From the NCBI GenBank assembly GCA_009268125.1, contig WBOU01000004.1, positions 62,001 through 126,000 on the forward strand: a stretch of 64,000 nucleotides of DNA. The letters run 5' to 3'. Positions 1 through 64,000 of this stretch are shown piece by piece (position 1 is the first letter of the stretch; each line of letters opens with the position of its first letter). Source of the DNA: Chloroflexia bacterium SDU3-3 (GTDB lineage Bacteria > Chloroflexota > Chloroflexia > Chloroflexales > Roseiflexaceae). The position numbers and the translations under genes are program-made. The notes under the pieces are model-generated. The model saw only the letters and a program-made list of their open reading frames with translations. It had not been told where the DNA came from and ran no database searches.

Positions 1-1
1 C

Positions 2-838
2 GCTGGCATGGGCACTGGCGGCACGATCAGCGGCACCGGGCGCTACCTGAAAGAGCAGAACCCCGACATCAAGGTGGTAGGCATCGATCCCTACGGCTCG
101 CTGCTGCACCGCTACTTCTACACCCGCGAGCTTGGCGACACCCACGGCTACAAGGTAGAGGGCGTGGGCGAGGATTTTCTGCCCAGCACGCTCGACTTCA
201 GCGTGATCGATGACGTGGTGCAGGTGGGCGACCGCGAGGCCTTCACCATGACGCGGCGGCTGGTGCGCGAGGAAGGGCTGTTCTGCGGCGGCTCGTGCGG
301 GATGGCGGTGGCCGGGGCGATCAAATGGCTGCGCAGCGAGCAGGCCGCCCACCTGACCGAGGATGATGTGGTGGTGGTGCTGCTGCCCGACAGCGGCGCA
401 CGCTACCTCTCGAAGATCTTCGACGACACCTGGATGCGCGAGAACGGCTTCCTTGAGCTGTCCACCGTGGCCGATCTGCTCGCCGCACGCCAGGGCCAGC
501 TGATCAGCGCCAGCGAGGACACCACCGTCGAGGCCGCCATCCGCCAGATGAAGACCCACGGTATCTCGCAGCTGCCCGTGCTGGATGCCCAGGGCCACCT
601 GCACGGTATCATCGGCGAGAGCGACCTGCTCGACTACCTGCTAGGCGGCGGGGCCATGAGCCACACCATCACCGACCTGCACGCCCACGAGGTCGCCACC
701 GTCGATCTGGCCACCCCAATCGAGGATCTGACCAGCATCTTCGGGCGCGGGCAGGCCGCCGTGGCGGTAGAGGATGGCCGGGTGGTCGGCATCGTCACCA
801 AGATCGACGTGATCGACTTCCTGGCCCAGCGACGCTAG
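2..838 (+). CDS. Cystathionine beta-synthase-like PLP enzyme with CBS domains (5' truncated)
   Basis: The gene is cut by the window edge; the frame is open from base 2. What remains starts at the glycine-rich phosphate-binding loop (GTGGTISGTGR) of the fold-type II PLP family of cysteine synthase and cystathionine beta-synthase. The second half of the catalytic domain follows to about residue 145, including the FCGGSCGMAV segment. A pair of CBS domains then occupies about residues 155-278. CBS pairs normally bind adenosyl ligands and tune the enzyme. The CBS pair favours a cystathionine beta-synthase role (homocysteine plus serine) over plain O-acetylserine sulfhydrylase, but the substrate-discriminating N-terminus is outside the window. 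A strong hairpin follows the stop. Confidence 0.9.
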   Translation, partial: AGMGTGGTISGTGRYLKEQNPDIKVVGIDPYGSLLHRYFYTRELGDTHGYKVEGVGEDFLPSTLDFSVIDDVVQVGDREAFTMTRRLVREEGLFCGGSCGMAVAGAIKWLRSEQAAHLTEDDVVVVLLPDSGARYLSKIFDDTWMRENGFLELSTVADLLAARQGQLISASEDTTVEAAIRQMKTHGISQLPVLDAQGHLHGIIGESDLLDYLLGGGAMSHTITDLHAHEVATVDLATPIEDLTSIFGRGQAAVAVEDGRVVGIVTKIDVIDFLAQRR

Positions 839-850
839 CGGCCCAGCAAA

Positions 851-881
851 AAGGGCTGCTTGGCATCGCCAAGCAGCCCTT
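851..881 (-). terminator. Bidirectional intrinsic terminator
   Basis: A perfect 14-bp inverted repeat (851-864 with 868-881, loop ATC) lies between two convergent genes. Read on the minus strand the stem is followed by TTTTT, so it is a classical terminator for the STAS gene. It can also stop the plus-strand PLP-enzyme transcript. Confidence 0.85.
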
Positions 882-898
882 CGCTATGCGGCGCGGCG

Positions 899-1726
899 CT
901 ACAGCGGCTTGATCGCCAGCCCGGTCTGCTCAAGCGCATACGAGATGCTCGACTGCAGGTTCGACATAGTGGTCAGGTTGGAAAGATCGACCCCGAGGTG
1001 CGTGATCGTCTGCGCGATCTCGGCCCCGATCCCGCAGAGGATGATCTGCGACCCCAGCAGGTTGGCCGCCTTGGTCGTCATCAGCAGCAGGTTGGCCGTG
1101 CTGGTATCCATCAGCGGCACGCCGGTGATATCGATGATCACAATCTCGGCCTGGTGCTCGGCAATGCCCTCCAGCAGGCGCTCGTTGATCTCGCCCGCGC
1201 GGTGGCTGTCGATCGAGCCGACCAGCGGCAGCACCAGAATACCCTCGGACACTGGCATGATCGGGGTGGAAAGCTCGCGGATGGCGCTGCGCAGCGCGTC
1301 CTCGGCCTGGCGCTGGGTGTCCACCGTGCTGAAGAAGGCCTGCTCCATCTGTGTCCGCTGGCGATCGATCTCGGCCTGCTCCTCCTTCAGCAGCGCCCCG
1401 ATCAGCGACGCAAAGCCATCCAGCACATGGCGCACCAGCACCACGCGGTCGGTCACCGGGTCGATCTTCGCCGCCTGCTCAACCGCCGCCTGCTGCGCGG
1501 CCAGCACCGACTCCAGGCTCATGCCCTGGCGGCCAAGCTCGCCACCCAGCTGTGCGGCCTTGGCAAGCCCCCCGTCAGCATCCACCAAGATCTTGGAAAG
1601 CGACGCCGCGATGCCTGGCAGCTTAAACGACGCGAGCGTACCGCGGTTGCTCAGCGCCTTGCTGCTGAGCGCTGCTTTGATCGCCTGCTCAAATGGCTCA
1701 CGGAGCTGATCATGTGGTGTTTCCAC
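899..1726 (-). CDS. RsbR-like STAS-domain co-antagonist protein
   Basis: A 275-aa protein with a helical N-terminal half (about residues 1-150) and a C-terminal STAS domain (about 160-270). The STAS domain carries ITGVPLMDTSTANLLL, in which the DTS site matches the phosphorylated Thr/Ser of RsbR/RsbS-type stressosome proteins rather than the single serine of RsbV. The N-terminal half resembles the non-haem globin-like sensory region of RsbR paralogues, but no ligand residue can be named from sequence alone. The start lies 5 nt after the stop of the upstream methyltransferase, so the two are probably co-transcribed and end at the 851-881 hairpin. A role in a general-stress partner-switching pathway is inferred; a complete switching operon lies 3 kb away. 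Confidence 0.85.
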   Translation of the reverse strand: METPHDQLREPFEQAIKAALSSKALSNRGTLASFKLPGIAASLSKILVDADGGLAKAAQLGGELGRQGMSLESVLAAQQAAVEQAAKIDPVTDRVVLVRHVLDGFASLIGALLKEEQAEIDRQRTQMEQAFFSTVDTQRQAEDALRSAIRELSTPIMPVSEGILVLPLVGSIDSHRAGEINERLLEGIAEHQAEIVIIDITGVPLMDTSTANLLLMTTKAANLLGSQIILCGIGAEIAQTITHLGVDLSNLTTMSNLQSSISYALEQTGLAIKPL

Positions 1727-1731
1727 GTGGG

Positions 1732-2502
1732 CTACTCCCCGCGCGCAAGAAGCGCACCATATATCGCCGCTTCATTTGCCTGCCCCTGGGTCTGTTCTTG
1801 AAAACAGTCCTCTAGCCCAAGCCATGCATCCAGCCGCTTCAGCTCGGTAACGTGCCATGGCGCAAACAGCTCGCGGATCTGCGCCGCCGATCGGCTGTAG
1901 GTCTCAGCGCCAAGCCCGCGCAGCCGCTCTTTTGCATCGCTGTAGGTCGCCGGATCCTCTTTAATACTCTCAAGAAAGCTGACCGCCATCTGGCTGCCAG
2001 GGCTGGCCCACTCGTAGGTGGCCTGGGCGATGCGGCGAATGAAGGCATCCTCGATGAAGTAGGAGACGCCGATAAAGCCGATGGCGGTAGGTTCATGCGG
2101 GGCAAACAGCGTCGAAGCGGTGCTGAGCAGCAGATCGATATCGCGGATATCCATCAGCACATAGTGCGCCTGCGGCGTATCGGCCAGCACCTGCTGGGCA
2201 TAGGCAAGCGTCATGGGGTCGTTATCGGAATACAGCACCGTGGTATTCGGCAGGCTGGCGTGGAAATGGCCCTGCGTAGGCATGCCCGACCCAAGATCAA
2301 GCACCTGGGTCACACCCTCATTCGCCCAGCGCTCGGCGATCAGCTGGAGGAACCAGCGATTGAGCCGCGCCAGGAATGGGTAGCTCGGCAGCAGCTTCAC
2401 GATCTTCTCGGCCTCCTGGCGGTCAACAGCGAAGTTGTGATGCCCGCCAAGGACATAGTCGTAGATCCGCCCGATACATGGCTTCGAAGCGTCAATGCTC
2501 AT
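1732..2502 (-). CDS. SAM-dependent methyltransferase, DUF574 family (Methyltransf_19)
   Basis: The N-terminus has the family signature RIYDYVLGGHHNFAVDR, followed by a SAM-binding motif I (VLDLGSGMPT) and an acidic motif II region (VLYSDNDPMTLAYA). This is the small DUF574 S-adenosylmethionine methyltransferase family, best known from actinobacteria; its substrate is not known. The frame opens with a GTG at 2511. An ATG at 2502 is preferred because GAGGGG lies 8 nt upstream of it, while the GTG sits almost on top of that site. The product is 256 aa, close to the usual family length. It is the first gene of a pair with the downstream STAS protein. Confidence 0.85.
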   Translation of the reverse strand: MSIDASKPCIGRIYDYVLGGHHNFAVDRQEAEKIVKLLPSYPFLARLNRWFLQLIAERWANEGVTQVLDLGSGMPTQGHFHASLPNTTVLYSDNDPMTLAYAQQVLADTPQAHYVLMDIRDIDLLLSTASTLFAPHEPTAIGFIGVSYFIEDAFIRRIAQATYEWASPGSQMAVSFLESIKEDPATYSDAKERLRGLGAETYSRSAAQIRELFAPWHVTELKRLDAWLGLEDCFQEQTQGQANEAAIYGALLARGE

Positions 2503-2935
2503 ATATGCCACCCCTCATGTACTGATGTGCGATCACCAAGCAGCAACAAAGTTGGGCAACGCCATGGGCTCTTTTGTGGCTTCTATTATCTCATAGGTAT
2601 CTACGTTTTGCACGAGATGCTTTGCAGAAAACACCGGAGGATAGCACTTTTGTCGGTGTTCTGGCATGCATCTGCCTACATTCTGTCATGGATGAATCGC
2701 GTTCATATCCGATGATGATACCAGTACGGCGAGAAGAGGTGCAGAGCGCGACAGAGCGGTACGCAATGAAGATGAATACCACCACAACGGCTGTCATCTT
2801 CCTGTCATCTGATAGGCGAATTATGGAGGCGTACCTCCTCGGTGTATTGTGCGAGATAGCAATGCTACGCTGTGTACTCGACACATCCAACATTCTCGCA
2901 ACAACATCGCCGAGATGTGCCACAAGAGGTTCGCC
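2503..2935. other. Divergent intergenic region
   Basis: A 433-bp gap between the divergently transcribed methyltransferase (minus) and the glycosyltransferase (plus). It is less GC-rich than the flanking genes. It holds a short inverted repeat, GGAGG-cgta-CCTCC, near 2825-2838. I could not assign a promoter with both boxes here and see no small gene with a convincing ribosome-binding site. Confidence 0.5.
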
Positions 2936-5080
2936 ATGGCCTATGCCGACTACCTGCGCTGGAAGACGACACCGCTCGCGACCACACCCGAACTCTCGAT
3001 CGTCATCCCAGCCTACAACGAAGCTGACCGGATCGTGCCCACGATCGGCGCGATCGCATCCTATGTCTCGGGCATGGGGATCGACTGGGAGCTGATCATC
3101 GCCGATGACGGCTCGCAGGATGAGACCATCGCGCTGGTCGAAGGGCTGGGCATGGTAAATGCCAAGGTGCTGCGCGCGCCCGCCAATGGCGGCAAGGGCA
3201 GCGCCGTGCAGCGCGGCATGCTGGCCGCCAGCGGCCGCTACCAACTGTTTGCCGATGCCGACAACTCGACCCCGATCGAAGAGGTGACCAAGCTGATCGC
3301 CCAGCTGCGGGCGGGCTACGACATCGCCATCGGCTCGCGGGCCGCCCAGGGGGCCGAAGAGGCCCACCGCAGCCCGCTGCGCCGCCTGATGAGCGGCAGC
3401 CTGCGCTGGATCGTGCGGCACGTGCTGCGGATCGGCGTGCTGGACACCCAGTGTGGCTTCAAGCTGTTCACCCGCGATGCCGCCCAGCTGCTCTACCGCA
3501 GGCAGAAGATCATGGGCTTCTCGTTCGATCTCGAGATCCTCTACCTGGCCTTTAAGTACAGGCTGCGGGTCGCCGAGGTGCCCATATCGTGGGTCGACGC
3601 CCCTGGATCCAAGGTCGACGCCCTCAAGGAGGCCCGGCGCTTCATCAACGATCTGGTTCGTATCAAGTGGAACGATCTGCGTGGGGTCTACCCCAGGCAG
3701 ATCCAGCAGCCCCAGCCAGCGCAGGTCGCACGCCAATCGATCGCCGATCGGCTGCGCAGCGCCTGGGGCAGCGTAAAAAAGGCCTTCGCCAGCCCGCCCG
3801 CCGCCACCGCCCACGCCCAGCCAAAAGCCGAGAGCGGCACAACCGAGAGGTTCGGCATGCACATCGCGGTCGTCACCACCTACCCGCCCAGCGCTGGCAC
3901 CCTCAACGAGTACGCCTACCACTTTGTGCGCTGCCTGCTGCAGAAGCCCGAGGCCGCCAGCGTCACCCTGCTGGTGGACGAGCTGCCACACGGCGCTGCC
4001 TACCCCCAGCCCGAAGACACCGAGGGCAAGCTGCAGATCATCCCATGCTGGCGCTTCGGCGACATGCGCAACGCCGCCCGCATCAGCACCGCTATCGGCC
4101 AGATCAAGCCCGATGTCGTGCTGTTCAACATCCAGTTCGCCAGCTTCGGCGGCGACAAGATCGCGGCGGCGCTGGGCCTAAGCGCACCGATGCTGGTCAA
4201 GGCGATGGGCTACACCACCATCGTGCTGATGCACAACATTATGGAAACGGTAGACCTGCGCAATGCGGGCTATGGCAGCAGTCGGCTTAGCGAGCTGCTC
4301 ATCCGGTCGGCTGGATCGATCATCACCCGCATGCTGCTCAGCGCCGATCTGGTCGCGCTGACTATCCCGAAGTACGTCGAGATCCTTGAGCGCAAGTACG
4401 GCGCGCACAACGTGCTGCTAGCCCCCCACGGCGCATTCGAGCAGATCCCGCCGCCAGCGCTGGAGCTCAAACCCGGCCCAGCCGTGATCATGACCTTCGG
4501 CAAGTTCGGCACCTACAAGAAGATCGAAACCCTGATCGAGGCCTTCAAGCTGCTGCAGCTGCGCAACACCGCGCCCGTGCAGCTGGTGATCGCGGGCACC
4601 GACAGCCCCAACGCCAAGGGCTACCTAGAAAGCGTGCGACAGCAGTACGCCGACGTGACCAACATCCGCTTCACCGGCTACGTGGCCGAAAACGATGTGC
4701 CCCAGCTCTTCGGCGATGCCGCCGTGGTGGTCTTCCCCTACACCAGCACCACCGGCAGCTCGGGGGTTTTGCACCAGGCGGGCAACTATGGCAAGGCCGT
4801 GGTGCTGCCCCAGCTGGGCGACCTGGCCGAGCTGATCGAAGAGGAGGGCTACAGCGGCGAGTTCTTCACCCCCGACGACCCAACCAGCCTAGCGAGCGCC
4901 ATCGCCAGCGTGCTCGACGACGACACCCGCCGCCAGCACATGGGCATGCGCAACTACCTCGCCGCCTGCGGCCTGCCCATGGCCGATGTGGTCGACTGGT
5001 ACCTGCTGCACGCCCAGCTCGTGCTCGAACATACGGCCCGGCCAGCCCAGGCGGCCCGCTCGATCCGCGTTGGAAACTAG
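2936..5080 (+). CDS. Two-domain glycosyltransferase: GT2 (ALG5/DPM-like) fused to GT4
   Basis: A 714-aa fusion. Residues about 15-260 are a GT-A family 2 domain like dolichyl/polyprenyl-phosphate hexosyltransferases: SIVIPAYNEADRI, ADDGSQDET, the acidic ADADNSTP motif and a GFSFDLEILYLA segment. A charged, Ala/Pro-rich linker follows. From about residue 308 (MHIAVVTTYPPSAGT) a GT-B family 4 domain runs to the end, with VIMTFGKFGTYKK, FTGYVAEND and the TGSSGVLHQAGNYGKAVVLP donor-binding region. The start is ATG 2936 with AAGAGG 6 nt upstream; the frame extends further but lacks a site. The N-domain probably makes a lipid-linked sugar and the C-domain adds another sugar; substrates are unknown. 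It lies just ahead of a partner-switching operon. Confidence 0.88.
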   Translation: MAYADYLRWKTTPLATTPELSIVIPAYNEADRIVPTIGAIASYVSGMGIDWELIIADDGSQDETIALVEGLGMVNAKVLRAPANGGKGSAVQRGMLAASGRYQLFADADNSTPIEEVTKLIAQLRAGYDIAIGSRAAQGAEEAHRSPLRRLMSGSLRWIVRHVLRIGVLDTQCGFKLFTRDAAQLLYRRQKIMGFSFDLEILYLAFKYRLRVAEVPISWVDAPGSKVDALKEARRFINDLVRIKWNDLRGVYPRQIQQPQPAQVARQSIADRLRSAWGSVKKAFASPPAATAHAQPKAESGTTERFGMHIAVVTTYPPSAGTLNEYAYHFVRCLLQKPEAASVTLLVDELPHGAAYPQPEDTEGKLQIIPCWRFGDMRNAARISTAIGQIKPDVVLFNIQFASFGGDKIAAALGLSAPMLVKAMGYTTIVLMHNIMETVDLRNAGYGSSRLSELLIRSAGSIITRMLLSADLVALTIPKYVEILERKYGAHNVLLAPHGAFEQIPPPALELKPGPAVIMTFGKFGTYKKIETLIEAFKLLQLRNTAPVQLVIAGTDSPNAKGYLESVRQQYADVTNIRFTGYVAENDVPQLFGDAAVVVFPYTSTTGSSGVLHQAGNYGKAVVLPQLGDLAELIEEEGYSGEFFTPDDPTSLASAIASVLDDDTRRQHMGMRNYLAACGLPMADVVDWYLLHAQLVLEHTARPAQAARSIRVGN

Positions 5081-5126
5081 GCACGCACCTATACCGCTAT
5101 CTGGATTCGTAGAGAAGGAGCAAGCT

Positions 5127-5465
5127 GTGGAAGTGACAGTCGAGAGCATTGAGCAGGGGACTATTCTGCATCTCCATGGGCGGTTCGACGCCAACGTATC
5201 GGCCAGGGTCGTCGAGCACATCGACAGCGCCGCCAGCACCGACACACCAAACACCATCGTCAACATGGCCGAGGTGCCATTCATCGACTCGTCGGGGCTT
5301 ACCGTGCTGGTGCGCGGCCTCAAGCGCTGCCGCCAGCGCAATGGCGACCTAGTGCTCTGCAACTTGCAGCAGCCGGTGCAGATCATCTTCGAGCTGACCA
5401 GCATGGACCGGGCATTCAAGATCTTCACCGACGAGGCGGCGGCGCGCGCAGCGCTGAGCCACTAG
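5127..5465 (+). CDS. Anti-anti-sigma factor (RsbV-like STAS protein)
   Basis: A 112-aa single STAS domain with VPFIDSSGLTVLVRGLK, where the central serine of DSSG is the site phosphorylated by the cognate RsbW-type kinase. The start is GTG 5127, chosen because AGAAGGAG lies 6 nt upstream. It is the first gene of a five-gene signalling operon (STAS, phosphatase, kinase, STAS, receiver). In such switches the unphosphorylated STAS protein binds the kinase and frees its target, classically a sigma factor. The target is not visible here. Confidence 0.9.
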   Translation: MEVTVESIEQGTILHLHGRFDANVSARVVEHIDSAASTDTPNTIVNMAEVPFIDSSGLTVLVRGLKRCRQRNGDLVLCNLQQPVQIIFELTSMDRAFKIFTDEAAARAALSH

Positions 5466-5474
5466 CGAACGCTT

Positions 5475-7004
5475 ATGCTTGCCGAACTTGTCCTAACACA
5501 TCGTGAGCATATTGCCAGCATTGCCCAGGGCTGGATCGCATCGGGGGCGGGATCCTTCAGCATCGGCGACGATGCAGGCCCGATCTGCACCTGGCCCAGC
5601 GGTGCCGAAGGCGAGCCAAGCGTGCGCACCCCGTTGATCTGGGGAGGGCGCAGCATCGGGTGGATGGGCGTGGCAGGCTGCTCGCACCACGAGCAGCCGC
5701 GGCTCGCATCCGAGGCCCAGCTGCTGATGAAGCTGCTGATCGCCGAGCGCGACCTCGACCAGATGACCAATGATCTGATCGAGACCCAAGATCAGCTGCT
5801 GGCGATGTACGACCTCACCAGCTCGGCACGCAACCACCTCGGGCTGGCCGAGACCATGCGCGCGCTGGCCGCCGAGGCCGCGCGCCTGCTGCACACCGAC
5901 GCGGTCTCCATGTTCCTGATGCCGCTGATCGTGCACCACCCACACCCGATCATCGAGGACAGCCTGCTGCTGCAGTATGTCGAGCGGGCCAAGGCCCACA
6001 ACCACATCCTGGTGATCAATGAGGGCGGGGCCGAGCCGCTGCCCGGAAACATCCGCAACCTGTGCGTGATGCCGATCAGCGTGCGCGGGAAGCTCAGCGC
6101 TGGCATCATGCTGTTCAATAAATCGATCAGCGGCTTCATCGCCGCCGATATCAAGCTCATCCGCGCCATCACCGAGCACGCCGGGATGCAGATCGAGCAG
6201 ACCCTGCTCTACCAAGAGTCGCTGGCCCAGGAGCGCATGAAGACCGAGATGCACCTAGCCCGCCAGGTGCAGCAGCGCCTGCTGCCCCAGCAGGCCCCAG
6301 CCATATCGGCGATCGATGTCTACGCCGAGTCGCGCTCGGCGCTGCAGGTGGGCGGCGACTTCTTCTACTTTGTGGAGCAGCCCGCCCGCCCGCTGTTCAT
6401 CGCCGTGGGCGACGTGGCCGGGAAGGGCATCTCGGCGGCGATGATCATGGCCATGCTGCACGCCTCGATCTGCAGCGCGGCCAAATTTATGCCCCACCCA
6501 TCGGTGGTGCGCGTGCTGGCCCGCGCCAACGAAGATCTGTACGACGACTTCACCATCCTTGACGCCTTCGCCACCACCTTCGTGGCGCAGTACACCCAGG
6601 ACGACCAGCTGCTGCGCTACACCAACGCCGGGCACTCGCCCGTGATCTTCTGCCCCGCCGAAAGCCCACCGATCATGATCGAGTCAGATGGGCCGCCGAT
6701 CGGCGTGCTGCCCGCCTACCTTGGCAGCGAGCACATGATCCACATCCGCGCAGGCGATCTGCTGATCGTCGCAACCGATGGCTTCAGCGAGGCGCAGAAT
6801 GCAGCGGGCGAGCTGTATGGCTACGACCGCCTGCTGGCGCTGATCGACTCGCTGCGGGCGAAGCCAGCCCTCGAAATCGCCAACGATATCTTCGGCGCGA
6901 TCGATCGCTTCTCGGGGGGCCGCCCCCAAGATGACGACCAAACACTCGTGGTGATCAAAGGAAAAGAGCGTGACAAAAGAACCACTGCAGAATATTCAGC
7001 TTAA
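5475..7004 (+). CDS. GAF-domain PP2C phosphatase (RsbU/SpoIIE-like)
   Basis: A 509-aa protein. Residues 1-90 are a divergent N-terminal region, about 95-240 a GAF-like sensor domain, then a short coiled coil (ERMKTEMHLARQVQQRLLPQ) of the type that precedes SpoIIE phosphatase domains. The phosphatase domain spans about 275-500 and has the metal-binding motifs VGGDFFYF, GDVAGKGISAAMIMAML and ATDGFSEAQN. It is expected to dephosphorylate the STAS proteins encoded on either side. It starts 9 nt after the first STAS gene and overlaps the following kinase by 35 nt, showing tight coupling. The sensor ligand is unknown. Confidence 0.92.
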   Translation: MLAELVLTHREHIASIAQGWIASGAGSFSIGDDAGPICTWPSGAEGEPSVRTPLIWGGRSIGWMGVAGCSHHEQPRLASEAQLLMKLLIAERDLDQMTNDLIETQDQLLAMYDLTSSARNHLGLAETMRALAAEAARLLHTDAVSMFLMPLIVHHPHPIIEDSLLLQYVERAKAHNHILVINEGGAEPLPGNIRNLCVMPISVRGKLSAGIMLFNKSISGFIAADIKLIRAITEHAGMQIEQTLLYQESLAQERMKTEMHLARQVQQRLLPQQAPAISAIDVYAESRSALQVGGDFFYFVEQPARPLFIAVGDVAGKGISAAMIMAMLHASICSAAKFMPHPSVVRVLARANEDLYDDFTILDAFATTFVAQYTQDDQLLRYTNAGHSPVIFCPAESPPIMIESDGPPIGVLPAYLGSEHMIHIRAGDLLIVATDGFSEAQNAAGELYGYDRLLALIDSLRAKPALEIANDIFGAIDRFSGGRPQDDDQTLVVIKGKERDKRTTAEYSA

Positions 7005-7398
7005 CCTGCCTGCGAACCTAGGGTATCTGTCCCTGCTGGGGCCGTGCCTCACCACCATGCTTGAGCAGGCATCGGATATCAAAGAGGTGCGCAACCTGGC
7101 CTACAACATCCAGCTGGCCATCCACGAGATCTGCACCAATATCATCGGCCACGCCTATGATAATAACCCCAACGGGCGGATCGCGATCTCGATGGAGTAC
7201 AACCGCAAGAGCCGCGAGGTCATCATCCACCTGACCGACACTGGCCACTCGTTCGACCCTACCACCGTGCCCGACCCCGACCCCGAGGCGCTGCAAGAGG
7301 GCGGCTACGGGCTCTTCCTGGTGCGCAAGCTGATGGATGAGATGAGCTACAACGCCCTGCCCGGCGGAAACCACTGGCTGCTGATCAAGAAGATCTGA
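6970..7398 (+). CDS. Anti-sigma factor serine kinase (RsbW-like HATPase_c_2)
   Basis: A 142-aa GHKL ATPase of the RsbW type. The N-box (HEICTNIIGHAYDNNP), a D-box region (LTDTGHSFDP) and the G2 lid (EGGYGLFLVRKLMDEM) are all present, so ATP binding and kinase activity are expected. The start is GTG 6970, inside the end of the phosphatase gene (35-nt overlap), with AAAGGA upstream. It should phosphorylate the serine of the flanking STAS proteins and sequester an unknown partner. Confidence 0.92.
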   Translation: MTKEPLQNIQLNLPANLGYLSLLGPCLTTMLEQASDIKEVRNLAYNIQLAIHEICTNIIGHAYDNNPNGRIAISMEYNRKSREVIIHLTDTGHSFDPTTVPDPDPEALQEGGYGLFLVRKLMDEMSYNALPGGNHWLLIKKI

Positions 7399-7407
7399 GG
7401 AGAACCC

Positions 7408-7749
7408 ATGCTCATGAATGTCTACGATCACGTGATCAAGGTGACAGTGATCGCGCCCCAAGAGCGCATCGACGCCTTCTGCGCCCCCGAGCTGCGCGCC
7501 ATGCTCGACACCATGCTGGTGCAGGGCACCACCCGCTTTGTTGTCGATCTATCGGCGGTGCCATTTCTGGATAGCGCGGGGCTGGCGGTGCTGGTGCGCC
7601 TGCTCAAGCGCTCGCGCCAGGTGGGGGGCGATATACGCATCATCATGCCCCAAGAGGAGGCCGCCCGCCGCATCCTGCACCTGACCAAGTTCGACCATGT
7701 CTTTCCTCTTTCCGAGACGGTGGACCATGCGCTGCGCAGCTTCGCCTAG
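7408..7749 (+). CDS. Anti-anti-sigma factor (second RsbV-like STAS protein)
   Basis: A 113-aa STAS domain with VPFLDSAGLAVLVRLLK; the serine of DSAG is the predicted phosphorylation site. A GAGGAG site precedes the ATG and the gap to the kinase gene is only 9 nt. It is a paralogue of the first STAS gene of the operon, so one kinase and phosphatase may serve two antagonists or two outputs. Confidence 0.92.
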   Translation: MLMNVYDHVIKVTVIAPQERIDAFCAPELRAMLDTMLVQGTTRFVVDLSAVPFLDSAGLAVLVRLLKRSRQVGGDIRIIMPQEEAARRILHLTKFDHVFPLSETVDHALRSFA

Positions 7750-7772
7750 CCCATCTGCCCAGGAGATAGCCC

Positions 7773-8147
7773 ATGGCCAGCATTCTTGTAGTTGACGACT
7801 CGCCCGTGATCCAGCGCTTGCTCCAGCACACGCTTCGGCGGGTGGGCTACGTGGTGATGGTGGCATCAAGCGGGGTGGAGGCGCTCGCCCAGCTGCGAGC
7901 GGAGCGCTTCGAGCTGGTGATCGCCGACCTTTCGATGCCCGACATCGATGGCCTAACCCTGCTACGCACCATCCGCAGCGACCCGCAGCATAAAGATCTG
8001 CCCCTGCTGATGCTGACCGCCAGCGGGCAAGATCAGGATCGGATCGACGCCCGCGCCGCCGGGGCCAGCGCATTTCTCACCAAGCCCGCTAGCTCGCAAG
8101 ATCTGATCGCGACAGTCAGCCAGCTAATCGGCGGGGCCGCTGGGTAG
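7773..8147 (+). CDS. Single-domain response regulator (CheY-like)
   Basis: A 124-aa stand-alone receiver domain. Present are the acidic pair (VVDDS), the phosphoacceptor Asp in LVIADLSMPDIDG, the conserved Thr/Ser (MLTAS) and Lys (LTKPAS). There is no output domain, so it must act through protein contacts. It is the last gene of the partner-switching operon and is followed by a terminator, linking two-component phosphorylation to the STAS switch. Confidence 0.93.
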   Translation: MASILVVDDSPVIQRLLQHTLRRVGYVVMVASSGVEALAQLRAERFELVIADLSMPDIDGLTLLRTIRSDPQHKDLPLLMLTASGQDQDRIDARAAGASAFLTKPASSQDLIATVSQLIGGAAG

Positions 8148-8202
8148 GCACGCGGCACACCGCAAGTGCGGCAACCAGGCCTGGGCCACGATCTGCCAGA
8201 AA

Positions 8203-8240
8203 GCCCAGGGCAGAAGGCGGCACTGCCCTGGCGCTTTTTA
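8203..8240 (+). terminator. Rho-independent terminator of the signalling operon
   Basis: A 9-bp stem CCAGGGCAG (8205-8213) with CTGCCCTGG (8223-8231), then CGC and TTTTT at 8235-8239. Confidence 0.8.
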
Positions 8241-8368
8241 TTGCACAACTGCACCAAAAAAGCCGCGCGTTTGCATCAATGTTCGCCAGGGCATGAGCCA
8301 TACACTACGACCATACCCAGCACACCAATATCCACACGATGATCGCCGATATGTGACGAGAGAGCACT

Positions 8369-10825
8369 ATGATACGGACAAACCTCAGCCTGCTACCAGA
8401 AGATTTTGACCAGATCTTTCCGTTTCATATTGCCTTTGGCACCGATCTCCAGATCACCCAGTTTGGGCACTCGCTCGCGCGTATCGCGCCAGATCTGGCG
8501 CACGATCAGCCACTGGCGCAGTTTTTCCGGATCACACAGCCCCACGCCATCCATACCTTTAGCGACATCGAGCGGCAGAGCAGCGCGCTCTTCATGCTGG
8601 AATCCACCACAGCGCCGCTGACGCTCAGGGGGCAGATCCTGATCCAGAGCGCGCCCGCGCCCATGGCGGTCTTTCTCGGCTCGCCCTGGGTCACGAGCCT
8701 CAGCGAGCTGGCCTCGATCGGGCTGAGCTCCACCGACTTTGCGGTGCACGACCCCATGGTCGATCTGCTGACGCTGCTCCAGTCGCAGCAGGTCGCGCTG
8801 CGCGACACCAATGAGCTGGCCCGCGCGCTCGAAAGCCAGCGCCAGAGGCTGCTCAAGACCAACCAGCGGCTCGAATATACCCTCCACGAGATCGCGAATA
8901 CCGACAGCGCGCTGCGCGCCAGCAACACCCGGCTCTCGACCCTGATCACCAATATGCAGAGCGGCATCCTGGTCGAGGATCAGCAGCGCCATATTGTGCT
9001 GATCAACCAGACCTTCTGCGACTTGTTCTCCATCCCGGTGCCGCCCGACGATCTGATCGGCAGCGACTGCAGCCAGTCGGCGCAGCTGTCGATGGGGCTG
9101 TTCTACGATCCCCAGGGGTTTGTGTCCAGCATCGACCAGATCCTGATCGAGCGCACCCCGGTGGTCGCCGAAGAGCTGGCCATGGCCGATGGGCGCACGC
9201 TTGAGCGCGACTACATACCGATCTTTTTGGACGAGCAGTACTACGGGCACCTATGGCAATATCGCGATATCACCGAGCGTAAGCAGAGCCAGGCCGCGCT
9301 GGCCCAGGCCCGCGATGTGGCGCTGGAATCGTCGCAGCTGAAGTCGGAGTTCCTTGCCACGGTCAGCCACGAGATCCGCACGCCGATGAACGGCGTGATC
9401 GGCATGGCCGAGCTGCTGCTAGAGACGCCGCTCAACGACGAGCAGCGCGAGTTTGTGCAGATCATCAACGAATCGGGGCACGCGCTACTGACCATTATCA
9501 ACGACATCCTCGACTACTCGCGGATCGAAGCGGGCAAGATGGTGCTTGATAGCGTGCCCACCTCGCTGCCCACGTTGATCGCCACGGTGAGCCGTATGTT
9601 CACGGCCAGGCTGCAGCCCATGGGCATCGCCATGGCTGCCGCAATCGGGCCGGGCGTGCCCGAGATGGTGCTGGCTGACGCCGGGCGGCTGCGCCAGGTG
9701 CTGCTCAACTTGCTGGGCAACGCGGCCAAGTTCACCGAGCGCGGCAGCATCACCATCCGTGTCGATATCGAGCAGTCGTCGAGCCGCGACTGCCTGGTGC
9801 GCTTCGAGGTGCACGACACCGGTATCGGGATCTCGGCAGCCGCCCAGCAGCGCCTGTTCCAGCCATTCATGCAGGCGGATGGCTCGGTGACGCGCCGCTA
9901 CGGCGGCACCGGGCTAGGCCTAGCGATCAGCAAGCGGCTGGCCGAGCTGATGGGCGGCCAGATCGGATGCACCAGCGAGGAGGGCCAAGGATCGATCTTC
10001 TGGTTCACCGCGCGGCTGGCGCTAGAGCAGCCCCCGCAGCAGCCCGATGAGGCCGTGCCGACCAGCCAGCGCCATGTGCTGCTGGTGGATGACAACCCGG
10101 TCAACCAGCACCTGGCGGTGCGGCAGCTGGCCAAGCTGGGGTACACCGCCGATACGGCCTCCAGCGGGCGCGAGGCGCTGGACCTACTGGCCCGCCAGCG
10201 CGAGCGCTACTGCGCGCTGCTGCTCGACTGCTACATGCCCGACATCGACGGCTACGAGGCGGCCCGCACGCTGCGGGCGCAGGAGGCAGGCAGCAGCGTG
10301 CACATGCCCGTGATCGCGCTGACCGCCAGCACGCTGCAGCGCGACTACCAGGCGTGCATAGCGGCGGGCATGGACGCGGTGCTCACCAAGCCACTGCAGC
10401 CGGACGAGCTGGCGGATGCGCTGGAGCAGTGGAGGCTGAAGCCCCAGCCCGTAACTGCCGCGCCGCCAAGCATCGACATGGCAGTGATCGAGCCATTTCG
10501 CACGCTTGACCCCAGCGGCGGCATCCTCTCCACCATGGTGGCGATGTTCTACGACGAGGCTCGCCTCCAGATCGAGGCCATCCGGGGCGCGCTGGCCAGC
10601 GGCGACACTGCGTCGATCGCGCAGGCCGCGCAGCAGCTGCAACGTAGCTGCGCCCAGGTGGGGGCCTGCCAGCTGGCCGAGCAGGCCCAGCAGCTGCAGG
10701 GCTGGGCGCAAGATGGGGCGGTGGATCAGGTCGCGCAGGGGCTGCCCGCACTCGTGGGCGAGATCACGCTGGTGCAGCAGCAGCTGCTGGCGATGGTGCA
10801 GGAGCGCGCCGCGTTCACCGCTTAG
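8369..10825 (+). CDS. Hybrid histidine kinase: HNOBA-like, PAS, HisKA, HATPase, receiver, degenerate Hpt
   Basis: An 818-aa cytosolic sensor kinase with no membrane segment. Residues about 10-150 match the haem-NO-binding-associated (HNOBA) domain of H-NOX partners: [33 protein letters not shown] and [17 protein letters not shown] coiled coil (about 150-190) and a PAS domain (about 190-310) follow. The dimerisation domain has phosphoacceptor His334 in [13 protein letters not shown]; the ATPase domain has [15 protein letters not shown]. The receiver (about 570-690) has Asp620 in [14 protein letters not shown] and Lys in LTKPLQP. The last 120 residues look like an Hpt helical bundle, but Gln755 stands where the phosphorylated His should be. 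No H-NOX gene is adjacent. It sits alone between two terminators. Confidence 0.92.
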
Positions 10826-10845
10826 GCAGCTGGCGCGGCAATGAG

Positions 10846-10870
10846 AAGGCGGGGCAACCCGCCTTTTTTT
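10846..10870 (+). terminator. Rho-independent terminator
   Basis: Stem AAGGCGGG (10846-10853), loop GCAA, CCCGCCTT (10858-10865), continuing into a T-run. It ends the hybrid histidine kinase gene. Confidence 0.9.
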
Positions 10871-11036
10871 GTTGCGGCAAGCTGTTGCGGCGAGTTGATG
10901 GCAGGATGTCATCAACTCGTCATCTGATGCCAGCCTACGGGCGTGGTTTCTCCGCAGGGGCGGCGGTATATAGGCGCATTGGGCAACCCACCCATCGTAC
11001 CCAACCACCCAACAATCTCATGTGGAGGCTCCTTCC

Positions 11037-12419
11037 ATGGCTCAACCACGCCTGCGGCATCTGCTCGCCCGCCTTCCCGAGGGCCTGCTCGCCGGGGGGC
11101 TGCTGTTCGGCAGCACCACCCTGGTGAATGCGGGCAACTACGCCTTCAACCTGATCCTCGGGCGCTGGCTTGGCCCCGCCGCCTTTGCCGACGCGAGCCT
11201 GATCATCACGCTGTTTCTGGTGATCACCTTTGTCACCGTGGCGCTGCAGATGGCGGCGGCTAAGTTCGCGGCTAGCTACGCCGCCGCCGCCCAGCCCGCG
11301 CTGCTGGCAGGGCTGCGCCGCTGGCTGGGCGGCTACGCCTGGCTGGCGGGGCTGGCTGGGGCGGCGCTGTTCGGCCTGGGCGCGCCGCTCTGGCAGGGGT
11401 TCTTCCACACCACGTCGGCGTGGCTGTTTGTGATCTTCGGGCTGGGCATCCCGTTCTATTTTGTGCAGGGCGTCGACCGTGGCCTGATGCAGGGCCAGAC
11501 CCACTTTGGCCGCCTCGCGATCAGCTTCCAGGTGGAAATGTGGGCCAGGCTGGCGATCGCGGTGGCGCTGGTGTGGCTGGGGTGGTCGATCTTCGGCGCG
11601 GTGTTAGGCCTCACGCTCTCGCTTATCTTCGCGTGGCTGGCGGCGCGCTGGGGGGTGCGCCAGATCGCCGCGCAGCACACGCTGGCCGACGCGCTCCTGG
11701 GCGCGCTGCTGCGGGCCTGCTACCACATCCCCGTGCCCGCCCCCGCCCGGCTGCCCGCCGAGGAGCGGGCGCGGATCGCGCGGTTCGCCGTGCCGGTGGT
11801 GGCCGCGCTGGTGGGCCAGATCCTGATCAACAACAGCGACATACTGGTGGTCAAGCACTTCTTCAGCGCGGGCGAGGCCGGGCTGTACGCGGCGCTGGCG
11901 CTGATCGGCAGGATCGTCTTTTTCGCCACGTGGTCGGTCGTCACCGTGCTGTTCCCGCTGGTGGCCCAGCGCCACCAGCGCGGCCAGCCCCACCGCAGCC
12001 TGCTCTACGCAGGGGTCGGGATCGTGCTGGCGATCTCGGCGGGGATCGTGGGCGCGACCGCGCTCTTCCCCGCGCAGATCGTGCAGGTGCTGTTCGGGCA
12101 GGAGTACCTGGCGGCGGCACCGCTGCTGGGCATGTACGCGCTGGCCACGGCGTTCTACGCGCTTGGCAACGTGGTGATCAACTACCACCTCTCGCTTGAT
12201 ACGGGCGGCGGCAGCTTGCTGGCGTTTGGCGCGGAGCTGGTGCAGCTGCTGAGCCTCTGGCTGGCCCACGAGAGCCTGACGCAGGTGGTACAGGTGCAGG
12301 TGGTTGTGATGGGCGGGCTGTTTGTCGCGCTGCTGCTGTGGGATGTCGCGCTCGGCCTACTAAAGCGCGCCGCAGCTCGCCAAGAGCCGCCCGCGCTCCC
12401 GCTCTCGCAGCAGGTGTAA
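11037..12419 (+). CDS. Polysaccharide/oligosaccharide flippase (MOP superfamily, Wzx-like)
   Basis: A 460-aa polytopic membrane protein with about 12 hydrophobic segments. It has the typical opening of the polysaccharide-synthesis flippase family (FGSTTLVNAGNYAFNLILGRWLGPAAFADASL) and a central ILINNSDILVVKHFFSAGEAGLYAA segment. Such proteins move lipid-linked sugars across the cytoplasmic membrane. ATG 11037 is chosen because GGAGG lies 8 nt upstream; the frame also opens at GTG 11022. It leads a three-gene plus-strand cluster with a LamG-like protein and a YfhO protein, pointing to surface glycan or exopolysaccharide export. The exact lipid-linked substrate is unknown. Confidence 0.85.
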   Translation: MAQPRLRHLLARLPEGLLAGGLLFGSTTLVNAGNYAFNLILGRWLGPAAFADASLIITLFLVITFVTVALQMAAAKFAASYAAAAQPALLAGLRRWLGGYAWLAGLAGAALFGLGAPLWQGFFHTTSAWLFVIFGLGIPFYFVQGVDRGLMQGQTHFGRLAISFQVEMWARLAIAVALVWLGWSIFGAVLGLTLSLIFAWLAARWGVRQIAAQHTLADALLGALLRACYHIPVPAPARLPAEERARIARFAVPVVAALVGQILINNSDILVVKHFFSAGEAGLYAALALIGRIVFFATWSVVTVLFPLVAQRHQRGQPHRSLLYAGVGIVLAISAGIVGATALFPAQIVQVLFGQEYLAAAPLLGMYALATAFYALGNVVINYHLSLDTGGGSLLAFGAELVQLLSLWLAHESLTQVVQVQVVVMGGLFVALLLWDVALGLLKRAAARQEPPALPLSQQV

Positions 12420-12433
12420 GGAGTTATTGAGGA

Positions 12434-14206
12434 ATGGCAATGCTGTTTGTAACCCTTCGTGGCTTCCATTGGCGGAAGTTTGTACGCCCTCGCATTCTGC
12501 TTATCGGCGCGGTGCTGGCCGGGGTGATGGGCGGAGGCGGGGCGATGGCCATGAGATCGCTGCGCCCCGCGCCGGTGGGACAGGCCCTGCCCGGCCAGCA
12601 GCTCGGGTGGGACATCGCCCGCGCCGCCGCGCAGTCGCCGGAGGTGCAGGTCGCCTCGGCGGCATACCTGCCCGGCGACGCGCTGATCCTCTACACCCGC
12701 ACCAGCCAGCCCGACCGGGCGCGGCTGCGCACCTGGGCCATGGTGCAGCTGGAGCCGTTCGCCGAGCGCTTCGCGGCCATGCCCGCCAAGGATCAGCTGC
12801 GCTGGGTGATCGACTACGGCAGCGGCCCGAGCCAGCAGGAGGTGATCAGCGCGCCGCTGCGCCGCGCCGCCGAGCCAGCCCAGTACCGCTACACTGGCTC
12901 GTCGCCTAGCCTGATCGGTGGCGACCAGACCGTGGCGGCTGCGCCCGTGGCCAGCGCCGCGCCCACCGCTGCGCCAGCGGCTACCGCAGCACCAAGCCAA
13001 CCCACCGCAGCGCCAGCCCAGCCCGCCGCGCCCGGCAGCATCCCCGCGCCCCAGGCCCTCAGCGACAGCGCCTTCGACGGCGCGGCCCCCAAGGCCAACT
13101 GGGCACCGCTGGCGGGCAACTGGGAGATGAAAGACGGCATTTACAGCCAGCACGACAACACCGGCTACGACTATATGACCATGCTCAACCTCGACCCGCT
13201 GACCCACTACCGCATGGATGCCAAGATCCGCATTGGCGCGGGCGACATGGGCGGCGGCTTTGTCTACAATGCTCCCAGCCCCACCAGCCGCGCAGGGGCA
13301 CAGAGCGTGGATTTCACCGAGCAGGGCACGTTCCTGCGCTGGGGCCGCTACGACAAAGATGGCGACTATGTGTATGAGGGCGGGGCAGATGTCGCCCCAG
13401 GCGCGAGCGACGGCGGCTGGCACACCCTTTCGCTCGTAACCCACGGTGGACAGAGCCTTGTCTCGGTCGATGGCAAAGAGGTCGGCACGATCGCCAACAC
13501 CAGCACGGCGGGCTACCTGGGGCTCACCGCCTCGCGCTCGATGGTCGATTTTGACAATGTGCAGGTGACCGCGCTGCCCAAGGATGGCGCGCTGATCACG
13601 GTCGATGGACAGGCCCCGAGCGCAGGTAGCACCCAGCCGATCAGCGGAACCCAGGGCCTGAGCGAGACACAGGCGCTGGATACCGCCAGCCTCGGTGATG
13701 ACTTTGCCGATGGCGACGCCAAGGAGTGGCAAACAATCGATGGCACATGGCGGGCGGCGGATGGCACCTACCAGCAGACCGCCGACGGTAAGAATCTCGG
13801 CAGCATCTCCACCTTCCAGAGCGACCAGTTTATCGCCACAGTGCGGCTCCAACATGTTGAGGGCAACATGAGCGGCGGGCTGTACTTCGGCATGGCCCAG
13901 CGCGACACGAGGAGCCAGAGCCAGGTGGTGCGCTACGCCCAGGGCAGCCAAGCGTTGCAGTGGGGCCACTTCGACGAGGGCGGCAGCTTTGTGCAGGATG
14001 GCAGCGCCCCGCTGGCCGCCAGCAGCGGTGGCGGCGACGGCACGTGGCACACGCTTGGCGTGCGGGTAAAGGGCGGGCTGGCCACCTTCACGCTGGATGG
14101 CGAGCAGGTGGCCAGCGATGTGAAGCTGACCTACGCCAGCGGCTATGTGGGCCTGTACGCCAATGGCAAGGTCGCCTTCGACGATGTGCAGATCGCTAAG
14201 GAGTAA
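12434..14206 (+). CDS. Membrane-anchored protein with two LamG/DUF1080-like domains
   Basis: A 590-aa protein with one N-terminal membrane segment (about residues 20-40, ILLIGAVLAGVMGGGGAMAM), a 100-residue extracytoplasmic region, and an Ala/Pro/Thr-rich linker (about 165-205). Two homologous concanavalin-like beta-sandwich modules follow, at about 210-385 and 415-590. Each has the pattern fDg..WqtidGtWr..dG.y, ..GGlyfg, GtWHTL.v.v.gg...v.vDG..v and GyvGL, ending in fDdVqI. Carbohydrate binding is the likely role; no catalytic residues can be named. Two in-frame ATGs (12434, 12440) share the ribosome-binding region. The gene starts 14 nt after the flippase and ends 3 nt before the YfhO gene. 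Confidence 0.75.
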   Translation: MAMLFVTLRGFHWRKFVRPRILLIGAVLAGVMGGGGAMAMRSLRPAPVGQALPGQQLGWDIARAAAQSPEVQVASAAYLPGDALILYTRTSQPDRARLRTWAMVQLEPFAERFAAMPAKDQLRWVIDYGSGPSQQEVISAPLRRAAEPAQYRYTGSSPSLIGGDQTVAAAPVASAAPTAAPAATAAPSQPTAAPAQPAAPGSIPAPQALSDSAFDGAAPKANWAPLAGNWEMKDGIYSQHDNTGYDYMTMLNLDPLTHYRMDAKIRIGAGDMGGGFVYNAPSPTSRAGAQSVDFTEQGTFLRWGRYDKDGDYVYEGGADVAPGASDGGWHTLSLVTHGGQSLVSVDGKEVGTIANTSTAGYLGLTASRSMVDFDNVQVTALPKDGALITVDGQAPSAGSTQPISGTQGLSETQALDTASLGDDFADGDAKEWQTIDGTWRAADGTYQQTADGKNLGSISTFQSDQFIATVRLQHVEGNMSGGLYFGMAQRDTRSQSQVVRYAQGSQALQWGHFDEGGSFVQDGSAPLAASSGGGDGTWHTLGVRVKGGLATFTLDGEQVASDVKLTYASGYVGLYANGKVAFDDVQIAKE

Positions 14207-14209
14207 GAG

Positions 14210-17179
14210 ATGCCCGCGCTGTTCCGACGTATCAAGCCCCACATGCCCGACATACTGGCCGTGCTGCTGCTGATCGCGCTGCCCCTGGTGGTGTTCTGGC
14301 AGATCTGGACGCCCAACAGCAACGACCGCGTGATGCTGGGCGGCGACATCCTGATGGGCGCGTACCCCACGCGCGTGTTTGTGCACCGGCTGATGGAGGG
14401 CGGCGCGCTGCCGCTGTGGAACCCCTACCAGCTGGCGGGCATGCCGCTGATCGGCGATGTGCAGGTGGCCCCGTTCTACCTGCCCAACTACCTGCTGGAT
14501 GCGCTGTACCGTGGCAGCGATCTGCCCTACATCGCCTTCGAGCTGCTCACGATCGGGCACTACGCCATCGGCGCGCTGCTGTTCTACGGCTTCGTGCGCA
14601 ACCTGGGGGTGCGGCCAGCCGCCGCCGTGGTGGGCGCGATCGCCTTCGAGTTCAACGGCTTCTTCGTGGGGCACCGCGGCCACTACAACATGCTGGCGGT
14701 GGTGGTGTGGCTCCCTGGGGTGCTGTGGATGCTTGACCGCGCATGGCGGGCCGCGAGCCGCCGCAGCATGGGGCTGTGGAGCGTGGCGGCAGGGCTGATA
14801 CTGAGCCAGATGGTGATGGCCGGGCACCCCCAGGCCACGCTCTACTGCGCGATCACCATCGTGGCCTACGCTACCTACCGCGCCGTAGCCGTGTGGCGCA
14901 CGGGCGGCCAGGGGCTATGGCGCTGGCTGCGCGTACCCGCGCCGCTGGCGCTGGCCGGAGCGCTAGGCGGTGGCATCGCCGCCATCGCCCTGCTGCCCGC
15001 CGCCGAGCTGCTCGGGCGCTCGCTGCGCAGCGCCCCCTCCTTCACCTTCGTCGGCCAGTACTCGCTGATGCCGCGCAACCTCGTGGGCCTGCTGGTGCCC
15101 GAGTTTCTGGGCTGGAGCACCACCGAGTACCGCATCTACGCGGGCATCCTCACCCTGGTGCTGGCGCTGGTGCCCCTGCTGCTCTCCGGCCAGGGCCGCC
15201 CCGAGAAGCGCTTCTTCGGCGGGGCCGCGCTGGTGGCCTTCCTCACCGCGCTGGGCGGGTTCACGATCATCCAGGGCCTGATCTACCGCTTTGTGCCGGG
15301 GTTCGGCAGCATCCGCGTCAGCGCGCGCGCCTTCTACGTGGCCAACTTTGGGCTGGCAGTGCTGGCCGCAATCGGCATGGACATGCTGCTCGCGCCGCTG
15401 CCCGAGCCAGCCATGCGGCGGCTGCGGCTGCTGGCGCGCGGCGGCGCGATGGCGCTGGCCCTGGCTGTGGGGCTTGGCCTCATCCTCTACGTGCTGCTGA
15501 TGAACAGCTACAAGCCGGTGGGCGAGGAGTTCTTCTTCTCTGAAAATCTCTTCAGCCGCCAGCCCAGCGGCGACACCTACGACATGCTGACCCAGACCGC
15601 CAACGCCTACCTGCTGTTCGTGCTGCTGCTGGGCGCTGCGGTGGCGCTGCTGTGGGCCAAGGTGCTGGGCAGGCTGCAGGGTCGCGCGCTGGCTTTTGCC
15701 GCCACGCTGCTGATGTTCGTGGATGTGGCCACCTTCGCGCCCTACCACGACACGATCAAGGCCGACCCCGACAAGGCCCACTTCACCGTGAGGCAGTACG
15801 CCACCACCATGCTCAATGCGCCCTGGGAGATCGCCGACCAGCAGCAGCTGATCGGACAGCTGCGCCAGGTGCCCGACGGCGTGCGGGTGGACAACACCGC
15901 CGAGGTGCTGCCCGACAACTACAGCGCGGTCTGGCGCATGCCCTTCGCCACCGGCTACAACATCCTCGACCTGCAGCAGCGCTTCGAGCTGCTGAGCCAG
16001 TGGCCAAACCTGCCCCCGGCCCTACGCCGCGACCTGCTGAACGTGGGCTACGTGCTCACCGCCGATGATGCCGCGCCCCCCGAGCCGGGCGCAACCCTAG
16101 TGCTCGAAAACAGCCAGGGCAAGCTCTGGAAGCGCGCCGCACAGCCCAGCTACGCCCACTTCAGCACCAGCTTCCGCGTGGCCAGCACCTCGATCACCAT
16201 GAATGGGCTGCTCAACGCCACCGGCTCGCTCGACGCGCAGCCCCCGGTGTCGATGGACAAAAAAGCCGCGCTGGCCGAGACGCTCCAGGAGCTGTGGCCC
16301 GAGGCCCGCGCCGCCAGCCTCTTCGCCATCGGCACCACGGGCGTGCATAGCCCAGTGGACATCAGCGTGCTGGCGGGCGGGCCGGTGAAGTACAGCGCGG
16401 TGGTTGTGGATGGTGTGACCGTCACCCCCCAGCAGCGCGGCATCGTGCTAGCCCTGATCGACCCCGCAGACGGCACGCTGCTGAGCAGCGGGGCCTTCGA
16501 CACCTACCTCTCCAGCCAGGAGAGCGACCGCCTGGCCGCCGCGATCGACGCCGCGCCGCAGGGCACGATCGTGGCGCTGGCCACCTACGACGAGGGCATC
16601 GCCAAGCTCAACCAGGTGGCGCTGCGGGCCATGGCCAGCGCAGGCGCTGCCGCCGACCTGGAGGGCAAGGTGGGCGCGGCCTACGCCCTGATCGGCGTGA
16701 AGGGCGCGCCCAGCGGCAGCGCGCTGGAGAAGTTCGACCCCGCCGCCGCCGTGGTGGTGGATGTGGGCAGCGGAGCGATGCCCGCCACGCCCGACACCAC
16801 GTTTAGCAGCGAGATCATGAGCTACCAGGGCGACCAGATATCGCTGCTGGTGCAGAACAGCGCGCGCGGCCTGCTGGCCGTCAGCGAGTCCGACTTCCCC
16901 GGCTGGGAGGCCTACGTGGATGGCCTGCCCACGCCCATCCTGCGGGTCAACGGCATGGAGCGCGGCGTCATCCTGCCGCCCGCGCTACCCGGCTCGCCAC
17001 ACGAGGTCACGTTCGTGTACCGCCCGCTCAGCGCGCGCCTGGGCGGGGCGATCTCGCTGCTGGCGCTGGCGGCGGCGCTGGGCACGCTGCTGGCGGCGGC
17101 GGCCAGCGAGGCCCACCAGCTGCGGCGCTTCCTGCCGAGGCGGCCCGTACCGCAGCCCGAGCCGGTGGCTGCTGATTAG
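14210..17179 (+). CDS. YfhO-family membrane protein with an inserted ILEI/FAM3-like domain
   Basis: A 989-aa protein. The first 510 residues hold about 11 membrane segments and the YfhO pattern: an early GGDILMGAYPTR and PLWNPYQLAGMPLIGD, then a GHRGHYNMLA loop. The C-terminus has the family's LLAVSESDFPGWEAYVDG, a bound beta-domain and a last membrane helix. YfhO relatives glycosylate lipoteichoic acid or related surface polymers using lipid-linked sugar. Between about residues 713 and 850 lies a region resembling the ILEI/PANDER (FAM3) fold: GIVLALIDPADGTLL, FDTYLS, GTIVALATYDEGIAKL, AYALIGVKG. GGAG precedes the start and a terminator follows the stop. Confidence 0.85.
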   Translation: MPALFRRIKPHMPDILAVLLLIALPLVVFWQIWTPNSNDRVMLGGDILMGAYPTRVFVHRLMEGGALPLWNPYQLAGMPLIGDVQVAPFYLPNYLLDALYRGSDLPYIAFELLTIGHYAIGALLFYGFVRNLGVRPAAAVVGAIAFEFNGFFVGHRGHYNMLAVVVWLPGVLWMLDRAWRAASRRSMGLWSVAAGLILSQMVMAGHPQATLYCAITIVAYATYRAVAVWRTGGQGLWRWLRVPAPLALAGALGGGIAAIALLPAAELLGRSLRSAPSFTFVGQYSLMPRNLVGLLVPEFLGWSTTEYRIYAGILTLVLALVPLLLSGQGRPEKRFFGGAALVAFLTALGGFTIIQGLIYRFVPGFGSIRVSARAFYVANFGLAVLAAIGMDMLLAPLPEPAMRRLRLLARGGAMALALAVGLGLILYVLLMNSYKPVGEEFFFSENLFSRQPSGDTYDMLTQTANAYLLFVLLLGAAVALLWAKVLGRLQGRALAFAATLLMFVDVATFAPYHDTIKADPDKAHFTVRQYATTMLNAPWEIADQQQLIGQLRQVPDGVRVDNTAEVLPDNYSAVWRMPFATGYNILDLQQRFELLSQWPNLPPALRRDLLNVGYVLTADDAAPPEPGATLVLENSQGKLWKRAAQPSYAHFSTSFRVASTSITMNGLLNATGSLDAQPPVSMDKKAALAETLQELWPEARAASLFAIGTTGVHSPVDISVLAGGPVKYSAVVVDGVTVTPQQRGIVLALIDPADGTLLSSGAFDTYLSSQESDRLAAAIDAAPQGTIVALATYDEGIAKLNQVALRAMASAGAAADLEGKVGAAYALIGVKGAPSGSALEKFDPAAAVVVDVGSGAMPATPDTTFSSEIMSYQGDQISLLVQNSARGLLAVSESDFPGWEAYVDGLPTPILRVNGMERGVILPPALPGSPHEVTFVYRPLSARLGGAISLLALAAALGTLLAAAASEAHQLRRFLPRRPVPQPEPVAAD

Positions 17180-17192
17180 GGTTCTGTCTTTT

Positions 17193-17231
17193 GCCCCGCT
17201 GGTCTGTGTGCGCAGGCCAGCGGGGCTTTTT
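17193..17231 (+). terminator. Rho-independent terminator after the YfhO gene
   Basis: Stem GCCCCGCTGG (17193-17202) with CCAGCGGGGC (17217-17226), then TTTTTG. Confidence 0.88.
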
Positions 17232-17329
17232 GCAGCCGCGCAGCAGGGGTTTCGCCTGTGGCGGTATCGGGTCGACTGGGCGCATTCGATGATGGTAGCG
17301 GGCGGCGCTCACGGGCCTGTGTGGCGCGT

Positions 17330-18060
17330 TTGGGCTGGGGCCACGTCCGGTCGACCGTCGGCAATGCTGGCAGCGTCGCCCGGTCGGCCCGACCGGTTGC
17401 GGCTTCGATGTTGATGGTGTCTCGTGTTTGGTTGGTGTGTGCCCTACGCGGGCGGCGCACAGGGGCCAGCCCCTGTAAACCCCGCCAGGGGGCATCGCCC
17501 CTCAACAGGTGTCACTTTTCCCGTCGGCGCTGGGCGTTTTTTCCTTCAGCGATGGCATTGGTCGATGTTTGGTTGGTGTGTGCCCTACGCGGGCAGCGCC
17601 TAGGGGCCAGCCCCTAGGAACCCCGCGAGGGGGCGTTGCCCCCTTCGAAACCCCCAATTTGGAGCATTCCTATGCCGAAATCAGGCATCTGGTGTTCGTG
17701 CATATGGCCAGTGTGCACGAGCGGCACCTTCGCCGCATGGGCCGGGTGGGTGAGATCGAGAATCTTCCATGCGGTGCATGGCCTGGCACGCGTTCTCTCG
17801 TCATGTGCCGCATCCGAATGCTCCGCCAGAGAAAGTGACACCATGTGAGGGCATCGCCCCCTAGGAACCTCCAATTTGCAGCATTCCTCTGCTGTTTCCT
17901 AGCAACTGGTGTTCGTGCATATGGCCATCAAAACACTATCAGCACCTTCGCCACATGGGAGAATGGTGGAAAGGGGCCGGAGCACGGCGGACCCGGCTTG
18001 CGCCACAGCGGCCTCGCCCATCCAGCGAAGGTGCGACTAGGTGCCTGCTGGCCATAATCC
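17330..18060. repeat. Mosaic intergenic repeat cluster (hairpin-rich family, two tandem copies)
   Basis: This gap of about 980 bp has no credible gene. It is built from pieces that recur at 30.0-30.2 kb and 50.6-51.4 kb. Two hairpin cassettes (about 17395-17520 and 17570-17650) carry AGGGGCcAGCCCCT and GGGGGCgttGCCCCC arms. Two copies of a block with GTGTTCGTGCATATGGCCA and CACCTTCGCC(G/A)CATGGG lie at about 17651-17755 and 17847-17966. A further piece (18007-18055) is nearly the reverse complement of 50586-50637. The open frames across it are only translations of the repeat. No transposase or terminal inverted repeat is visible. Confidence 0.7.
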
Positions 18061-18157
18061 CTACCGCAGCGAGAAGGCTAGATCCAGCGATGGCGGGCCT
18101 TTTTTCTAACAAAAGAGCACCACCAGCAGATCTGCTGGCGATGCGGTGGGGGGAGGA

Positions 18158-19987
18158 TTAGCGGCGGCGCTTGCGCTTGGCGGTGCGGCGGCGGGCGCGG
18201 CTCTTCTGCGCGGCGCTCTGCCGGGCGGGCGCGGGAGCTGGGTCACGCTCGGCGGGCGGCAGCCTTGGGGTTGCTCGCCAGGGCAGAGCGCGGCGGATGC
18301 GGCGCAGCCCCCAGAGCGACAGTGCGCCGATAAGCAGCGCGCCCAGCACCACGGCCAGCCAGAACGGCTTGGCAAAGCGCGCCCAGGCGGGCGGGCGCGG
18401 CACATCCAGCGCCGCGCCGGGGGCCAGCAGCGCGGCGGCGGGCTTGGCGCCGCCATCGGCGCGCAGCAGGCCCAGCTGGCGCTGCGGGCCGACCTGCCAG
18501 GGCATGCCGCCCGCCACGCTGGCGGGCACCGCGGTGAAGTCGTAGAGCGTCCAGGCCATGAACCCAGCGCTGTCGGTCTGACGCAGCGCCGCGAGCATGT
18601 CGGCGTAGTAGGCGGCCTGCTCGGCCTCGGTGTGGCCGTGGGGGAACACCGAATTCCAGGTGGGCAGGCCGAACTCGCCCAGCACGATCGGCTTGCCCTG
18701 GGCGGCGGCGCGCAGGCTGACGTAGGCGGCGGGGAAGGCCTCGGCGGTGGCGTAGTAGTGAAACTGGATGAGGTCGACCTTCTCCACCAGCGACTGCGCG
18801 GCCTGCGGGCTGGACCAGCCGATAGTGATCGGGTGGTTGGGGTCGTAGTGGTGGGCCATGTCGGCGGCGTGGGCCAGCCAGGCATCCACCAGCTCGCGCC
18901 CGCTGCGGGCGTAGTCCAGATCCGGCTCGTTCTTCAGATCCCAGGCCAGGATGGCCGGGCTTGCGGCGAAGCTGGTGAGCAGCGTGCGCATGTGGGCGTC
19001 GGCGTCGGGCCAGCGGAGGGTGCCGTAGTCGGCGCGAAAGTCGAACAGCGTCACCACCACCATAATGCCCTGGGCGTGGGCGCGGCCCAGAAAATCGCTG
19101 AGCAGCCCCAGCTTCTGCGGGTCTACCTGCGGCCCGCCAAACTGCTCGTAGGGAATGAAGATGCGCACGGTGTTCAGGCCCATACCCTTCATGCGGCTGA
19201 GGTCGCGGTCGATCACGCCGGTGCTGTAGGTGGACCAGAACAGATCCCAGGGCGTGGCCTGCGGGTAGTAGTTGACGCCGTGGCTGGTGTAGGGCTGGCC
19301 GCCCACCAGCAGCCGCGCCCCAGCCACGCTGGCGCAGCCAGGGCATGCGGGCGCGGGGGTGGGCGCTTCCCAGCCCTTGCCAGCGCTGCGCCGCACCATG
19401 TGGCGCACGCGCCAGCTGCCATCCTCCAGCACCATCACCACATCATAGTCGGCGCGGGTCTCGCCCGCGTACACCACCCTGCCCGAGGTATCGCGGATGA
19501 CCTGGGCCACCACCACATCGTGGTCGGTGAACGAGGCCAGCGCGCCATTCGCGCTGTAGAAGTGCAGCCGCATGTGGTGCGATGTATCCACCTGATCGAT
19601 GCGCAGGCCATCGGCGGCAGCCGCGCTGACCGAGCCGCCCACGGCGGCCAGCGCCGGGCCGGTGAAGTAGGACTTGAGGCCAAACGGCTCGCCCTTGGTG
19701 TAGGAGAAGCCCCACTGGAGCCAGCCGCGCAGGTAGGCGTTCTGCAGATCGGCGCGGGCCACGGGGTCGATGGTGCGCCCGACATTGGCGTCATCATCGA
19801 GCCAGCGCATGTCTACGTAGATATCGGGCGCGATGTTCGGCACGATGTGCAGGGCGCTGGCGGGGTCGGCACCGCGCTGGAAGGAGGCCAGCAGGCTGGC
19901 CGCGCCGCGCACCAGCGCCGCCGCCAGGGCCAGGCCCACCAGCGCCACCGCCAGCCAGATCAGCAGCTTGATCCGTCGCTTCGACAT
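18158..19987 (-). CDS. Membrane-anchored glycoside hydrolase family 5-like protein
   Basis: A 609-aa protein. An N-terminal membrane segment (about residues 8-28) is followed by a domain of about 150 residues resembling SnoaL/IMS-type accessory folds, with HHMRLHFYS and GSWRVRHMVRRS. A GH5-like TIM barrel spans about 228-500: the HGVNYYPQATPWD start, acid/base Glu354 in WDLKNEPDLD and nucleophile Glu438 in VLGEFGLPTW. A second membrane segment (about 540-562) and an Arg/Lys-rich tail close the protein. Both catalytic glutamates are present, so activity on a beta-glycan is likely; the substrate is unknown. It is last in a three-gene operon, 3 nt after the lipoprotein gene. Confidence 0.82.
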   Translation of the reverse strand: MSKRRIKLLIWLAVALVGLALAAALVRGAASLLASFQRGADPASALHIVPNIAPDIYVDMRWLDDDANVGRTIDPVARADLQNAYLRGWLQWGFSYTKGEPFGLKSYFTGPALAAVGGSVSAAAADGLRIDQVDTSHHMRLHFYSANGALASFTDHDVVVAQVIRDTSGRVVYAGETRADYDVVMVLEDGSWRVRHMVRRSAGKGWEAPTPAPACPGCASVAGARLLVGGQPYTSHGVNYYPQATPWDLFWSTYSTGVIDRDLSRMKGMGLNTVRIFIPYEQFGGPQVDPQKLGLLSDFLGRAHAQGIMVVVTLFDFRADYGTLRWPDADAHMRTLLTSFAASPAILAWDLKNEPDLDYARSGRELVDAWLAHAADMAHHYDPNHPITIGWSSPQAAQSLVEKVDLIQFHYYATAEAFPAAYVSLRAAAQGKPIVLGEFGLPTWNSVFPHGHTEAEQAAYYADMLAALRQTDSAGFMAWTLYDFTAVPASVAGGMPWQVGPQRQLGLLRADGGAKPAAALLAPGAALDVPRPPAWARFAKPFWLAVVLGALLIGALSLWGLRRIRRALPWRATPRLPPAERDPAPAPARQSAAQKSRARRRTAKRKRRR

Positions 19988-19990
19988 CGG

Positions 19991-21235
19991 CTATGGCACC
20001 TTGAAGCTGGCGTAGCCGCGCCCAGCGCCCACCTGCACCTCGGCGGTGTAGGTGCCGCTGGCCAGATCGGCCAGGCGCAGCTCGACATGGGCGCGGCCAC
20101 GGTACGACTCGCTGGTGATATCGAGCGGCTCGTGGCCAGCGCGGGCGATGCGGAAGCGCACCAGCGTGGCATCGGGCACGAACTGCTGGAGCGGGCCGAG
20201 CATAGGGCCTGCGTCCAGGGCCACCAGGCCATCGCGGGCATTCACGCGGGCGGAAAGGGGCACCGCGCCCGTGGCTGGCCCGGGCAGGAAGGTGATCGCC
20301 AGCGGCACGCTCTCCACGCCGTAGAGCGTGCACGTCACCTGGATGGTGCCTGGCTCGGCGGGGGCCTGCAGCTCGGCCTGGGCCGCGCCAGCGATGGTGT
20401 AGGCGGGGATGAAGCGCAGCTCGCCCGCAGGCGCGCGCACCACAAACGTGACCAGGGTGCCATCCTCCATCGGGTTGCCGTAGGTGTCGCGGATGACGCC
20501 GGTGCGCAGCGTCACCAGCTGGTGGCCATCGGCGGGTACATCGCGGGGGCTAGCCGAGATATCCACACCCGTCGGCCAGCCGGGCACCTCAAGGAAGGTC
20601 GCATCCGGGCCGTGGGCCTGGCCCGCCACCACGCTCACGCGCGAGCGCCCGGCGAACCTGCCGCTGTAGACGCTGCTCCAGGCCACCAGATTCTGCACGG
20701 CGGCGCGCCTGGTCTCCAGCCGCTCGTCGGGGTGGAGAATGCGGAACTCAAGCGGGGTACCGTCGGCCACCGGGTTGCCGTAGGAGTCGAAGGGCACCGC
20801 CACCAGCATGGCCCAGTGGGTGCCGCCCACCGGCACCGATCGCGGGCCGACCAGCGGTGTGACGGGGTCGGCGGGCGGGCCGGGCAGGATGGTGAGCGGG
20901 GCGCGGGCCTGGGCCTCGCCCACCTGGGCCACCAGCGTGACAGCCCCGGCGTACTGGGTCTGCTCGCCGCCCAGCACGAACGAGGCGGCGCGGCCCGCCA
21001 GCGCGCTGCGGTGCAGGTGCGGGCCGTAGCTGTCGATCAGCAGCAGCGTGACAGGCTGGCCATCCTCCGCCGCCGGGGCGCTCACCTGCACGCCCAGGGT
21101 GTCGCCCGCCGCGATCTGGGCGGGGGCCTGGAGCCGCAGCGGGCCGCTGTAGGCTGGCGCGGCGGGCGTGGCGGCGGGCGCGCAGCCCGCCAGCGCCAGG
21201 GCCAGCGTGCCCAGCAGTGCGATGCGCCGGATCAT
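19991..21235 (-). CDS. Lipoprotein with Ig-like (invasin/Big_1-type) repeats
   Basis: A 414-aa protein with a lipoprotein signal peptide (lipobox LALAGC, Cys18). At least three beta-sandwich modules of about 100 residues follow. Two carry the bacterial Ig-like signature, in VPFDSYGNPVADGTPLEFRI and GVIRDTYGNPMEDGTLVTFVV. It is probably a surface-exposed structural or binding protein; no catalytic motif is seen. Its ATG overlaps the upstream stop in an ATGA arrangement, so it is translationally coupled to the giant membrane protein, and the GH5 gene follows after 3 nt. Confidence 0.8.
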   Translation of the reverse strand: MIRRIALLGTLALALAGCAPAATPAAPAYSGPLRLQAPAQIAAGDTLGVQVSAPAAEDGQPVTLLLIDSYGPHLHRSALAGRAASFVLGGEQTQYAGAVTLVAQVGEAQARAPLTILPGPPADPVTPLVGPRSVPVGGTHWAMLVAVPFDSYGNPVADGTPLEFRILHPDERLETRRAAVQNLVAWSSVYSGRFAGRSRVSVVAGQAHGPDATFLEVPGWPTGVDISASPRDVPADGHQLVTLRTGVIRDTYGNPMEDGTLVTFVVRAPAGELRFIPAYTIAGAAQAELQAPAEPGTIQVTCTLYGVESVPLAITFLPGPATGAVPLSARVNARDGLVALDAGPMLGPLQQFVPDATLVRFRIARAGHEPLDITSESYRGRAHVELRLADLASGTYTAEVQVGAGRGYASFKVP

Positions 21236-24200
21236 AGGTTGGTGCCCTCCAGCGCGTGGATGCTGATGCGCAGCGAGCGGTAGCCCACGCTCGGCGGCAG
21301 CGGCATGCGCTCGACCCAGGGCGTGGCCGCCGACACATCGGGCTGCATCACATTGGCGTACATGTCACCGCTGCTCTTCAGCGACTGCACCTCGGCGGCC
21401 TGGGTCAGCGGCAGGTCGATCGGCTGCGAGCGCTGGGGCCGCACCGCATCGCGGATGTAGATGTGGTCGACCCACGCCACCTGGCTTTTCTCGTCGTAGT
21501 AGGTCAGCAGCACGTGGGGGATGGTGGCCTCGACCGTGCCGGTGTTCAGCAGCGTGCCCGTCAGGTGGGTGACGCCCTGGGCATCGGTGGTGAGGGCGAT
21601 ATCCTGGATCGTCAGGTTGCGGTCAAGGCCATGCTGCGTCACCACACCCTTGGCAAACACATCGAAGCTGCTGATCGGGCGGGTGATCACGGGCGGCGTA
21701 AATGCGCCGGGCTTGAACTTCTTCATATCGACCGTGTCGGAGAGCACCGCGCCCGCCACGCCCTCGAAATCCACGCGGAAGGGCGTCACCTCCTTGGGCA
21801 GCAGCGTGTGCACCATGCCCTCCTGGGCGTTGTAGCGGATCAGCTCGCCGCCCTGGGCGTCGCGCAGAAACGAGGTCACCGTCACATCCGCCGGGTCGGA
21901 TGAGGTGTTGATCAGCTCGCCCACCACGCTGTAGCGGCCGGCGTGCTTCACCAGGCGGGATGAGAGGATCTGCAGCAGCGGGCGGTCGAGCATCTCGTTA
22001 AACGAGGTCGGCTCGGTGGTGACGCGCCGCCCCGCCGTGGCAACATAGCCCACCTCGCCACGGCGGTAGAACTGCTCGGGCGGCACCGACACATCCACCG
22101 GGTCGGGCGCGATCACCCACTGGCCGTCGCGCAGCACCAGCACCATGGTCTGGCGGGTCACATAGGTGGAGAGCGCGGTCACCCAGCTGGTCTCGACATC
22201 CAGCGTGGTCTGGCCTGGCTCCTCCCTCACCACGGTGGCCCGCACACTGTCCAGCTTGCCGTACGAGGCCACCATGCCGCCCTGCACCGAGAGGTCGAGC
22301 AGGTACTGGTCGTAGTCGGGGCGCGTGGCGGGGTCGATTCGGGCGTAGGCGCTGCGGAAGCGGCGGAAGTCGAGGTCGTCGAAGTAGGCCTGCACCACCG
22401 CCACCGGCGTGCGCGCGGCGCGGATGTAGGAGGAGACCGCCACCGCGACCCCGAGCAGAGCGATGGTGAGCATCAGCAGCAGGCGGACATTCTGGGCCGT
22501 GGGTGCGGCGGGCTTGGGGCGCGGGATGCGCGTGGCCCACTCCATCCACACCTGCCACGGCACCTGCGCGGCCAGCGCATCGCCGGGTGGCAGCGCCGAC
22601 CAGGCCAGCAGGCGGGCATCAAAGCGGCTCCAGCTATCGATCACCCAGCGGCGGAAGCGGCGGCGGAAGAACTCGTTGCGCACCCAGTCGTAGAGCCTGC
22701 GCGGCGGGCTGAGCAGCGCGCGCCAGAAGCGGCGGCGGATCTGATGGCCGGTGCTCAGGCCAGCGTCGGCATCCTTGTTCAGCAGCCAGCGCACGTAGGG
22801 CAGCCACAGCGGCGACAAGAAGGCAGTGAGCGCCGCAATGATCGCCAGCATGGGCACCGTACCCCACATCAGGCGCTGGTAGTAGGGGATCTCCTTGCGC
22901 GGCAGCACCTCGGGCATGGGTGGGATGTCCTCGCGCTCCCACACCACGATGCCGTTCTCTAGCCGCTGCAGCTGGTGCCAGCCCGAGAAGAACAGCAGCG
23001 GGTCGTAGAACTGGTCGTTCGAGAAGATAAACTTGAGATTATACTTCTCGGGCATGGCGATAAACTGCTGGAGCGAGCCGATGCCGGGGATGCCGCTATA
23101 CTTCGCACCCTCCAGCCGCTCCACCGGCGTGCTGGTCATCTCGGGCAGGCGGCGGGCCGAGTGGTAGTTGCCATCTACCGAGCTGGCGGTGGTCTGGGCC
23201 GAAAGCCAGGCCATCTGATCGCCGAAGCCCAGCGTCATGAACCGCCAACGCGCGTGCTGATCTTTCTCTAGGAAGGTCACAATCGGCTGCACGTCGATCG
23301 GGTCGGGCTGGAAGCGGCGGAACTGGGTGAGGTTGGCCACGAAGACCGTCACCAGCAGGTAGGCCAGCAGCAGCCCCAGCTGCACCATGCGCCAGGTGAT
23401 ATCGCCAAACTGCTCGCGGGTGTAGCGGGCTAGCCGCCCGTGGCGCAGGCTGACCACAAACTCGCCCAGCAGCGGCATCATGGTGATTGCCGCCCAGAAC
23501 GTGAAACGGTCGAGCGTCAGCACGTCGAACGCGCCGCCCAGCAGCATCTTGGGGAAGGGCGTGGTGCCGCCGGTGCCTAGGAACACCAGCATCGCCAGCG
23601 ACAGAGTCATGGGCCAGGCCTTGGTGGTTATACCCTTGAAAAAGGCGTAGGGCAGCGCCACCAGCGAGAGGCCGTAGGGCACCAGCCAGAACACCAGCCC
23701 GGCGGCGGTGTTCACAATAAACGAGTCGCGCGAGGCGTGCGGGATGGTCACCTGGGTGATCGGGTCGGCCTTGCTCCATAGCCAGTAGGGCAGCACCACC
23801 AGGATCAGCGCCCCGACCAGGCCGGGGCCATAGACCGCCGCCCGCAGCACGATCGGCAGCACGCGGCGCGCGCGGCGCACCACCAGCGGGCGCAGGTTCT
23901 GCCAGGTGATCTTGGCGGGGCGCTCGCCCGGCTCGTCGGGCAGCGGCGCGCTGAAGGCCTCGAAGAAGGCCGCCGCGATCACCGGGGCCACAAAGAACAC
24001 CGCGCCGAACAGCGTGGTCACGTGGTGGCCAGCGGTGGTGGCCGCATTCAGCAGCCAGGCCGTGATCAGCCAGCGCACGTGGCCGGTGTCCAGCCAGCGC
24101 CGCACGAAGGGCAGCGCGTTCAGCAGGAAGCCCAGCGAGAACATGGTGGGCAGCTGGCCGAACACGTGTACCGTCTCGGCGACACACGACGAGAAGACCA

Positions 24201-24573
24201 GGAGCAGAGCGGCGTAGCCAGCCGCCTCCTCGCTCACCCAGATCTTCGCGAAGCGGTAGATGCCCACCGTCACATTCAGCACGGCCAGCGTGGCCACGAT
24301 CGCGAAGGCGTTCTGAAGCCCGACGGCGTAGGAGAGCAGCGCGATCGACTGCTGTGAGCCGGGGGGATAGCTGGTCATGGTGAAACCGGTGTACCAGCGC
24401 GGCTCCCAGTGGTCGAACCAGTAGCGGGCGTAGTGGTCGGCGAAAAAGATGTGGACGTAGGCGTCGTAGGTGTGCTTGTAGCTGCCACTGACCAGCAGGC
24501 TGCCGTGAAACACCAGCGCCGTGGCCAGCGCCAGAAACAGGTAGGGGTTGTAGCGCGCGAGCAAGGATCGCAT
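21232..24573 (-). CDS. Giant polytopic membrane protein, GT-C/PTPS-related-like
   Basis: A 1113-aa protein. The first 415 residues contain about 10 hydrophobic helices, with an early YDAYVHIFFADHYARYWFDHWEPRWYTGF loop rich in Asp/His/Trp, as in GT-C glycosyltransferases and the 6-pyruvoyl-tetrahydropterin-synthase-related membrane family. An extracytoplasmic region (about 415-590), two more helices (about 595-615 and 710-730), an IMS/SnoaL-like domain (about 735-830) and beta-sandwich segments follow. It is the first gene of the minus-strand operon and may be the membrane component that the downstream lipoprotein and GH5-like protein work with. The family call is tentative; I see no proven catalytic motif. 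Confidence 0.65.
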   Translation of the reverse strand: MRSLLARYNPYLFLALATALVFHGSLLVSGSYKHTYDAYVHIFFADHYARYWFDHWEPRWYTGFTMTSYPPGSQQSIALLSYAVGLQNAFAIVATLAVLNVTVGIYRFAKIWVSEEAAGYAALLLVFSSCVAETVHVFGQLPTMFSLGFLLNALPFVRRWLDTGHVRWLITAWLLNAATTAGHHVTTLFGAVFFVAPVIAAAFFEAFSAPLPDEPGERPAKITWQNLRPLVVRRARRVLPIVLRAAVYGPGLVGALILVVLPYWLWSKADPITQVTIPHASRDSFIVNTAAGLVFWLVPYGLSLVALPYAFFKGITTKAWPMTLSLAMLVFLGTGGTTPFPKMLLGGAFDVLTLDRFTFWAAITMMPLLGEFVVSLRHGRLARYTREQFGDITWRMVQLGLLLAYLLVTVFVANLTQFRRFQPDPIDVQPIVTFLEKDQHARWRFMTLGFGDQMAWLSAQTTASSVDGNYHSARRLPEMTSTPVERLEGAKYSGIPGIGSLQQFIAMPEKYNLKFIFSNDQFYDPLLFFSGWHQLQRLENGIVVWEREDIPPMPEVLPRKEIPYYQRLMWGTVPMLAIIAALTAFLSPLWLPYVRWLLNKDADAGLSTGHQIRRRFWRALLSPPRRLYDWVRNEFFRRRFRRWVIDSWSRFDARLLAWSALPPGDALAAQVPWQVWMEWATRIPRPKPAAPTAQNVRLLLMLTIALLGVAVAVSSYIRAARTPVAVVQAYFDDLDFRRFRSAYARIDPATRPDYDQYLLDLSVQGGMVASYGKLDSVRATVVREEPGQTTLDVETSWVTALSTYVTRQTMVLVLRDGQWVIAPDPVDVSVPPEQFYRRGEVGYVATAGRRVTTEPTSFNEMLDRPLLQILSSRLVKHAGRYSVVGELINTSSDPADVTVTSFLRDAQGGELIRYNAQEGMVHTLLPKEVTPFRVDFEGVAGAVLSDTVDMKKFKPGAFTPPVITRPISSFDVFAKGVVTQHGLDRNLTIQDIALTTDAQGVTHLTGTLLNTGTVEATIPHVLLTYYDEKSQVAWVDHIYIRDAVRPQRSQPIDLPLTQAAEVQSLKSSGDMYANVMQPDVSAATPWVERMPLPPSVGYRSLRISIHALEGTNL

Positions 24574-24735
24574 ATCGTGCCGTGTGTGCTAGGTGGGTCC
24601 GCAGGGCGCGCAGTATCCGGTGCGCTGCTAGTGTATCGCACGGGCGGCAACGACGCTGCGGCGTAGGATGACAGGCGGATGACAGCAGGTGCTAGGTCTG
24701 CGCAGCGGCGGGGGTGCCTGAGAGGGGCGCGCAGC

Positions 24736-24770
24736 AAAAAAGCCCCGCCGCGTGGGCGAGGCTTTTGCTG
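24736..24770 (-). terminator. Rho-independent terminator (minus strand)
   Basis: Stem 24742-24749 with 24755-24762 (8 pairs, one G-T), followed on the minus strand by TTTTTT. It ends the receiver-RodZ gene. Confidence 0.8.
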
Positions 24771-24782
24771 CGCGGTCGTCGA

Positions 24783-25961
24783 TCAGCGGCGCGGGCGCGG
24801 GGTGCGCGTGGGTGTCGGCGTGATCGTCGGTGTCGGCGTGATCGTCGGGGTGGCCGTGGGTGTGGGCGTGTTGGTCGGGGTGGCCGTGGCCGTGGGCGTG
24901 GGCGTGTTGGTCGGCGTCGGGGTGGCCGTGGGCGTCGGGGTGGGCGAGCGCACCAGGGCCATGGCGCTGCTGGCCAAGCTGGGCACGGCGGTGGGGGCGA
25001 ACATATTCAGCGCGCCGATCAGCAGCGCCGCCACCACCAGCGCCGCCACCACCGCGATGGCCGTGGTGGCCACGCGCGGCAGGCGGTAGGGCAGCGGCTT
25101 ACCGCCCAGCGCCAGCGGCGGATCGATCGGCGCGCTGTAGTGCAGCCTGCGGTACTCCTCCGCCGCGCTGGAAGTGTTCACGCCCAGGTAGGTCGCGTAG
25201 CGCTTCAGCAGCTCCTCGGCCAGCGGGCCGCGCGGCAGCAGCGAGAACTTCTCCTCCTCCATCGCCTGGATGTAGTGCATGCGCAGCTTGCTCTCAAGCT
25301 CGGCCTGCACCAGCGTGATGCGGCGGCGGATGCGCGCGGTGCGCAGGCGCTCGCCCAGCGGCAGGGCCTCAAGCTCCTCGCTGCTCAGCTCCATGGCGGC
25401 GCGCTCCTGGTCGTTCAGCATGCGCTGCTCTTCGCCGAACGACATGAACACCGGCTCCTCCTCGCTCTTGCGGCGGGTGGAGCGCTCGCCCAGGCGCTGC
25501 GATGCGGCGATGTCGGCCAGGGTGGGCGGCGCGGCGGGCGGCGCGGCTTCGGGGGCGGGCGGCGCGGCTTCGGGGGCCGCCTGGGGCGGCTCGGGCACCC
25601 AGCGGCCGGGGGCGGCGCGCAGGTGCACCCGCAGCCGGGCCAGCAGCTCGCTGGCGCGGTAGGGCAGGGCCAGGTAGTCGATCGCGCCCGCATCCAGCCC
25701 GCGCACCACATCCTCCTCTAGCCCGCGGTCGCTGATCGCGATCACCGGCACCCGCTGCGCGAGGCGGGTGATCAGCGCCCAGCCGCCGCCCTCCTCCAGC
25801 ATCGGGTCCACCAGCGCCAGATCGGGCTGCGACTCGTCGAGCGCGCGCTCGGCGGAGGCGCTGTCCATCGCGCGCACCACATGGTAGCCCGCCTCGGCCA
25901 GCTGGTCGGCCAGGTGGCTCAGCAGGGTGGCGTCATCATTTACAGCAAGTATGGTTGGCAA
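24783..25961 (-). CDS. Receiver-RodZ fusion: response-regulator domain, RodZ-type HTH, membrane segment, Thr/Pro tail
   Basis: A 392-aa protein. Residues 1-118 are a receiver domain with acidic pair D9/D10 and phosphoacceptor D52 (LALVDPMLEE), but the conserved Lys is Leu99 (YLALPY in place of YLxKPF). An Ala/Pro-rich linker follows. Residues about 201-262 are a RodZ-type helix-turn-helix: LGERLRTARIRRRITL, YIQAMEEEKFSLLPRGP and LLKRYATYLGVN. One membrane helix (about 298-319) leads to an extracytoplasmic tail of Thr-Pro repeats (340-392). RodZ ties the MreB cytoskeleton to the wall machinery; a receiver fused to its cytoplasmic end suggests regulated cell shape or division. The tail is encoded by a GC-rich imperfect tandem repeat (24795-24955). 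Confidence 0.85.
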   Translation of the reverse strand: MPTILAVNDDATLLSHLADQLAEAGYHVVRAMDSASAERALDESQPDLALVDPMLEEGGGWALITRLAQRVPVIAISDRGLEEDVVRGLDAGAIDYLALPYRASELLARLRVHLRAAPGRWVPEPPQAAPEAAPPAPEAAPPAAPPTLADIAASQRLGERSTRRKSEEEPVFMSFGEEQRMLNDQERAAMELSSEELEALPLGERLRTARIRRRITLVQAELESKLRMHYIQAMEEEKFSLLPRGPLAEELLKRYATYLGVNTSSAAEEYRRLHYSAPIDPPLALGGKPLPYRLPRVATTAIAVVAALVVAALLIGALNMFAPTAVPSLASSAMALVRSPTPTPTATPTPTNTPTPTATATPTNTPTPTATPTITPTPTITPTPTRTPRPRR

Positions 25962-26169
25962 CGGTTCACCTTATCCACAACAGAGCGCCCATCAGCCGCC
26001 CGGCGCGGTGCCGCGAGCGCGGGCCTGCAGCCGGCCCGCTGTGGGAGCATGCGAGGGTGCGTCGAAAGCATCACCGACGCCTGCAGCCTCGGGCCACAGG
26101 ATGGGTCATATGGATGCTATAAACCGCCAGAGTTCCGCATCACCACGCGGAAAATGTCTTGTCTGATCT

Positions 26170-26198
26170 TTGACACGACACTAGCGGCGCGTTATTAT
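26170..26198 (+). promoter_or_regulatory. Sigma70-type promoter of the DAP-dehydrogenase-like gene
   Basis: TTGACA at 26170-26175, 17-nt spacer, TATTAT at 26193-26198. A start site near 26205 leaves a leader of about 30 nt containing AAAGGAGA before ATG 26235. Confidence 0.75.
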
Positions 26199-26234
26199 AG
26201 CACAGCCCGCTGAGGGCCGACAAAGGAGACTAGC

Positions 26235-27221
26235 ATGGCAACACGTATTATCTGTTACGGTCTTGGCCCAATTGGGCTGGGTATTGCGAAGCTCGCACGC
26301 ACGCGTACGAATATCGAGATCGTTGGGGCGGTGGATGTGGACCCGTCGAAAGTTGGGCGTGATCTCGGCGAGGTGCTGGGCGGCGAGAAGATCGGCGTGA
26401 CGATCACCGACAGCATCACCAAGCTGGCCGATCTGAATGCGGATGTTGTCCTCCACGCCACCGGATCGGCGCTTGCCCGCGTGGCATCGCAGTTCACCGA
26501 GATCATGTCGATCGGCGCAAATATCGTCTCCACCTGCGAGGAGCTTTCCTACCCGTGGACGGCCCAGCCCGCGCTGGCCGCCGAGCTGGATGCCGCCGCC
26601 CGCAAGGCTGGCGTCACCCTGATCGGCACGGGTGTGAACCCCGGCTACGCCATGGACGCCCTGCCGCTGATGCTGACCGCGCCCTGCGCCTCCGTCGACT
26701 CGGTGCGCGTGCTGCGCGTGGTGGACGCCGCGCGCCGCCGCGGCCCGCTGCAGAAGAAGGTCGGCGCTGGCCTCACCCCCGAGCAGTTCGCCGAGCAGGT
26801 CAAGGCCGGCACGGTGCGCCACGTCGGCCTGCCCGAGTCGCTGCATATGCTGGCCACCTCGCTGGGCTGGGAGCTGAGCCGCACCGAGGATGTCATCCAG
26901 CCCATGATCGCCGATGCGGCGATCACCACCGAGTTCGCCCACGTCGAGCCGGGCCAGGTTGCGGGCGTGCACCAGATCGCGCGCGGCTTCTGCGGCGACC
27001 GCGAGGTGATCAACCTGGAGCTGCGCATGTACCTCGGCGCGCCCGACGCGCAGGACACCGTGGAGATCGCGGGCAACCCGCCGGTGAAGATGACCATCCA
27101 GGGCGGCCTGCACGGCGACGTGGCCACGGCGGCCATGGTGGTCAACACTATCACCAGCGTGCTGCGCGCCGCCCCCGGGCTGGCCAGCATGGCCGATGCC
27201 CCCATGGCCCACTACTGGTAG
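26235..27221 (+). CDS. DapB-like / 2,4-diaminopentanoate dehydrogenase-like NAD(P) reductase
   Basis: A 328-aa oxidoreductase. The N-terminal Rossmann fold has GLGPIGLGIAKLARTR and VGAVDVDPSKVGRDLGE, followed by a DapB-like HATGSALARV segment. The region GVNPGYAMDALPLMLT and the C-terminal half match the 2,4-diaminopentanoate dehydrogenase family, usually annotated as dihydrodipicolinate reductase. True DapB is shorter (about 270 aa) and has a different substrate domain, so a role in lysine synthesis is doubtful. An amine or amino-acid dehydrogenase role is more likely; the substrate is unknown. AAAGGAG precedes the ATG. Confidence 0.82.
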   Translation: MATRIICYGLGPIGLGIAKLARTRTNIEIVGAVDVDPSKVGRDLGEVLGGEKIGVTITDSITKLADLNADVVLHATGSALARVASQFTEIMSIGANIVSTCEELSYPWTAQPALAAELDAAARKAGVTLIGTGVNPGYAMDALPLMLTAPCASVDSVRVLRVVDAARRRGPLQKKVGAGLTPEQFAEQVKAGTVRHVGLPESLHMLATSLGWELSRTEDVIQPMIADAAITTEFAHVEPGQVAGVHQIARGFCGDREVINLELRMYLGAPDAQDTVEIAGNPPVKMTIQGGLHGDVATAAMVVNTITSVLRAAPGLASMADAPMAHYW

Positions 27222-27234
27222 GCCAGCGCAACAC

Positions 27235-27266
27235 GGCCTGGGGGCGGCAGCTGCCGCCCCCAGGCC
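27235..27266. terminator. Palindromic terminator between convergent genes
   Basis: A perfect palindrome with 16-bp arms (27235-27250 / 27251-27266) between the reductase and the convergent small gene. There is no T-run, so it is a hairpin rather than a textbook intrinsic terminator. Confidence 0.6.
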
Positions 27267-27292
27267 TGCCCCGTGCCGGGTTCTGCCCTCGG

Positions 27293-27502
27293 CTAGCGCT
27301 CGCCCACGGCCCGCTCGCGCACCGGCTGCTCGCAATGATCGCCGCGCTGCCCGTGGTCGTGCTGGAATGAGCGGAACATCCGCCGCTCGTGGATAAAGTC
27401 GGGCGAGCCGACCTCGCAGCTGCGCGGCGCTTCGCGCAGGGCATCCTGGCCGCCCTGCTGCTCGCCCTGCTGCCGCTGCTGCTCATGGCGCTCTTCGCTC
27501 AT
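27293..27502 (-). CDS. Small hydrophilic protein of unknown function
   Basis: A 69-aa, highly charged, Gln/Glu/Arg-rich protein. I do not recognise it. The case for a real gene is the start: GAGGAGG lies 7 nt before ATG 27502, one of the best Shine-Dalgarno sites in the window. The protein has two Cys and several His in its second half (SPDFIHERRMFRSFQ, DHGQRGDHCEQ), which might bind a metal. It converges with the reductase and is divergent from the beta-galactosidase. A second ATG at 27508 is only 1 nt from the ribosome-binding site and is less likely. Confidence 0.5.
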   Translation of the reverse strand: MSEERHEQQRQQGEQQGGQDALREAPRSCEVGSPDFIHERRMFRSFQHDHGQRGDHCEQPVRERAVGER

Positions 27503-27599
27503 AGCCATGCCTCCTCGCACGATGGGGTGCCTTTTTGGCCACGCTGCCTGACATCCCGCTGCAATCATACCAGAAACTATGCCACTATTTCTAGCTGCA

Positions 27600-27763
27600 T
27601 GTTTCACCACGAAGACGCGAGGGCACGAAGAGGAGCAAGAGCCGTTTTACCTCCAAGGCTCCAACAGAACGCTGTCATTTATCTTTACGCTTTTTCAGCC
27701 CTTGGAGTCTTGGGGTCTTGGTGGTTACAGCTCCTCGCGCCTTCGTGTCTTCGTGGTAAGAAA
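27600..27763. repeat. CTTCGTGG dispersed repeat (inverted pair)
   Basis: CACCACGAAGACGCGAGG with CACGAAG (27605-27630) is inverted against CTTCGTGTCTTCGTGG (about 27741-27757), with a CTTGGxGTCTTGGTGG variant between them. It is one of five loci of this family in the window. A TATGCTACTATACC sequence, a possible extended -10 for the downstream beta-galactosidase, begins about 25 bp after it (27787-27800). Confidence 0.7.
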
Positions 27764-27899
27764 TCAATACGCCGTACCCCAACTTCTATGCTACTATACC
27801 CCCCAACGCTGGCCACTTGCCACCATCGCGCGGGCACCCGGCTTCTGGCCAGCAGCAGCAACGTCGCTCGCGCACAGCTCGCTGAAAGAGAGAGGCCCT

Positions 27900-29921
27900 A
27901 TGACCGAACAGCCCACCACACCGCCCAGCTTCCCCTTCGCCCATATGGCCTACGGCGGCGACTACAACCCCGAGCAGTGGCCCGAGGAGACATGGCAGGA
28001 GGACGTGCGCCTGATGCAGGAGGCCGGGGTCAACCTGGTGTCGCTCGGCATCTTCTCGTGGGCCAAGCTGGAGCCGACCCCCGGCAACTACGACTTCGGC
28101 TGGTTCGACCGGATCATGGATCTGCTGCACGCCCACGGCGTGCGCGTGGATCTGGCCAGCGCCACCGCCTCGCCGCCGCCCTGGCTGGCCCGCCTGTACC
28201 CCGAGTCGCTGCCCGTCACCGCCGACGGCGTGACGCTGTGGCCCGGCGGGCGGCAGCACTACTGCCCCAGCAGCCCGGCCTACCGCCAGGCCGCCCAGGC
28301 CCTGGTGCGCCAGCTGGCCACCCGCTACCGCGACCACCCGGCCCTGGCCATGTGGCACATCGGCAACGAGTACGCCTGCCACGTGGCCGAGTGCTTCTGC
28401 GACGAGTCGGCCCGCGACTTCCGCGCCTGGCTCAAGCGCCGCTACGCCACGCTGGATGCCCTGAACGAGGCCTGGGGCACGGCATTCTGGAGCCAGCAGT
28501 ACAGCGACTGGGAGGAGATCAACCCGCCCCGCCGCGCCCCCACCTACGCCAACCCCACCCAGCAGCTCGACTGGCGGCGCTTCTCATCCGACGCGCTGCT
28601 GGAGTGCTTCGACATGGAGCGCGCGATCATCAAGGAGCTGACGCCCGACGTGCCCGTCACCACCAACTTCATGGTGAACTTCAAGCCGCTGGACTACTGG
28701 AAGTGGGCCGAGCACCAGGATGTGATCACGCTCGACCAATACCAAGACCCCGCCGAGGCCCACCCCGAGCTGAACGCCGCGCTCAACTGCGACATGATGC
28801 GCTCGCTGGGCCACGGCAGGCCCTGGCTGCTGATGGAGCAGGCCACCAGCAACGTGAACTGGCGGCCCCACAACCTGATCAAGCAGCCCGGCCAGATGCG
28901 GCTGTGGAGCCACCAGGCCATCGCGCGCGGCTCGGCGGGCCTGATGTACTTCCAGTGGCGGGCGGGCCGCGCCGGGGCCGAGAAGTACCACAGCGGCATG
29001 GTGCCCCACGGCGGCAGCGACACCCGCGTCTGGCGCGAGGTGGTGGCCCTCGGCCAGGAGCTGAAGAAGCTCGACCCGCTACTCAGCGCCAGCCTGCCCG
29101 CCGAGGTGGCCATCGTGCTCGACTGGGATAGCTGGTGGGCGCTGGAGCTGGACAGCAAGCCGTCGAAGGATGTGCAGCTGATCAGCCAGATCCACAGCTA
29201 CTACAACGTGCTGTTCCAGCGCAACATCGCCGTCGACTTCGTGCAGCCCGACGCCGATCTCTCGGCCTACCGCCTGGTGCTGGCCCCCAACCTCTACCTG
29301 GTGCGCCAGCAGGCCGCGCAGAACCTAGAGCAGTACGTGGCCCAGGGCGGCACGCTGGTGATGTCGTTCTTCAGCGGCATGGTGAACGAGCACGAGCACA
29401 TCTGGCTGGGCGGCTACCCCGCGCCCTTCCGCAAGCTGCTGGGCCTGCGCGTGGAGGAGTACGTGCCCTTCGCGCCCGAGCAGAGCATCGCGCTGGCCAC
29501 CGAGAGCGACGGCCAGTTCACCGGCGATCTGTGGGCCGACGCCATCGACCTGGAGGGGGCCGAGGCGCTGGCCAGCTACACCGGCACCTTCCTGGCCGGG
29601 CGCGCCGCGATCACGCGCCACGCCTTCGGCCAGGGCGCGGCCTACTACCTGGGCACCCGGCCCACCGCCGAGGGCATGGCCTGGGTACTGGGCCGCGCCT
29701 GCGAGGATGCCGGGGTCAAGCCCGCCGCCGTCGTGCCCGCACGCATCGAGGCCGTGCGCCGCAGCGGCCCCGCTGGCGACATGCTCTATTTGCTGAACCA
29801 CAGCGGCGAGCCTGCCTGGGTCACGCTCGACACCCCCGCCACCGACCTGATCACCGGTAAGCGCTGCTCGGGCGCGCTGCTGCTGGAGGTCAACGACGTG
29901 GCCATCCTGCTGGCCGAGTAG
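27900..29921 (+). CDS. Beta-galactosidase, glycoside hydrolase family 42
   Basis: A 673-aa GH42 enzyme. It has the family opening YGGDYNPEQWPEETWQED, acid/base Glu157 in MWHIGNEYACH and nucleophile Glu313 in WLLMEQATSNVNW. Cys122, Cys160, Cys165 and Cys167 fit the zinc site of this family. The trimerisation domain (about 390-600) and small C-terminal domain follow. It hydrolyses terminal beta-galactosides, or arabinosides in some members, and is cytoplasmic because no signal peptide is seen. ATG 27900 is preferred over upstream starts: GAGAGG lies 4 nt before it, and the upstream part of the frame runs through the repeat. Confidence 0.93.
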   Translation: MTEQPTTPPSFPFAHMAYGGDYNPEQWPEETWQEDVRLMQEAGVNLVSLGIFSWAKLEPTPGNYDFGWFDRIMDLLHAHGVRVDLASATASPPPWLARLYPESLPVTADGVTLWPGGRQHYCPSSPAYRQAAQALVRQLATRYRDHPALAMWHIGNEYACHVAECFCDESARDFRAWLKRRYATLDALNEAWGTAFWSQQYSDWEEINPPRRAPTYANPTQQLDWRRFSSDALLECFDMERAIIKELTPDVPVTTNFMVNFKPLDYWKWAEHQDVITLDQYQDPAEAHPELNAALNCDMMRSLGHGRPWLLMEQATSNVNWRPHNLIKQPGQMRLWSHQAIARGSAGLMYFQWRAGRAGAEKYHSGMVPHGGSDTRVWREVVALGQELKKLDPLLSASLPAEVAIVLDWDSWWALELDSKPSKDVQLISQIHSYYNVLFQRNIAVDFVQPDADLSAYRLVLAPNLYLVRQQAAQNLEQYVAQGGTLVMSFFSGMVNEHEHIWLGGYPAPFRKLLGLRVEEYVPFAPEQSIALATESDGQFTGDLWADAIDLEGAEALASYTGTFLAGRAAITRHAFGQGAAYYLGTRPTAEGMAWVLGRACEDAGVKPAAVVPARIEAVRRSGPAGDMLYLLNHSGEPAWVTLDTPATDLITGKRCSGALLLEVNDVAILLAE

Positions 29922-29986
29922 CACAGGCACCCCACGGGCGCGGCAGGGCTACCCCTCGCCGCGCCCGTGCTGGGGGGAACTATATA

Positions 29987-30020
29987 ACCACAAGACGCCA
30001 GGGCACGAAGGGCAAGAGGG
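29987..30020 (-). repeat. CTTCGTGG dispersed repeat (short copy)
   Basis: AACCACAAGACGCCAGGGCACGAAGGGCAAGAG is the minus-strand orientation of the same family as at 27.6, 38.0, 62.1 and 63.8 kb. It directly abuts a copy of the mosaic hairpin repeat. Confidence 0.6.
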
Positions 30021-30046
30021 AAGAGGGATCGGCAAAACACAAGCCC

Positions 30047-30232
30047 TAACCACCTGGCCCATGCGGCGAAGGTGCTGCTTGCGCCAGCTGGCCATATGCA
30101 CGAACACCAGCCGCCAGCGAGCGGCAGAGGAACGCTCAAAATTGGGGGATCGAAGGGGGTTACACCCCCTCGCGGGGTTGCTAGGGGCTGGCCCCTAGCC
30201 GCCGCCCGCGTAGGGCATCAACCTACTAATCA
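30047..30232 (-). repeat. Mosaic hairpin repeat, inverted copy
   Basis: Read on the minus strand it has the same order as the copies at 17.6 and 51.2 kb: CTACGCGGGCGGC, AGGGGCcAGCCCCT, a GGGGGTGtaaCCCCCT hairpin, the CAATTTTGAGCGTTCC stretch, GTGTTCGTGCATATGGCCA and CACCTTCGCCGCATGGGCCAGGTGG. Confidence 0.7.
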
Positions 30233-30477
30233 AGCACCATCGACATCAATACAAAACGAAAAAACCCAACAAACAGAAAACACTTTTTCAAAAGCAACAA
30301 TGCGCCAACATATGTAGAATAACATCGCAATCCAAAAACAACAGACAATATCTAAAAGTAACATATCTCTTACATCACAGACCGACACATCAAAGCCACA
30401 GACCGACACATCAAAGTCACAGACCGACACCCAAAAAACCCAACCCCAGAGCAAACAAGATCAGGTACAATAGTGGC
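30233..30477. other. AT-rich leader region with a 21-bp tandem repeat
   Basis: This stretch of about 245 bp is strikingly A-rich in an otherwise GC-rich window. It holds two and a half copies of a 21-bp unit, CACAGACCGACACATCAAAG(C/T), at 30376-30396, 30397-30417 and from 30418. It ends at a TACAAT box 6 nt before the start of the rRNA methyltransferase. A 74-codon minus-strand frame here is just the repeat translated and has no ribosome-binding site. Confidence 0.6.
30466..30471 (+). promoter_or_regulatory. -10 box for a probable leaderless transcript
   Basis: TACAAT lies only 6 nt before ATG 30478 and there is no Shine-Dalgarno sequence. Transcription would begin at or next to the start codon. 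Confidence 0.5.
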
Positions 30478-31710
30478 ATGTCAACACTCAAAGAAATACA
30501 ACTACCCACCCAGCTCAAAGAGCGGCTGGCCCAGGGCCACCCGTGGGTCTACCGCAACCATATCCCCGCCGCCCTGCGCATGCCCTCGGGCACATGGGTC
30601 AAAGCCCGCTGCGGCGGCTGGAGCGGCTATGGCCTGTGGGATGACAGCGGCCCGATCGGCATCCGCATCTACGCCGAGCAGCGCGCCCCCGACGAGGCCT
30701 GGCTGCGCGAGCGCGTGCGCCAGGCCTGGGATCTGCGCGCCCCGCTGCGCGCCAGCGACACCACCGCCTACCGCTGGATCTTCGGCGAGGGCGACGGCCT
30801 GCCCGGTATCACCGTCGATCTCTACGGCGCGTACGCCGTGGTGGCCACCTACATGGATGGGGCCGACGAGCTGATCGACTGGCTGGTGCCAGCGCTGCGG
30901 GCCTGCGCGCCGCTGCGCGGGATCGTGCTGCGCTACCGCAGGGCGGACACAGGCGAGGAGAGCGTGGGCCGCTCCGACGAGGACGAGCCAGCCGAGGAGC
31001 CGCGCGCCAAGGCCGCCGCCCCGCGCCGCACATCTATCCTCTGGGGTGCGGGGCCGCCGCACGACCTGGTGATCCGCGAGCACGGCCTCTCGTTCGAGGC
31101 CGACCTGCGCGGCGGCCAGAAGACCGGGCTGTTCCTCGACCACCGCGAGAACCGCCGCTATGTGGAGGGCATCAGCCAGGGCTGCGAGGTGCTGAACTGC
31201 TTCGCCTACACCGGCGCGTTCTCGCTCTACGCCCTGCGCGGCGGGGCCAGCCACGTCACCAGCGTCGACATCGGCAAGGGCCTAGATGCCAGCGCCGCCA
31301 GCAACCTCTCGCTCAGCGGGCTGGATGCCGCGCGCCACACCTTCGTCACCGCCGACTGCTTCGAGACGCTCGACGCCTATGTGAAGCAGCGCCGCAGCTT
31401 CGACATGATCATCCTCGACCCGCCCAGCTTCGCCAAGAGCAAGCAGAGCCGCTTCGCCGCCATCCGCGCCTACACGCGGCTGAACGCGCTGGCGCTGCGT
31501 TGCATCCGCAGCGGCGGCACGCTGGTCTCGGCCAGCTGCACCAGCCAAGTCGGCCCCGAGCCGTTCAAGGAGATGCTGGCCGCCGCCGCGCTGCAGGCCA
31601 AGCGCCGCCTGCAGATCACCCACGAGGCCGGGCAGCCTCAGGATCACCCCGTGCCCCCGCAGTTCCCCGAGGGGCGCTACCTCAAATTCGTGGTGGCGCG
31701 CGTGCTCTAG
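30478..31710 (+). CDS. Class I SAM-dependent rRNA cytosine methyltransferase (RlmI-like)
   Basis: A 410-aa protein: an N-terminal PUA-like RNA-binding domain (about 1-75), an EEHEE domain (about 80-190) and a C-terminal Rossmann methyltransferase. Key motifs are GQKTGLFLDHRENRR, LNCFAYTGAFSLYAL (motif I), the catalytic loop ILDPPSFAKSK (motif IV) and SCTSQVGPEPF. These place it with RlmI/YccW, which makes m5C in 23S rRNA. An Arg/Glu/Ala-rich insertion (about 158-193) between the second and third domains is not typical. It appears leaderless and is followed by a strong hairpin. Confidence 0.88.
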   Translation: MSTLKEIQLPTQLKERLAQGHPWVYRNHIPAALRMPSGTWVKARCGGWSGYGLWDDSGPIGIRIYAEQRAPDEAWLRERVRQAWDLRAPLRASDTTAYRWIFGEGDGLPGITVDLYGAYAVVATYMDGADELIDWLVPALRACAPLRGIVLRYRRADTGEESVGRSDEDEPAEEPRAKAAAPRRTSILWGAGPPHDLVIREHGLSFEADLRGGQKTGLFLDHRENRRYVEGISQGCEVLNCFAYTGAFSLYALRGGASHVTSVDIGKGLDASAASNLSLSGLDAARHTFVTADCFETLDAYVKQRRSFDMIILDPPSFAKSKQSRFAAIRAYTRLNALALRCIRSGGTLVSASCTSQVGPEPFKEMLAAAALQAKRRLQITHEAGQPQDHPVPPQFPEGRYLKFVVARVL

Positions 31711-31716
31711 CAGCGC

Positions 31717-31748
31717 CGAAGGCTCTGGGGCGTGCCCCAGAGCCTTCG
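31717..31748. terminator. Hairpin between convergent genes
   Basis: A perfect 15-bp stem CGAAGGCTCTGGGGC / GCCCCAGAGCCTTCG with a 2-nt loop. It has no T-run but lies exactly between convergent stops. Confidence 0.6.
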
Positions 31749-31773
31749 CTCATCCAGCAGGTAGCAGCGGTCG

Positions 31774-32397
31774 CTAGGCTGTCTGCGGCTCGCGGCTCAC
31801 GCGGAACAGGCAGCGCCCGTCGCCCTTGGCGCGGCACTGCACCTCCTCCACCAGGTAGGTGCTGCCCGTCGCCCAGCGCAGGATCTCCACGTAGAACGAC
31901 TGCGGCAGGTAGCACACCGCGTGGTCGGTCGAGATCCCCTCGCAGTAGATGCTCTCCTCGATCTCCACAAAGTAGCCCTCGGCGCTGTCGTAGGTGCGGT
32001 GGGGCATATGCAGCTGCTCCTGCGACATCTTGGCCGTGCGCGAGAGCACCAGCTTCACCTTGGCCTCGCTGGGCAGCAGCCGGAAAGCCGCGCCCGCCAG
32101 CGCGGCCAGCGCGCGGTTGTGCTCGCGGAAGTGGCTGGCCGTGCTGCGCCCCACCCGCATCAGGATGGGCCGGAAGCCCTTGTCGCCCAGCACGCGGAAC
32201 CCCGTGGCCATCAGCGCGGCCAGCTGGTTGGCCGTGATCGAGGGGCTGTCGTCGATCGGCGGGAGCTGGCCGCCGTAGACGTGCGGCAGGCCGGCCTGGG
32301 TGAACAGCAGGCGCAGCGTCTTCTCGCCCAGGTTGTCGATCACGCTATCGCAGAAAAGCCGCAGCATCGACGATGGGATGGGCTGCTCGCGGGTCAT
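31774..32397 (-). CDS. V4R-domain protein (4-vinyl reductase family)
   Basis: A 207-aa protein. The C-terminal half is a V4R domain with CYLPQSFYVEILRWATGSTYLVEEVQCRAKGDGRCLFRV. The two late cysteines and the His in STDHAVC resemble the metal-binding set of the family. V4R domains occur in BchJ, in XylR/DmpR-type sensors and as free-standing small-molecule-binding proteins. BchJ-like proteins belong to bacteriochlorophyll pathways, but nothing else of that pathway is in the window, so a ligand-sensing role is equally possible. GGAGG lies 7 nt before the ATG. It follows the pseudophosphatase gene by 99 nt on the same strand. Confidence 0.8.
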   Translation of the reverse strand: MTREQPIPSSMLRLFCDSVIDNLGEKTLRLLFTQAGLPHVYGGQLPPIDDSPSITANQLAALMATGFRVLGDKGFRPILMRVGRSTASHFREHNRALAALAGAAFRLLPSEAKVKLVLSRTAKMSQEQLHMPHRTYDSAEGYFVEIEESIYCEGISTDHAVCYLPQSFYVEILRWATGSTYLVEEVQCRAKGDGRCLFRVSREPQTA

Positions 32398-32496
32398 GGG
32401 CGCGCCTCCATATGAGCCATATGCCTCTGAGTCGGTCGGGTACGTATAGGCAAGAACGTAGGCGCGCGCCTATTTTCGGAGGCCCAGCCGCCCGCG

Positions 32497-33303
32497 CTAG
32501 AGCGCCGCCCAGCCGCCGATCTGCGCCGAGAGCCAGTCGATATCGGGCTGGGCCACGGGCTGGGCCAGGCGGGCGTAGGCCTCGGCTAGGCGCTGGGCCT
32601 GGCCGGGGCTGGGCGCGCTGAGCGCCAGCGCGGCCCGCAGCAGCCCGCCGTAGGCCTTGGCGAGGTCGCCGGGGGCCAGCGGCGCGGTGGCCGCATCCAG
32701 CTCGGACTCCAGCCTGGCCCGCGCCGCATCCCAGCGCACCACCTCGGGCATGTCGGCCAGCAGCACCAGCAGTTGGGCGGCCCGCCCCAGCGCGGCCTCG
32801 CGGGCCGTGGCCCCGGCGGGCGCGGGCTGCGGCTGCGGCGCGGCGGGCGGCTCGCCCAGCAGCCCGCAGATGCGGTCGAGCGCGGCGATTAGCATGGCCT
32901 CTAGCTCGCGGGCGTAGGTCATCCACGCGCCCACCTGCATGCGGAAGGGGTCGGGGATGTCGCGCGCGCGCCCGGCCAGATCGCCCAGGGTGTGCAGCGC
33001 CACGCCCGCGAAGCGCGCCCGCATGGCGCGGGCGGTGCCGCTGTCCACGGCCAGCACCAGGGCGGCCTCGGCCAGCATGTCCTCGCCCACCGAGCGGGCG
33101 CGGTGCTGGTCGATGTTCAGGCCCATATGCAGCATGGTGGTGCGGGCCTCTGGCTCGGGCGGGTCGTCGTCGTGGCCCACCACCCCGGCGGAGGCCACAT
33201 CCCAGGGCAGGCGGCGCTGCTCGATCTGGCGGCGCAGCAGTGCGGCGGCCATGGGGGCGCGCCCCGTGTCGGCGGCCCCCACGATCAGGATCGTCGGTCT
33301 CAT
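32497..33303 (-). CDS. LMW protein-tyrosine-phosphatase-like protein lacking the catalytic Cys
   Basis: A 268-aa protein. Residues 1-150 follow the low-molecular-weight tyrosine phosphatase/arsenate reductase fold, ILIVGAADTGRAPMAAALLRR, and keep the acid-loop DPF (DIPDPF). In the P-loop the CX5R nucleophile Cys is Gly9 and the second family Cys is Gly14, while Arg15 is kept. It is therefore expected to be catalytically dead and may bind a phosphoprotein or anion. The C-terminal 110 residues are Ala-rich helices of unknown role. ATG 33303 is chosen because GGAG lies 9 nt upstream; the frame runs back to 33381. Confidence 0.7.
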   Translation of the reverse strand: MRPTILIVGAADTGRAPMAAALLRRQIEQRRLPWDVASAGVVGHDDDPPEPEARTTMLHMGLNIDQHRARSVGEDMLAEAALVLAVDSGTARAMRARFAGVALHTLGDLAGRARDIPDPFRMQVGAWMTYARELEAMLIAALDRICGLLGEPPAAPQPQPAPAGATAREAALGRAAQLLVLLADMPEVVRWDAARARLESELDAATAPLAPGDLAKAYGGLLRAALALSAPSPGQAQRLAEAYARLAQPVAQPDIDWLSAQIGGWAAL

Positions 33304-33440
33304 GTCGTCTCGCTCCATCGCACACAGCGCCTTGCAGCCTTGCCGCGCCGCGCTGTCAAGAGGTATGGTACTCATGGCCATGCAGCCATGTGCCTGGGCG
33401 GAATAGGACCAGCGGCATGTTCCGCCCGTGCCGCTATGGG

Positions 33441-33446
33441 ATTATA
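33441..33446 (-). promoter_or_regulatory. Candidate -10 box for the pseudophosphatase gene
   Basis: TATAAT on the minus strand inside TACTATAAT. No good -35 is visible. The same bases read ATTATAGT on the plus strand, so either direction is possible. Confidence 0.35.
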
Positions 33447-33487
33447 GTACACCTGGTCGTGATGCTGTTCCGTAGAACCTCCTTTGG

Positions 33488-33529
33488 CCCACCGGCCCCC
33501 GCCTGTCTGGCGGGGGCCGGTGGGTTTTT
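33488..33529 (+). terminator. Orphan Rho-independent terminator upstream of the amidase gene
   Basis: A perfect 16-bp stem (33488-33503 with 33509-33524), loop TGTCT, then TTTTT at 33525-33529. No plus-strand gene precedes it: the region to its left holds a minus-strand gene. It lies in the 345-bp gap before the amidase gene and could end a small RNA or attenuate the amidase-CHAT transcript. The rest of the gap contains only a possible TATACT box at 33605-33610. Confidence 0.8.
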
Positions 33530-33648
33530 GCGCGAGATCACCATATACCGTGATCTGGTGAGCAGTTGCATCAAACTTGCTACATTTCCTCTACTTCGGG
33601 CAGCTATACTCAGCGGTAGGCTGATCGCTATGGACGAGGAGGTACTAC

Positions 33649-35595
33649 GTGGCTACCAACGACCCAACGAGTGGCATGCCGCCGTTCATCAACCGCAGGC
33701 TCTCGATCACCGAGTGGCTCTCCTACGTTGCCGCCTACGACTTCGGCCGGATCGCGCCGACGCGGGTAGTGCTGCACCACACCTATATCCCCACCATCGA
33801 GCAGTGGCGCGGCCTGGCCACCATGCAGGGCATGCAGCGCTTCTACGGCGCCAAGGGCTGGCGATCCGGGCCGCACATCTACGTGGCCCCCGACGGCATC
33901 TGGCTGGCCACCCCTATGAAAGACATCGGCATCCACGCGGGCACCGGCAACTCGGGCACAGCGGGCGGCAAGCTGTGGTATAGCATCGGCTGCGAGATGG
34001 TGGGCTACTACGACAAGGTGCGGCCCAGCGGCGCGGTGTGGGAGGGCACCAAGGCGGTGCTAGGCGGCCTATCCAAGCGGCTAGGCATCGCGCCGCGCCA
34101 GCTGATCTCCTTCCACCGCGACTACACCAATCAGAAGAGCTGCCCCGGCTGGGCCGTGACCAAGGACTGGGTCTGGCCCGAGATCGAGGCCTGGCTGGGC
34201 AACCAGGCCGCCCCGCCCCAGCCGCCGCCGCCGGTGCAGGTGGGCACCCCCACCCCCGAGAACGAGGCCCTGCTCGACCTGCTGATGAACGAGAGCTTCC
34301 AGCGGCGCGGCGATGGCTATAACCCCGACCTGGCCTTCAACCAGTACGCCGTGCAGCACAGCCTGGGCTTCCCCACCGCCAAGGCCGCGACCCTGGCCGA
34401 CGGCGGCAAGACCTACGCCTACCAGGCCTTCGCCCGCGACACGCTCTACTGCGAGGTGCCGCGCTGGGGCGAGGTGGGCAGGCTCTCCGACCTGCTGGGC
34501 GGCAGCATCCCGCCGTCGGGGCTGGGCCGCGCGCTGCTGGATGCGACCTACCGCGCCAGCGGGGCCATCTTCCACCCCGACTGGGCCTTTCACCAGTACG
34601 CCGTAGCCGCCAAGCTCGGCCCGCCCCTGGCCGAGAGCACCAAGCTGAAGGTGGGCGGCGTCGAGTACGCCTACCAGGTCTACGCGCTCGACACGCTCTA
34701 CAACAAGATCCCCGACTGGCAGGCCATCCACCGCGTCAGCGAGCTGGCCAGCGCCAGCGACGCCGCCTCGGCCCAGCTGCGCGACGCCCTGCTGAGCGCC
34801 ACCTACCAGAAGGCGGCGGGCGTGGCCTACCACCCCGACTGGGCCTTCCACCAGATCGCGCGGAAGCTCAACCTGGGCGCGCCGCTCTCCGACTCGTACC
34901 GCGTCACATCGGGGGCCAGCCAGTACGCCATCCAGGTCTACGCCACCGACACGCTCTACAACATCATCCCGAAGTGGCAGGAGGTGCGCCGCGCGCTGCC
35001 GCTGGCCAGCGGCGGCTCGGGCGTGGTGGCGCTCTCGGCGGGGGGCGCGGTGCCCGCCGCCAAGCCACGGGCCGGTATGCAGGCCAGCACGCTGCCCGAG
35101 GACAGCGAGATCGCCGTCGTGCTCGGGCGCGGCGCGGTCTTCGAGCAGCCCGGCGCGCCCTTCCACATCGTGCGCTACCGTGTGCCCTTCGCCGCCGCCT
35201 CGGGCACCCGCAGCGGCGCACGCGCGCGCCTGCTCGTGCTGCACAGCAGCACGGGCAGCGCCGAGGAAGACCTGCGCGCCATGGCCGCGCCGGATGCCCA
35301 GAGCATGGCGCACTACTACATCACCGCCGAGGGCCAGATCTACCAGCTGGCCGACGACGACCGCGCCACCTTCCACGCGGGCATGGCCACATGGCAGGGT
35401 CGGCGGCAGAACATCAACCGCATCAGCCTGGGCATCACCGTGCAGCGCAGCACCAAGGGCTACACCGAGGCGGCAAAAAAGGCGCTGGCCTGGCTCGTCG
35501 CCACGCTGCGCGAGCGGTATAATCTGGCCCATGTTGTCCGCTGGGGCGATCTGGATGCCGACAGCCGCCCCGATGGCGCAGATCTCTCCTGGTAG
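33649..35595 (+). CDS. N-acetylmuramoyl-L-alanine amidase-like protein with two amidase_2 domains and three internal repeats
   Basis: A 648-aa protein with no signal peptide. Residues about 35-185 form an amidase_2/PGRP domain with Zn-ligand candidates His43/His44 (VVLHHTY), His156 and Cys165 (SFHRDYTNQKSCPGW). After a Pro-rich linker, three repeats of about 75 residues follow (about 205-285, 295-365, 378-448). Their consensus is YHPDWAFHQyA...LG.PL and YAyQVYA.DTLYN.iP.W; I do not recognise this repeat. A second amidase-like domain (about 520-648) has VLHSSTGS and TFHAGM, but the last His is replaced (VVRWGDLDADSRPDG). The start is GTG 33649 with GAGGAGG upstream. It lies 23 nt before the CHAT protease gene. 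Cleavage of the Mur-Ala bond is likely for the first domain. Confidence 0.8.
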   Translation: MATNDPTSGMPPFINRRLSITEWLSYVAAYDFGRIAPTRVVLHHTYIPTIEQWRGLATMQGMQRFYGAKGWRSGPHIYVAPDGIWLATPMKDIGIHAGTGNSGTAGGKLWYSIGCEMVGYYDKVRPSGAVWEGTKAVLGGLSKRLGIAPRQLISFHRDYTNQKSCPGWAVTKDWVWPEIEAWLGNQAAPPQPPPPVQVGTPTPENEALLDLLMNESFQRRGDGYNPDLAFNQYAVQHSLGFPTAKAATLADGGKTYAYQAFARDTLYCEVPRWGEVGRLSDLLGGSIPPSGLGRALLDATYRASGAIFHPDWAFHQYAVAAKLGPPLAESTKLKVGGVEYAYQVYALDTLYNKIPDWQAIHRVSELASASDAASAQLRDALLSATYQKAAGVAYHPDWAFHQIARKLNLGAPLSDSYRVTSGASQYAIQVYATDTLYNIIPKWQEVRRALPLASGGSGVVALSAGGAVPAAKPRAGMQASTLPEDSEIAVVLGRGAVFEQPGAPFHIVRYRVPFAAASGTRSGARARLLVLHSSTGSAEEDLRAMAAPDAQSMAHYYITAEGQIYQLADDDRATFHAGMATWQGRRQNINRISLGITVQRSTKGYTEAAKKALAWLVATLRERYNLAHVVRWGDLDADSRPDGADLSW

Positions 35596-35618
35596 CCCGA
35601 GATAGAGAGGAACTGCCT

Positions 35619-37847
35619 ATGCCGATTACCGCATCTCAGCTCTCATCGACGCCCTTCGTCGTCGCCACGCCAGACGAGCCGCTGGGGGCGCTGCTCGAAC
35701 GGCTGCCCGCCAGCCGCCCGGCGCGCTTCGCCAGCTTTGTCGTGATCGCCGAGCCGGGCGGCATCTTCCGCGTGCTGCGCTGGCAGGATGTGGAGGAGCG
35801 CGTGCGCAGCTGGCCCAGCGACCCGCGCGCGCTGCCGGTGGGCCAGCTGCCGCAGCTGCCCGCGCCCGTGCCCGCTGTCGATGCCGATCGCATCGGCATC
35901 CAGGCCGCCAACGAGCTGCGCGACGAGCAGAAGCCGCTGAAGGTTGTGGTGGTGCTCAAGGCTGGCCAGGTGCTGGGGCTGCTGGCCCAGCCGCTGCGCG
36001 GCGACCAGCAGATCGACGCCCCCGACCCCTTCCCGCAAAACCACATGGCCAACACCCTGCCCGATGATCCCCCGCTGGATGAGGAAGATGAAGCAGAGCA
36101 GGTCGACAAGCCAGAGCCGCAGATACAGCCGCGCACCCACACCTCCCCGGCAGAGGAAGCTGAGGCGAGCAAAGGCGTCGAGCCAGAGCCGCGCGCCCAC
36201 GACACGCCGCCAGAGCAGGCCGAGCAGCGCGTGATCAACGCGCTGCTGAAGGACCACGACAAGGGCCAGCCGCTGGCCGTGGGCACACCCTACACCCTCG
36301 TGTTCAACGTGGGTGCGCCGCAGGCCGAGGCCCTAGCCAGCGCCAGCGCCAGCCTCGGCCAGATCTTCGACGCCAGCCCCAAGGCCAAGCGCATCGAGAT
36401 CACCGTGGTGATCGACAGCGATGACCTGACCATCACCGGCAGCGACCAGGGCGTGATCGCGGTGCCGCGCAAAGGCGCATCTACCCAGGATGCCAGCTTC
36501 ACCATCACGCCCACCAAGGATGGCCCCAACGAGCTACGCGCGCTGTTTTTCGCCAACAACCGCATGTTCCAAAAAATGAAGCTGACCCTGCACGTGGGCG
36601 CAGCCCAGGCCGCCCCGATCGAGCAGCAGGCCAGCGGCAAGACGCTGCAGAGCGCCCTGGCCAGCCAGCCGCGCCCGCAGGAGATCGACCTGGTCATCCT
36701 GCGCAGGGATGCGGGCTACGAGTTCATCCTCAACAGCGGCGGTGTGAAGCGGGCCACCGTCAACCTCAGCGAGCAGCAGATCGCCGACATGACCGCCAAC
36801 GCCCGCGAGGAGCTGAAGGGCATTGTCTACGCCAAGGAGGGCGGGCGCTACCTCTACCAGTCCGCCGACACCAGCATCCCAGCCTTCGCTCACGAGCAGT
36901 CGCTCAAGGCCCTGATGGGCATCGGCACCGACCTGTTCGAGGGCCTGTTCTTCGCGCCGGGCAGCGGTGCCGACGCCAACGAGATGGGCCGCGTGCTGCG
37001 CGAGAGATCGCGCCAGAGCAAGCTGCAGATCGCGATCATCGCCGAGCGCTTCAGCTTCCCCTGGGCGCTGCTCTACGACCGCGACTACGACCCCGACCAC
37101 GTAGAGCCGGAGGGCTTCTGGGGATTTAAGCACGTGATCGAGTACACGCCCGAGTTCCGCACCGCCACGCCCCTGAACCTCACCCCCGAGATCAGCGTGG
37201 CGGGCGAGCTGGAGATCGGCTTTGTGGTCAACACCACGATCGACGACGAGCTGCGCCAAAAAGGGCTGCCGGTCGACGTGGTCAAGCCGCAGCAGGCGTT
37301 TCTGCGCCAGCTGCCCGGCGTGACGGTGAGCGAGTACACCACCAAGGCCGAGCTGATCAGCCTGCTGAGCAGCACGCAGCCCGGCCCGCAGCTGCTCTAC
37401 TTCTACTGCCACGCCGAGAGCACGCTGCCCAGCGACCCGGGCGGCGTGGATGCCTCGCAGCTCACCCTCTCCGACGGGCCGGTGACGCTGAAGGATCTGA
37501 AGCGGCTGGCCTCGCTCAGCAAGGCCGAGGAGAGCCTGCAGAGCGCTCCGCTGGTGTTTATCAACGCCTGCGAGAGCGCCGAGCTAAGCCCCTACTTCTA
37601 CGACGGGCTGGTGCCCTACCTGATCGCCAAGGGCGCGCGCGGCGTGCTGGGCACCGAAGTCAACACCCCCGCCCTGTTCGCCGCCGAGTTCGCGCGGCTG
37701 CTGCTGCAGCGCTTCGCGGCGGGCGGCCAGCCGATCGGCGAGCTGCTGCTCGACCTGCGCCGCGAGTACCTGATGGACAAGAACAACGTGATGGGCCTAG
37801 TCTATGCGCTGCACAGCGGTGCCCAGGTGGTGGTGCAGCGCATCTAG
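35619..37847 (+). CDS. CHAT-domain caspase-like protease with N-terminal CBS-like domain
   Basis: A 742-aa protein. Residues about 10-65 look like a CBS-type domain (TPFVVATPDEPLGALLERL, FVVIAEPGGIFRVL). An acidic/Pro-rich linker spans about 145-205. A beta-rich middle region (about 225-330) and an alpha/beta region (about 350-520) with AIIAERFSFPWALLYDRDYD precede the C-terminal CHAT domain. The catalytic pair is visible: His598 in YFYCHAES and Cys651 in VFINACESAEL. CHAT peptidases are caspase relatives used in bacterial immunity and cell-death circuits. The gene starts 23 nt after the amidase gene, has a GAGAGGAAC site, and ends at a terminator hairpin, so the two genes form a closed cassette. 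Its substrate and trigger are unknown. Confidence 0.85.
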   Translation: MPITASQLSSTPFVVATPDEPLGALLERLPASRPARFASFVVIAEPGGIFRVLRWQDVEERVRSWPSDPRALPVGQLPQLPAPVPAVDADRIGIQAANELRDEQKPLKVVVVLKAGQVLGLLAQPLRGDQQIDAPDPFPQNHMANTLPDDPPLDEEDEAEQVDKPEPQIQPRTHTSPAEEAEASKGVEPEPRAHDTPPEQAEQRVINALLKDHDKGQPLAVGTPYTLVFNVGAPQAEALASASASLGQIFDASPKAKRIEITVVIDSDDLTITGSDQGVIAVPRKGASTQDASFTITPTKDGPNELRALFFANNRMFQKMKLTLHVGAAQAAPIEQQASGKTLQSALASQPRPQEIDLVILRRDAGYEFILNSGGVKRATVNLSEQQIADMTANAREELKGIVYAKEGGRYLYQSADTSIPAFAHEQSLKALMGIGTDLFEGLFFAPGSGADANEMGRVLRERSRQSKLQIAIIAERFSFPWALLYDRDYDPDHVEPEGFWGFKHVIEYTPEFRTATPLNLTPEISVAGELEIGFVVNTTIDDELRQKGLPVDVVKPQQAFLRQLPGVTVSEYTTKAELISLLSSTQPGPQLLYFYCHAESTLPSDPGGVDASQLTLSDGPVTLKDLKRLASLSKAEESLQSAPLVFINACESAELSPYFYDGLVPYLIAKGARGVLGTEVNTPALFAAEFARLLLQRFAAGGQPIGELLLDLRREYLMDKNNVMGLVYALHSGAQVVVQRI

Positions 37848-37873
37848 GCAGCGCCTCATCCCACCACGTATCC

Positions 37874-37902
37874 AGAGGGCTAGGGTTTGCCCCTAGCCCT
37901 CT
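37874..37902 (+). terminator. Terminator hairpin after the CHAT gene
   Basis: A 12-bp stem AGAGGGCTAGGG (37874-37885) with CCCTAGCCCTCT (37891-37902), 5-nt loop, and a weak T-poor tail. Confidence 0.7.
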
Positions 37903-37960
37903 CTGCTATTACAGGGCTAAGAAATTATCATACGTGCTCGGCTGAAATTGAGCCTGCTCT

Positions 37961-38040
37961 TTCTCCCCTTTTGTTCCCTTGGTGCCTTGGCGTCTTGGTG
38001 GTAAAGCGGTCTCGCTTCGCGCCTTCGCGCCTTCGTGGTA
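37961..38040 (+). repeat. CTTCGTGG dispersed repeat
   Basis: TTCCCTTGGTGCCTTGGCGTCTTGGTGGT is followed by TCGCGCCTTCGCGCCTTCGTGG. A TGC-TATACT extended -10 lies at 38069-38077, about 30 bp downstream. Confidence 0.7.
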
Positions 38041-38108
38041 TCGGGTTCGCTCCACTATCGCGAACCCATGCTATACTCTGCCAAAATGCCTCGCTGTTAG
38101 GAAAGAAA

Positions 38109-38137
38109 AGGACAAGGCTGGCGACAGCGGGTATAAT
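38109..38137 (+). promoter_or_regulatory. Promoter of the truncated haemoglobin gene, probably leaderless
   Basis: TATAAT at 38132-38137 with AGGACA at 38109-38114 (17-nt spacer). The ATG is only 7 nt after the -10 box and there is no Shine-Dalgarno site. Confidence 0.55.
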
Positions 38138-38144
38138 TCCCGGT

Positions 38145-38552
38145 ATGGAAGAACACACTATCTACACATACGTCGGCGGCGACGCGCCCTTCCGCCGACT
38201 GGTCGAGGCCTTCTACGTCGGCATCGAGAGCGAGCCGCTGCTCCGCCCCATGTACCCCGAGGACCTGGAGGCGTCGAAGGAGCACATGTTCCTGTTCCTG
38301 ACCCAGTACTTCGGCGCGCCGCCGCGCTACAACGCGCTGCGCGGCCACCCGCGCCTGCGCATGCGCCACGTGCCCTTCGCCATCGGCCAGCCCGAGCGCG
38401 ACGCGTGGGTGCGCCACATGCTCGCGGCGCTCGACGCGGCGGGCTTCCCCGACGAGGCGAAGGAGCCGATGCGCGGCTACTTCGAGCGCGCCGCCACCTT
38501 CCTGATCAACCGGCCATCCGACCCCAACTCGCTGGAGCTACTCGGGGGGTAG
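38145..38552 (+). CDS. Group II truncated haemoglobin (trHbO-like)
   Basis: A 135-aa globin. It has the FRRLVEAFYVGIESEPLLRPMYPED start (CD1-region Tyr/Phe), FLTQYFGAPPRYNALRGHPRLRMRHVPFAIG with the proximal His in the RHVPFAIG segment, and WVRHMLAALD, as in Mycobacterium GlbO-type proteins. It is a cytosolic haem protein that binds O2 or NO. The frame extends back through the upstream repeat; ATG 38145 is chosen because homology begins there and a -10 box sits 7 nt upstream. Confidence 0.9.
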   Translation: MEEHTIYTYVGGDAPFRRLVEAFYVGIESEPLLRPMYPEDLEASKEHMFLFLTQYFGAPPRYNALRGHPRLRMRHVPFAIGQPERDAWVRHMLAALDAAGFPDEAKEPMRGYFERAATFLINRPSDPNSLELLGG

Positions 38553-38574
38553 CGCCTGCCGCCAGCACACCGCC

Positions 38575-38603
38575 GGGCCTGGGCCATCCCCCAGGCCCAT
38601 TTT
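38575..38603 (+). terminator. Rho-independent terminator after the haemoglobin gene
   Basis: Stem GGGCCTGGG (38575-38583) with CCCAGGCCC (38590-38598), then ATTTT. The remaining bases up to 38787 show no gene. Confidence 0.8.
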
Positions 38604-38787
38604 CACGCACCAAAATGGCGGGCATTCCCTATTGACTCTGCCTGACGGCCCTCCTATACTGAGCGAGCATCCCCCACCCACACTCTGCCCAAGACAGCAT
38701 AGACGCTGGTGCGCTGCCTTGGCGTCCTCTCAGCGGCTTGATTTCAATTCCCATCTGGCGTAGACACACGCCGCCAATGGAGGATCC

Positions 38788-41700
38788 ATGAAACTGCCGC
38801 ACAGCTCGCCGATACTGCTTTCACTTGCCCTGATTTCCAGCCCGCTGCTCCAGCACGCTCCGCCGGTAGCTGGCCTGCCAGCCCGCGTCGCTCCGCCGCA
38901 GGCGGCCAACAGCGTGGCCTTCGCGCCGATTGTCGCCGAGGCCGCCGACAGCGGCGTGATGGCCTACACAGCAGACGAGGGCACGCGGGTCGCCGCGCTG
39001 AAGGTGCGGCTGGATACGGCGGCAGCCCAGCTGGTGACCGTCAACTACGCCACCAGCGACGGCAGCGCCAGCCAGGGAAGCGACTACACCACCACCAGCG
39101 GCACCCTCACCTTCTACCCCGGCGAGCAAGAGAAAACCCTGGGCGTACCCCTGGCCGACGACCCCAGCGCCGAGCCTGCCGAGGGCTTCCACATGGCCCT
39201 GAGCAGCCCCTCTGGCGCGTCGCTCGGCGCCCTGGCCACGGCGGATGTGACCATCCGCGCCAGCGATACGCTGGGCTTCGCCCTGCCCACCACCCAGGCC
39301 TACGAGGCGAACGGACGCGCGATCATCCCCGTGCAGCTGCAGGGCAGCTCGACCGCCGCCGTGACCGTGAGCTACACCACCAGCGACGGCAGCGCCCTCG
39401 CGGGGAGCGACTACACCGCCACCAGCGGCACCCTCACCTTCGCGCCCGGCGAGACCTGGCAGGAGATACCTGTACCAGTAACGGTGGACAGCACCAGCGA
39501 GCTGACCGAGACCTTCCTGGTGACGCTGAGCAGCCCGACCAACGCGACGCTAGCGGGCGACCTGACGCAGACGGTGGCGCTGATCGATGATCGGCTGGCC
39601 TTCCAGTCGGCGCGCTGGGATGAGCTGGCGGGCGACGGCGACAGCGCGGCGGACGCGGGCGAGCAGGTGGCGGTGGCGGTCGCGGTCAGCAACTTGGCCC
39701 CGGCGGCGACCCAGCCCTTCACTAGCAGCCTGCGGCTGATCGGCGGGGATGCGACGCTGGAGGTGGCGACCGCCAGCTACGGGGCAATTGCGGGCAAGGG
39801 GGCGGCCTACGCTGCCGCGCCCTTCACGCTCACGGTCGGCCCAACCGCGCAGGCGGGCGACCTGATCGTGCTGGAGCAGGCACTGTTCACGCCGGGCCAG
39901 ACCACCCGCTTCCCGCTGCGCGTCCCCGTGGGTGTGGCCCGCCTCGGCCCAGTCGAAACCTACAGCGGCACCTTCCCCACCCCGCCGTGGCCGATCACAC
40001 ACGGCGCTGGCGTGAGCGATACGCTCGATATCATCCTCTACCCGCCGGGCATCACCACAAGCCGGATGGTGGGCGACCTGAACGTGAGGGTGGCCGCCAC
40101 CCACCGCGACACCAGCCAGCTGCGCATGCAGCTCACCGCAGGCACGGTGGCCGCCACCCTCTTCGACGTTGGCGACGCCAAGGGCGCGAACCTCGACAGC
40201 GTCACCTTCGACGACAGCGCCCCCGCCACCATGGCCAGCTCGCCTGCGCCGATGGCCGGCAGCTACCAGCCGCGCACCCCGCTGGCCGTCTTCCAGAGCC
40301 TGCGGGTAAACAACCTCAGCTACGCGACTCTGTCTATCAAGGATCAGAACCCGGCGGCCAACCAGGGCGTGCTGACCAACTGGGATGTCGACATCCGTCC
40401 CGTGGTGCCCTCCTGTGCGCCTGCGGGCAGCAACATCTGCATCAGCTGGGATCTACCCTACACCACCGTGACCGAGGGCGACGCCTCGGTGGTGGTAAAC
40501 ATGCGGCTAAACGTCCCAGCACCTCACACCCTAACGGTCAGCTCCTCAACCCTGGACAGCGTCGCATTCAAGGGGAAAGACTTCACCGGCAGGCAGGCGC
40601 AGGTCACCTTTGCCCCTGGTGAGATGAACAAGTCCTTCCAGGTCAAGATCACGAACGATACGCTGAGCGAGCCGCCCGAGTCGTTTCATATCGGCTTCCT
40701 CTCTCTCGATAGGGTTGAGGTCGATCGAATGATGACGCAGGTCATCATCTTCGACAACAACGACTCGCCCCCCACGCTCTCATTCATACCCACAAACGGG
40801 TTCAACGAAAACGACTCCTCGCAGAGACAAGGGCTGCTGCTCAGCGCGCTCTCGGGCTACCCGTTGCGGGTCGACTATCGGCTAGAGTCGGGCACTGCCG
40901 TGGTGGGCAGCGACTTCGCGCCCACCAGCGGCACGCTGGTGTTCCAACCCTACCAGCAGTCGGCCAGTGTGCCGCTGCCGATCTTCGACGACGCGCTGCC
41001 CGAGCCAGATGAGAAGCTCAGCATCATCCTGAGCAACCCGGTCTATTTCTCCGCTGGCGGCCAGCAGTCAAAGAGCGTCACGATTCTCGCCAACGACACG
41101 CTCGCCTTCTCCTCCAGCTCGCACAGTGTGTACGAGAGCGGCAGCGCCTCGCTGAGCGTTGGCCTGAGCGCCACCTCGGCCCAGACCGTCACTGTCGACA
41201 TCAGCACCGAGGGCGGCGGCACGGCCACGCCCGGCAGCGACTACACACCCGCCAGCGGCACGCTGGTGTTTGCGCCGGGGGAGACATCCAAAACCTTCAA
41301 CTTTCCCATCCTCGATGATGCGATCGCCGAGGCGAACGAGACCATCCTGGTGCGCCTCAGCAACGCGAACAACGCGGGTGTACCCCTCGCGGGCGTATTC
41401 GCCACCGTGAACATCCTGGAGAATGACTCGATTACCTTCCCGGCACCCTCAAAAAGCGCGACCGAGCGCAGCACCAACGTCAGCATCACCGTGCAGCTGA
41501 ACAGCTACTCGTCGATCCCCGTGACCGTGCAGTACGCCACGGTTGGCGGCAGCGCCACGCCAGGCAGCGACTACACGCCCACCAGCGGCACGCTGACCAT
41601 CTCGCCAGGCGCGACCAGCCGCACGATCAGCGTGCCCATTCTGGAGGATAGCCTGGCCGAGCCAGATGAGACCATTAACATCGCGCTGAGCAACCCTACC

Positions 41701-42078
41701 GGGGCGATGCTGGGCACCACATCCGTCGCCACCATCACCATCCCGGCCAACGATCTGATCACCCTGAGCGGGGCGGCGGGCGATGAACTGGGAACTCTGC
41801 CGGTGGTGACGGTGCGCCTGAAGGCCACATCGTTTCAGGCGGTGACGGTGAACTACGCCACCAGCGACGGCACGGCCACCGCAGGGAGCGACTACACGCC
41901 CACCAGCGGCACGCTGACCATCCCCGCCGGTTCAAGCTCGCAGTCTTTTACCATCCCGATCCTCGACGACACGCTGACCGAGCCGGAGGAGACGATCATC
42001 GTGACGCTCAGCAGCCCGACAAATGCCGAGCTAGACAGCACGAGCTCGATCGGCGTGCCCATCCGAGCCAGCGACTAG
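38788..42078 (+). CDS. Secreted Calx-beta repeat protein with a P/Homo B domain
   Basis: A 1096-aa exported protein with an N-terminal signal peptide (residues 1-28). I count seven Calx-beta modules, each with the pattern V.Y.T.dGsA..GsDYt..sGtLtf.pGe....i.VPi.dD...EpdEtf...LS.P. Two precede a central insert that contains a conserved beta region and, at about residues 391-541, a P/Homo B (proprotein-convertase-like) domain (GDLNVRVAATHRD, LRVNNLSYATLSIKD, GVLTNWDVDI). Five modules follow. Calx-beta folds bind calcium and serve in adhesion. No sortase motif or C-terminal anchor is seen. GGAGG precedes the ATG. It is a paralogue of the next gene. Confidence 0.88.
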   Translation: MKLPHSSPILLSLALISSPLLQHAPPVAGLPARVAPPQAANSVAFAPIVAEAADSGVMAYTADEGTRVAALKVRLDTAAAQLVTVNYATSDGSASQGSDYTTTSGTLTFYPGEQEKTLGVPLADDPSAEPAEGFHMALSSPSGASLGALATADVTIRASDTLGFALPTTQAYEANGRAIIPVQLQGSSTAAVTVSYTTSDGSALAGSDYTATSGTLTFAPGETWQEIPVPVTVDSTSELTETFLVTLSSPTNATLAGDLTQTVALIDDRLAFQSARWDELAGDGDSAADAGEQVAVAVAVSNLAPAATQPFTSSLRLIGGDATLEVATASYGAIAGKGAAYAAAPFTLTVGPTAQAGDLIVLEQALFTPGQTTRFPLRVPVGVARLGPVETYSGTFPTPPWPITHGAGVSDTLDIILYPPGITTSRMVGDLNVRVAATHRDTSQLRMQLTAGTVAATLFDVGDAKGANLDSVTFDDSAPATMASSPAPMAGSYQPRTPLAVFQSLRVNNLSYATLSIKDQNPAANQGVLTNWDVDIRPVVPSCAPAGSNICISWDLPYTTVTEGDASVVVNMRLNVPAPHTLTVSSSTLDSVAFKGKDFTGRQAQVTFAPGEMNKSFQVKITNDTLSEPPESFHIGFLSLDRVEVDRMMTQVIIFDNNDSPPTLSFIPTNGFNENDSSQRQGLLLSALSGYPLRVDYRLESGTAVVGSDFAPTSGTLVFQPYQQSASVPLPIFDDALPEPDEKLSIILSNPVYFSAGGQQSKSVTILANDTLAFSSSSHSVYESGSASLSVGLSATSAQTVTVDISTEGGGTATPGSDYTPASGTLVFAPGETSKTFNFPILDDAIAEANETILVRLSNANNAGVPLAGVFATVNILENDSITFPAPSKSATERSTNVSITVQLNSYSSIPVTVQYATVGGSATPGSDYTPTSGTLTISPGATSRTISVPILEDSLAEPDETINIALSNPTGAMLGTTSVATITIPANDLITLSGAAGDELGTLPVVTVRLKATSFQAVTVNYATSDGTATAGSDYTPTSGTLTIPAGSSSQSFTIPILDDTLTEPEETIIVTLSSPTNAELDSTSSIGVPIRASD

Positions 42079-42142
42079 CAGCCGCTACAACGCTGTGACA
42101 CCAAGCTATATTCTGGCGTGCAACCACGCCGATGGAGGCACT

Positions 42143-44983
42143 ATGAGCTTGCCGCACACCGCTCCAGCGCTCTTTTCACTTGCGCTGGTTCTCGCCCCGC
42201 TGCTCGTGCCGAGCGCCGCCGCACACGGAAGCGCGGCCCCGCCGCACGCCATGCCGCAGCAAGCAGCCAACACCGTCTCGTTCGTACCCATCGGGGCCGA
42301 GCCAGCGCCACCAGGCGCGGCCATGGCCTACGCCGCACAGGAGGGCGCGCGCCTGGCGGCCCTGAAGGTGCGGCTGGCCAGCCCCGCCACACAGGTGGGC
42401 AGCGTGGCCTACACCAGCGAGGATGCCAGCGCCACCGCCGCAGGCGACTACGCCGCCGCTAGCGGCACGCTCACCTTCTACCCCGGCGAGCAGGAGAAGA
42501 TCCTCGGCGTGCCGATCGCCGACGATGCCCAGCCCGAGGGCGACGAGCTGTTCCGCGTGGCGCTGAGCGCGCCGAGCGGGCTGGCCCTGGGCGAGCGCCC
42601 CACCGCCGAGGTGACCATCGGTGCCAGCGACACCATCGGATTCGCGCAGCCCGCCACCACCGCCTACGAGATCAGCGGCAGGGCGGTCATCCCCGTGCAG
42701 CTCCAGGGCAGCTCGGCGGTGACGGTGACGGTGGACTACGCCACCAGCCCCGGCAGCGCCAGCGCCGCCGATTTCACCGCAGCCGTAGGCACGCTGGTGT
42801 TCCCGCCCGGCGAAACCTGGCGGGAGATCCCAGTGACACTCAAGATTGACAGCACCAGCGAGCCGACCGAGACCTTCAGCCTGAGCCTGAGCAACCCGGT
42901 GGGCGCGGCGCTAACCGGCGGCGCAGCCCAGAACGTGGATGTTGTGGACAGCCGCCTAGCCCTGCTCGCGCTGGGCTGGGAGGACAGCGCGGGCGACCGG
43001 GACGGCATCCCCGATCCCGGCGAGCAGCTCGGCATCACCGTGACGCTGAGCAACCTGAGCACCCAGGCCAGCCAGCCCTTCACCAGCAGCCTGCGCCTGA
43101 TCGGCGGGGGAGGCACGGTGGATGTGGCCAGCGCCAGCTACCCAGCCATCGTCGGGAAGGCCAGCGCCGCCGCCAGCTTCCGCATCACCGTCGACGCGGC
43201 GACCGCGCCCGGCACCATCCTCCAGCTTGAGCAGACCGTGCGGAGCGCGGGGCGGGATTTCACCATCCCCATCCGCATCCCGGTCGGCGCGGTGGGTGGG
43301 CCGCTCTGCGCGCCGCTGGGCACCACCACATGCGTGCGCTGGGTACGCCCCGCCAACCCCGTGACCGAGAGCGATCAGTCGGCGGTCTTCGACATGCGGC
43401 TGAGCGCACCCTCGCCGCTGAGCGTATCTGTCTCCTACATCCTCAGCTATGGCAATGCCCAGGTGGGGCGCGACCTCACCGGCAAGGAGGGCACCGTGAC
43501 CTTCGCGCCTGGCGAGATGAACAAGTCGTTCCGCGTCAGTATCACCGACGACATCTTCAACGAGCCTGCCGAGCAGGTGGCGATGAGGATGTACAACCCA
43601 TCTGGCCTCGCCATAGCAGGGCCAGTCAGCAGCGAGCTGGTGATCTTCGACAACGGCGACCCGATACCGAGCGTCTCGCTGCGGCCTGGCGGGGAAGGCG
43701 TATCAGAAGGGTCGCAGTACGGGGGGTTCTCGCTCGCGCTCAGCAGCTACTCGGGCTACCGCGTGCGGGTGGACTACGCCGTCACCTCGGGCAGCGCCAT
43801 CGCCGGGGAAGATTTCACGCCAGTCACCGGCACGCTCGTCTTCGACCCAAACGAAAGCTCAGAGTACGTGTCCTTACCAATATTCGATGATACGCTGCCA
43901 GAGCCAGATGAGACCTACAGCGTCATGCTGAGCAGCCCTGTCTATGCGACGCTCGGCAGACAGTCCGTGTCCGAGCGGATCATCAAGGCCAACGACACCA
44001 TCTCATTCGGGGGCGAGACTGGCGGCACCACTATGGAGCGCTATGGTGCTGCGGGGGTCTCGGTCTACCTGAACGCGGCCTCGGCGGTACCGGTGACGGT
44101 GGACTACACCACCGAGGGCGGCGGCACCGCCAGCCCAGGTGCCGACTACACGCCCATCACCGGCACGCTGACCTTCGCGCCCGGCCAGACCCAGAAGAAC
44201 ATCAGCATACCGATCATCAACGATAGCGCCCCCGAGGATGCCGAGACGATCATCGTACGGCTCAGCAACCCGACAGGAGCGGGGCTGGCCTATCCCAACG
44301 CTCCATACACCATCACCATCCAGGGCACAACGCGAGTGGAGTTCAGCAACACCAGGCTCACCGCCAGCGAGCGGGGCAACAATCTGGCCGTGACCGTGCG
44401 CCTGAGCGCTCCCTCCATCAGCGAGGTGAGCATCCACTACGCCACCGTGGGCGGCAGCGCCACCGCCGGTGGCGACTACACCGCCGTCAGCGGCAGCCTC
44501 ACCTTCCCCCCAGGCGTGACAACGCGGACAATCAGCGTGCCCATCCGCGAGGATAGCCAGGCGGAAGGCGACGAGACGATCACGCTTGCGCTGAGCAGCC
44601 CAGAGGATGCTATCCTCGGCATCTCCTCCATCGCTACCATCACCATTCCGGCCAACGATCTGATCACGATGGAGAACTGGAACGCGGGCGACGAGGGAAG
44701 CTTTGGCCGCATCGCCGTGCGGCTGAGCGCATCTTCCTACCAGCAGATCACCGTGGACTACACCTTCGTGGATGGCACCGCTAAGGCCGGGGTGGACTAC
44801 CCGCCCACCAGCGGCACCCTGGTCTTCCCGCCTGGCTCGGTGATGAAGGAGCTGATCATCCCCATCCTGGATGATAGCGAGCCCGAGGGCGAGGAGACGG
44901 TGATCATCCGATTCAGCAACCCAGTCAACGCCGAGCTGGGGACGATGAGGGCGATCAGTGTGCCGATCCGCGAGAGCGATTAG
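42143..44983 (+). CDS. Secreted Calx-beta repeat protein (tandem paralogue, no P domain)
   Basis: A 946-aa exported protein with a signal peptide (residues about 1-32, cleavage near SAAAHG). It has the same order of seven Calx-beta modules as its upstream neighbour and the same conserved insert after module 2 (QPFTSSLRLIGGGGT), but lacks the P/Homo B domain. The first 60 codons and even the leader are alike in both genes (cgcc-aatgGAGG versus cgcc-gatgGAGG), showing a tandem duplication. ATG 42143 is chosen over GTG 42095 because of GGAGG about 5 nt upstream and alignment with the paralogue. Confidence 0.88.
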   Translation: MSLPHTAPALFSLALVLAPLLVPSAAAHGSAAPPHAMPQQAANTVSFVPIGAEPAPPGAAMAYAAQEGARLAALKVRLASPATQVGSVAYTSEDASATAAGDYAAASGTLTFYPGEQEKILGVPIADDAQPEGDELFRVALSAPSGLALGERPTAEVTIGASDTIGFAQPATTAYEISGRAVIPVQLQGSSAVTVTVDYATSPGSASAADFTAAVGTLVFPPGETWREIPVTLKIDSTSEPTETFSLSLSNPVGAALTGGAAQNVDVVDSRLALLALGWEDSAGDRDGIPDPGEQLGITVTLSNLSTQASQPFTSSLRLIGGGGTVDVASASYPAIVGKASAAASFRITVDAATAPGTILQLEQTVRSAGRDFTIPIRIPVGAVGGPLCAPLGTTTCVRWVRPANPVTESDQSAVFDMRLSAPSPLSVSVSYILSYGNAQVGRDLTGKEGTVTFAPGEMNKSFRVSITDDIFNEPAEQVAMRMYNPSGLAIAGPVSSELVIFDNGDPIPSVSLRPGGEGVSEGSQYGGFSLALSSYSGYRVRVDYAVTSGSAIAGEDFTPVTGTLVFDPNESSEYVSLPIFDDTLPEPDETYSVMLSSPVYATLGRQSVSERIIKANDTISFGGETGGTTMERYGAAGVSVYLNAASAVPVTVDYTTEGGGTASPGADYTPITGTLTFAPGQTQKNISIPIINDSAPEDAETIIVRLSNPTGAGLAYPNAPYTITIQGTTRVEFSNTRLTASERGNNLAVTVRLSAPSISEVSIHYATVGGSATAGGDYTAVSGSLTFPPGVTTRTISVPIREDSQAEGDETITLALSSPEDAILGISSIATITIPANDLITMENWNAGDEGSFGRIAVRLSASSYQQITVDYTFVDGTAKAGVDYPPTSGTLVFPPGSVMKELIIPILDDSEPEGEETVIIRFSNPVNAELGTMRAISVPIRESD

Positions 44984-45030
44984 GCTCTCATACAACGCGT
45001 GCAGGTCTTCATCCAGCGCGCCACACAAAC

Positions 45031-45061
45031 ACGCGGCCCTGGCAATATGCCAGGGCCGCGT
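45031..45061. terminator. Hairpin between convergent Calx-beta and nuoE genes
   Basis: A perfect 14-bp stem ACGCGGCCCTGGCA / TGCCAGGGCCGCGT with loop ATA between convergent stops; no T-run. Confidence 0.65.
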
Positions 45062-45084
45062 GCGTTGCTCCGACGGGGCGTGGG

Positions 45085-45609
45085 TTAGATTGTGGCGAGC
45101 CGCCCCGAGACGCTCAGCTGCTCGCCCGACTCGGCGCGGCGGCGCAGCTCGGTCAGCACCTCGTCCACCTTCTCGGCGCTCACGTTGTACATGAAGTCGA
45201 GGTTGGCCTGCAGCACGGGGGCCTTGTCGCAGGCCGCCACGCACTTCACGCGCTCCAGAGTGAACATGCCATCCGGCGTGGTCTTACCGGCGGCCTTGAT
45301 ACCCAGCGAATCCTCCAGCGCGGTGATCAGCTCCTCGGCGCCGCAGAAGGCGCAGGGCACATCATCGCAGACCTGCAGCACCCACTTGCCCACCGGCTTG
45401 TTGTAGAACAGCGTGTAGAAGCCGACCACCTCGAACACATCGGTGGGCGGCAGCCCCAGCACATCGGCCACCTCGCGGATGGCCTCGTCGGACAGGTGGC
45501 CGTAGGCATCCTGGGCGATATACAGCATGGGCAGCACGGCGCTGCGGCGCTGGGCGTAGCGGGAAAGCAGAGAATCGATCTCGGCCCCGTGGGTCTCTCG
45601 TAGTGGCAT
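45085..45609 (-). CDS. nuoE: NADH-quinone oxidoreductase subunit E
   Basis: The thioredoxin-like [2Fe-2S] subunit of complex I (24-kDa type), 174 aa. Cluster ligands are visible as VCDDVPCAFCG and KCVAACD. The family start region SAVLPMLYIAQDAYGHLS and FEVVGFYTLFYNKPVGK are conserved. ATG 45609 (MPLRETHG) is chosen; the frame also opens at GTG 45651, 3 nt after the nuoD stop, which would add 14 residues. NuoE normally acts with NuoF and NuoG in NADH oxidation, but those genes do not follow: a hairpin and a convergent gene end the operon here. Confidence 0.92.
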   Translation of the reverse strand: MPLRETHGAEIDSLLSRYAQRRSAVLPMLYIAQDAYGHLSDEAIREVADVLGLPPTDVFEVVGFYTLFYNKPVGKWVLQVCDDVPCAFCGAEELITALEDSLGIKAAGKTTPDGMFTLERVKCVAACDKAPVLQANLDFMYNVSAEKVDEVLTELRRRAESGEQLSVSGRLATI

Positions 45610-45654
45610 AGCGTTTCTCTTCAGGGCGCGAATCTGCGCCGGTAGGCTCACGCG

Positions 45655-46887
45655 CTACCGATCCACATCGCCAAGGATGGGGTCGATGGTCGCGATCAGC
45701 GTGACCAGGTCGGCCACCAGGCTGCCGCGCGACATCACCGGCAGCGACTGGAGGTTCACAAACGACGGCGTGCGGAAGTGGCAGCGGTAGGGCTTGGGGC
45801 TGCCGTCGCTCACCAGGTAGCAGCCGAACTCGCCACGGGGCGACTCGACCGCCGCGTACACATCGCCCACCGGCGGCTTGAAGCCCTCGGTCCACAGCTT
45901 GAAGTGGTGGATGAGCGACTCCATGCTCTGCGTGATCTCGGCCTTGGGCGGCGGCGCGATCTTGCGGTCGGTGGTGATGTAGGGGCCGGGGCCAAGCGCC
46001 TGCAGGCGGTCGAGCGCCTGCTTGATGATGCTCAGGCTCTGCTGCATCTCGGCCATGCGCACGATGTAGCGGTCGAAGTTGTCGCCGTTCTGGGCGATCG
46101 GCACGGCGAAGTCGTAGGTCTCATACCCGCTGTAGGGCATATCCTTGCGCAGATCCCAGGCCACGCCGGTGGCGCGCAGGATGGGGCCGGTCACGCCCAG
46201 GTCGATCGCGTCCTGCTGGCTGAGCTTGCCCACGCCCACCATGCGCTCCAGGAAGATCGGGTTGTTGGTGAGCAGGCCGTCGTACTCCTCCAGGCGCGAG
46301 GGCATCACATCCAGGAAGGCCTGGACGGTGGCGGCGAACTCGCGGGGCAGGTCGTAGGCCAGCCCGCCCACGCGGAAGTAGCTGGTCATCATACGAGCGC
46401 CCGAGACCAGCTCGAAGATGTCGAGGATCTGCTCGCGCTCACGGAAGCCGTACATGTACATGCTGGTCGCGCCCAGATCGAGCACGTGGGTGCCCAGCCA
46501 GATCAGGTGGCTGCCGATGCGGGTCAGCTCGGCCAGCAGCACGCGCGCCACCTGCGCCCGTTCGGGCACCTCGCACTGCAGCAGCTTCTCGACCGCCATC
46601 ACATAGCCCAGGTTGTTCGAGAGCGGCGCGAGGTAGTCCATACGGTCGGTCAGCACTACCGCCTTCTGGTAGGTCTTGCTCTCCATCGTCTTCTCGATGC
46701 CGGTGTGCAGGTAGCCGATGTCGGGGGCGACGTTCACAACGGTCTCGCCATCCAGCTCGACCACCAGCCGCAGCACGCCGTGGGTGCTGGGATGGTGCGG
46801 CCCCATGTTCAGCACCATCGTATCTGTCTTGCCCTCAAGTGCCGGCTGGGTGATCGAGCGCGGCGAGGGGACCGTAAGTGTCGTCAT
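45655..46887 (-). CDS. nuoD: NADH-quinone oxidoreductase subunit D
   Basis: A 410-aa 49-kDa-type subunit lining the quinone site. Hallmarks are LNMGPHHPSTHGVLRLVVELDGE, GYLHTGIEK, LTDRMDYLAPLSNNLGYVMAVEKL, ESPRGEFGCYLVSDGSPKPYRCHFRTPSF and the C-terminal ATIDPILGDVDR. It is full length. It lies between nuoC and nuoE on the minus strand. Confidence 0.96.
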   Translation of the reverse strand: MTTLTVPSPRSITQPALEGKTDTMVLNMGPHHPSTHGVLRLVVELDGETVVNVAPDIGYLHTGIEKTMESKTYQKAVVLTDRMDYLAPLSNNLGYVMAVEKLLQCEVPERAQVARVLLAELTRIGSHLIWLGTHVLDLGATSMYMYGFREREQILDIFELVSGARMMTSYFRVGGLAYDLPREFAATVQAFLDVMPSRLEEYDGLLTNNPIFLERMVGVGKLSQQDAIDLGVTGPILRATGVAWDLRKDMPYSGYETYDFAVPIAQNGDNFDRYIVRMAEMQQSLSIIKQALDRLQALGPGPYITTDRKIAPPPKAEITQSMESLIHHFKLWTEGFKPPVGDVYAAVESPRGEFGCYLVSDGSPKPYRCHFRTPSFVNLQSLPVMSRGSLVADLVTLIATIDPILGDVDR

Positions 46888-46940
46888 ATTGCGCTTTCTG
46901 AAAAGGCGCGGGCACGGCGCGCGGCCACCGCCCGCACGTG

Positions 46941-47459
46941 CTACTCTTTCGCGAACGGCTTCCGCTCGTAGATCTGCTGCTCGTTAATCGTGAACGCGAC
47001 CTCCTCGTACCCCAGGGGCACATCCTTGCGCTGGGGGTGGCCGTTCCAGTCCTCGGGCATCAGGATGCGATCCAGGCTGGGGTGGCCATCGAAGACCACG
47101 CCGAACATGTCGTAGACCTCGCGCTCCATGTAGGTGGCGGTGGCCCACTCGCTGGTGATCGTGGCGATATGCGGGTTCGACTCGGGGAGGCCCGCCTTCA
47201 GGCAGATGCGGTGGCGGTTTGTATGCGAGAGCAGGTGGTAGACCACCTCGAAGCGCGGCTCGCGCCCCAGGTAGTCCACGCCGTTGACGTTCTCTAGGAA
47301 GTTGTAGCTCAGCTCGGCGTCGCCGCGCAGGAACTGCACGAGCGGGATCAGCGACTCGGGGCGGATGCGCACCTGAAGCTCGCCGCGGAACTCGCGCGTC
47401 TCCAGCACGCTGCCCTCGGGGGCCTGCTGGAGCCGAGTGATGACGGTGGTATTGTCCAT
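46941..47459 (-). CDS. nuoC: NADH-quinone oxidoreductase subunit C
   Basis: A 172-aa 30-kDa-type subunit with the signature ATATYMEREVYDMFGVVFDGHPSLDRILMPEDWNGHPQRKDVPLGYEEV. It is a separate gene, not fused to nuoD, as in most non-proteobacterial operons. It forms part of the peripheral arm. Confidence 0.95.
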   Translation of the reverse strand: MDNTTVITRLQQAPEGSVLETREFRGELQVRIRPESLIPLVQFLRGDAELSYNFLENVNGVDYLGREPRFEVVYHLLSHTNRHRICLKAGLPESNPHIATITSEWATATYMEREVYDMFGVVFDGHPSLDRILMPEDWNGHPQRKDVPLGYEEVAFTINEQQIYERKPFAKE

Positions 47460-47491
47460 TCTTGCCTCAAACGACGCGGGTGCTGCGTCGG

Positions 47492-47998
47492 CTACACGTG
47501 GATCGGCTCGCGCTCGCGAATGGTGCCATCCAGCTTCGTGCGGAACACCTTGTCCTGCAGGGTCAGGATGCCGTGGATGAGCGCCTCGGGGCGGGGCGGG
47601 CAGCCGGCCACATACACGTCGACGGGCACGATCTCATCCACGCCCTGCACCACCGCGTAGTTGTTGAACACGCCGCCGCACGAGGCGCAGTCGCCCATGG
47701 CCAGCACCCACTTCGGCTCGCTCATCTGGTCGTAGAGCCGCCGCACCACCGGGGCCATCTTGCGCGAGACGCGGCCCGCCACGATCATCAGGTCGGACTG
47801 GCGGGGCGAGGCGCGCATGATCTCCATACCGAAGCGCGAGGTGTCGTAGTTCGCGCCCTGCGAGCTCATCATCTCGATGGCGCAGCACGCCAGGCCGAAC
47901 AGCATCGGCCACATGGCGTTGCTGCGCGACCAGTTCACCGCATATTCAAGCGACGTGGTGATGACGCCAAGGTCGCCAGCTTTCTCCTCTAGTCCCAT
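47492..47998 (-). CDS. nuoB: NADH-quinone oxidoreductase subunit B
   Basis: A 168-aa PSST-type subunit that carries the terminal N2 [4Fe-4S] cluster. Ligand cysteines are seen in [20 protein letters not shown] and [11 protein letters not shown]. The start overlaps the end of nuoA by 10 nt, with AGAGG inside nuoA, indicating translational coupling. Confidence 0.96.
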
Positions 47999-48351
47999 CG
48001 CAGCGCCTCTCGTTTAAAGATATACACCAGGCCCACCAGCAGGATGAGCATGAACAGGCCCATCTCGGCCAGGCCAAACCAACCGAGCTGTTTGTAGATC
48101 AGGGCAAAGGGGAAGAAGAAGATCACTTCGATGTCGAACAGGATGAAAAGCATCGCAGCGACGTAGAATTTGACCGGGAAGCGGCGCTGGGCGCTGCCGA
48201 TCGGCTCCATGCCCGACTCGTAGGGCATCAGCTTGCGGCGCGTCAGCTTCTTGGGGCCGAGCAGGTTGTTGACCGTGAGCACAAAGGCGGCCACAAAGAC
48301 AGCAACGAGAAAGAGAACCAGAATGGGGATGTACTCATTGAGCGGTGACAT
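47989..48351 (-). CDS. nuoA: NADH-quinone oxidoreductase subunit A
   Basis: A 120-aa membrane subunit with three helices and the conserved loop [45 protein letters not shown] 48351 (MSPLNEYIP) is chosen because AAAGGGGCG precedes it; the frame runs further upstream without a site. It is the first gene of nuoABCDE. Confidence 0.95.
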
Positions 48352-48453
48352 CAGACGCCCCTTTGTCAATCGCGCGCCCGCCGCTGCGGCAAACGAAGGA
48401 CATGGCGGCGCGACACCGTATACAGCATTCTCATGCGCAGTTGTACGCAATGC

Positions 48454-48481
48454 ATTATAGCGCGTTGGTGTATTGTGTCAA
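48454..48481 (-). promoter_or_regulatory. Consensus sigma70-type promoter of the nuo operon
   Basis: On the minus strand TTGACA (48476-48481), 16-nt spacer, TATAAT (48454-48459). Both boxes match the consensus exactly. The predicted start near 48447 leaves a leader of about 95 nt before nuoA. Confidence 0.85.
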
Positions 48482-48532
48482 GAAACACAAACTGCCTGAC
48501 GACCTGTTATGTCCAGCAAAACCGCCCGCCCG

Positions 48533-48561
48533 TTGCGCCGACGCCGCCGCTATGCTATACT
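48533..48561 (+). promoter_or_regulatory. Extended -10 promoter of aat
   Basis: TTGCGC (48533-48538), 17-nt spacer, TATACT (48556-48561) preceded by TGC. It is divergent from the nuo promoter. Confidence 0.6.
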
Positions 48562-48637
48562 GCGCCCGCCGCATCCCAATCGGGCAAAGCCGCTTTCCTG
48601 CCGCGCCACGCCCGCCCTGATGAAAGGCATGCACACC

Positions 48638-49222
48638 ATGGAGATAACCCCACAGCTGCTGATCTCGGCCTACTGCCAGGGCGTGTTCCCCATGGCCGTG
48701 GGCGAGGGCGACATCCGCTGGTACGACCCCGACCCCCGCGCGATCATCCCGCTCGACAGCGCCTTCCACGTGCCGCGCCGCCTGGCCCGCACTATCCGCA
48801 ACGACGGCTTCGAGGTGCGCGTCGACACCTGCTTCCGCCGCGTGATGGAGCTGTGCGCCGAGCCAGCCGCCGACCGCGACGGCACCTGGATCTCGCCCGA
48901 GCTGATCGACCGCTACACCGAGCTGCACCAGCTGGGCTTCGCCCACAGCGTGGAGACCTGGCGCGGCGGGCAGCTGGTGGGCGGGCTGTACGGCGTGGCG
49001 GTGCGCGGCCTGTTCGCGGGCGAGAGCATGTTCAGCCGCGAGGCCAACGCCAGCAAGGTGGCCCTGGTGGCGCTCATCCAGCGCCTGCGCGCGGGCGGCT
49101 TCGTGCTGCTCGACACCCAGTTCATCACCACCCACCTGGCGGGCTTCGGCGCCACCGAGATCCCCCGCGCCGAGTACCACCGCCGCCTGCACGCCGCCAT
49201 CCAGGTCGAGGCCACGTTCTAG
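48638..49222 (+). CDS. aat: Leucyl/phenylalanyl-tRNA-protein transferase
   Basis: A 194-aa Aat protein. Its motifs are LLISAYCQGVFPMA, IRWYDPDPRAIIPLD, the HSVETWRGGQLVGGLYGVAVRGLFAGESMFSREANASKVAL core and FVLLDTQFITTHLAGFGATEIPRAEY. It adds Leu or Phe to N-terminal Arg/Lys of proteins to mark them for ClpSAP degradation (N-end rule). ATG 48638 fits the conserved N-terminus; two further in-frame ATGs (48629, 48620) are possible. Not seen here: clpS or clpA. Confidence 0.95.
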   Translation: MEITPQLLISAYCQGVFPMAVGEGDIRWYDPDPRAIIPLDSAFHVPRRLARTIRNDGFEVRVDTCFRRVMELCAEPAADRDGTWISPELIDRYTELHQLGFAHSVETWRGGQLVGGLYGVAVRGLFAGESMFSREANASKVALVALIQRLRAGGFVLLDTQFITTHLAGFGATEIPRAEYHRRLHAAIQVEATF

Positions 49223-49230
49223 GGCGCAGC

Positions 49231-50463
49231 CTACTTGGGCCGCGCCTCCAGCACTACCGTCAGGCGCTGCTCGGCACCGTCGCGCAGCACCGTCAGCGTC
49301 ACGCTGTCGCCCACCGCCTTGGCCTGCTCGATGTAGCCGCGCAGGTCGGCCCCGCGCGCCACCTTCTGATCATCCACCGCCACGATGATGTCGCCCGCAA
49401 AGCTGCTGGTCTGCTCGCCCTCGCTCAGCTTGGCGTCGCCGCGCAGGCCCGCCTTCTCGGCGGGGCCGCCCGCGATCACGCTCACCACCATCACGCCGCT
49501 GGCGGGCGCGATGCCGAACTGGCGGCGCAGCTGCGGGGTGATGTCGTTCATGCTCACGCCCAGCCAGGGGTGGCTGTAGGTGCCCGTGCGGATGATCTGG
49601 GGCACCACGCGGCCCACCATGTCCGAGGGCACCGCGTAGCCGATGCCCTCAAAGCTGCCGCTCTCCGAGCTGATCGCGGTGTTCACGCCGATCACCTGGC
49701 CGTAGATGTTCAGCAGCGGGCCGCCCGAGTTGCCGGGGTTGATCGCCGCGTCGGTCTGGATGATGTTGGGGATGCTGAAGCGCCCGCCGCTCTGCACCGC
49801 CGGGCCATCCAGGTCGCGCCCCAGCCCGCTGATCACGCCGATGGTCAGGGTGTTCTGCAGCCCGAAGGGGTTGCCGATCGCGATCGCCGTCTGCCCCACC
49901 GCCACATCGCCGGATGCGCCCAGGGCCAGCGGCGCGGTGCCCTGCGGCAGACTGCCCACCCGCACCACCGCCAGATCGCTGCCGGGGTCGGTGCCCACCA
50001 GCTCGGCGGGCACAGTGGTGCCGTCGGCGAAGCTCACCTGCAGCGTGTGCGCGTCCTCTACCACGTGGTTGTTGGTGACAATATGCCCCAGCTGGTCGTA
50101 CAGAAAGCCCGACCCCTGGCCCAGCATCACATCGCCGCTGGGTGCGCGCTCGTCATCCACCAGCGGGTGCGTGCCCAGCACCTCGATCCGCACCACCGCC
50201 GGGCTGGCCCGCCGATACAGCTCCACCATCAGCCGCTGCTGCTGCTCGATGGCGTTGGTGAGCGTGGCATCGATGGTGGGCGCGGGGCTGGCGCTGGTCA
50301 GCGGGCCGACCGTGCCCAGCGCCAGCGGCGTGGGCGCGGGGTCTTCCTCGGCACGGGCCTGGGTGGGCATGGGGCTGATCGTCGGGGTCTGCACGCGCAC
50401 ATCTGGCAGCGAGCATGCGGCAAGCGAGAAGGTCAGGGCTATCAGGCTGATGCGGCGCAGCAT
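49231..50463 (-). CDS. HtrA/DegP-type serine protease with PDZ domain, lipoprotein
   Basis: A 410-aa envelope protease. The lipobox SLAAC near residue 17 indicates lipid anchoring, followed by a Pro/Thr-rich spacer. The trypsin-like domain (about 75-290) has the complete triad: His in VTNNHVVED, Asp in GSDLAVVRV, Ser in INPGNSGGPLL. A PDZ domain spans about 300-405 (LGVSMNDITPQLRR, GVMVVSVIAGGPAEKAGL, GDIIVAVDDQKV). It degrades or holds misfolded exported proteins. ATG 50463 is chosen because AAGGAA lies about 7 nt upstream and the signal peptide starts there. A minus-strand TATAAT is at 50512-50517. Confidence 0.93.
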   Translation of the reverse strand: MLRRISLIALTFSLAACSLPDVRVQTPTISPMPTQARAEEDPAPTPLALGTVGPLTSASPAPTIDATLTNAIEQQQRLMVELYRRASPAVVRIEVLGTHPLVDDERAPSGDVMLGQGSGFLYDQLGHIVTNNHVVEDAHTLQVSFADGTTVPAELVGTDPGSDLAVVRVGSLPQGTAPLALGASGDVAVGQTAIAIGNPFGLQNTLTIGVISGLGRDLDGPAVQSGGRFSIPNIIQTDAAINPGNSGGPLLNIYGQVIGVNTAISSESGSFEGIGYAVPSDMVGRVVPQIIRTGTYSHPWLGVSMNDITPQLRRQFGIAPASGVMVVSVIAGGPAEKAGLRGDAKLSEGEQTSSFAGDIIVAVDDQKVARGADLRGYIEQAKAVGDSVTLTVLRDGAEQRLTVVLEARPK

Positions 50464-50511
50464 AGAGGGTTCCTTGTATCGGTGCGGCGGCTCCCGCACG
50501 TGCTCACAGGT

Positions 50512-50517
50512 ATTATA
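50512..50517 (-). promoter_or_regulatory. -10 box of the htrA-like gene
   Basis: TATAAT within the palindrome GGTATAATACC; no clear -35. Predicted leader of about 40 nt. Confidence 0.45.
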
Positions 50518-50585
50518 CCGAGGAGCAGCAGGGTTTAGGAAAAAAGGCCGCCGCGCCAGCTTCGCCTCGCCGCTGCGGGTGTGAG

Positions 50586-50637
50586 TATGGCCAGCCGCCA
50601 GCTATCGCGCACCTTCGCTGGATGGGCGAGGCCGCTG
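50586..50637 (+). repeat. Short dispersed repeat piece
   Basis: TATGGCCAGC...GCACCTTCGCTGGATGGGCGAGGCCGCT is nearly the reverse complement of 18007-18055. It resembles the 3' part of the mosaic repeat (ATATGGCCA...CACCTTCGCCGCATGGGC). Confidence 0.55.
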
Positions 50638-50662
50638 TTTTTCACAAAAAAGAGCGCGCTAT

Positions 50663-50851
50663 CTTCCAATTAAGATACTTAGGCTTCCGACAATGGTGCT
50701 TAAGCTTCCGGCAATGGTGCTTAAGCTTCCGGCGATGGTGCTTAAGCTTCCGGCGATGGTACTTAAGCTTCCGGCAATGGTGCTTAAGCTTCCGGCAATG
50801 GTGCTTAAGCTTCCGGCAATGGCGCTTAAGCTTCCGGCAATGGTGCTGTTC
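50663..50851. repeat. 21-bp tandem repeat array (about nine units)
   Basis: Units of CTTCCGGCAATGGTGCTTAAG run head to tail from 50684 to 50851, with single-base variants (gcGatgg, ggtActt, ggCgct). A degenerate unit precedes them at 50663-50683 and the last unit is cut short. Each junction holds an AAGCTT hexamer. There are no spacers. Because 21 is a multiple of three, open frames on both strands pass through it (7-residue repeats such as FRQWCLS), but neither has a ribosome-binding site. Confidence 0.85.
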
Positions 50852-50944
50852 CGATCGCACGCATGATAGGCCGCATTTTTATACGATAGGTCCGATACAT
50901 AGTATCTTCAGCAAAACAGGTGTGCCGCTCAGCAGGTATCACTT

Positions 50945-51395
50945 TCTACGGCATTTCCGCGTCGGGCCACCGCTTGCCACTTCGATAATAATGGTTCCTC
51001 TGAGTTATTTGGTGTGCCCGACGCAGGTGGCGGCTCGGGGCCTGCCCCGAGCACCCCCGCCATGGGGCGATGCCCCTCAATAGGTGTCGCTTTTGAGGCT
51101 GCTTCCGCGTTGTTTTTGGGTCGCCCCAACCGTAGGCAATGCTTGGAGCGTTGCGCGGTTGGGGCAACCGGCTGCGGCTTCGATGATAATGGTTCCTCTT
51201 TGTTGGTTGGTGACAGCCCTGTGCGGGCGGCACCAAGGGCTCCGCGCCCTTGGAACCCCGCCAGGGGCATCGCCCCTTGGAACCCCAATTTTGAGCGTTC
51301 CTATGCTGTTTCCTGGCTGCTGGTGTTCGTGCATATGGCCATCAAAACATCAGCGGCACCTTCGCCGCATGGGCCAGGTGGGTAGGGTTTTGGTG
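50945..51395 (+). repeat. Mosaic hairpin repeat cluster
   Basis: The third locus of the family seen at 17.3-18.0 and 30.0-30.2 kb. Two cassettes with TTCGATRATAATGGTTCCTCT and CCCCGCCAGGGGCATCGCCCC elements (about 50960-51095 and 51140-51290) are followed by CAATTTTGAGCGTTCCTATGCTGTTTCCTGG, GTGTTCGTGCATATGGCCA and CACCTTCGCCGCATGGGCCAGGTGG. Together with the 21-bp array it fills the 950-bp gap before the DUF2085 gene; no gene is seen. Confidence 0.7.
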
Positions 51396-51412
51396 GTGAA
51401 AAATCTTCGCCC

Positions 51413-51889
51413 CTAGGCTGGGGTTAAACGACGCTGGCCGCCCCACACCGAGAGCAGGGCCAGCCCGCCCAGCAGCCCGGCCAGCGCGCCGTTGGCCAGC
51501 AGCGCCCACAGCGGGGCCGCTGGCCAGCCCACGATCTCGGCGGGCCAGAGCAGGAATGCCAGCACGCCCAGCAGCACGCGCAGCGGCACGGGCAGCCCGA
51601 GGTAGGGGCGCAGGCCAGGCGCGAAGCGCAGCAGCAGCCAGGCCGCCCACAGCCCCACCGTCGCACCCCAGCAGCGCGCGCACACCGCCATGGGGTAGCC
51701 CAGCAGCACATACGACTTGGCCGGGGTCGGGCAGACATAGCGCGAGAGCAGGTCGCGGGCCAGCGCGCCCGAGTCGGCCAGGCCCCACACGCCCGTGGCC
51801 TGGAACAGCGGCGCGATCAGCGGCCCCAAAAACAGCACGCTCATGGCCAGCAGCAGCGGCCACTCGGCCCGCAGGGCACGGGCCGTCAT
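51413..51889 (-). CDS. DUF2085 membrane protein
   Basis: A 158-aa protein with four hydrophobic segments and the DUF2085 features: an early cysteine (SRYVCPTPAKSYVLLG) and the MAVCARCWGATVG motif. The spaced cysteines suggest metal or redox binding at the membrane; the function is unknown. Its ATG overlaps the stop of the phytoene synthase gene by 4 nt, so it is translationally coupled to carotenoid or squalene synthesis here. Confidence 0.8.
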   Translation of the reverse strand: MTARALRAEWPLLLAMSVLFLGPLIAPLFQATGVWGLADSGALARDLLSRYVCPTPAKSYVLLGYPMAVCARCWGATVGLWAAWLLLRFAPGLRPYLGLPVPLRVLLGVLAFLLWPAEIVGWPAAPLWALLANGALAGLLGGLALLSVWGGQRRLTPA

Positions 51890-52881
51890 CGGTGGCCCCC
51901 TCGGCGCAGCCGCCGCGCCACGCCGGGCAGCGCCATCAGCTTCTCGCCCAGCGAAAGGTGGGCGCGGCGCGTGAACACGTCGTAGTCATTCGCCACGATC
52001 TTCTCCAGGATGCCTCGGTAGACCTGCGCCGCCGCGCCCACGGCCAGCTGGCTATCCTCGCTCAGCAGCAGAATGCCCGGCCAGGCCTCCTCGTACAGCG
52101 CGTGGGCGCGCTCGATCTCGAAGCGCATCAGGGCGCGGAATCGCTCGTCGCGCCGCCCCGCCAGGATGTCCTCGTCGCTCAGGCCGAAGCGGGCCAGATC
52201 CTCCTGCGGGATGTAGATCCGCCCGCGCCGCGCGTCCTCGCCCACATCCCGCAGGATGTTGGTGAGCTGCAGCGCGATGCCCAGGCTGACCGCGTAGGGC
52301 CGCGCCCCCTCGCGCGAGCCGATGATGTACATGGAGAGCAGGCCCACCACCGAGGCCACGCGGTAGCAGTAGAGCCACAGGTCGTCGAAGCTAGCGTAGC
52401 GGCTGACGCTCAGATCCATGGCCACCCCAGCCAGCAGCTCATCCACCAGCGGCTGGGGCACCTGATAGCGCTGGCGGATGGCCGACCATGCCAGCAGCAC
52501 GGGGTCGTGCGCGGGCGGCACCGGCGCGTGCACGCGGGCCACCCAGTGGGCCAGCGAGCGGTGCGGGTTCTCGCTGGCCCCATCCACCAGATCATCGCTG
52601 GTGCGGCACAGCGCATAGAGCGCGCGGATGCCCTGGCGCTTCTCGGCGGGCAGCAGCTGGGTGCTCAGGTAGAAGCTGCGCGAATGCATGCGGGTGATCT
52701 CTGCGCATGTCCGCAGCGCCGCCTCAAGCGAGATCGGGGCATGCGCATGATCGGCGGCGTGCGCATCGTGCTCGGGCACATGTCGACGTAGCCCCTCTAG
52801 CAGGGCTAGGGCATCACCAGGGGGAACCTGCCGCAGCCCATGGACAGGCCGCACCCAGTGCTGAGGATGAGAGAGTGACAC
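51886..52881 (-). CDS. crtB: Phytoene/squalene synthase family protein
   Basis: A 331-aa trans-isoprenyl diphosphate synthase (head-to-head condensing). Both Mg-binding motifs are intact: ALCRTSDDLVDG and LTNILRDVGEDARRGRIYIP, with HSRSFYLSTQLLP at the start and SVVGLLSMYIIG between. Most likely it joins two geranylgeranyl diphosphates to phytoene; squalene synthase is the alternative. The start is GTG 52881, where AAGGAG lies about 7 nt upstream; the frame extends to 52968 without such a site. CarH, a light-dependent repressor that classically controls carotenoid genes, is encoded just upstream on the same strand. Confidence 0.9.
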   Translation of the reverse strand: MSLSHPQHWVRPVHGLRQVPPGDALALLEGLRRHVPEHDAHAADHAHAPISLEAALRTCAEITRMHSRSFYLSTQLLPAEKRQGIRALYALCRTSDDLVDGASENPHRSLAHWVARVHAPVPPAHDPVLLAWSAIRQRYQVPQPLVDELLAGVAMDLSVSRYASFDDLWLYCYRVASVVGLLSMYIIGSREGARPYAVSLGIALQLTNILRDVGEDARRGRIYIPQEDLARFGLSDEDILAGRRDERFRALMRFEIERAHALYEEAWPGILLLSEDSQLAVGAAAQVYRGILEKIVANDYDVFTRRAHLSLGEKLMALPGVARRLRRGGHR

Positions 52882-53077
52882 GCGCGTCTCCTTCCACAAA
52901 CTTGCCACGATACCCATAGGGCGCGCCAGCGTTCGTTGCGCAGGGCATAGCAAGGCATGGCGGCACATGCCGTGCCACGTATGTCTGGCTGGCTATCCTG
53001 CTGGGGCTTGGTTGGGGTGAGGTGTGCTGCAGCGCTCGCAAGTCGGGCGCTCTATGGGCGTTACGCAGAAGGTACGT

Positions 53078-54076
53078 CTAGAGGCCGCCAGTGGATGTAG
53101 CCTGCAAACGCTGGCCCAGGATGGCGACCAGCTCGCGGGCATCGGCCCCGAGGAAGATGCCGGGGATCGAGTCGCGCAGCGCCGGGGCGTCGTTAAACAC
53201 CCGCCCGCCAAAGCCGATCAGCACGCCGGGGTGGCTGCGGCGCAGCGCGCTAGCCACATCGGCCACCTGGGCGGCGGTCTCGGGCATGGAGGCCGAGAGG
53301 CAGACGATAGTGGGGCGTAGCGTGGCCACGGTGGCCTCAAGATCGGCCATAGGCACCTGCGCGCCCAGGTAGATCACGCTCCAGCCGCGGCGCGCCAGAA
53401 ACAGCGCCACGACTAGCGCGCCCAGGTCGTGCAGCTCGCTGGGGGCGCAGGCCACCACCGCGCGGCTCTGGCCCGCCTGCCGGTCGAACAGGCCGAGCAG
53501 CCCCGAGAGCTTGCGGCGGATGAACTGGCTGGCGAAATGCTCGGTGGCCACGTTGATCTCGTGGCGGTGCCAGCGCTCGCCCACATCCACCAGCGCGGGC
53601 TGCACCAGCGACACCAGCACATCCTCCAGCGGGTGCATGGCGAAGGCCTCGCTCAGCAGGCGCTCGGCCCCCGCCGAGTCGAATCGGGTGAGCAGATCGG
53701 CCAGCTGGGTGGCCATGTGCGCCATGGGCTGCGGCGCATCGACGAGGGCTGGGGCGCTCGCGCCGCACTGGCAATCGAGGGCGGCGGCCAGCTGCTGGAT
53801 GGCCTGGCTGATGTTCATGCCGCCTGCCGTGCGATCGCGCAGCCAGCGGATGACCGCCATGTCGCGCTCGGAGTACAGCCGGTGACCGCCTGCCGTACGC
53901 TGCGGGCAGGGGATGCCATAGCGCCGCTCCCACGCGCGGAAGGTGTCGGCTGGTACCACTGTCTCGCGCACCACCGCCTTGGTGTTGAAGGCGGGTGTGG
54001 CGGCATAGTGGCTAAACGAGGGGACGCTGCTCAGGGCGCTGTCCCCGTCGCGGCCCGCTGGGTGTGTAGGCTCCAT
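53078..54076 (-). CDS. carH: CarH/LitR-type MerR regulator, adenosylcobalamin-dependent photoreceptor
   Basis: A 332-aa regulator: MerR-type winged helix (about residues 28-100, NTKAVVRETVVPADTFRAWERRYG and TAGGHRLYSERDM), a four-helix cobalamin-capping domain (about 115-200) and a B12-binding Rossmann domain (about 205-325). The key residues of light-sensing CarH are all seen: the W-x9-EH motif (Trp169, Glu179-His180), His170 at the bis-His position, and lower-ligand His216 in the ExHxxG motif (SELHDLG). In the dark CarH binds DNA as a tetramer with adenosylcobalamin; light breaks the Co-C bond and releases it. ATG 54076 is used; the frame runs further upstream. Neighbours: crtB downstream, a PduO adenosyltransferase 0.8 kb upstream. 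Confidence 0.92.
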   Translation of the reverse strand: MEPTHPAGRDGDSALSSVPSFSHYAATPAFNTKAVVRETVVPADTFRAWERRYGIPCPQRTAGGHRLYSERDMAVIRWLRDRTAGGMNISQAIQQLAAALDCQCGASAPALVDAPQPMAHMATQLADLLTRFDSAGAERLLSEAFAMHPLEDVLVSLVQPALVDVGERWHRHEINVATEHFASQFIRRKLSGLLGLFDRQAGQSRAVVACAPSELHDLGALVVALFLARRGWSVIYLGAQVPMADLEATVATLRPTIVCLSASMPETAAQVADVASALRRSHPGVLIGFGGRVFNDAPALRDSIPGIFLGADARELVAILGQRLQATSTGGL

Positions 54077-54114
54077 CTGCTTCTTTTCCCTTGCCCTATG
54101 GCGTCTGCACGGGT

Positions 54115-54144
54115 AGTGTAGCATAGCAGGTCGGGCTATGTCAA
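54115..54144 (-). promoter_or_regulatory. Promoter of carH
   Basis: On the minus strand TTGACA (54139-54144), 18-nt spacer, TACACT (54115-54120). A leader of about 30 nt is predicted. CarH-type repressors often bind over their own -35 box, so self-repression here is plausible but unproven. Confidence 0.6.
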
Positions 54145-54171
54145 TGTTTTGCACAGAAACCGCACAATTTA

Positions 54172-54212
54172 CGCAAAGAAATAGCCGCCGCATGGGCTGC
54201 CCATGCGGCGGC
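54172..54212 (-). terminator. Terminator after the BNR-repeat gene
   Basis: A 13-bp stem GCCGCCGCATGGG / CCCATGCGGCGGC (54184-54196, 54200-54212) followed on the minus strand by TATTTCTTT. Confidence 0.75.
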
Positions 54213-54224
54213 GTGGTAGGGGTG

Positions 54225-54863
54225 CTAGGCGATGCGGGTGGCCACAATCGAGCGAATGGGCGGCAGATCGCGCTTGAGGATCTGCCAGGTACGCCCGCGA
54301 TCTGTCGAGACGGCCAGCTCGCCAGCCGCGCTGCCCACGTAGGCCGTATCCATGTGGTAGCGCGCCACGGTCAGCGCGGTCGCCTCGTCGGTCAGCGGCG
54401 GCTCGACGACCTGCCACGCCACGCCGCCATCCTCGCTGCGAGCCAGCGCCGCGCCGCGCGCCTCGATCGCCACCGGCGCGTTGCCCGGCAGCGTGACGGC
54501 CAGCGGGCGGGGCGCATCGGCGCGGTCAAGCGCTGCCCAGGTGCGGCCAGCATCCTCGCTGCGCTGCCAGCCGCCCTCGCCGAACGCCTCGACCAGCTCG
54601 GGCGACTCGCGCGGCCCCTGCAGCGCGCTCACGCCGCTGGTGAAGATCTGCAGCCAGCTCTGGCCACCGTCGGAGCTGCGCCACAGGCCGCCCGGCCCAC
54701 CCACCAGCACCACCTGGGGGTTCTCGATCAGCGGCCACACCGCCAGAGCATGCATGCCCTGCAGCTCGTGGCCGATCTTCAGCCAGCGCCCGCTGGCGCC
54801 CGGGTCGCTGAAGATCAGCACGCCGTCATCAGTCCCAACAAATAGCAGACCTGCCTTGGCCAT
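54225..54863 (-). CDS. BNR/Asp-box repeat protein (beta-propeller fragment)
   Basis: A 212-aa protein with repeated Asp-box turns (SSDGGQSW, SEDAGRTW, SEDGGVAW, STDRGRTW) about 40-50 residues apart, as in BNR/sortilin/YCF48-like propellers. Four to five blades are too few for a complete six- or seven-bladed ring, so it may dimerise or be a small variant. No signal peptide is visible and no sialidase catalytic residues are present. A long purine-rich GGAGAGGGAGAGAG site precedes the ATG. It ends at a terminator. Function unknown. Confidence 0.75.
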   Translation of the reverse strand: MAKAGLLFVGTDDGVLIFSDPGASGRWLKIGHELQGMHALAVWPLIENPQVVLVGGPGGLWRSSDGGQSWLQIFTSGVSALQGPRESPELVEAFGEGGWQRSEDAGRTWAALDRADAPRPLAVTLPGNAPVAIEARGAALARSEDGGVAWQVVEPPLTDEATALTVARYHMDTAYVGSAAGELAVSTDRGRTWQILKRDLPPIRSIVATRIA

Positions 54864-54895
54864 CTCTCTCCCTCTCCTTCGCCTAGCGCGCCAGG

Positions 54896-55444
54896 CTACT
54901 CGGCAATATCTTTCGCAATGGTCGAGCGCGCCCCGGCGGCGGCATCCTCGAAGCGGGCCAGCCCAAACAGCATCGATGAGAGTCGGTTGACGTAGACCAG
55001 GCCGCTGGTGCTGGGCAGCTCGGCCTCGTGCAGCAGCCGGGCCAGCACGCGCTCGGCCCGCCGCACCACCGTACGGGCCACATCCAGCGCCGCCCCCGCC
55101 ACGCTATCGCCCGAGGCCACAAACTCCTTGGGGATGCTCACCTTGGGGTCAAGGTCGGCGATAATCTGCTCCAGCGCGGCCACGTGCTCGTCGGTCAGGC
55201 GGGGCACCCCGGCGCTGCGCCCGGCGATGGTGGCGATATCGGCCATCAGCAGGTAGAGGTCGCGCTGGGCGTGGATCACCGCGTGGCGGGTCTCCTCGCG
55301 CTGGGCGTGGGCGCGGGCCAGACCCAGGGCGGCGCTGGCCTCATCCAGCGTGCCCAGCGCCTCGGGGCGCAGGTCGTACTTGGGGATGCGCGGCCCACCC
55401 AGCAGATCGGTGTAGCCGTCGTCGCCGCGTCGGGTGTAGAACAT
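54896..55444 (-). CDS. Cob(I)yrinic acid a,c-diamide adenosyltransferase, PduO type
   Basis: A 182-aa PduO-type ATP:cob(I)alamin adenosyltransferase. It has the N-terminal ATP-binding motif (YTRRGDDGYTDLLGG), LDEASAALGLARA, the FVASGDSVAGAALDVARTVVRRAER core and LVYVNRLSSMLFGLAR. It makes adenosylcobalamin, the cofactor that CarH (0.8 kb downstream) needs to repress in the dark. ATG 55444 is preferred, with AAAGGAG 9 nt upstream; the frame extends to 55525. Confidence 0.93.
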   Translation of the reverse strand: MFYTRRGDDGYTDLLGGPRIPKYDLRPEALGTLDEASAALGLARAHAQREETRHAVIHAQRDLYLLMADIATIAGRSAGVPRLTDEHVAALEQIIADLDPKVSIPKEFVASGDSVAGAALDVARTVVRRAERVLARLLHEAELPSTSGLVYVNRLSSMLFGLARFEDAAAGARSTIAKDIAE

Positions 55445-55628
55445 AGGGCATCGCTCCTTTTGCTTGCAGAAACAGCGCGACCGCAGGGAGTGCCCGCACG
55501 TGCGCCGCAGCGCAGAGGTCGGCACCCCCTGCGGTCATCGCGCAGGGTGCAAAGCTTGTGGTATCTATCGGGGCGTGCCGCCGTGCTGCATCAAGATGAT
55601 ACGAGCAGAAGGGCGCGGCGGATCTCCG

Positions 55629-56639
55629 CTAGTGTGAGGGGCCGCCGACCGATGCGGCGATCGTGCCATCGCTCTCGATATCGGGTAGGTGCAGCTGGCC
55701 AGTCTGGATGAGCTGCACAAAGCGCTCGATCATCCCCGGCTCCCACTGAGTGCCAGCGCCGCTGCGCAGCCTGCGGATGGCCTCCTCCTGGGGCAGCGCG
55801 GCGCGGTAGGGGCGATCGGTGGTCATGGCATCGTACGAGTCGGCGATCGCCACGATCCGCGCGCCGATCGGGATGTCATCGCCCGCCAGTCCGTCGGGGT
55901 AGCCGCCGCCGTCCCAGCGCTCGTGGTGGTGGCGCACGATCGGCGCGACCTCCTGGGCGAAGCGCATCTGCGAGACGATCCGCGCGCCGATCGCGGGGTG
56001 CTTCTCCATCTGCTCGCGCTCGTCGGCGGTCAGCACATCCGGCTTGGTGAGGATGGCCTCGCTCACGCCGATCTTGCCGATGTCGTGCAGGATGCCGCCG
56101 TAGCGCACGGCGCGCACGGTGTCGTCATCCAGATCGAGCGCCATGGCCAGCTGCTCGCTGTAGTGCTTCAGGCGCTGCAGGTGGCCCTCGGTGTAGGCAT
56201 CTTTTTCCTCGATCGCCATGGCCAACATGAAGATCACGCTCTCGGTGTGCTCAAGCTGGTCGGTCAGCCGCTTGATGCGCAGCTGCGACTTGATCCTGGC
56301 GCGCAGCATGCTCTGCTCGAAGGGCTTGGAGAGGAAGTCGTCGGCCCCGACCTCCATCCCGCGCTTGCGGTGCTCGAAGTCATCCTGGCCGGTCAGCATG
56401 GTGATGGGGATGAGCGCGGTATGCTCATCGTTCTTGAGCTTCTGGCATACCGTGAAGCCATCGATCAGCGGCATCATCACATCAAGCAGAATCAAATCCG
56501 GCTTCTGGCGATCCACAATATCGAGCGCCTCGGCACCGTTCCGGGCCGTTATGACGTTGTAGCCATCCCGCGTCAGCAGGCGGGAGAGGACATCGATAAT
56601 TGCTGGCTCGTCATCGACAACGAGAATGCGCGCAGGCAT
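55629..56639 (-). CDS. Response regulator with HD-GYP output (c-di-GMP phosphodiesterase-like)
   Basis: A 336-aa protein. The receiver domain (1-120) has the acidic pair VVDDE, phosphoacceptor Asp in LILLDVMMPLIDG, and LSKPFEQ. A coiled-coil linker leads to an HD-GYP domain (about 145-320): the EGHLQRLKHYSEQLA helix, GILHDIGKIGVSE (HD), VRHHHERWDGGGYPDGLAG (GYP) and IADSYDAMTTDRPYR. All catalytic motifs look intact, so phosphorylation-controlled hydrolysis of cyclic di-GMP is expected. The cognate kinase is not adjacent. Confidence 0.93.
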   Translation of the reverse strand: MPARILVVDDEPAIIDVLSRLLTRDGYNVITARNGAEALDIVDRQKPDLILLDVMMPLIDGFTVCQKLKNDEHTALIPITMLTGQDDFEHRKRGMEVGADDFLSKPFEQSMLRARIKSQLRIKRLTDQLEHTESVIFMLAMAIEEKDAYTEGHLQRLKHYSEQLAMALDLDDDTVRAVRYGGILHDIGKIGVSEAILTKPDVLTADEREQMEKHPAIGARIVSQMRFAQEVAPIVRHHHERWDGGGYPDGLAGDDIPIGARIVAIADSYDAMTTDRPYRAALPQEEAIRRLRSGAGTQWEPGMIERFVQLIQTGQLHLPDIESDGTIAASVGGPSH

Positions 56640-56793
56640 AGCTGCCCCTCCTCACGGTGTGGATGTTTGGCAGAAAATCAGGCCCACTGGCGAAAGCGTT
56701 TCGATAGGCGCAGGCCCAAGGGAAATGTGTCAACAGAGTCAAAACCTGCCACTAGTATACCATGATTACTCGTGCTATGAGTGCAAATCGCAG

Positions 56794-57174
56794 CTATGCC
56801 GCTAGGTTTTCGGCGCTGCCGCTGGATGCATCTATCTGTAATAGTGGGGGGGAGGAACACGTGCCGAGCACAAAGCGATCCATGTCGTGCACCAGGCGGG
56901 CAAGATCGAGCATGGCGTAGGAGGGGGAGAGCGCCACCAGCTTGGGTCGGGCCTTGTACCAGTTGCGCTTCAGCCCGCGCCCGTTGCCGCGCTGCCAGTG
57001 CACCAGGGCGGCGGCGGCCTGGATCAGGCCCTGGTAGAAGGTGGCCTGCGGCTCGGGCGCGCCGAGCCAGCACTGCTCCCATGCCTCGTGGGCATGCCAG
57101 TAGCGCTGCTGGTTGAAGAGGGCGATACCCTGGTGGTGGGCATCGCCGATAGGCGCGGGCTGGCCGCTAGTCAT
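56794..57174 (-). CDS. DUF309 family protein
   Basis: A 126-aa helical protein with the DUF309 signature: GIALFNQQRYWHAHEAWEQCWLG, FYQGLIQAAAALVHWQRGN and GLKRNWYKARPKL. The function of the family is unknown; the conserved His/Glu pattern suggests a small enzyme or binding protein. ATG 57174 overlaps the last 8 nt of the rhodanese gene, so the two are translationally coupled. Confidence 0.82.
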   Translation of the reverse strand: MTSGQPAPIGDAHHQGIALFNQQRYWHAHEAWEQCWLGAPEPQATFYQGLIQAAAALVHWQRGNGRGLKRNWYKARPKLVALSPSYAMLDLARLVHDMDRFVLGTCSSPPLLQIDASSGSAENLAA

Positions 57175-57493
57175 AGCGCGGCAGGTCGGGGGCGATCTGC
57201 TCGGCCCAGGTGTCGATGCCGCCCAGCATGTTGGCCACATTGGTGTGGCCCTTGTTGGCCAGGTAGCTGGCCACCTGGGCGCTGCGCCCGCCGTGGTGGC
57301 AGAAGAACACCACCTCGGTGTCGTGCGGGATGCTCTCGATCCACTCGGGGTTGCGGCTCAGCGGCAGCAGCTCGGCACCCTCGATATGCACGATCTCGTG
57401 CTCGCGCGGCTCGCGCACGTCGATCAGGCGGAACGACTCGCCCGCATCCAGCTTGGACTTGATCTCCTGGACGGTGTAGTTGCGGTAGGGCAT
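57167..57493 (-). CDS. Rhodanese-domain sulfurtransferase
   Basis: A 108-aa single rhodanese domain with the active-site loop FFCHHGGRSAQVA (catalytic Cys; CxxGxR type) and FRLIDVREPREHEIVHIEGA. It resembles GlpE/PspE and moves sulfane sulfur to cyanide or protein acceptors. It lies in a minus-strand group with an A-type Fe-S carrier, MoaA and Mrp, which fits sulfur supply for Fe-S or molybdopterin work (inference). Confidence 0.92.
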   Translation of the reverse strand: MPYRNYTVQEIKSKLDAGESFRLIDVREPREHEIVHIEGAELLPLSRNPEWIESIPHDTEVVFFCHHGGRSAQVASYLANKGHTNVANMLGGIDTWAEQIAPDLPRYD

Positions 57494-57527
57494 CTTCTCT
57501 CTCTTCTCTTCGTGGCGCTAGAACGCA

Positions 57528-57563
57528 GCAGGACACCAAGCTCGAAAGATCTTGGTGTCCTGC
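57528..57563 (-). terminator. Hairpin downstream of the A-type carrier gene
   Basis: A 13-bp perfect stem GCAGGACACCAAG / CTTGGTGTCCTGC (57528-57540, 57551-57563) with a 10-nt loop. There is no T-run on the minus strand, so it may be a weak terminator or a processing site before the rhodanese gene. Confidence 0.5.
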
Positions 57564-57586
57564 GAAAATGGCGGTGTGGGGGAAGA

Positions 57587-58045
57587 CTAGCCGTGGTTGC
57601 AGTGGCCGCAGCCGCCGCCCGCGTAGCCCTCGTCGTAGCTCTCATCCGCGCCCTCGGCCCCGTCCTTCGCGCGGAACGAGTGGCCGCAGCCGCACGACGA
57701 GGCGGCGTTGGGGTTGTCGATCTTGAACGCGCCGGCCAGCATGTTGTCCTGCTGGAACGAGATGTTCGCGCCGTGCAGGTACTGCGCGCTCACCGGGTCG
57801 ACCAGCACGCGCAGGCTGTGGGCGGTCCACTCGGTGTCGCCCTCGCGCACCTCGTCGTCGAAGGTCATGCCGTACTGAAGGCCCGAGCAGCCGCCGCCCG
57901 AGATGAACACGCGCAGAGCGTAGCCATCCAGCTCACGCTCGCCCATCATCTCCAGCAGGCGCTTGGCCGCCGTCTCCTCGATCTGCATCATCGGGACAAA
58001 CGTCTCGCCCGACCGTGCCGTAATATCAAGCTCAGAAATCGCCAT
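57587..58045 (-). CDS. A-type iron-sulfur carrier (ErpA/HesB family) with Cys-rich tail
   Basis: A 152-aa protein. The A-type core (about 20-125) has the three cluster cysteines: Cys53 in GGGCSGLQYGM, and Cys118 and Cys120 in NAASSCGCGHSF. It delivers Fe-S clusters to target enzymes. After the usual end of the family there is an acidic, Gly-rich extension of about 30 residues finishing with GGGCGHCNHG (Cys146, Cys149, His148, His151), which could bind an extra metal. Mrp, MoaA and a ferredoxin are encoded just upstream on the same strand. Confidence 0.9.
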   Translation of the reverse strand: MAISELDITARSGETFVPMMQIEETAAKRLLEMMGERELDGYALRVFISGGGCSGLQYGMTFDDEVREGDTEWTAHSLRVLVDPVSAQYLHGANISFQQDNMLAGAFKIDNPNAASSCGCGHSFRAKDGAEGADESYDEGYAGGGCGHCNHG

Positions 58046-58146
58046 TTGTGCCTCCTGAGCGCAAAAGCGCTACTGTTTCGTAAGTGGTAGTATACCAGAG
58101 GTTTCCAGAATTTGCTACTCTCTTCGTGCCCCAATTCTCGCCCTGA

Positions 58147-59169
58147 TCAGCCGCCCAGCGACGACATCCCACGCAGTGTCGGAAGCACGCCATCGGGCAG
58201 GCCGTGACCCCAGGGCTTGGTGGCCACGGCGTGGCGCACCAGCTGCTCGATCTGGGCCTGGCTGGCCCCGCTGCGGATGGCCGCACGCAGGTCGACCTCG
58301 TTGTCACGCAGCAGGCAGAGGTGCAGCTTGCCATCGGCGGTCAGGCGCATGCGGTTGCACCCGGCGCAGAAGGGCTGCGTGACCGCGCTGATGAAGCCCA
58401 GCCGCCCCGGCGCGCCCGGGATGCGGTAGCGCCGCGCCGAGTCGCTGGCGGCCAGGCCCAGGTGCTCCAGCGGGCCAAACGCCGCGTCGATCTGGCCGAT
58501 GATCTCGTCGGTGGGCACCACGCCGTCGCTGGCCACATCGGCCACGCCGGTGAGCGGCATCACCTCGATAAAGCGCATCTCCCAAGGGTAGGTGCGGGTC
58601 AGCGCGGCCAGTTGCACCACCTCGTCGTCGTTCAGGCCGCGCACCACCACGGTGTTCAGCTTGATCGGGAACAGGCCCGCCGCCACCGCCTCGTGGATGC
58701 CCGCCCAGACCTTCTCCAGGCTGCCGCCACGGGTGATCTGGCGGAACTTCTGGGCATCCAGCGAGTCGATGCTAATATTCACCCGATCCAGCCCGGCCTG
58801 CTTGAGCGCGCGGGCCTGCTGCTGCAGCCGCAGGGCGTTGGTGGTCATAGCGATGTGCTCGATGCCCGCCTGCCGGATCGCGGACACCAGATCCACCAGG
58901 TCGGGGCGCAGGCTCGGCTCGCCGCCCGTCAGGCGCACCTTACGGAAGCCAGCAGCCACCGCCGCGCGCACCACCACCAGCAGCTCGTCGCTGGTCAGCA
59001 GCTCGGGGCGCGGCGTGAAGCGCATGCCGTGCTCGGGCATGCAGTAGACGCAGCGCATATTGCAGCGGTCGGTGAGCGAGATGCGCAGGTAGTCGATCCG
59101 CCGCCCGTAGCCGTCGTGGGCGGGCGCATCGGTGGGGTAGAGCGGGATAGGCTGGTGTTGATTGGGCAT
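58147..59169 (-). CDS. moaA: GTP 3',8-cyclase
   Basis: A 340-aa radical SAM enzyme for the first step of molybdenum cofactor synthesis. The radical SAM Cys triad is in TDRCNMRCVYCMPEHG; LTGGEPSLRPDL binds SAM. The C-terminal second cluster is in FCAGCNRMRLTADGKLHLCLL. The chain ends in Gly-Gly, which matters for MoaA activity. No other moa/moe gene is in the window. Confidence 0.96.
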   Translation of the reverse strand: MPNQHQPIPLYPTDAPAHDGYGRRIDYLRISLTDRCNMRCVYCMPEHGMRFTPRPELLTSDELLVVVRAAVAAGFRKVRLTGGEPSLRPDLVDLVSAIRQAGIEHIAMTTNALRLQQQARALKQAGLDRVNISIDSLDAQKFRQITRGGSLEKVWAGIHEAVAAGLFPIKLNTVVVRGLNDDEVVQLAALTRTYPWEMRFIEVMPLTGVADVASDGVVPTDEIIGQIDAAFGPLEHLGLAASDSARRYRIPGAPGRLGFISAVTQPFCAGCNRMRLTADGKLHLCLLRDNEVDLRAAIRSGASQAQIEQLVRHAVATKPWGHGLPDGVLPTLRGMSSLGG

Positions 59170-59310
59170 GGCTCCTCGGCGTCTTTCAACGCCCGCCGCT
59201 TGGGAAACGTTCCTATGCCTGGGTTATAAAAGGCTCACCAGCGCCGCCCTGGGGTGGTGCTGGCGAGCCTGCGACCATTGGAGCAATGCTCGCAGGCGAT
59301 GCGGCAGGTT

Positions 59311-60414
59311 CTACACGTATTCCATCACGCTGACGCGGGCCGCCAGCTGGCGGGCGGCCGTGCGGAAGACCTCGGCGTAGGCATCGGGCTGCTCGCTGGT
59401 GACAGCGGGGCTACCCTCGTCGCCGCCGACGCGGATGCTCATGCCCAGCGGGATCTGGGCCAGCAGCGGCACCTCAAGGCGCTCGGCCAGGCGCTTGGCC
59501 GCGCCCTGCCCGAAGATGTCGTAGCGCTTGCCGGTGTCGGGCGCGACAAAGTAGGCCATATTCTCGATGATGCCGAGCAGCGGCACCTCGGACTTGCGGA
59601 ACATCTCCATGGACTTGAGCACATCCAGGGCTGCCACATCCTGCGGCGTAGTCACGGTGATCACGCCAGTCAGGCCCACGTTCTGCAGCGACTGGGTGAG
59701 CGTCAGCGCGATGTCGCCGGTGCCGGGGGGCATGTCGATGATCAGGTAGTCCAGCTCGCCCCACTCGACCTGGTAGAGGAACTGGCGCAGCAGCTGCGAG
59801 ACCATAGGGCCGCGCCAAATCACCGGCTGGCTGTCGTCGATCAGGAAGCCGACCGAGATCATCTTGATGCCGTGGGCCTCGACCGGCACGATCAGCTGCT
59901 GGCCATCGGCGCGGCTGGTGGCGGATGGGTGGTGGCCCACCGTGCCCATCATCAGCGGGACGGAGGGGCCGTACACATCGGCGTCGAGCAGGCCGACCGC
60001 CGCGCCCTCCTGGGCCAGGGCCACGGCCAGGTTGGTGGCCACGGTGGATTTGCCCACGCCGCCCTTGCCCGCCGAGACGGCGATCACATGGCTGACGCCG
60101 GGGATGGCGGCCTTGTCCAGCACGCCGCCGCGCGGGCGCACGGTGGCGTCGAAGGTGATGGTCACCTGCTCGGCGCTCAGCCCGGCGATCCGCTCAAGCG
60201 CGTCGAGGCACTCCTGCTGGATCTGGTCTTTCAGCGGGCAGGCGGGCGTGGTCAGATCGATGGTGAAGCTGACGCGCTCGCCATCGATCGCCAGATCTTT
60301 GATCATGCGGCGCGAGACCAGATCGCCGCCGAGCTCTGGCTCCTGCACGGTGCTGAGGGCCTTGAGGATGAGGTCTTCGCTGAGCTGCCCCGTCCCTCGC
60401 GAGAAGAGTCCCAT
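59311..60414 (-). CDS. Mrp/NBP35-family Fe-S scaffold ATPase
   Basis: A 367-aa protein with an N-terminal MIP18-like domain (about 10-85; VQEPELGGDLV, LTTPACPLKD) and a deviant Walker ATPase (SAGKGGVGKSTVATNLA, LLDADVYGPSVPLMMG, DYLIIDMPPGTGD). It normally carries an Fe-S cluster between protomers. The CxxC that bridges the dimer in ApbC/Mrp is absent: the matching stretch reads NMAYFVAPDTGKRYDIFG. It probably supplies Fe-S enzymes together with the nearby A-type carrier and thioredoxin-like ferredoxin. Confidence 0.92.
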   Translation of the reverse strand: MGLFSRGTGQLSEDLILKALSTVQEPELGGDLVSRRMIKDLAIDGERVSFTIDLTTPACPLKDQIQQECLDALERIAGLSAEQVTITFDATVRPRGGVLDKAAIPGVSHVIAVSAGKGGVGKSTVATNLAVALAQEGAAVGLLDADVYGPSVPLMMGTVGHHPSATSRADGQQLIVPVEAHGIKMISVGFLIDDSQPVIWRGPMVSQLLRQFLYQVEWGELDYLIIDMPPGTGDIALTLTQSLQNVGLTGVITVTTPQDVAALDVLKSMEMFRKSEVPLLGIIENMAYFVAPDTGKRYDIFGQGAAKRLAERLEVPLLAQIPLGMSIRVGGDEGSPAVTSEQPDAYAEVFRTAARQLAARVSVMEYV

Positions 60415-60501
60415 AGTGTTTCGCTCCAGATTCTATGCCGCTAGCAGCGCGTTTTCCGCGCCGCTATGGCCTAGATATAGTATAGCACATTACGAAAGTA
60501 T

Positions 60502-60798
60502 TCACTGTCGAAACCCAGGCGTCGGCTCGCACAGCGGCACGCCGTCGCGCAGGTGGCTGGCCACGATCTGCCGCACCATGGCGGGCGTGACGCCCAGGTA
60601 GTGGTATGGCCCCGGCCAGATCTTGATGTTGGGGCCGCGCTCGCACTGGCCCTGGCAGCCCCCCACCACCACCTCGACCTGATCGCCCAGGCCCAGCGCC
60701 CACAGCTCCTGGGCGAGCGCCTGCTGGATGCCCGCGCTGCCATTGGCGCGGCAGTGGACATTGGCGCAGACGTAGACGCGGTAGATCTTTGTGTCCAT
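60502..60798 (-). CDS. Thioredoxin-like [2Fe-2S] ferredoxin
   Basis: A 98-aa protein of the (2Fe-2S) ferredoxin family found alone or in NuoE-like folds. Cluster Cys candidates are in YVCANVHCRANG and VGGCQGQCERGPNI. It ends with the family's HYLGVTPAMVRQIVASHL. ATG 60798 (MDTKIYRVYVC) is chosen; a TACAAT box ends 9 nt upstream and there is no Shine-Dalgarno site, so the mRNA may be leaderless. It is divergent from the PRPP synthetase gene and just upstream of mrp. Confidence 0.88.
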   Translation of the reverse strand: MDTKIYRVYVCANVHCRANGSAGIQQALAQELWALGLGDQVEVVVGGCQGQCERGPNIKIWPGPYHYLGVTPAMVRQIVASHLRDGVPLCEPTPGFRQ

Positions 60799-60807
60799 AA
60801 TCCAAAT

Positions 60808-60813
60808 ATTGTA
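60808..60813 (-). promoter_or_regulatory. -10 box of the ferredoxin gene, probably leaderless
   Basis: TACAAT preceded by TGC (extended -10) on the minus strand, 9 nt from the ATG. Confidence 0.45.
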
Positions 60814-60940
60814 GCAGACGCAGGCCAAAAGCAAAAAGACAAAAGTCCCACAGCGGCCCGCCGATTATTTGACAGTGCGGGGGTTGTATGTTTCCATGCT
60901 GCCGAAAGTTGGCTTTTACTTTGCAAGGGAGAGCAGGCAA

Positions 60941-61933
60941 ATGAGCGGCCGTTTCGACGAGCTTCGCATCTTTAGCGGCAACGGCAACCCCGAGTTAGCG
61001 CAGGCGATCAGCTCGCGGCTCAACATTCCGATGGGCGATTGCACCGTAGCCTCGTTCGTAAATGAAAATATTTTTGTTCGCCTGAATGAGAGCGTCCGCG
61101 AAAAAGATGTCTTCGTGGTGCAGTCGCTAACTTCACCTTTGAGCGACCGGATCATGGAGCTGCTGATCATGCTCGACGCCGTGCGCCGCGCCGCAGCGGG
61201 CCGCGTGACAGCGGTCATCCCCTACTATCCCTATGGCCGCACCGACAAGCGCGATCAGCCGCGCGTGCCGATCACCGCGCGCCTGCTGGCCGACATGATG
61301 CAGACCGCCGGGGCGCAGCAGGTGATCACCATGGACCTGCACGCCGGGCAGATCCAGGGCTTCTTCAACATCCCCGTGGATGAGCTGAGCGCGATGAGCC
61401 TGCTGGCCCGCCACTTCCAGGAGCGCAACTGGGATGATGCGGTGGTGGTCTCGCCCGACCTGGGCTTCGCCAAGCGCGCCCGCAACTTCGCCGAGCTGCT
61501 GGGTGTGCCGCTGGCGATCGTGGAGAAGCGCCGCATCCAGCAGCTGCACAACACCGAGGGCCAGCTGACCCGCGTGGAGGCGCTGAACCTGATCGGCGAC
61601 GTAGAGGGCAAGCGCTGCATCCTGGTGGACGACGAGATCATGACCGGCGGCTCAATGGTGGAGGCCGCCGACCTGCTGATGGCGCGCGGCGCACGCGAGG
61701 TGCACGCCTGCGCGGTGCACGGCGTGCTGGCGGGCAACGCGATGGAGCGCCTGAGCAGCAGCGTGATCTGCGAGGTGGTGGTGACCGATACGCTGCCGGT
61801 GCCGCCTGGCCCGCGCTGGGAGGGCCTGACGGTGGTCTCGATCGCGCCGCTGCTGGCCGAGGTGATCCAGCGCATCCACAGCGGTATCTCGGTGGACACG
61901 ATCTTCCGCCGCCACAACCCCTCGCTGAGCTAG
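60941..61933 (+). CDS. prs: Ribose-phosphate pyrophosphokinase
   Basis: A 330-aa PRPP synthetase that makes 5-phosphoribosyl-1-pyrophosphate from ribose-5-phosphate and ATP for nucleotide, His and Trp synthesis. Motifs are RIFSGNGNPELAQAISSRL, VREKDVFVVQSL, VIPYYPYGRTDKRDQPRVPITARLLADM, MDLHAGQIQGFF and the PRPP loop CILVDDEIMTGGSM. The usual PRPP loop reads VDDxxDTGGT; here it is VDDEIMTGGS, a mild variation also seen in related enzymes. ATG 60941 is chosen, with AAGGGAGAG upstream. Confidence 0.95.
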   Translation: MSGRFDELRIFSGNGNPELAQAISSRLNIPMGDCTVASFVNENIFVRLNESVREKDVFVVQSLTSPLSDRIMELLIMLDAVRRAAAGRVTAVIPYYPYGRTDKRDQPRVPITARLLADMMQTAGAQQVITMDLHAGQIQGFFNIPVDELSAMSLLARHFQERNWDDAVVVSPDLGFAKRARNFAELLGVPLAIVEKRRIQQLHNTEGQLTRVEALNLIGDVEGKRCILVDDEIMTGGSMVEAADLLMARGAREVHACAVHGVLAGNAMERLSSSVICEVVVTDTLPVPPGPRWEGLTVVSIAPLLAEVIQRIHSGISVDTIFRRHNPSLS

Positions 61934-61951
61934 GCCGCTCGATCCCCCTCG

Positions 61952-61998
61952 ACACTACCGGCCCGCCGCACCGCTGTTGCGCGGCGGGCCGGTAGTGT
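61952..61998 (+). terminator. Terminator hairpin after prs
   Basis: An 18-bp perfect stem (61952-61969 with 61981-61998), loop of 11 nt. The stem is very stable but followed only by TCTGGG. Confidence 0.7.
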
Positions 61999-62048
61999 TC
62001 TGGGTGCGCCATACCGCTGGGATGCGCAGATCGTGGTTGGCGTGTCTT

Positions 62049-62090
62049 TCTTTATATCCCCTGGGAGCCTTGGATTCGTGGTGGCGAAAC
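62049..62090 (+). repeat. CTTCGTGG dispersed repeat (short copy)
   Basis: TTATATCCCCTGGGAGCCTTGGATTCGTGGTGGCGAAAC is a divergent copy of the family. The promoter of the HTH-ATPase gene begins 35 bp downstream. Confidence 0.5.
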
Positions 62091-62124
62091 ATCTTGCTCG
62101 GGCTGCGGTATTGTTAAAAAAACG

Positions 62125-62154
62125 TTGCGCAAACTACCGTCGATGGTATACAAT
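62125..62154 (+). promoter_or_regulatory. Promoter of the HTH-ATPase gene
   Basis: TTGCGC (62125-62130), 18-nt spacer, TACAAT (62149-62154; overlapping TATACA at 62147). It lies 39 nt before the ATG. Confidence 0.5.
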
Positions 62155-62192
62155 ACCCAGCGCCGCCATTCTAGCCTAGCAGCCGAGCACCT

Positions 62193-63755
62193 ATGACTGA
62201 ACGCGAACTTCCACGGCTCTCCTCCGCCGATCTGCACGCCCGCTACGGCGACGACGAACCTGCGCTGCGCCGCTACCGCATGCTCACCGCGCTGCTGCGC
62301 GAGGGCCGCTCGGCCAGCGAGGTGGCCCAGACCTTCGGCGTGAGCCGCGAGACGCTGCGGCGCGTGCGGCTGGCCTTCGACCGGCGCGGCGTGGATGGCC
62401 TGCGCAGCCAGCCGCGCCGCAGCGGCCACCTGATGCGCGGCACCCCGCTGGCCCGCGCGCTCCGCCAGGAGCTGGCCGCCGACCCGGGCGCTTCCGACGC
62501 CGCGCTGCTGCACCGCGTGCAGGCCCACATGGCCGAGCTGGGCATCGCCGCGCCGCGCAGCAGCTTCTACCGCCTGCTGGGCCGCCTGCGCGCCGAGACC
62601 GTAGCCCGCCAGCGCAGCGCCCCCGACACCGCCCTGCGCGAGGCGCTCTCGGCGCTGGCCGAGGACCCGCCGCTGGCCCTGGGGCGCGGCGACCTAGCCG
62701 CGCTGCTGCTGCCCGATGTGCGCGACCCGCTGATGCGCGGGCGCTGGCTGCAGCGCGTGCTGCGCACCGCGATCGAGCGGCTGCGCCCCGCCGAGGCCGG
62801 CCCGGCGCTGGATGATATGCGCTGGCGGCACTACCTGATCATCGCGGGCGAGTACGAGGCAGGCAACAGCCGCGCCGAGCTGCAGAACGCCCTGGCGCTG
62901 AGCGCCAGCACCTACAGCCGCGCCAAGCGCGAGGCCATGGGCCGCCTGGCCGCCCTGCTGCACGAGGCCGCCGCCGAGCTGCCCTCGCCCGCACCGCCCG
63001 CCACCATGACCGCGCCGCCAGACCCACCCGAGACCTGCACCCACGAGCCGGAGCTGGAGCGCTACATGGCCCGGCTGCGCCGCGATGGCCTGGTGGTGAT
63101 CTGGGGCCACCGTGGCACGGGCAAAACCGCGCTGGCCGCCACCATGGCCGCCCGCCTGATCGACCGTGGGCAGACGGTGGTGTGGCACACTGTGCGCCCC
63201 GCCGAGGGCGAGTCCAGCACCGGCCAGCAGCTGCTGCTCTCCTTGGCCGCCGCGCTCGACGCCGATGGCAAACACACGCTCTGGACCCAGCTGAACAGCG
63301 GCGAGCCGGCCCAGTTCTCGCGCGCGGTCGACATGCTTAGCCAGAGCCTGAGCGGGCGGCACTGGACGCTGGTGATCGACAGCGCCGACATGCTGCGCGG
63401 CGCGCACGCCAACCAGCTGATCACGGTGCTGCGCAACGCCCGCTTCCGCCGCGACCTGCGCCTAGTGCTGGTCTCGCGCGAGATCCCCGACTGGGTGGAC
63501 TCGGCGCGCTGGCCACCGCTGGCCGCGCCCGAGGATGCCACCACCCGCCGCGCTATGATCGCGCTGCTCGACGAGCAGGATGGTGTGGAGGCCCGCCCGA
63601 ACGACCAGCGCCTGGCGCTCATCCGCGACCGCGTGGGCGAGCTGCTGGCCCTGACCGATCTCGACATCCTCGGCACGCTGCCGCTCAACCAGCGCGCCGC
63701 CATCCACTCGGCGCTCCAGCCGCTTGAGCCGATCATCCGGCAGCTGCAGCCCTAG
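62193..63755 (+). CDS. HTH-domain P-loop ATPase (AAA/STAND-like)
   Basis: A 520-aa protein. Residues about 25-75 form a transposase-type helix-turn-helix (REGRSASEVAQTFGVSRETLRRVRLAFDRRG). About 75-260 is helical, with a second HTH-like stretch (ALSASTYSRAKREAMG). After a Pro-rich linker (about 265-288) comes a P-loop NTPase with Walker A GHRGTGKTALAATMA (about 303) and Walker B WTLVIDSADML, plus a sensor-like RLVLVSREIP. There is no TPR, WD or other repeat after the ATPase, so it is not a full STAND sensor. It may be a DNA-binding regulatory ATPase, or a relative of transposition ATPases, but no transposase is nearby. No strong ribosome-binding site precedes the ATG. Confidence 0.7.
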   Translation: MTERELPRLSSADLHARYGDDEPALRRYRMLTALLREGRSASEVAQTFGVSRETLRRVRLAFDRRGVDGLRSQPRRSGHLMRGTPLARALRQELAADPGASDAALLHRVQAHMAELGIAAPRSSFYRLLGRLRAETVARQRSAPDTALREALSALAEDPPLALGRGDLAALLLPDVRDPLMRGRWLQRVLRTAIERLRPAEAGPALDDMRWRHYLIIAGEYEAGNSRAELQNALALSASTYSRAKREAMGRLAALLHEAAAELPSPAPPATMTAPPDPPETCTHEPELERYMARLRRDGLVVIWGHRGTGKTALAATMAARLIDRGQTVVWHTVRPAEGESSTGQQLLLSLAAALDADGKHTLWTQLNSGEPAQFSRAVDMLSQSLSGRHWTLVIDSADMLRGAHANQLITVLRNARFRRDLRLVLVSREIPDWVDSARWPPLAAPEDATTRRAMIALLDEQDGVEARPNDQRLALIRDRVGELLALTDLDILGTLPLNQRAAIHSALQPLEPIIRQLQP

Positions 63756-63785
63756 CCAGGCTGCCGGATCGGGCCGATACGTTCA

Positions 63786-63902
63786 TCCACCCTCTTTCTC
63801 TTCGTGTCTGGGTGGCGAATCGCTCCCCTGCTCCCTTGATGCCTTGGTGGTGAATGTTCTTGTTCCTCTTCGCGCCTTCGCGTCTCCGTGGTGAAGCGGT
63901 TC
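63786..63902 (+). repeat. CTTCGTGG dispersed repeat
   Basis: TTTCTCTTCGTGTCTGGGTGGCGAA, then CTCCCTTGATGCCTTGGTGGTGAA, then TCTTCGCGCCTTCGCGTCTCCGTGGTGAAGCGG: three imperfect units of about 40 bp. It ends about 17 bp before an extended -10. Confidence 0.7.
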
Positions 63903-63918
63903 TCCTCCGCCCCAGATA

Positions 63919-63927
63919 TGCTATAGT
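63919..63927 (+). promoter_or_regulatory. Extended -10 of the last gene, probably leaderless
   Basis: TGC-TATAGT, 7 nt before ATG 63935. Confidence 0.45.
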
Positions 63928-63934
63928 AGCCGCC

Positions 63935-64000
63935 ATGAGGGATCTTCCACACCGCGTTTCCGCATATGCGCCGCCTGCTGCCGCCGGGCTGCTGGCCCTG
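63935..64000 (+). CDS. Start of an unidentified gene (3' truncated)
   Basis: Only 22 codons lie within the window (MRDLPHRVSAYAPPAAAGLLAL). The basic start followed by an Ala/Leu stretch could be a signal peptide or first membrane helix. The support is the -10 box 7 nt upstream and the long open frame to the edge; the product cannot be named. Confidence 0.4.
   Translation, partial: MRDLPHRVSAYAPPAAAGLLAL

What the first reader, a model, noticed from the sequence alone, without database searches (positions are those of the whole stretch)
33649..37847. Two-gene cassette: repeat-bearing peptidoglycan amidase plus CHAT caspase-like protease
Seen: a 648-aa protein with an intact amidase_2 domain (His43/44, His156, Cys165), three unknown repeats of about 75 aa and a second degenerate amidase domain. 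It lies 23 nt from a CHAT protease with an intact His598/Cys651 pair and is closed by its own terminator. Known: CHAT proteases act in bacterial immunity and programmed cell death, often by cutting a neighbour; amidases can lyse the cell from inside. Inference: the amidase could be a latent lytic effector activated or restrained by the protease, with the repeats or the degenerate domain as sensor or inhibitor. Neither protein has a signal peptide, which fits an intracellular latent effector better than wall housekeeping.
Basis: partly seen in the sequence, partly recalled or inferred. Interest (0 to 1): 0.8.

Follow-up and report, generated by a model that had tools for sequence, protein, structure and literature searches.

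The report
Wall-cutting enzyme paired with caspase-like protease
In one family of green non-sulfur bacteria, a wall-cutting enzyme that lacks an export signal is inherited next to a caspase-like protease carrying a likely nucleotide-sensor domain, which suggests a regulated self-lysis switch, but neither the cutting of one protein by the other nor lysis has been shown.

Summary
Both genes are real and intact at the stated coordinates. The pair sits next to each other, in the same order and on the same strand, in 12 genomes of the window's family (7 genera, Roseiflexaceae-like), at a fixed chromosomal site. It is not in a defence island.

The reading is only partly supported. The amidase is the older gene: 51 of 158 genomes of the class carry a relative of it, and most of those have no CHAT neighbour. 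The degenerate second amidase domain is present with or without CHAT, so it is not a CHAT-specific inhibitor. The 75-residue repeats are an undescribed module shared by several signal-peptide-less wall hydrolases of the order (amidase, M15, M23, glucosaminidase), so they look like wall-binding repeats. The likely sensor is on the protease: a tandem CBS (Bateman) module, an Ig-like domain, then CHAT.

Within the family, lineages without CHAT have strongly diverged amidases while a control gene (NuoD) has not. I read the pair as a lineage-specific operon in which a ligand-gated CHAT protease controls an endolysin-like, cytosol-retained amidase. That step is inferred. An ordinary wall or recycling enzyme remains equally likely. 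No published description was found.

The parts
33649..35595 (+). Leaderless N-acetylmuramoyl-L-alanine amidase gene (648 aa)
33760..34176 (+). N-terminal Amidase_2 domain, metal ligands His43, His156, Cys165 plus Glu116 and Lys163, invariant in the properly aligned orthologues
34270..34494 (+). Repeat 1 (residues 208-282), unnamed 75-aa module
34522..34746 (+). Repeat 2 (residues 292-366)
34777..34995 (+). Repeat 3 (residues 377-449)
35161..35592 (+). C-terminal pseudo-amidase (Amidase_2 fold, two of three metal ligands lost)
35619..37847 (+). CHAT (caspase-like) protease gene (742 aa)
35619..35993 (+). N-terminal tandem CBS (Bateman-like) module, residues 1-125; probable small-ligand sensor
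35994..36218 (+). Acidic low-complexity linker (residues 126-200, pLDDT about 30)
36222..36602 (+). Ig-like beta-sandwich (residues 202-328)
37164..37844 (+). CHAT protease domain (residues 516-742), His598 and Cys651
37874..37902 (+). 12-bp hairpin after the CHAT stop, no T run
33488..33529 (+). Strong intrinsic terminator upstream of the amidase, separating it from anything before it

Best explanation
A vertically inherited two-gene unit of Roseiflexaceae. Gene 1 is an endolysin-like amidase made without an export signal: an active-looking amidase domain, three wall-hydrolase-associated repeats and a non-catalytic amidase-fold domain that probably binds peptidoglycan. Gene 2 is a caspase-fold (CHAT) protease whose activity is probably gated by a small ligand, most likely an adenine nucleotide, bound to its N-terminal CBS pair. 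Proposed mechanism: a change in ligand (energy or stress state) activates the protease, which then acts on the amidase, or on whatever keeps it in the cytosol or inactive, so that wall cleavage follows. Shown here: both genes intact, pairing conserved, catalytic residues conserved, no signal peptide, housekeeping location. Supported but weaker: the CBS identity, and the functional link inferred from divergence of the amidase where CHAT is absent. Inferred only: the ligand, the cleavage, the wall binding by the repeats, and lysis.
For: Pair adjacent in G000, G002-G006, G009, G010, G012, G015, G017, G019, same order and strand, gaps about 0-875 nt. CHAT dyad intact in all 14 copies checked. CBS profile: 10 of 15 PDB hits are named CBS proteins, the best one over the whole module (E 0.0077). 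CHAT fold: SAVED-CHAT Z 12.0, Craspase TPR-CHAT Z 11.5. Same-genome M23 controls mostly have an N-terminal hydrophobic segment; the amidase and its orthologues do not. The repeats recur with M15, M23, glucosaminidase and other amidase domains. In CHAT-less members of the family the amidase sits on branches of about 1.9 against 0.01-0.45 for CHAT-plus rows and repeat identity falls to 35-43% from about 65%, while NuoD identity is about the same (73-76% against 75-77%).
Against: The sister family (f4) keeps a well-conserved amidase with no CHAT next to it, so the amidase has a CHAT-independent job. No conserved linker motif marks the CHAT-plus amidases, although Craspase orthologues are also reported to cut a non-conserved site (PMC11106740). 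In genus g8 the pseudo-amidase and the CHAT gene are both missing between repeat 3 and the globin gene, which one deletion could explain. The tree flags long branches meeting for G001 and g8. No direct evidence of interaction.
Confidence: 0.35

Rival explanations
1. The amidase is an ordinary Chloroflexales wall enzyme (cytosolic muropeptide recycling, or export by a non-classical route). The CHAT protease next to it is a co-transcribed regulator or a protease with an unrelated target.
For: Orthologues in 51 of 158 class genomes, mostly without CHAT. In f4 the neighbour is a GAF-GAF histidine kinase, with or without TerC. The repeat family is broad and wall-related. C-terminal domain nearest AmpD, a cytosolic recycling amidase.
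Against: Pairing kept in 7 genera. Amidase diverges in family members without CHAT while NuoD does not. No signal peptide, unlike most M23 enzymes of the same genome.
Confidence: 0.35
2. An abortive-infection anti-phage system: CHAT is activated by phage and the amidase lyses the cell before phage matures.
For: CHAT proteases act in CRISPR-linked immunity (PMC9729208; solved SAVED-CHAT filament). Leaderless lysin-like partner.
Against: Fixed housekeeping locus beside complex I and globin in several genera. No PADLOC match for either protein. Neighbours not defence genes apart from generic or weak hits. Vertical rather than patchy inheritance.
Confidence: 0.1
3. The leaderless hydrolases are cargo or helpers of a contractile injection system.
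For: Sheath genes exist in 16 of 40 relatives, two in the window's genome.
Against: Several genomes with the pair (G006, G009, G012, G017) or with the amidase alone (g8) show no sheath match, and no sheath gene was found on the contig that holds the pair except in the single-contig genome G002, where it is 640 kb away.
Confidence: 0.05
4. Domesticated phage endolysin gene.
For: Architecture (leaderless catalytic domain plus repeats) matches endolysins; PHROG endolysin hits to the amidase domains.
Against: No related phage record or viral contig. Conserved chromosomal orthologues over two families.
Confidence: 0.1

Closest known systems
Craspase (gRAMP plus TPR-CHAT, substrate Csx30)
   Same: CHAT-fold cysteine protease, regulated by another domain or protein, with its substrate encoded nearby
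   Different: Here a CBS pair and an Ig-like domain replace TPR; the neighbour is a wall amidase; no CRISPR link was tested
SAVED-CHAT (CRISPR type III-linked protease filament)
   Same: CHAT domain fused to a ligand-sensing module; best structural match (Z 12.0)
   Different: Sensor is CBS-like, not SAVED; no cyclic-nucleotide system seen beside it
Metacaspase plus Amidase_2 fusions and operon (PMC3501461: Polaromonas, Nitrosococcus, Chitinophaga, Desulfobacterium fusions; Geobacter operon)
   Same: Caspase-fold protease linked to a wall amidase; programmed lysis was suggested there too
   Different: Those are metacaspases (Peptidase_C14), mostly single polypeptides; here CHAT, two genes, with repeats and pseudo-amidase, in Chloroflexota
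Bacterial gasdermin plus protease operons (own knowledge)
   Same: Two-gene logic: latent lytic protein beside a caspase-like protease
   Different: Effector here is a peptidoglycan amidase, not a pore former; cleavage not shown
Phage endolysins of the Amidase_2 type
   Same: Leaderless catalytic domain followed by repeats
   Different: Chromosomal, conserved, no phage relatives found; extra non-catalytic amidase domain

Membership tests
CHAT protease family (PF12770) | Profile match above curated cut-off | tested here: met
   52.3 bits against cut-off 24
CHAT protease family (PF12770) | Catalytic His and Cys conserved | tested here: met
   His598 and Cys651; dyad kept in 14 of 14 copies
CHAT protease family (PF12770) | Caspase-like fold | tested here: met
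   Z 12.0 to 8tl0 and about 9 to caspases, from a model of modest confidence
CHAT protease family (PF12770) | Proteolytic activity on a partner | not testable with these tools
   needs biochemistry
Amidase_2 zinc amidase | Profile match and zinc ligands in the N-terminal domain | tested here: met
Amidase_2 zinc amidase | Zinc ligands in the C-terminal domain | tested here: not met
   Second His and Cys/Asp lost in all orthologues inspected
Tandem CBS (Bateman) module in the CHAT protein | Sequence-profile similarity to CBS pairs of known structure | tested here: met
   10 of 15 hits are named CBS proteins, best E 0.0077 over the whole module; each hit alone is marginal
Tandem CBS (Bateman) module in the CHAT protein | Fold match of the module by itself | tested here: inconclusive
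   Whole-model search was filled by the CHAT and Ig domains
Craspase or SAVED-CHAT type protease | TPR or SAVED domain fused to CHAT | tested here: not met
   No such Pfam match in P0002 up to E 1
Known anti-phage defence system | Match to a catalogued defence protein and location in a defence island | tested here: not met
Phage endolysin | Leaderless lysin in a phage genome or prophage | tested here: not met
   Leaderless yes; no phage or viral relatives; chromosomal context

The most novel reading that the evidence does not exclude
A bacterial cell-death switch of a new combination: a nucleotide-sensing CBS-Ig-CHAT protease that proteolytically releases or activates a latent, cytosolic, endolysin-like amidase, the wall-cutting counterpart of the gasdermin-protease pair, used for programmed lysis in filamentous Chloroflexota.
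Probability: 0.2. Interest if true: 0.85.

Novelty: new variant of a known kind. Interest (0 to 1): 0.5.

Why it matters
If the protease controls the amidase, it would give bacteria a caspase-to-wall-lysis pathway with an identifiable metabolic trigger, parallel to caspase-to-gasdermin death. It would also help explain why Chloroflexales keep many wall hydrolases without export signals. Even without that, the work defines an undescribed 75-residue repeat that recurs with at least four kinds of wall hydrolase.

Tried and rejected
Defence-island reading: neighbours are complex I, globin, GH42 and a methyltransferase; PADLOC gives nothing for the pair. Phage origin: no hits in viral contigs or phage records. 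Contractile-injection cargo: sheath genes absent from several genomes with the pair. Identity of the repeat: no Pfam family up to E 10 in 18 repeats, apart from one 0.049 chance-like hit; only marginal, unrelated PDB sequence hits. A paper on repeats in Roseiflexus amidases (ASRAH domains, PMC2739507) describes an all-beta domain in secreted proteins, which does not fit this repeat (helix-helix-strand-strand-helix in a low-confidence model). Structure of the amidase: AlphaFold with three sequences failed (pLDDT 37). Search for a CHAT-specific cleavage motif in the amidase linker: none seen. Extra conservation of the pseudo-amidase in CHAT-plus genomes: difference small once compared within clades (53.8 against 48.7% mean identity), so not used as evidence. 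No Rfam match in the window. Conserved partner for unpaired CHAT relatives in f4: none found.

Full report
Observation. Two forward genes lie at 33649-35595 (648 aa) and 35619-37847 (742 aa), 23 nt apart. Pfam finds Amidase_2 twice in the first and CHAT in the second. The three repeats score 95-110 bits against a profile built from them and their relatives. The C-terminal amidase domain has lost two of the three metal ligands. The 'own terminator' is a 12-bp hairpin without a T run.

Conservation of the pair. The genome is a Chloroflexota genome close to Roseiflexaceae MAGs. In the window's family the two genes are neighbours, amidase first, same strand, in twelve genomes of seven genera; where both ends could be placed, the gap is about 0-875 nt (G015). 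In the 158 class genomes, 51 carry the amidase at E 1e-60 or better and only 22 any CHAT relative at 1e-30 or better. In a 400-genome sample of the phylum, all CHAT relatives at E 1e-20 or better lie in the same order. The amidase is therefore the wider and probably older gene.

Location. In the window and in other genera of the family the locus lies by a truncated globin and the nuo (complex I) genes. In genus g8 the amidase ends after repeat 3 and the globin gene follows at once, with neither pseudo-amidase nor CHAT. This is a fixed chromosomal site in those genera, not a mobile or defence island; in Roseiflexus-like genomes the neighbours differ. In the sister family f4 the amidase often follows a GAF-GAF histidine kinase, with or without a TerC gene between.

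Signal peptides. None of the amidase orthologues has an N-terminal hydrophobic stretch, while five of seven M23 enzymes in the same genome do (a hydropathy scan, with start codons taken as the first in frame).

The repeats. A 75-position profile finds 1-3 copies in proteins carrying Amidase_2, M15 carboxypeptidase, M23 and glucosaminidase-like domains across the order. No Pfam family matches. Recurrence with different wall hydrolases points to substrate or wall targeting; this is inference.

The protease. Its first 125 residues form a CBS-like pair: a nine-sequence profile retrieves mainly CBS proteins from the PDB (10 of 15 named so), the best one along the entire module, though each E-value is marginal. 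Residues 202-328 are an Ig-like sandwich, and 516-742 the CHAT domain, nearest SAVED-CHAT and Craspase TPR-CHAT (model confidence modest). The His-Cys dyad is kept in every paired copy read, which argues that the protease is under selection to be active. A CBS pair commonly binds adenine nucleotides (own knowledge), which suggests an energy or stress input.

Evidence for a functional link. On the amidase tree the CHAT label needs two changes, against 9.3 on average for shuffled labels. Members of the family without CHAT (G001 and genus g8) sit on branches of about 1.9 changes per site, while CHAT-plus members have 0.01-0.45. Repeat identity between the groups is only 35-43%, against about 65% among CHAT-plus genera. 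NuoD from the same genomes shows no such difference. This is consistent with relaxed or changed constraint after loss of CHAT. Caveats: perhaps a single event, a long-branch warning, and one contiguous deletion could have removed both pseudo-amidase and CHAT in g8. The sister family keeps a conserved amidase without CHAT, so the relation is not obligatory.

Mechanism. The best-supported reading is a ligand-gated CHAT protease acting on an endolysin-like amidase or on its restraint. Shown: genes, pairing, intact catalytic residues, lack of signal peptides. Inferred: ligand, cleavage, release and lysis. An ordinary wall or recycling amidase with an incidental or merely regulatory protease neighbour is about as likely. 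Anti-phage defence is less likely given location and inheritance.

Known relatives. Metacaspase-Amidase_2 fusions and one operon were reported in 2012 with the same suggestion of programmed lysis (PMC3501461). CHAT proteases of Craspase and SAVED-CHAT are the nearest characterised enzymes. Craspase orthologues cut a non-conserved site (PMC11106740, title), so the lack of a conserved linker motif is not evidence against cleavage. Paper searches for this pair or for a CBS-CHAT protease returned nothing; that library lacks most subscription journals.

Noticed in passing
L097, L098, L100, L103, L104, L110, L115, L116, L064: The 75-aa repeat recurs in wall hydrolases without an evident signal peptide and with different catalytic domains (Amidase_2, M15, M23, glucosaminidase) across Chloroflexales; L116 starts at a contig end, so its N terminus is uncertain. 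Not in Pfam.
   Followed up: yes
L117, L125, L126, L127 (and L056, L120): In the sister family the amidase lies close downstream of a GAF-GAF-HisKA_2 histidine kinase, sometimes with a TerC gene between, instead of beside CHAT.
   Followed up: partly
window 33488-33529: A very strong forward-strand terminator (local fold -55.4 kcal/mol, z -6.2) with no forward gene before it, about 120 nt upstream of the amidase; could end a small RNA or act as an attenuator. Not seen by eye in the upstream sequence of L043 or L044.
   Followed up: partly
L135 143-6787: A related CBS-like plus CHAT protein lies beside a NACHT-HEAT protein of 1262 aa, resembling a conflict-system locus.
   Followed up: no
L113 2263-6153: A 1296-aa protein with two CHAT domains in tandem, next to a glycoside hydrolase.
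   Followed up: no
G000:C3:438353 and G000:C11:21972: Two phage-sheath genes in the window's genome, suggesting contractile injection systems or tailed prophage.
   Followed up: no
window 38788-44983: Two large neighbouring related proteins; the first (1096 aa) carries seven Calx-beta stretches and starts with a signal-peptide-like segment.
   Followed up: no
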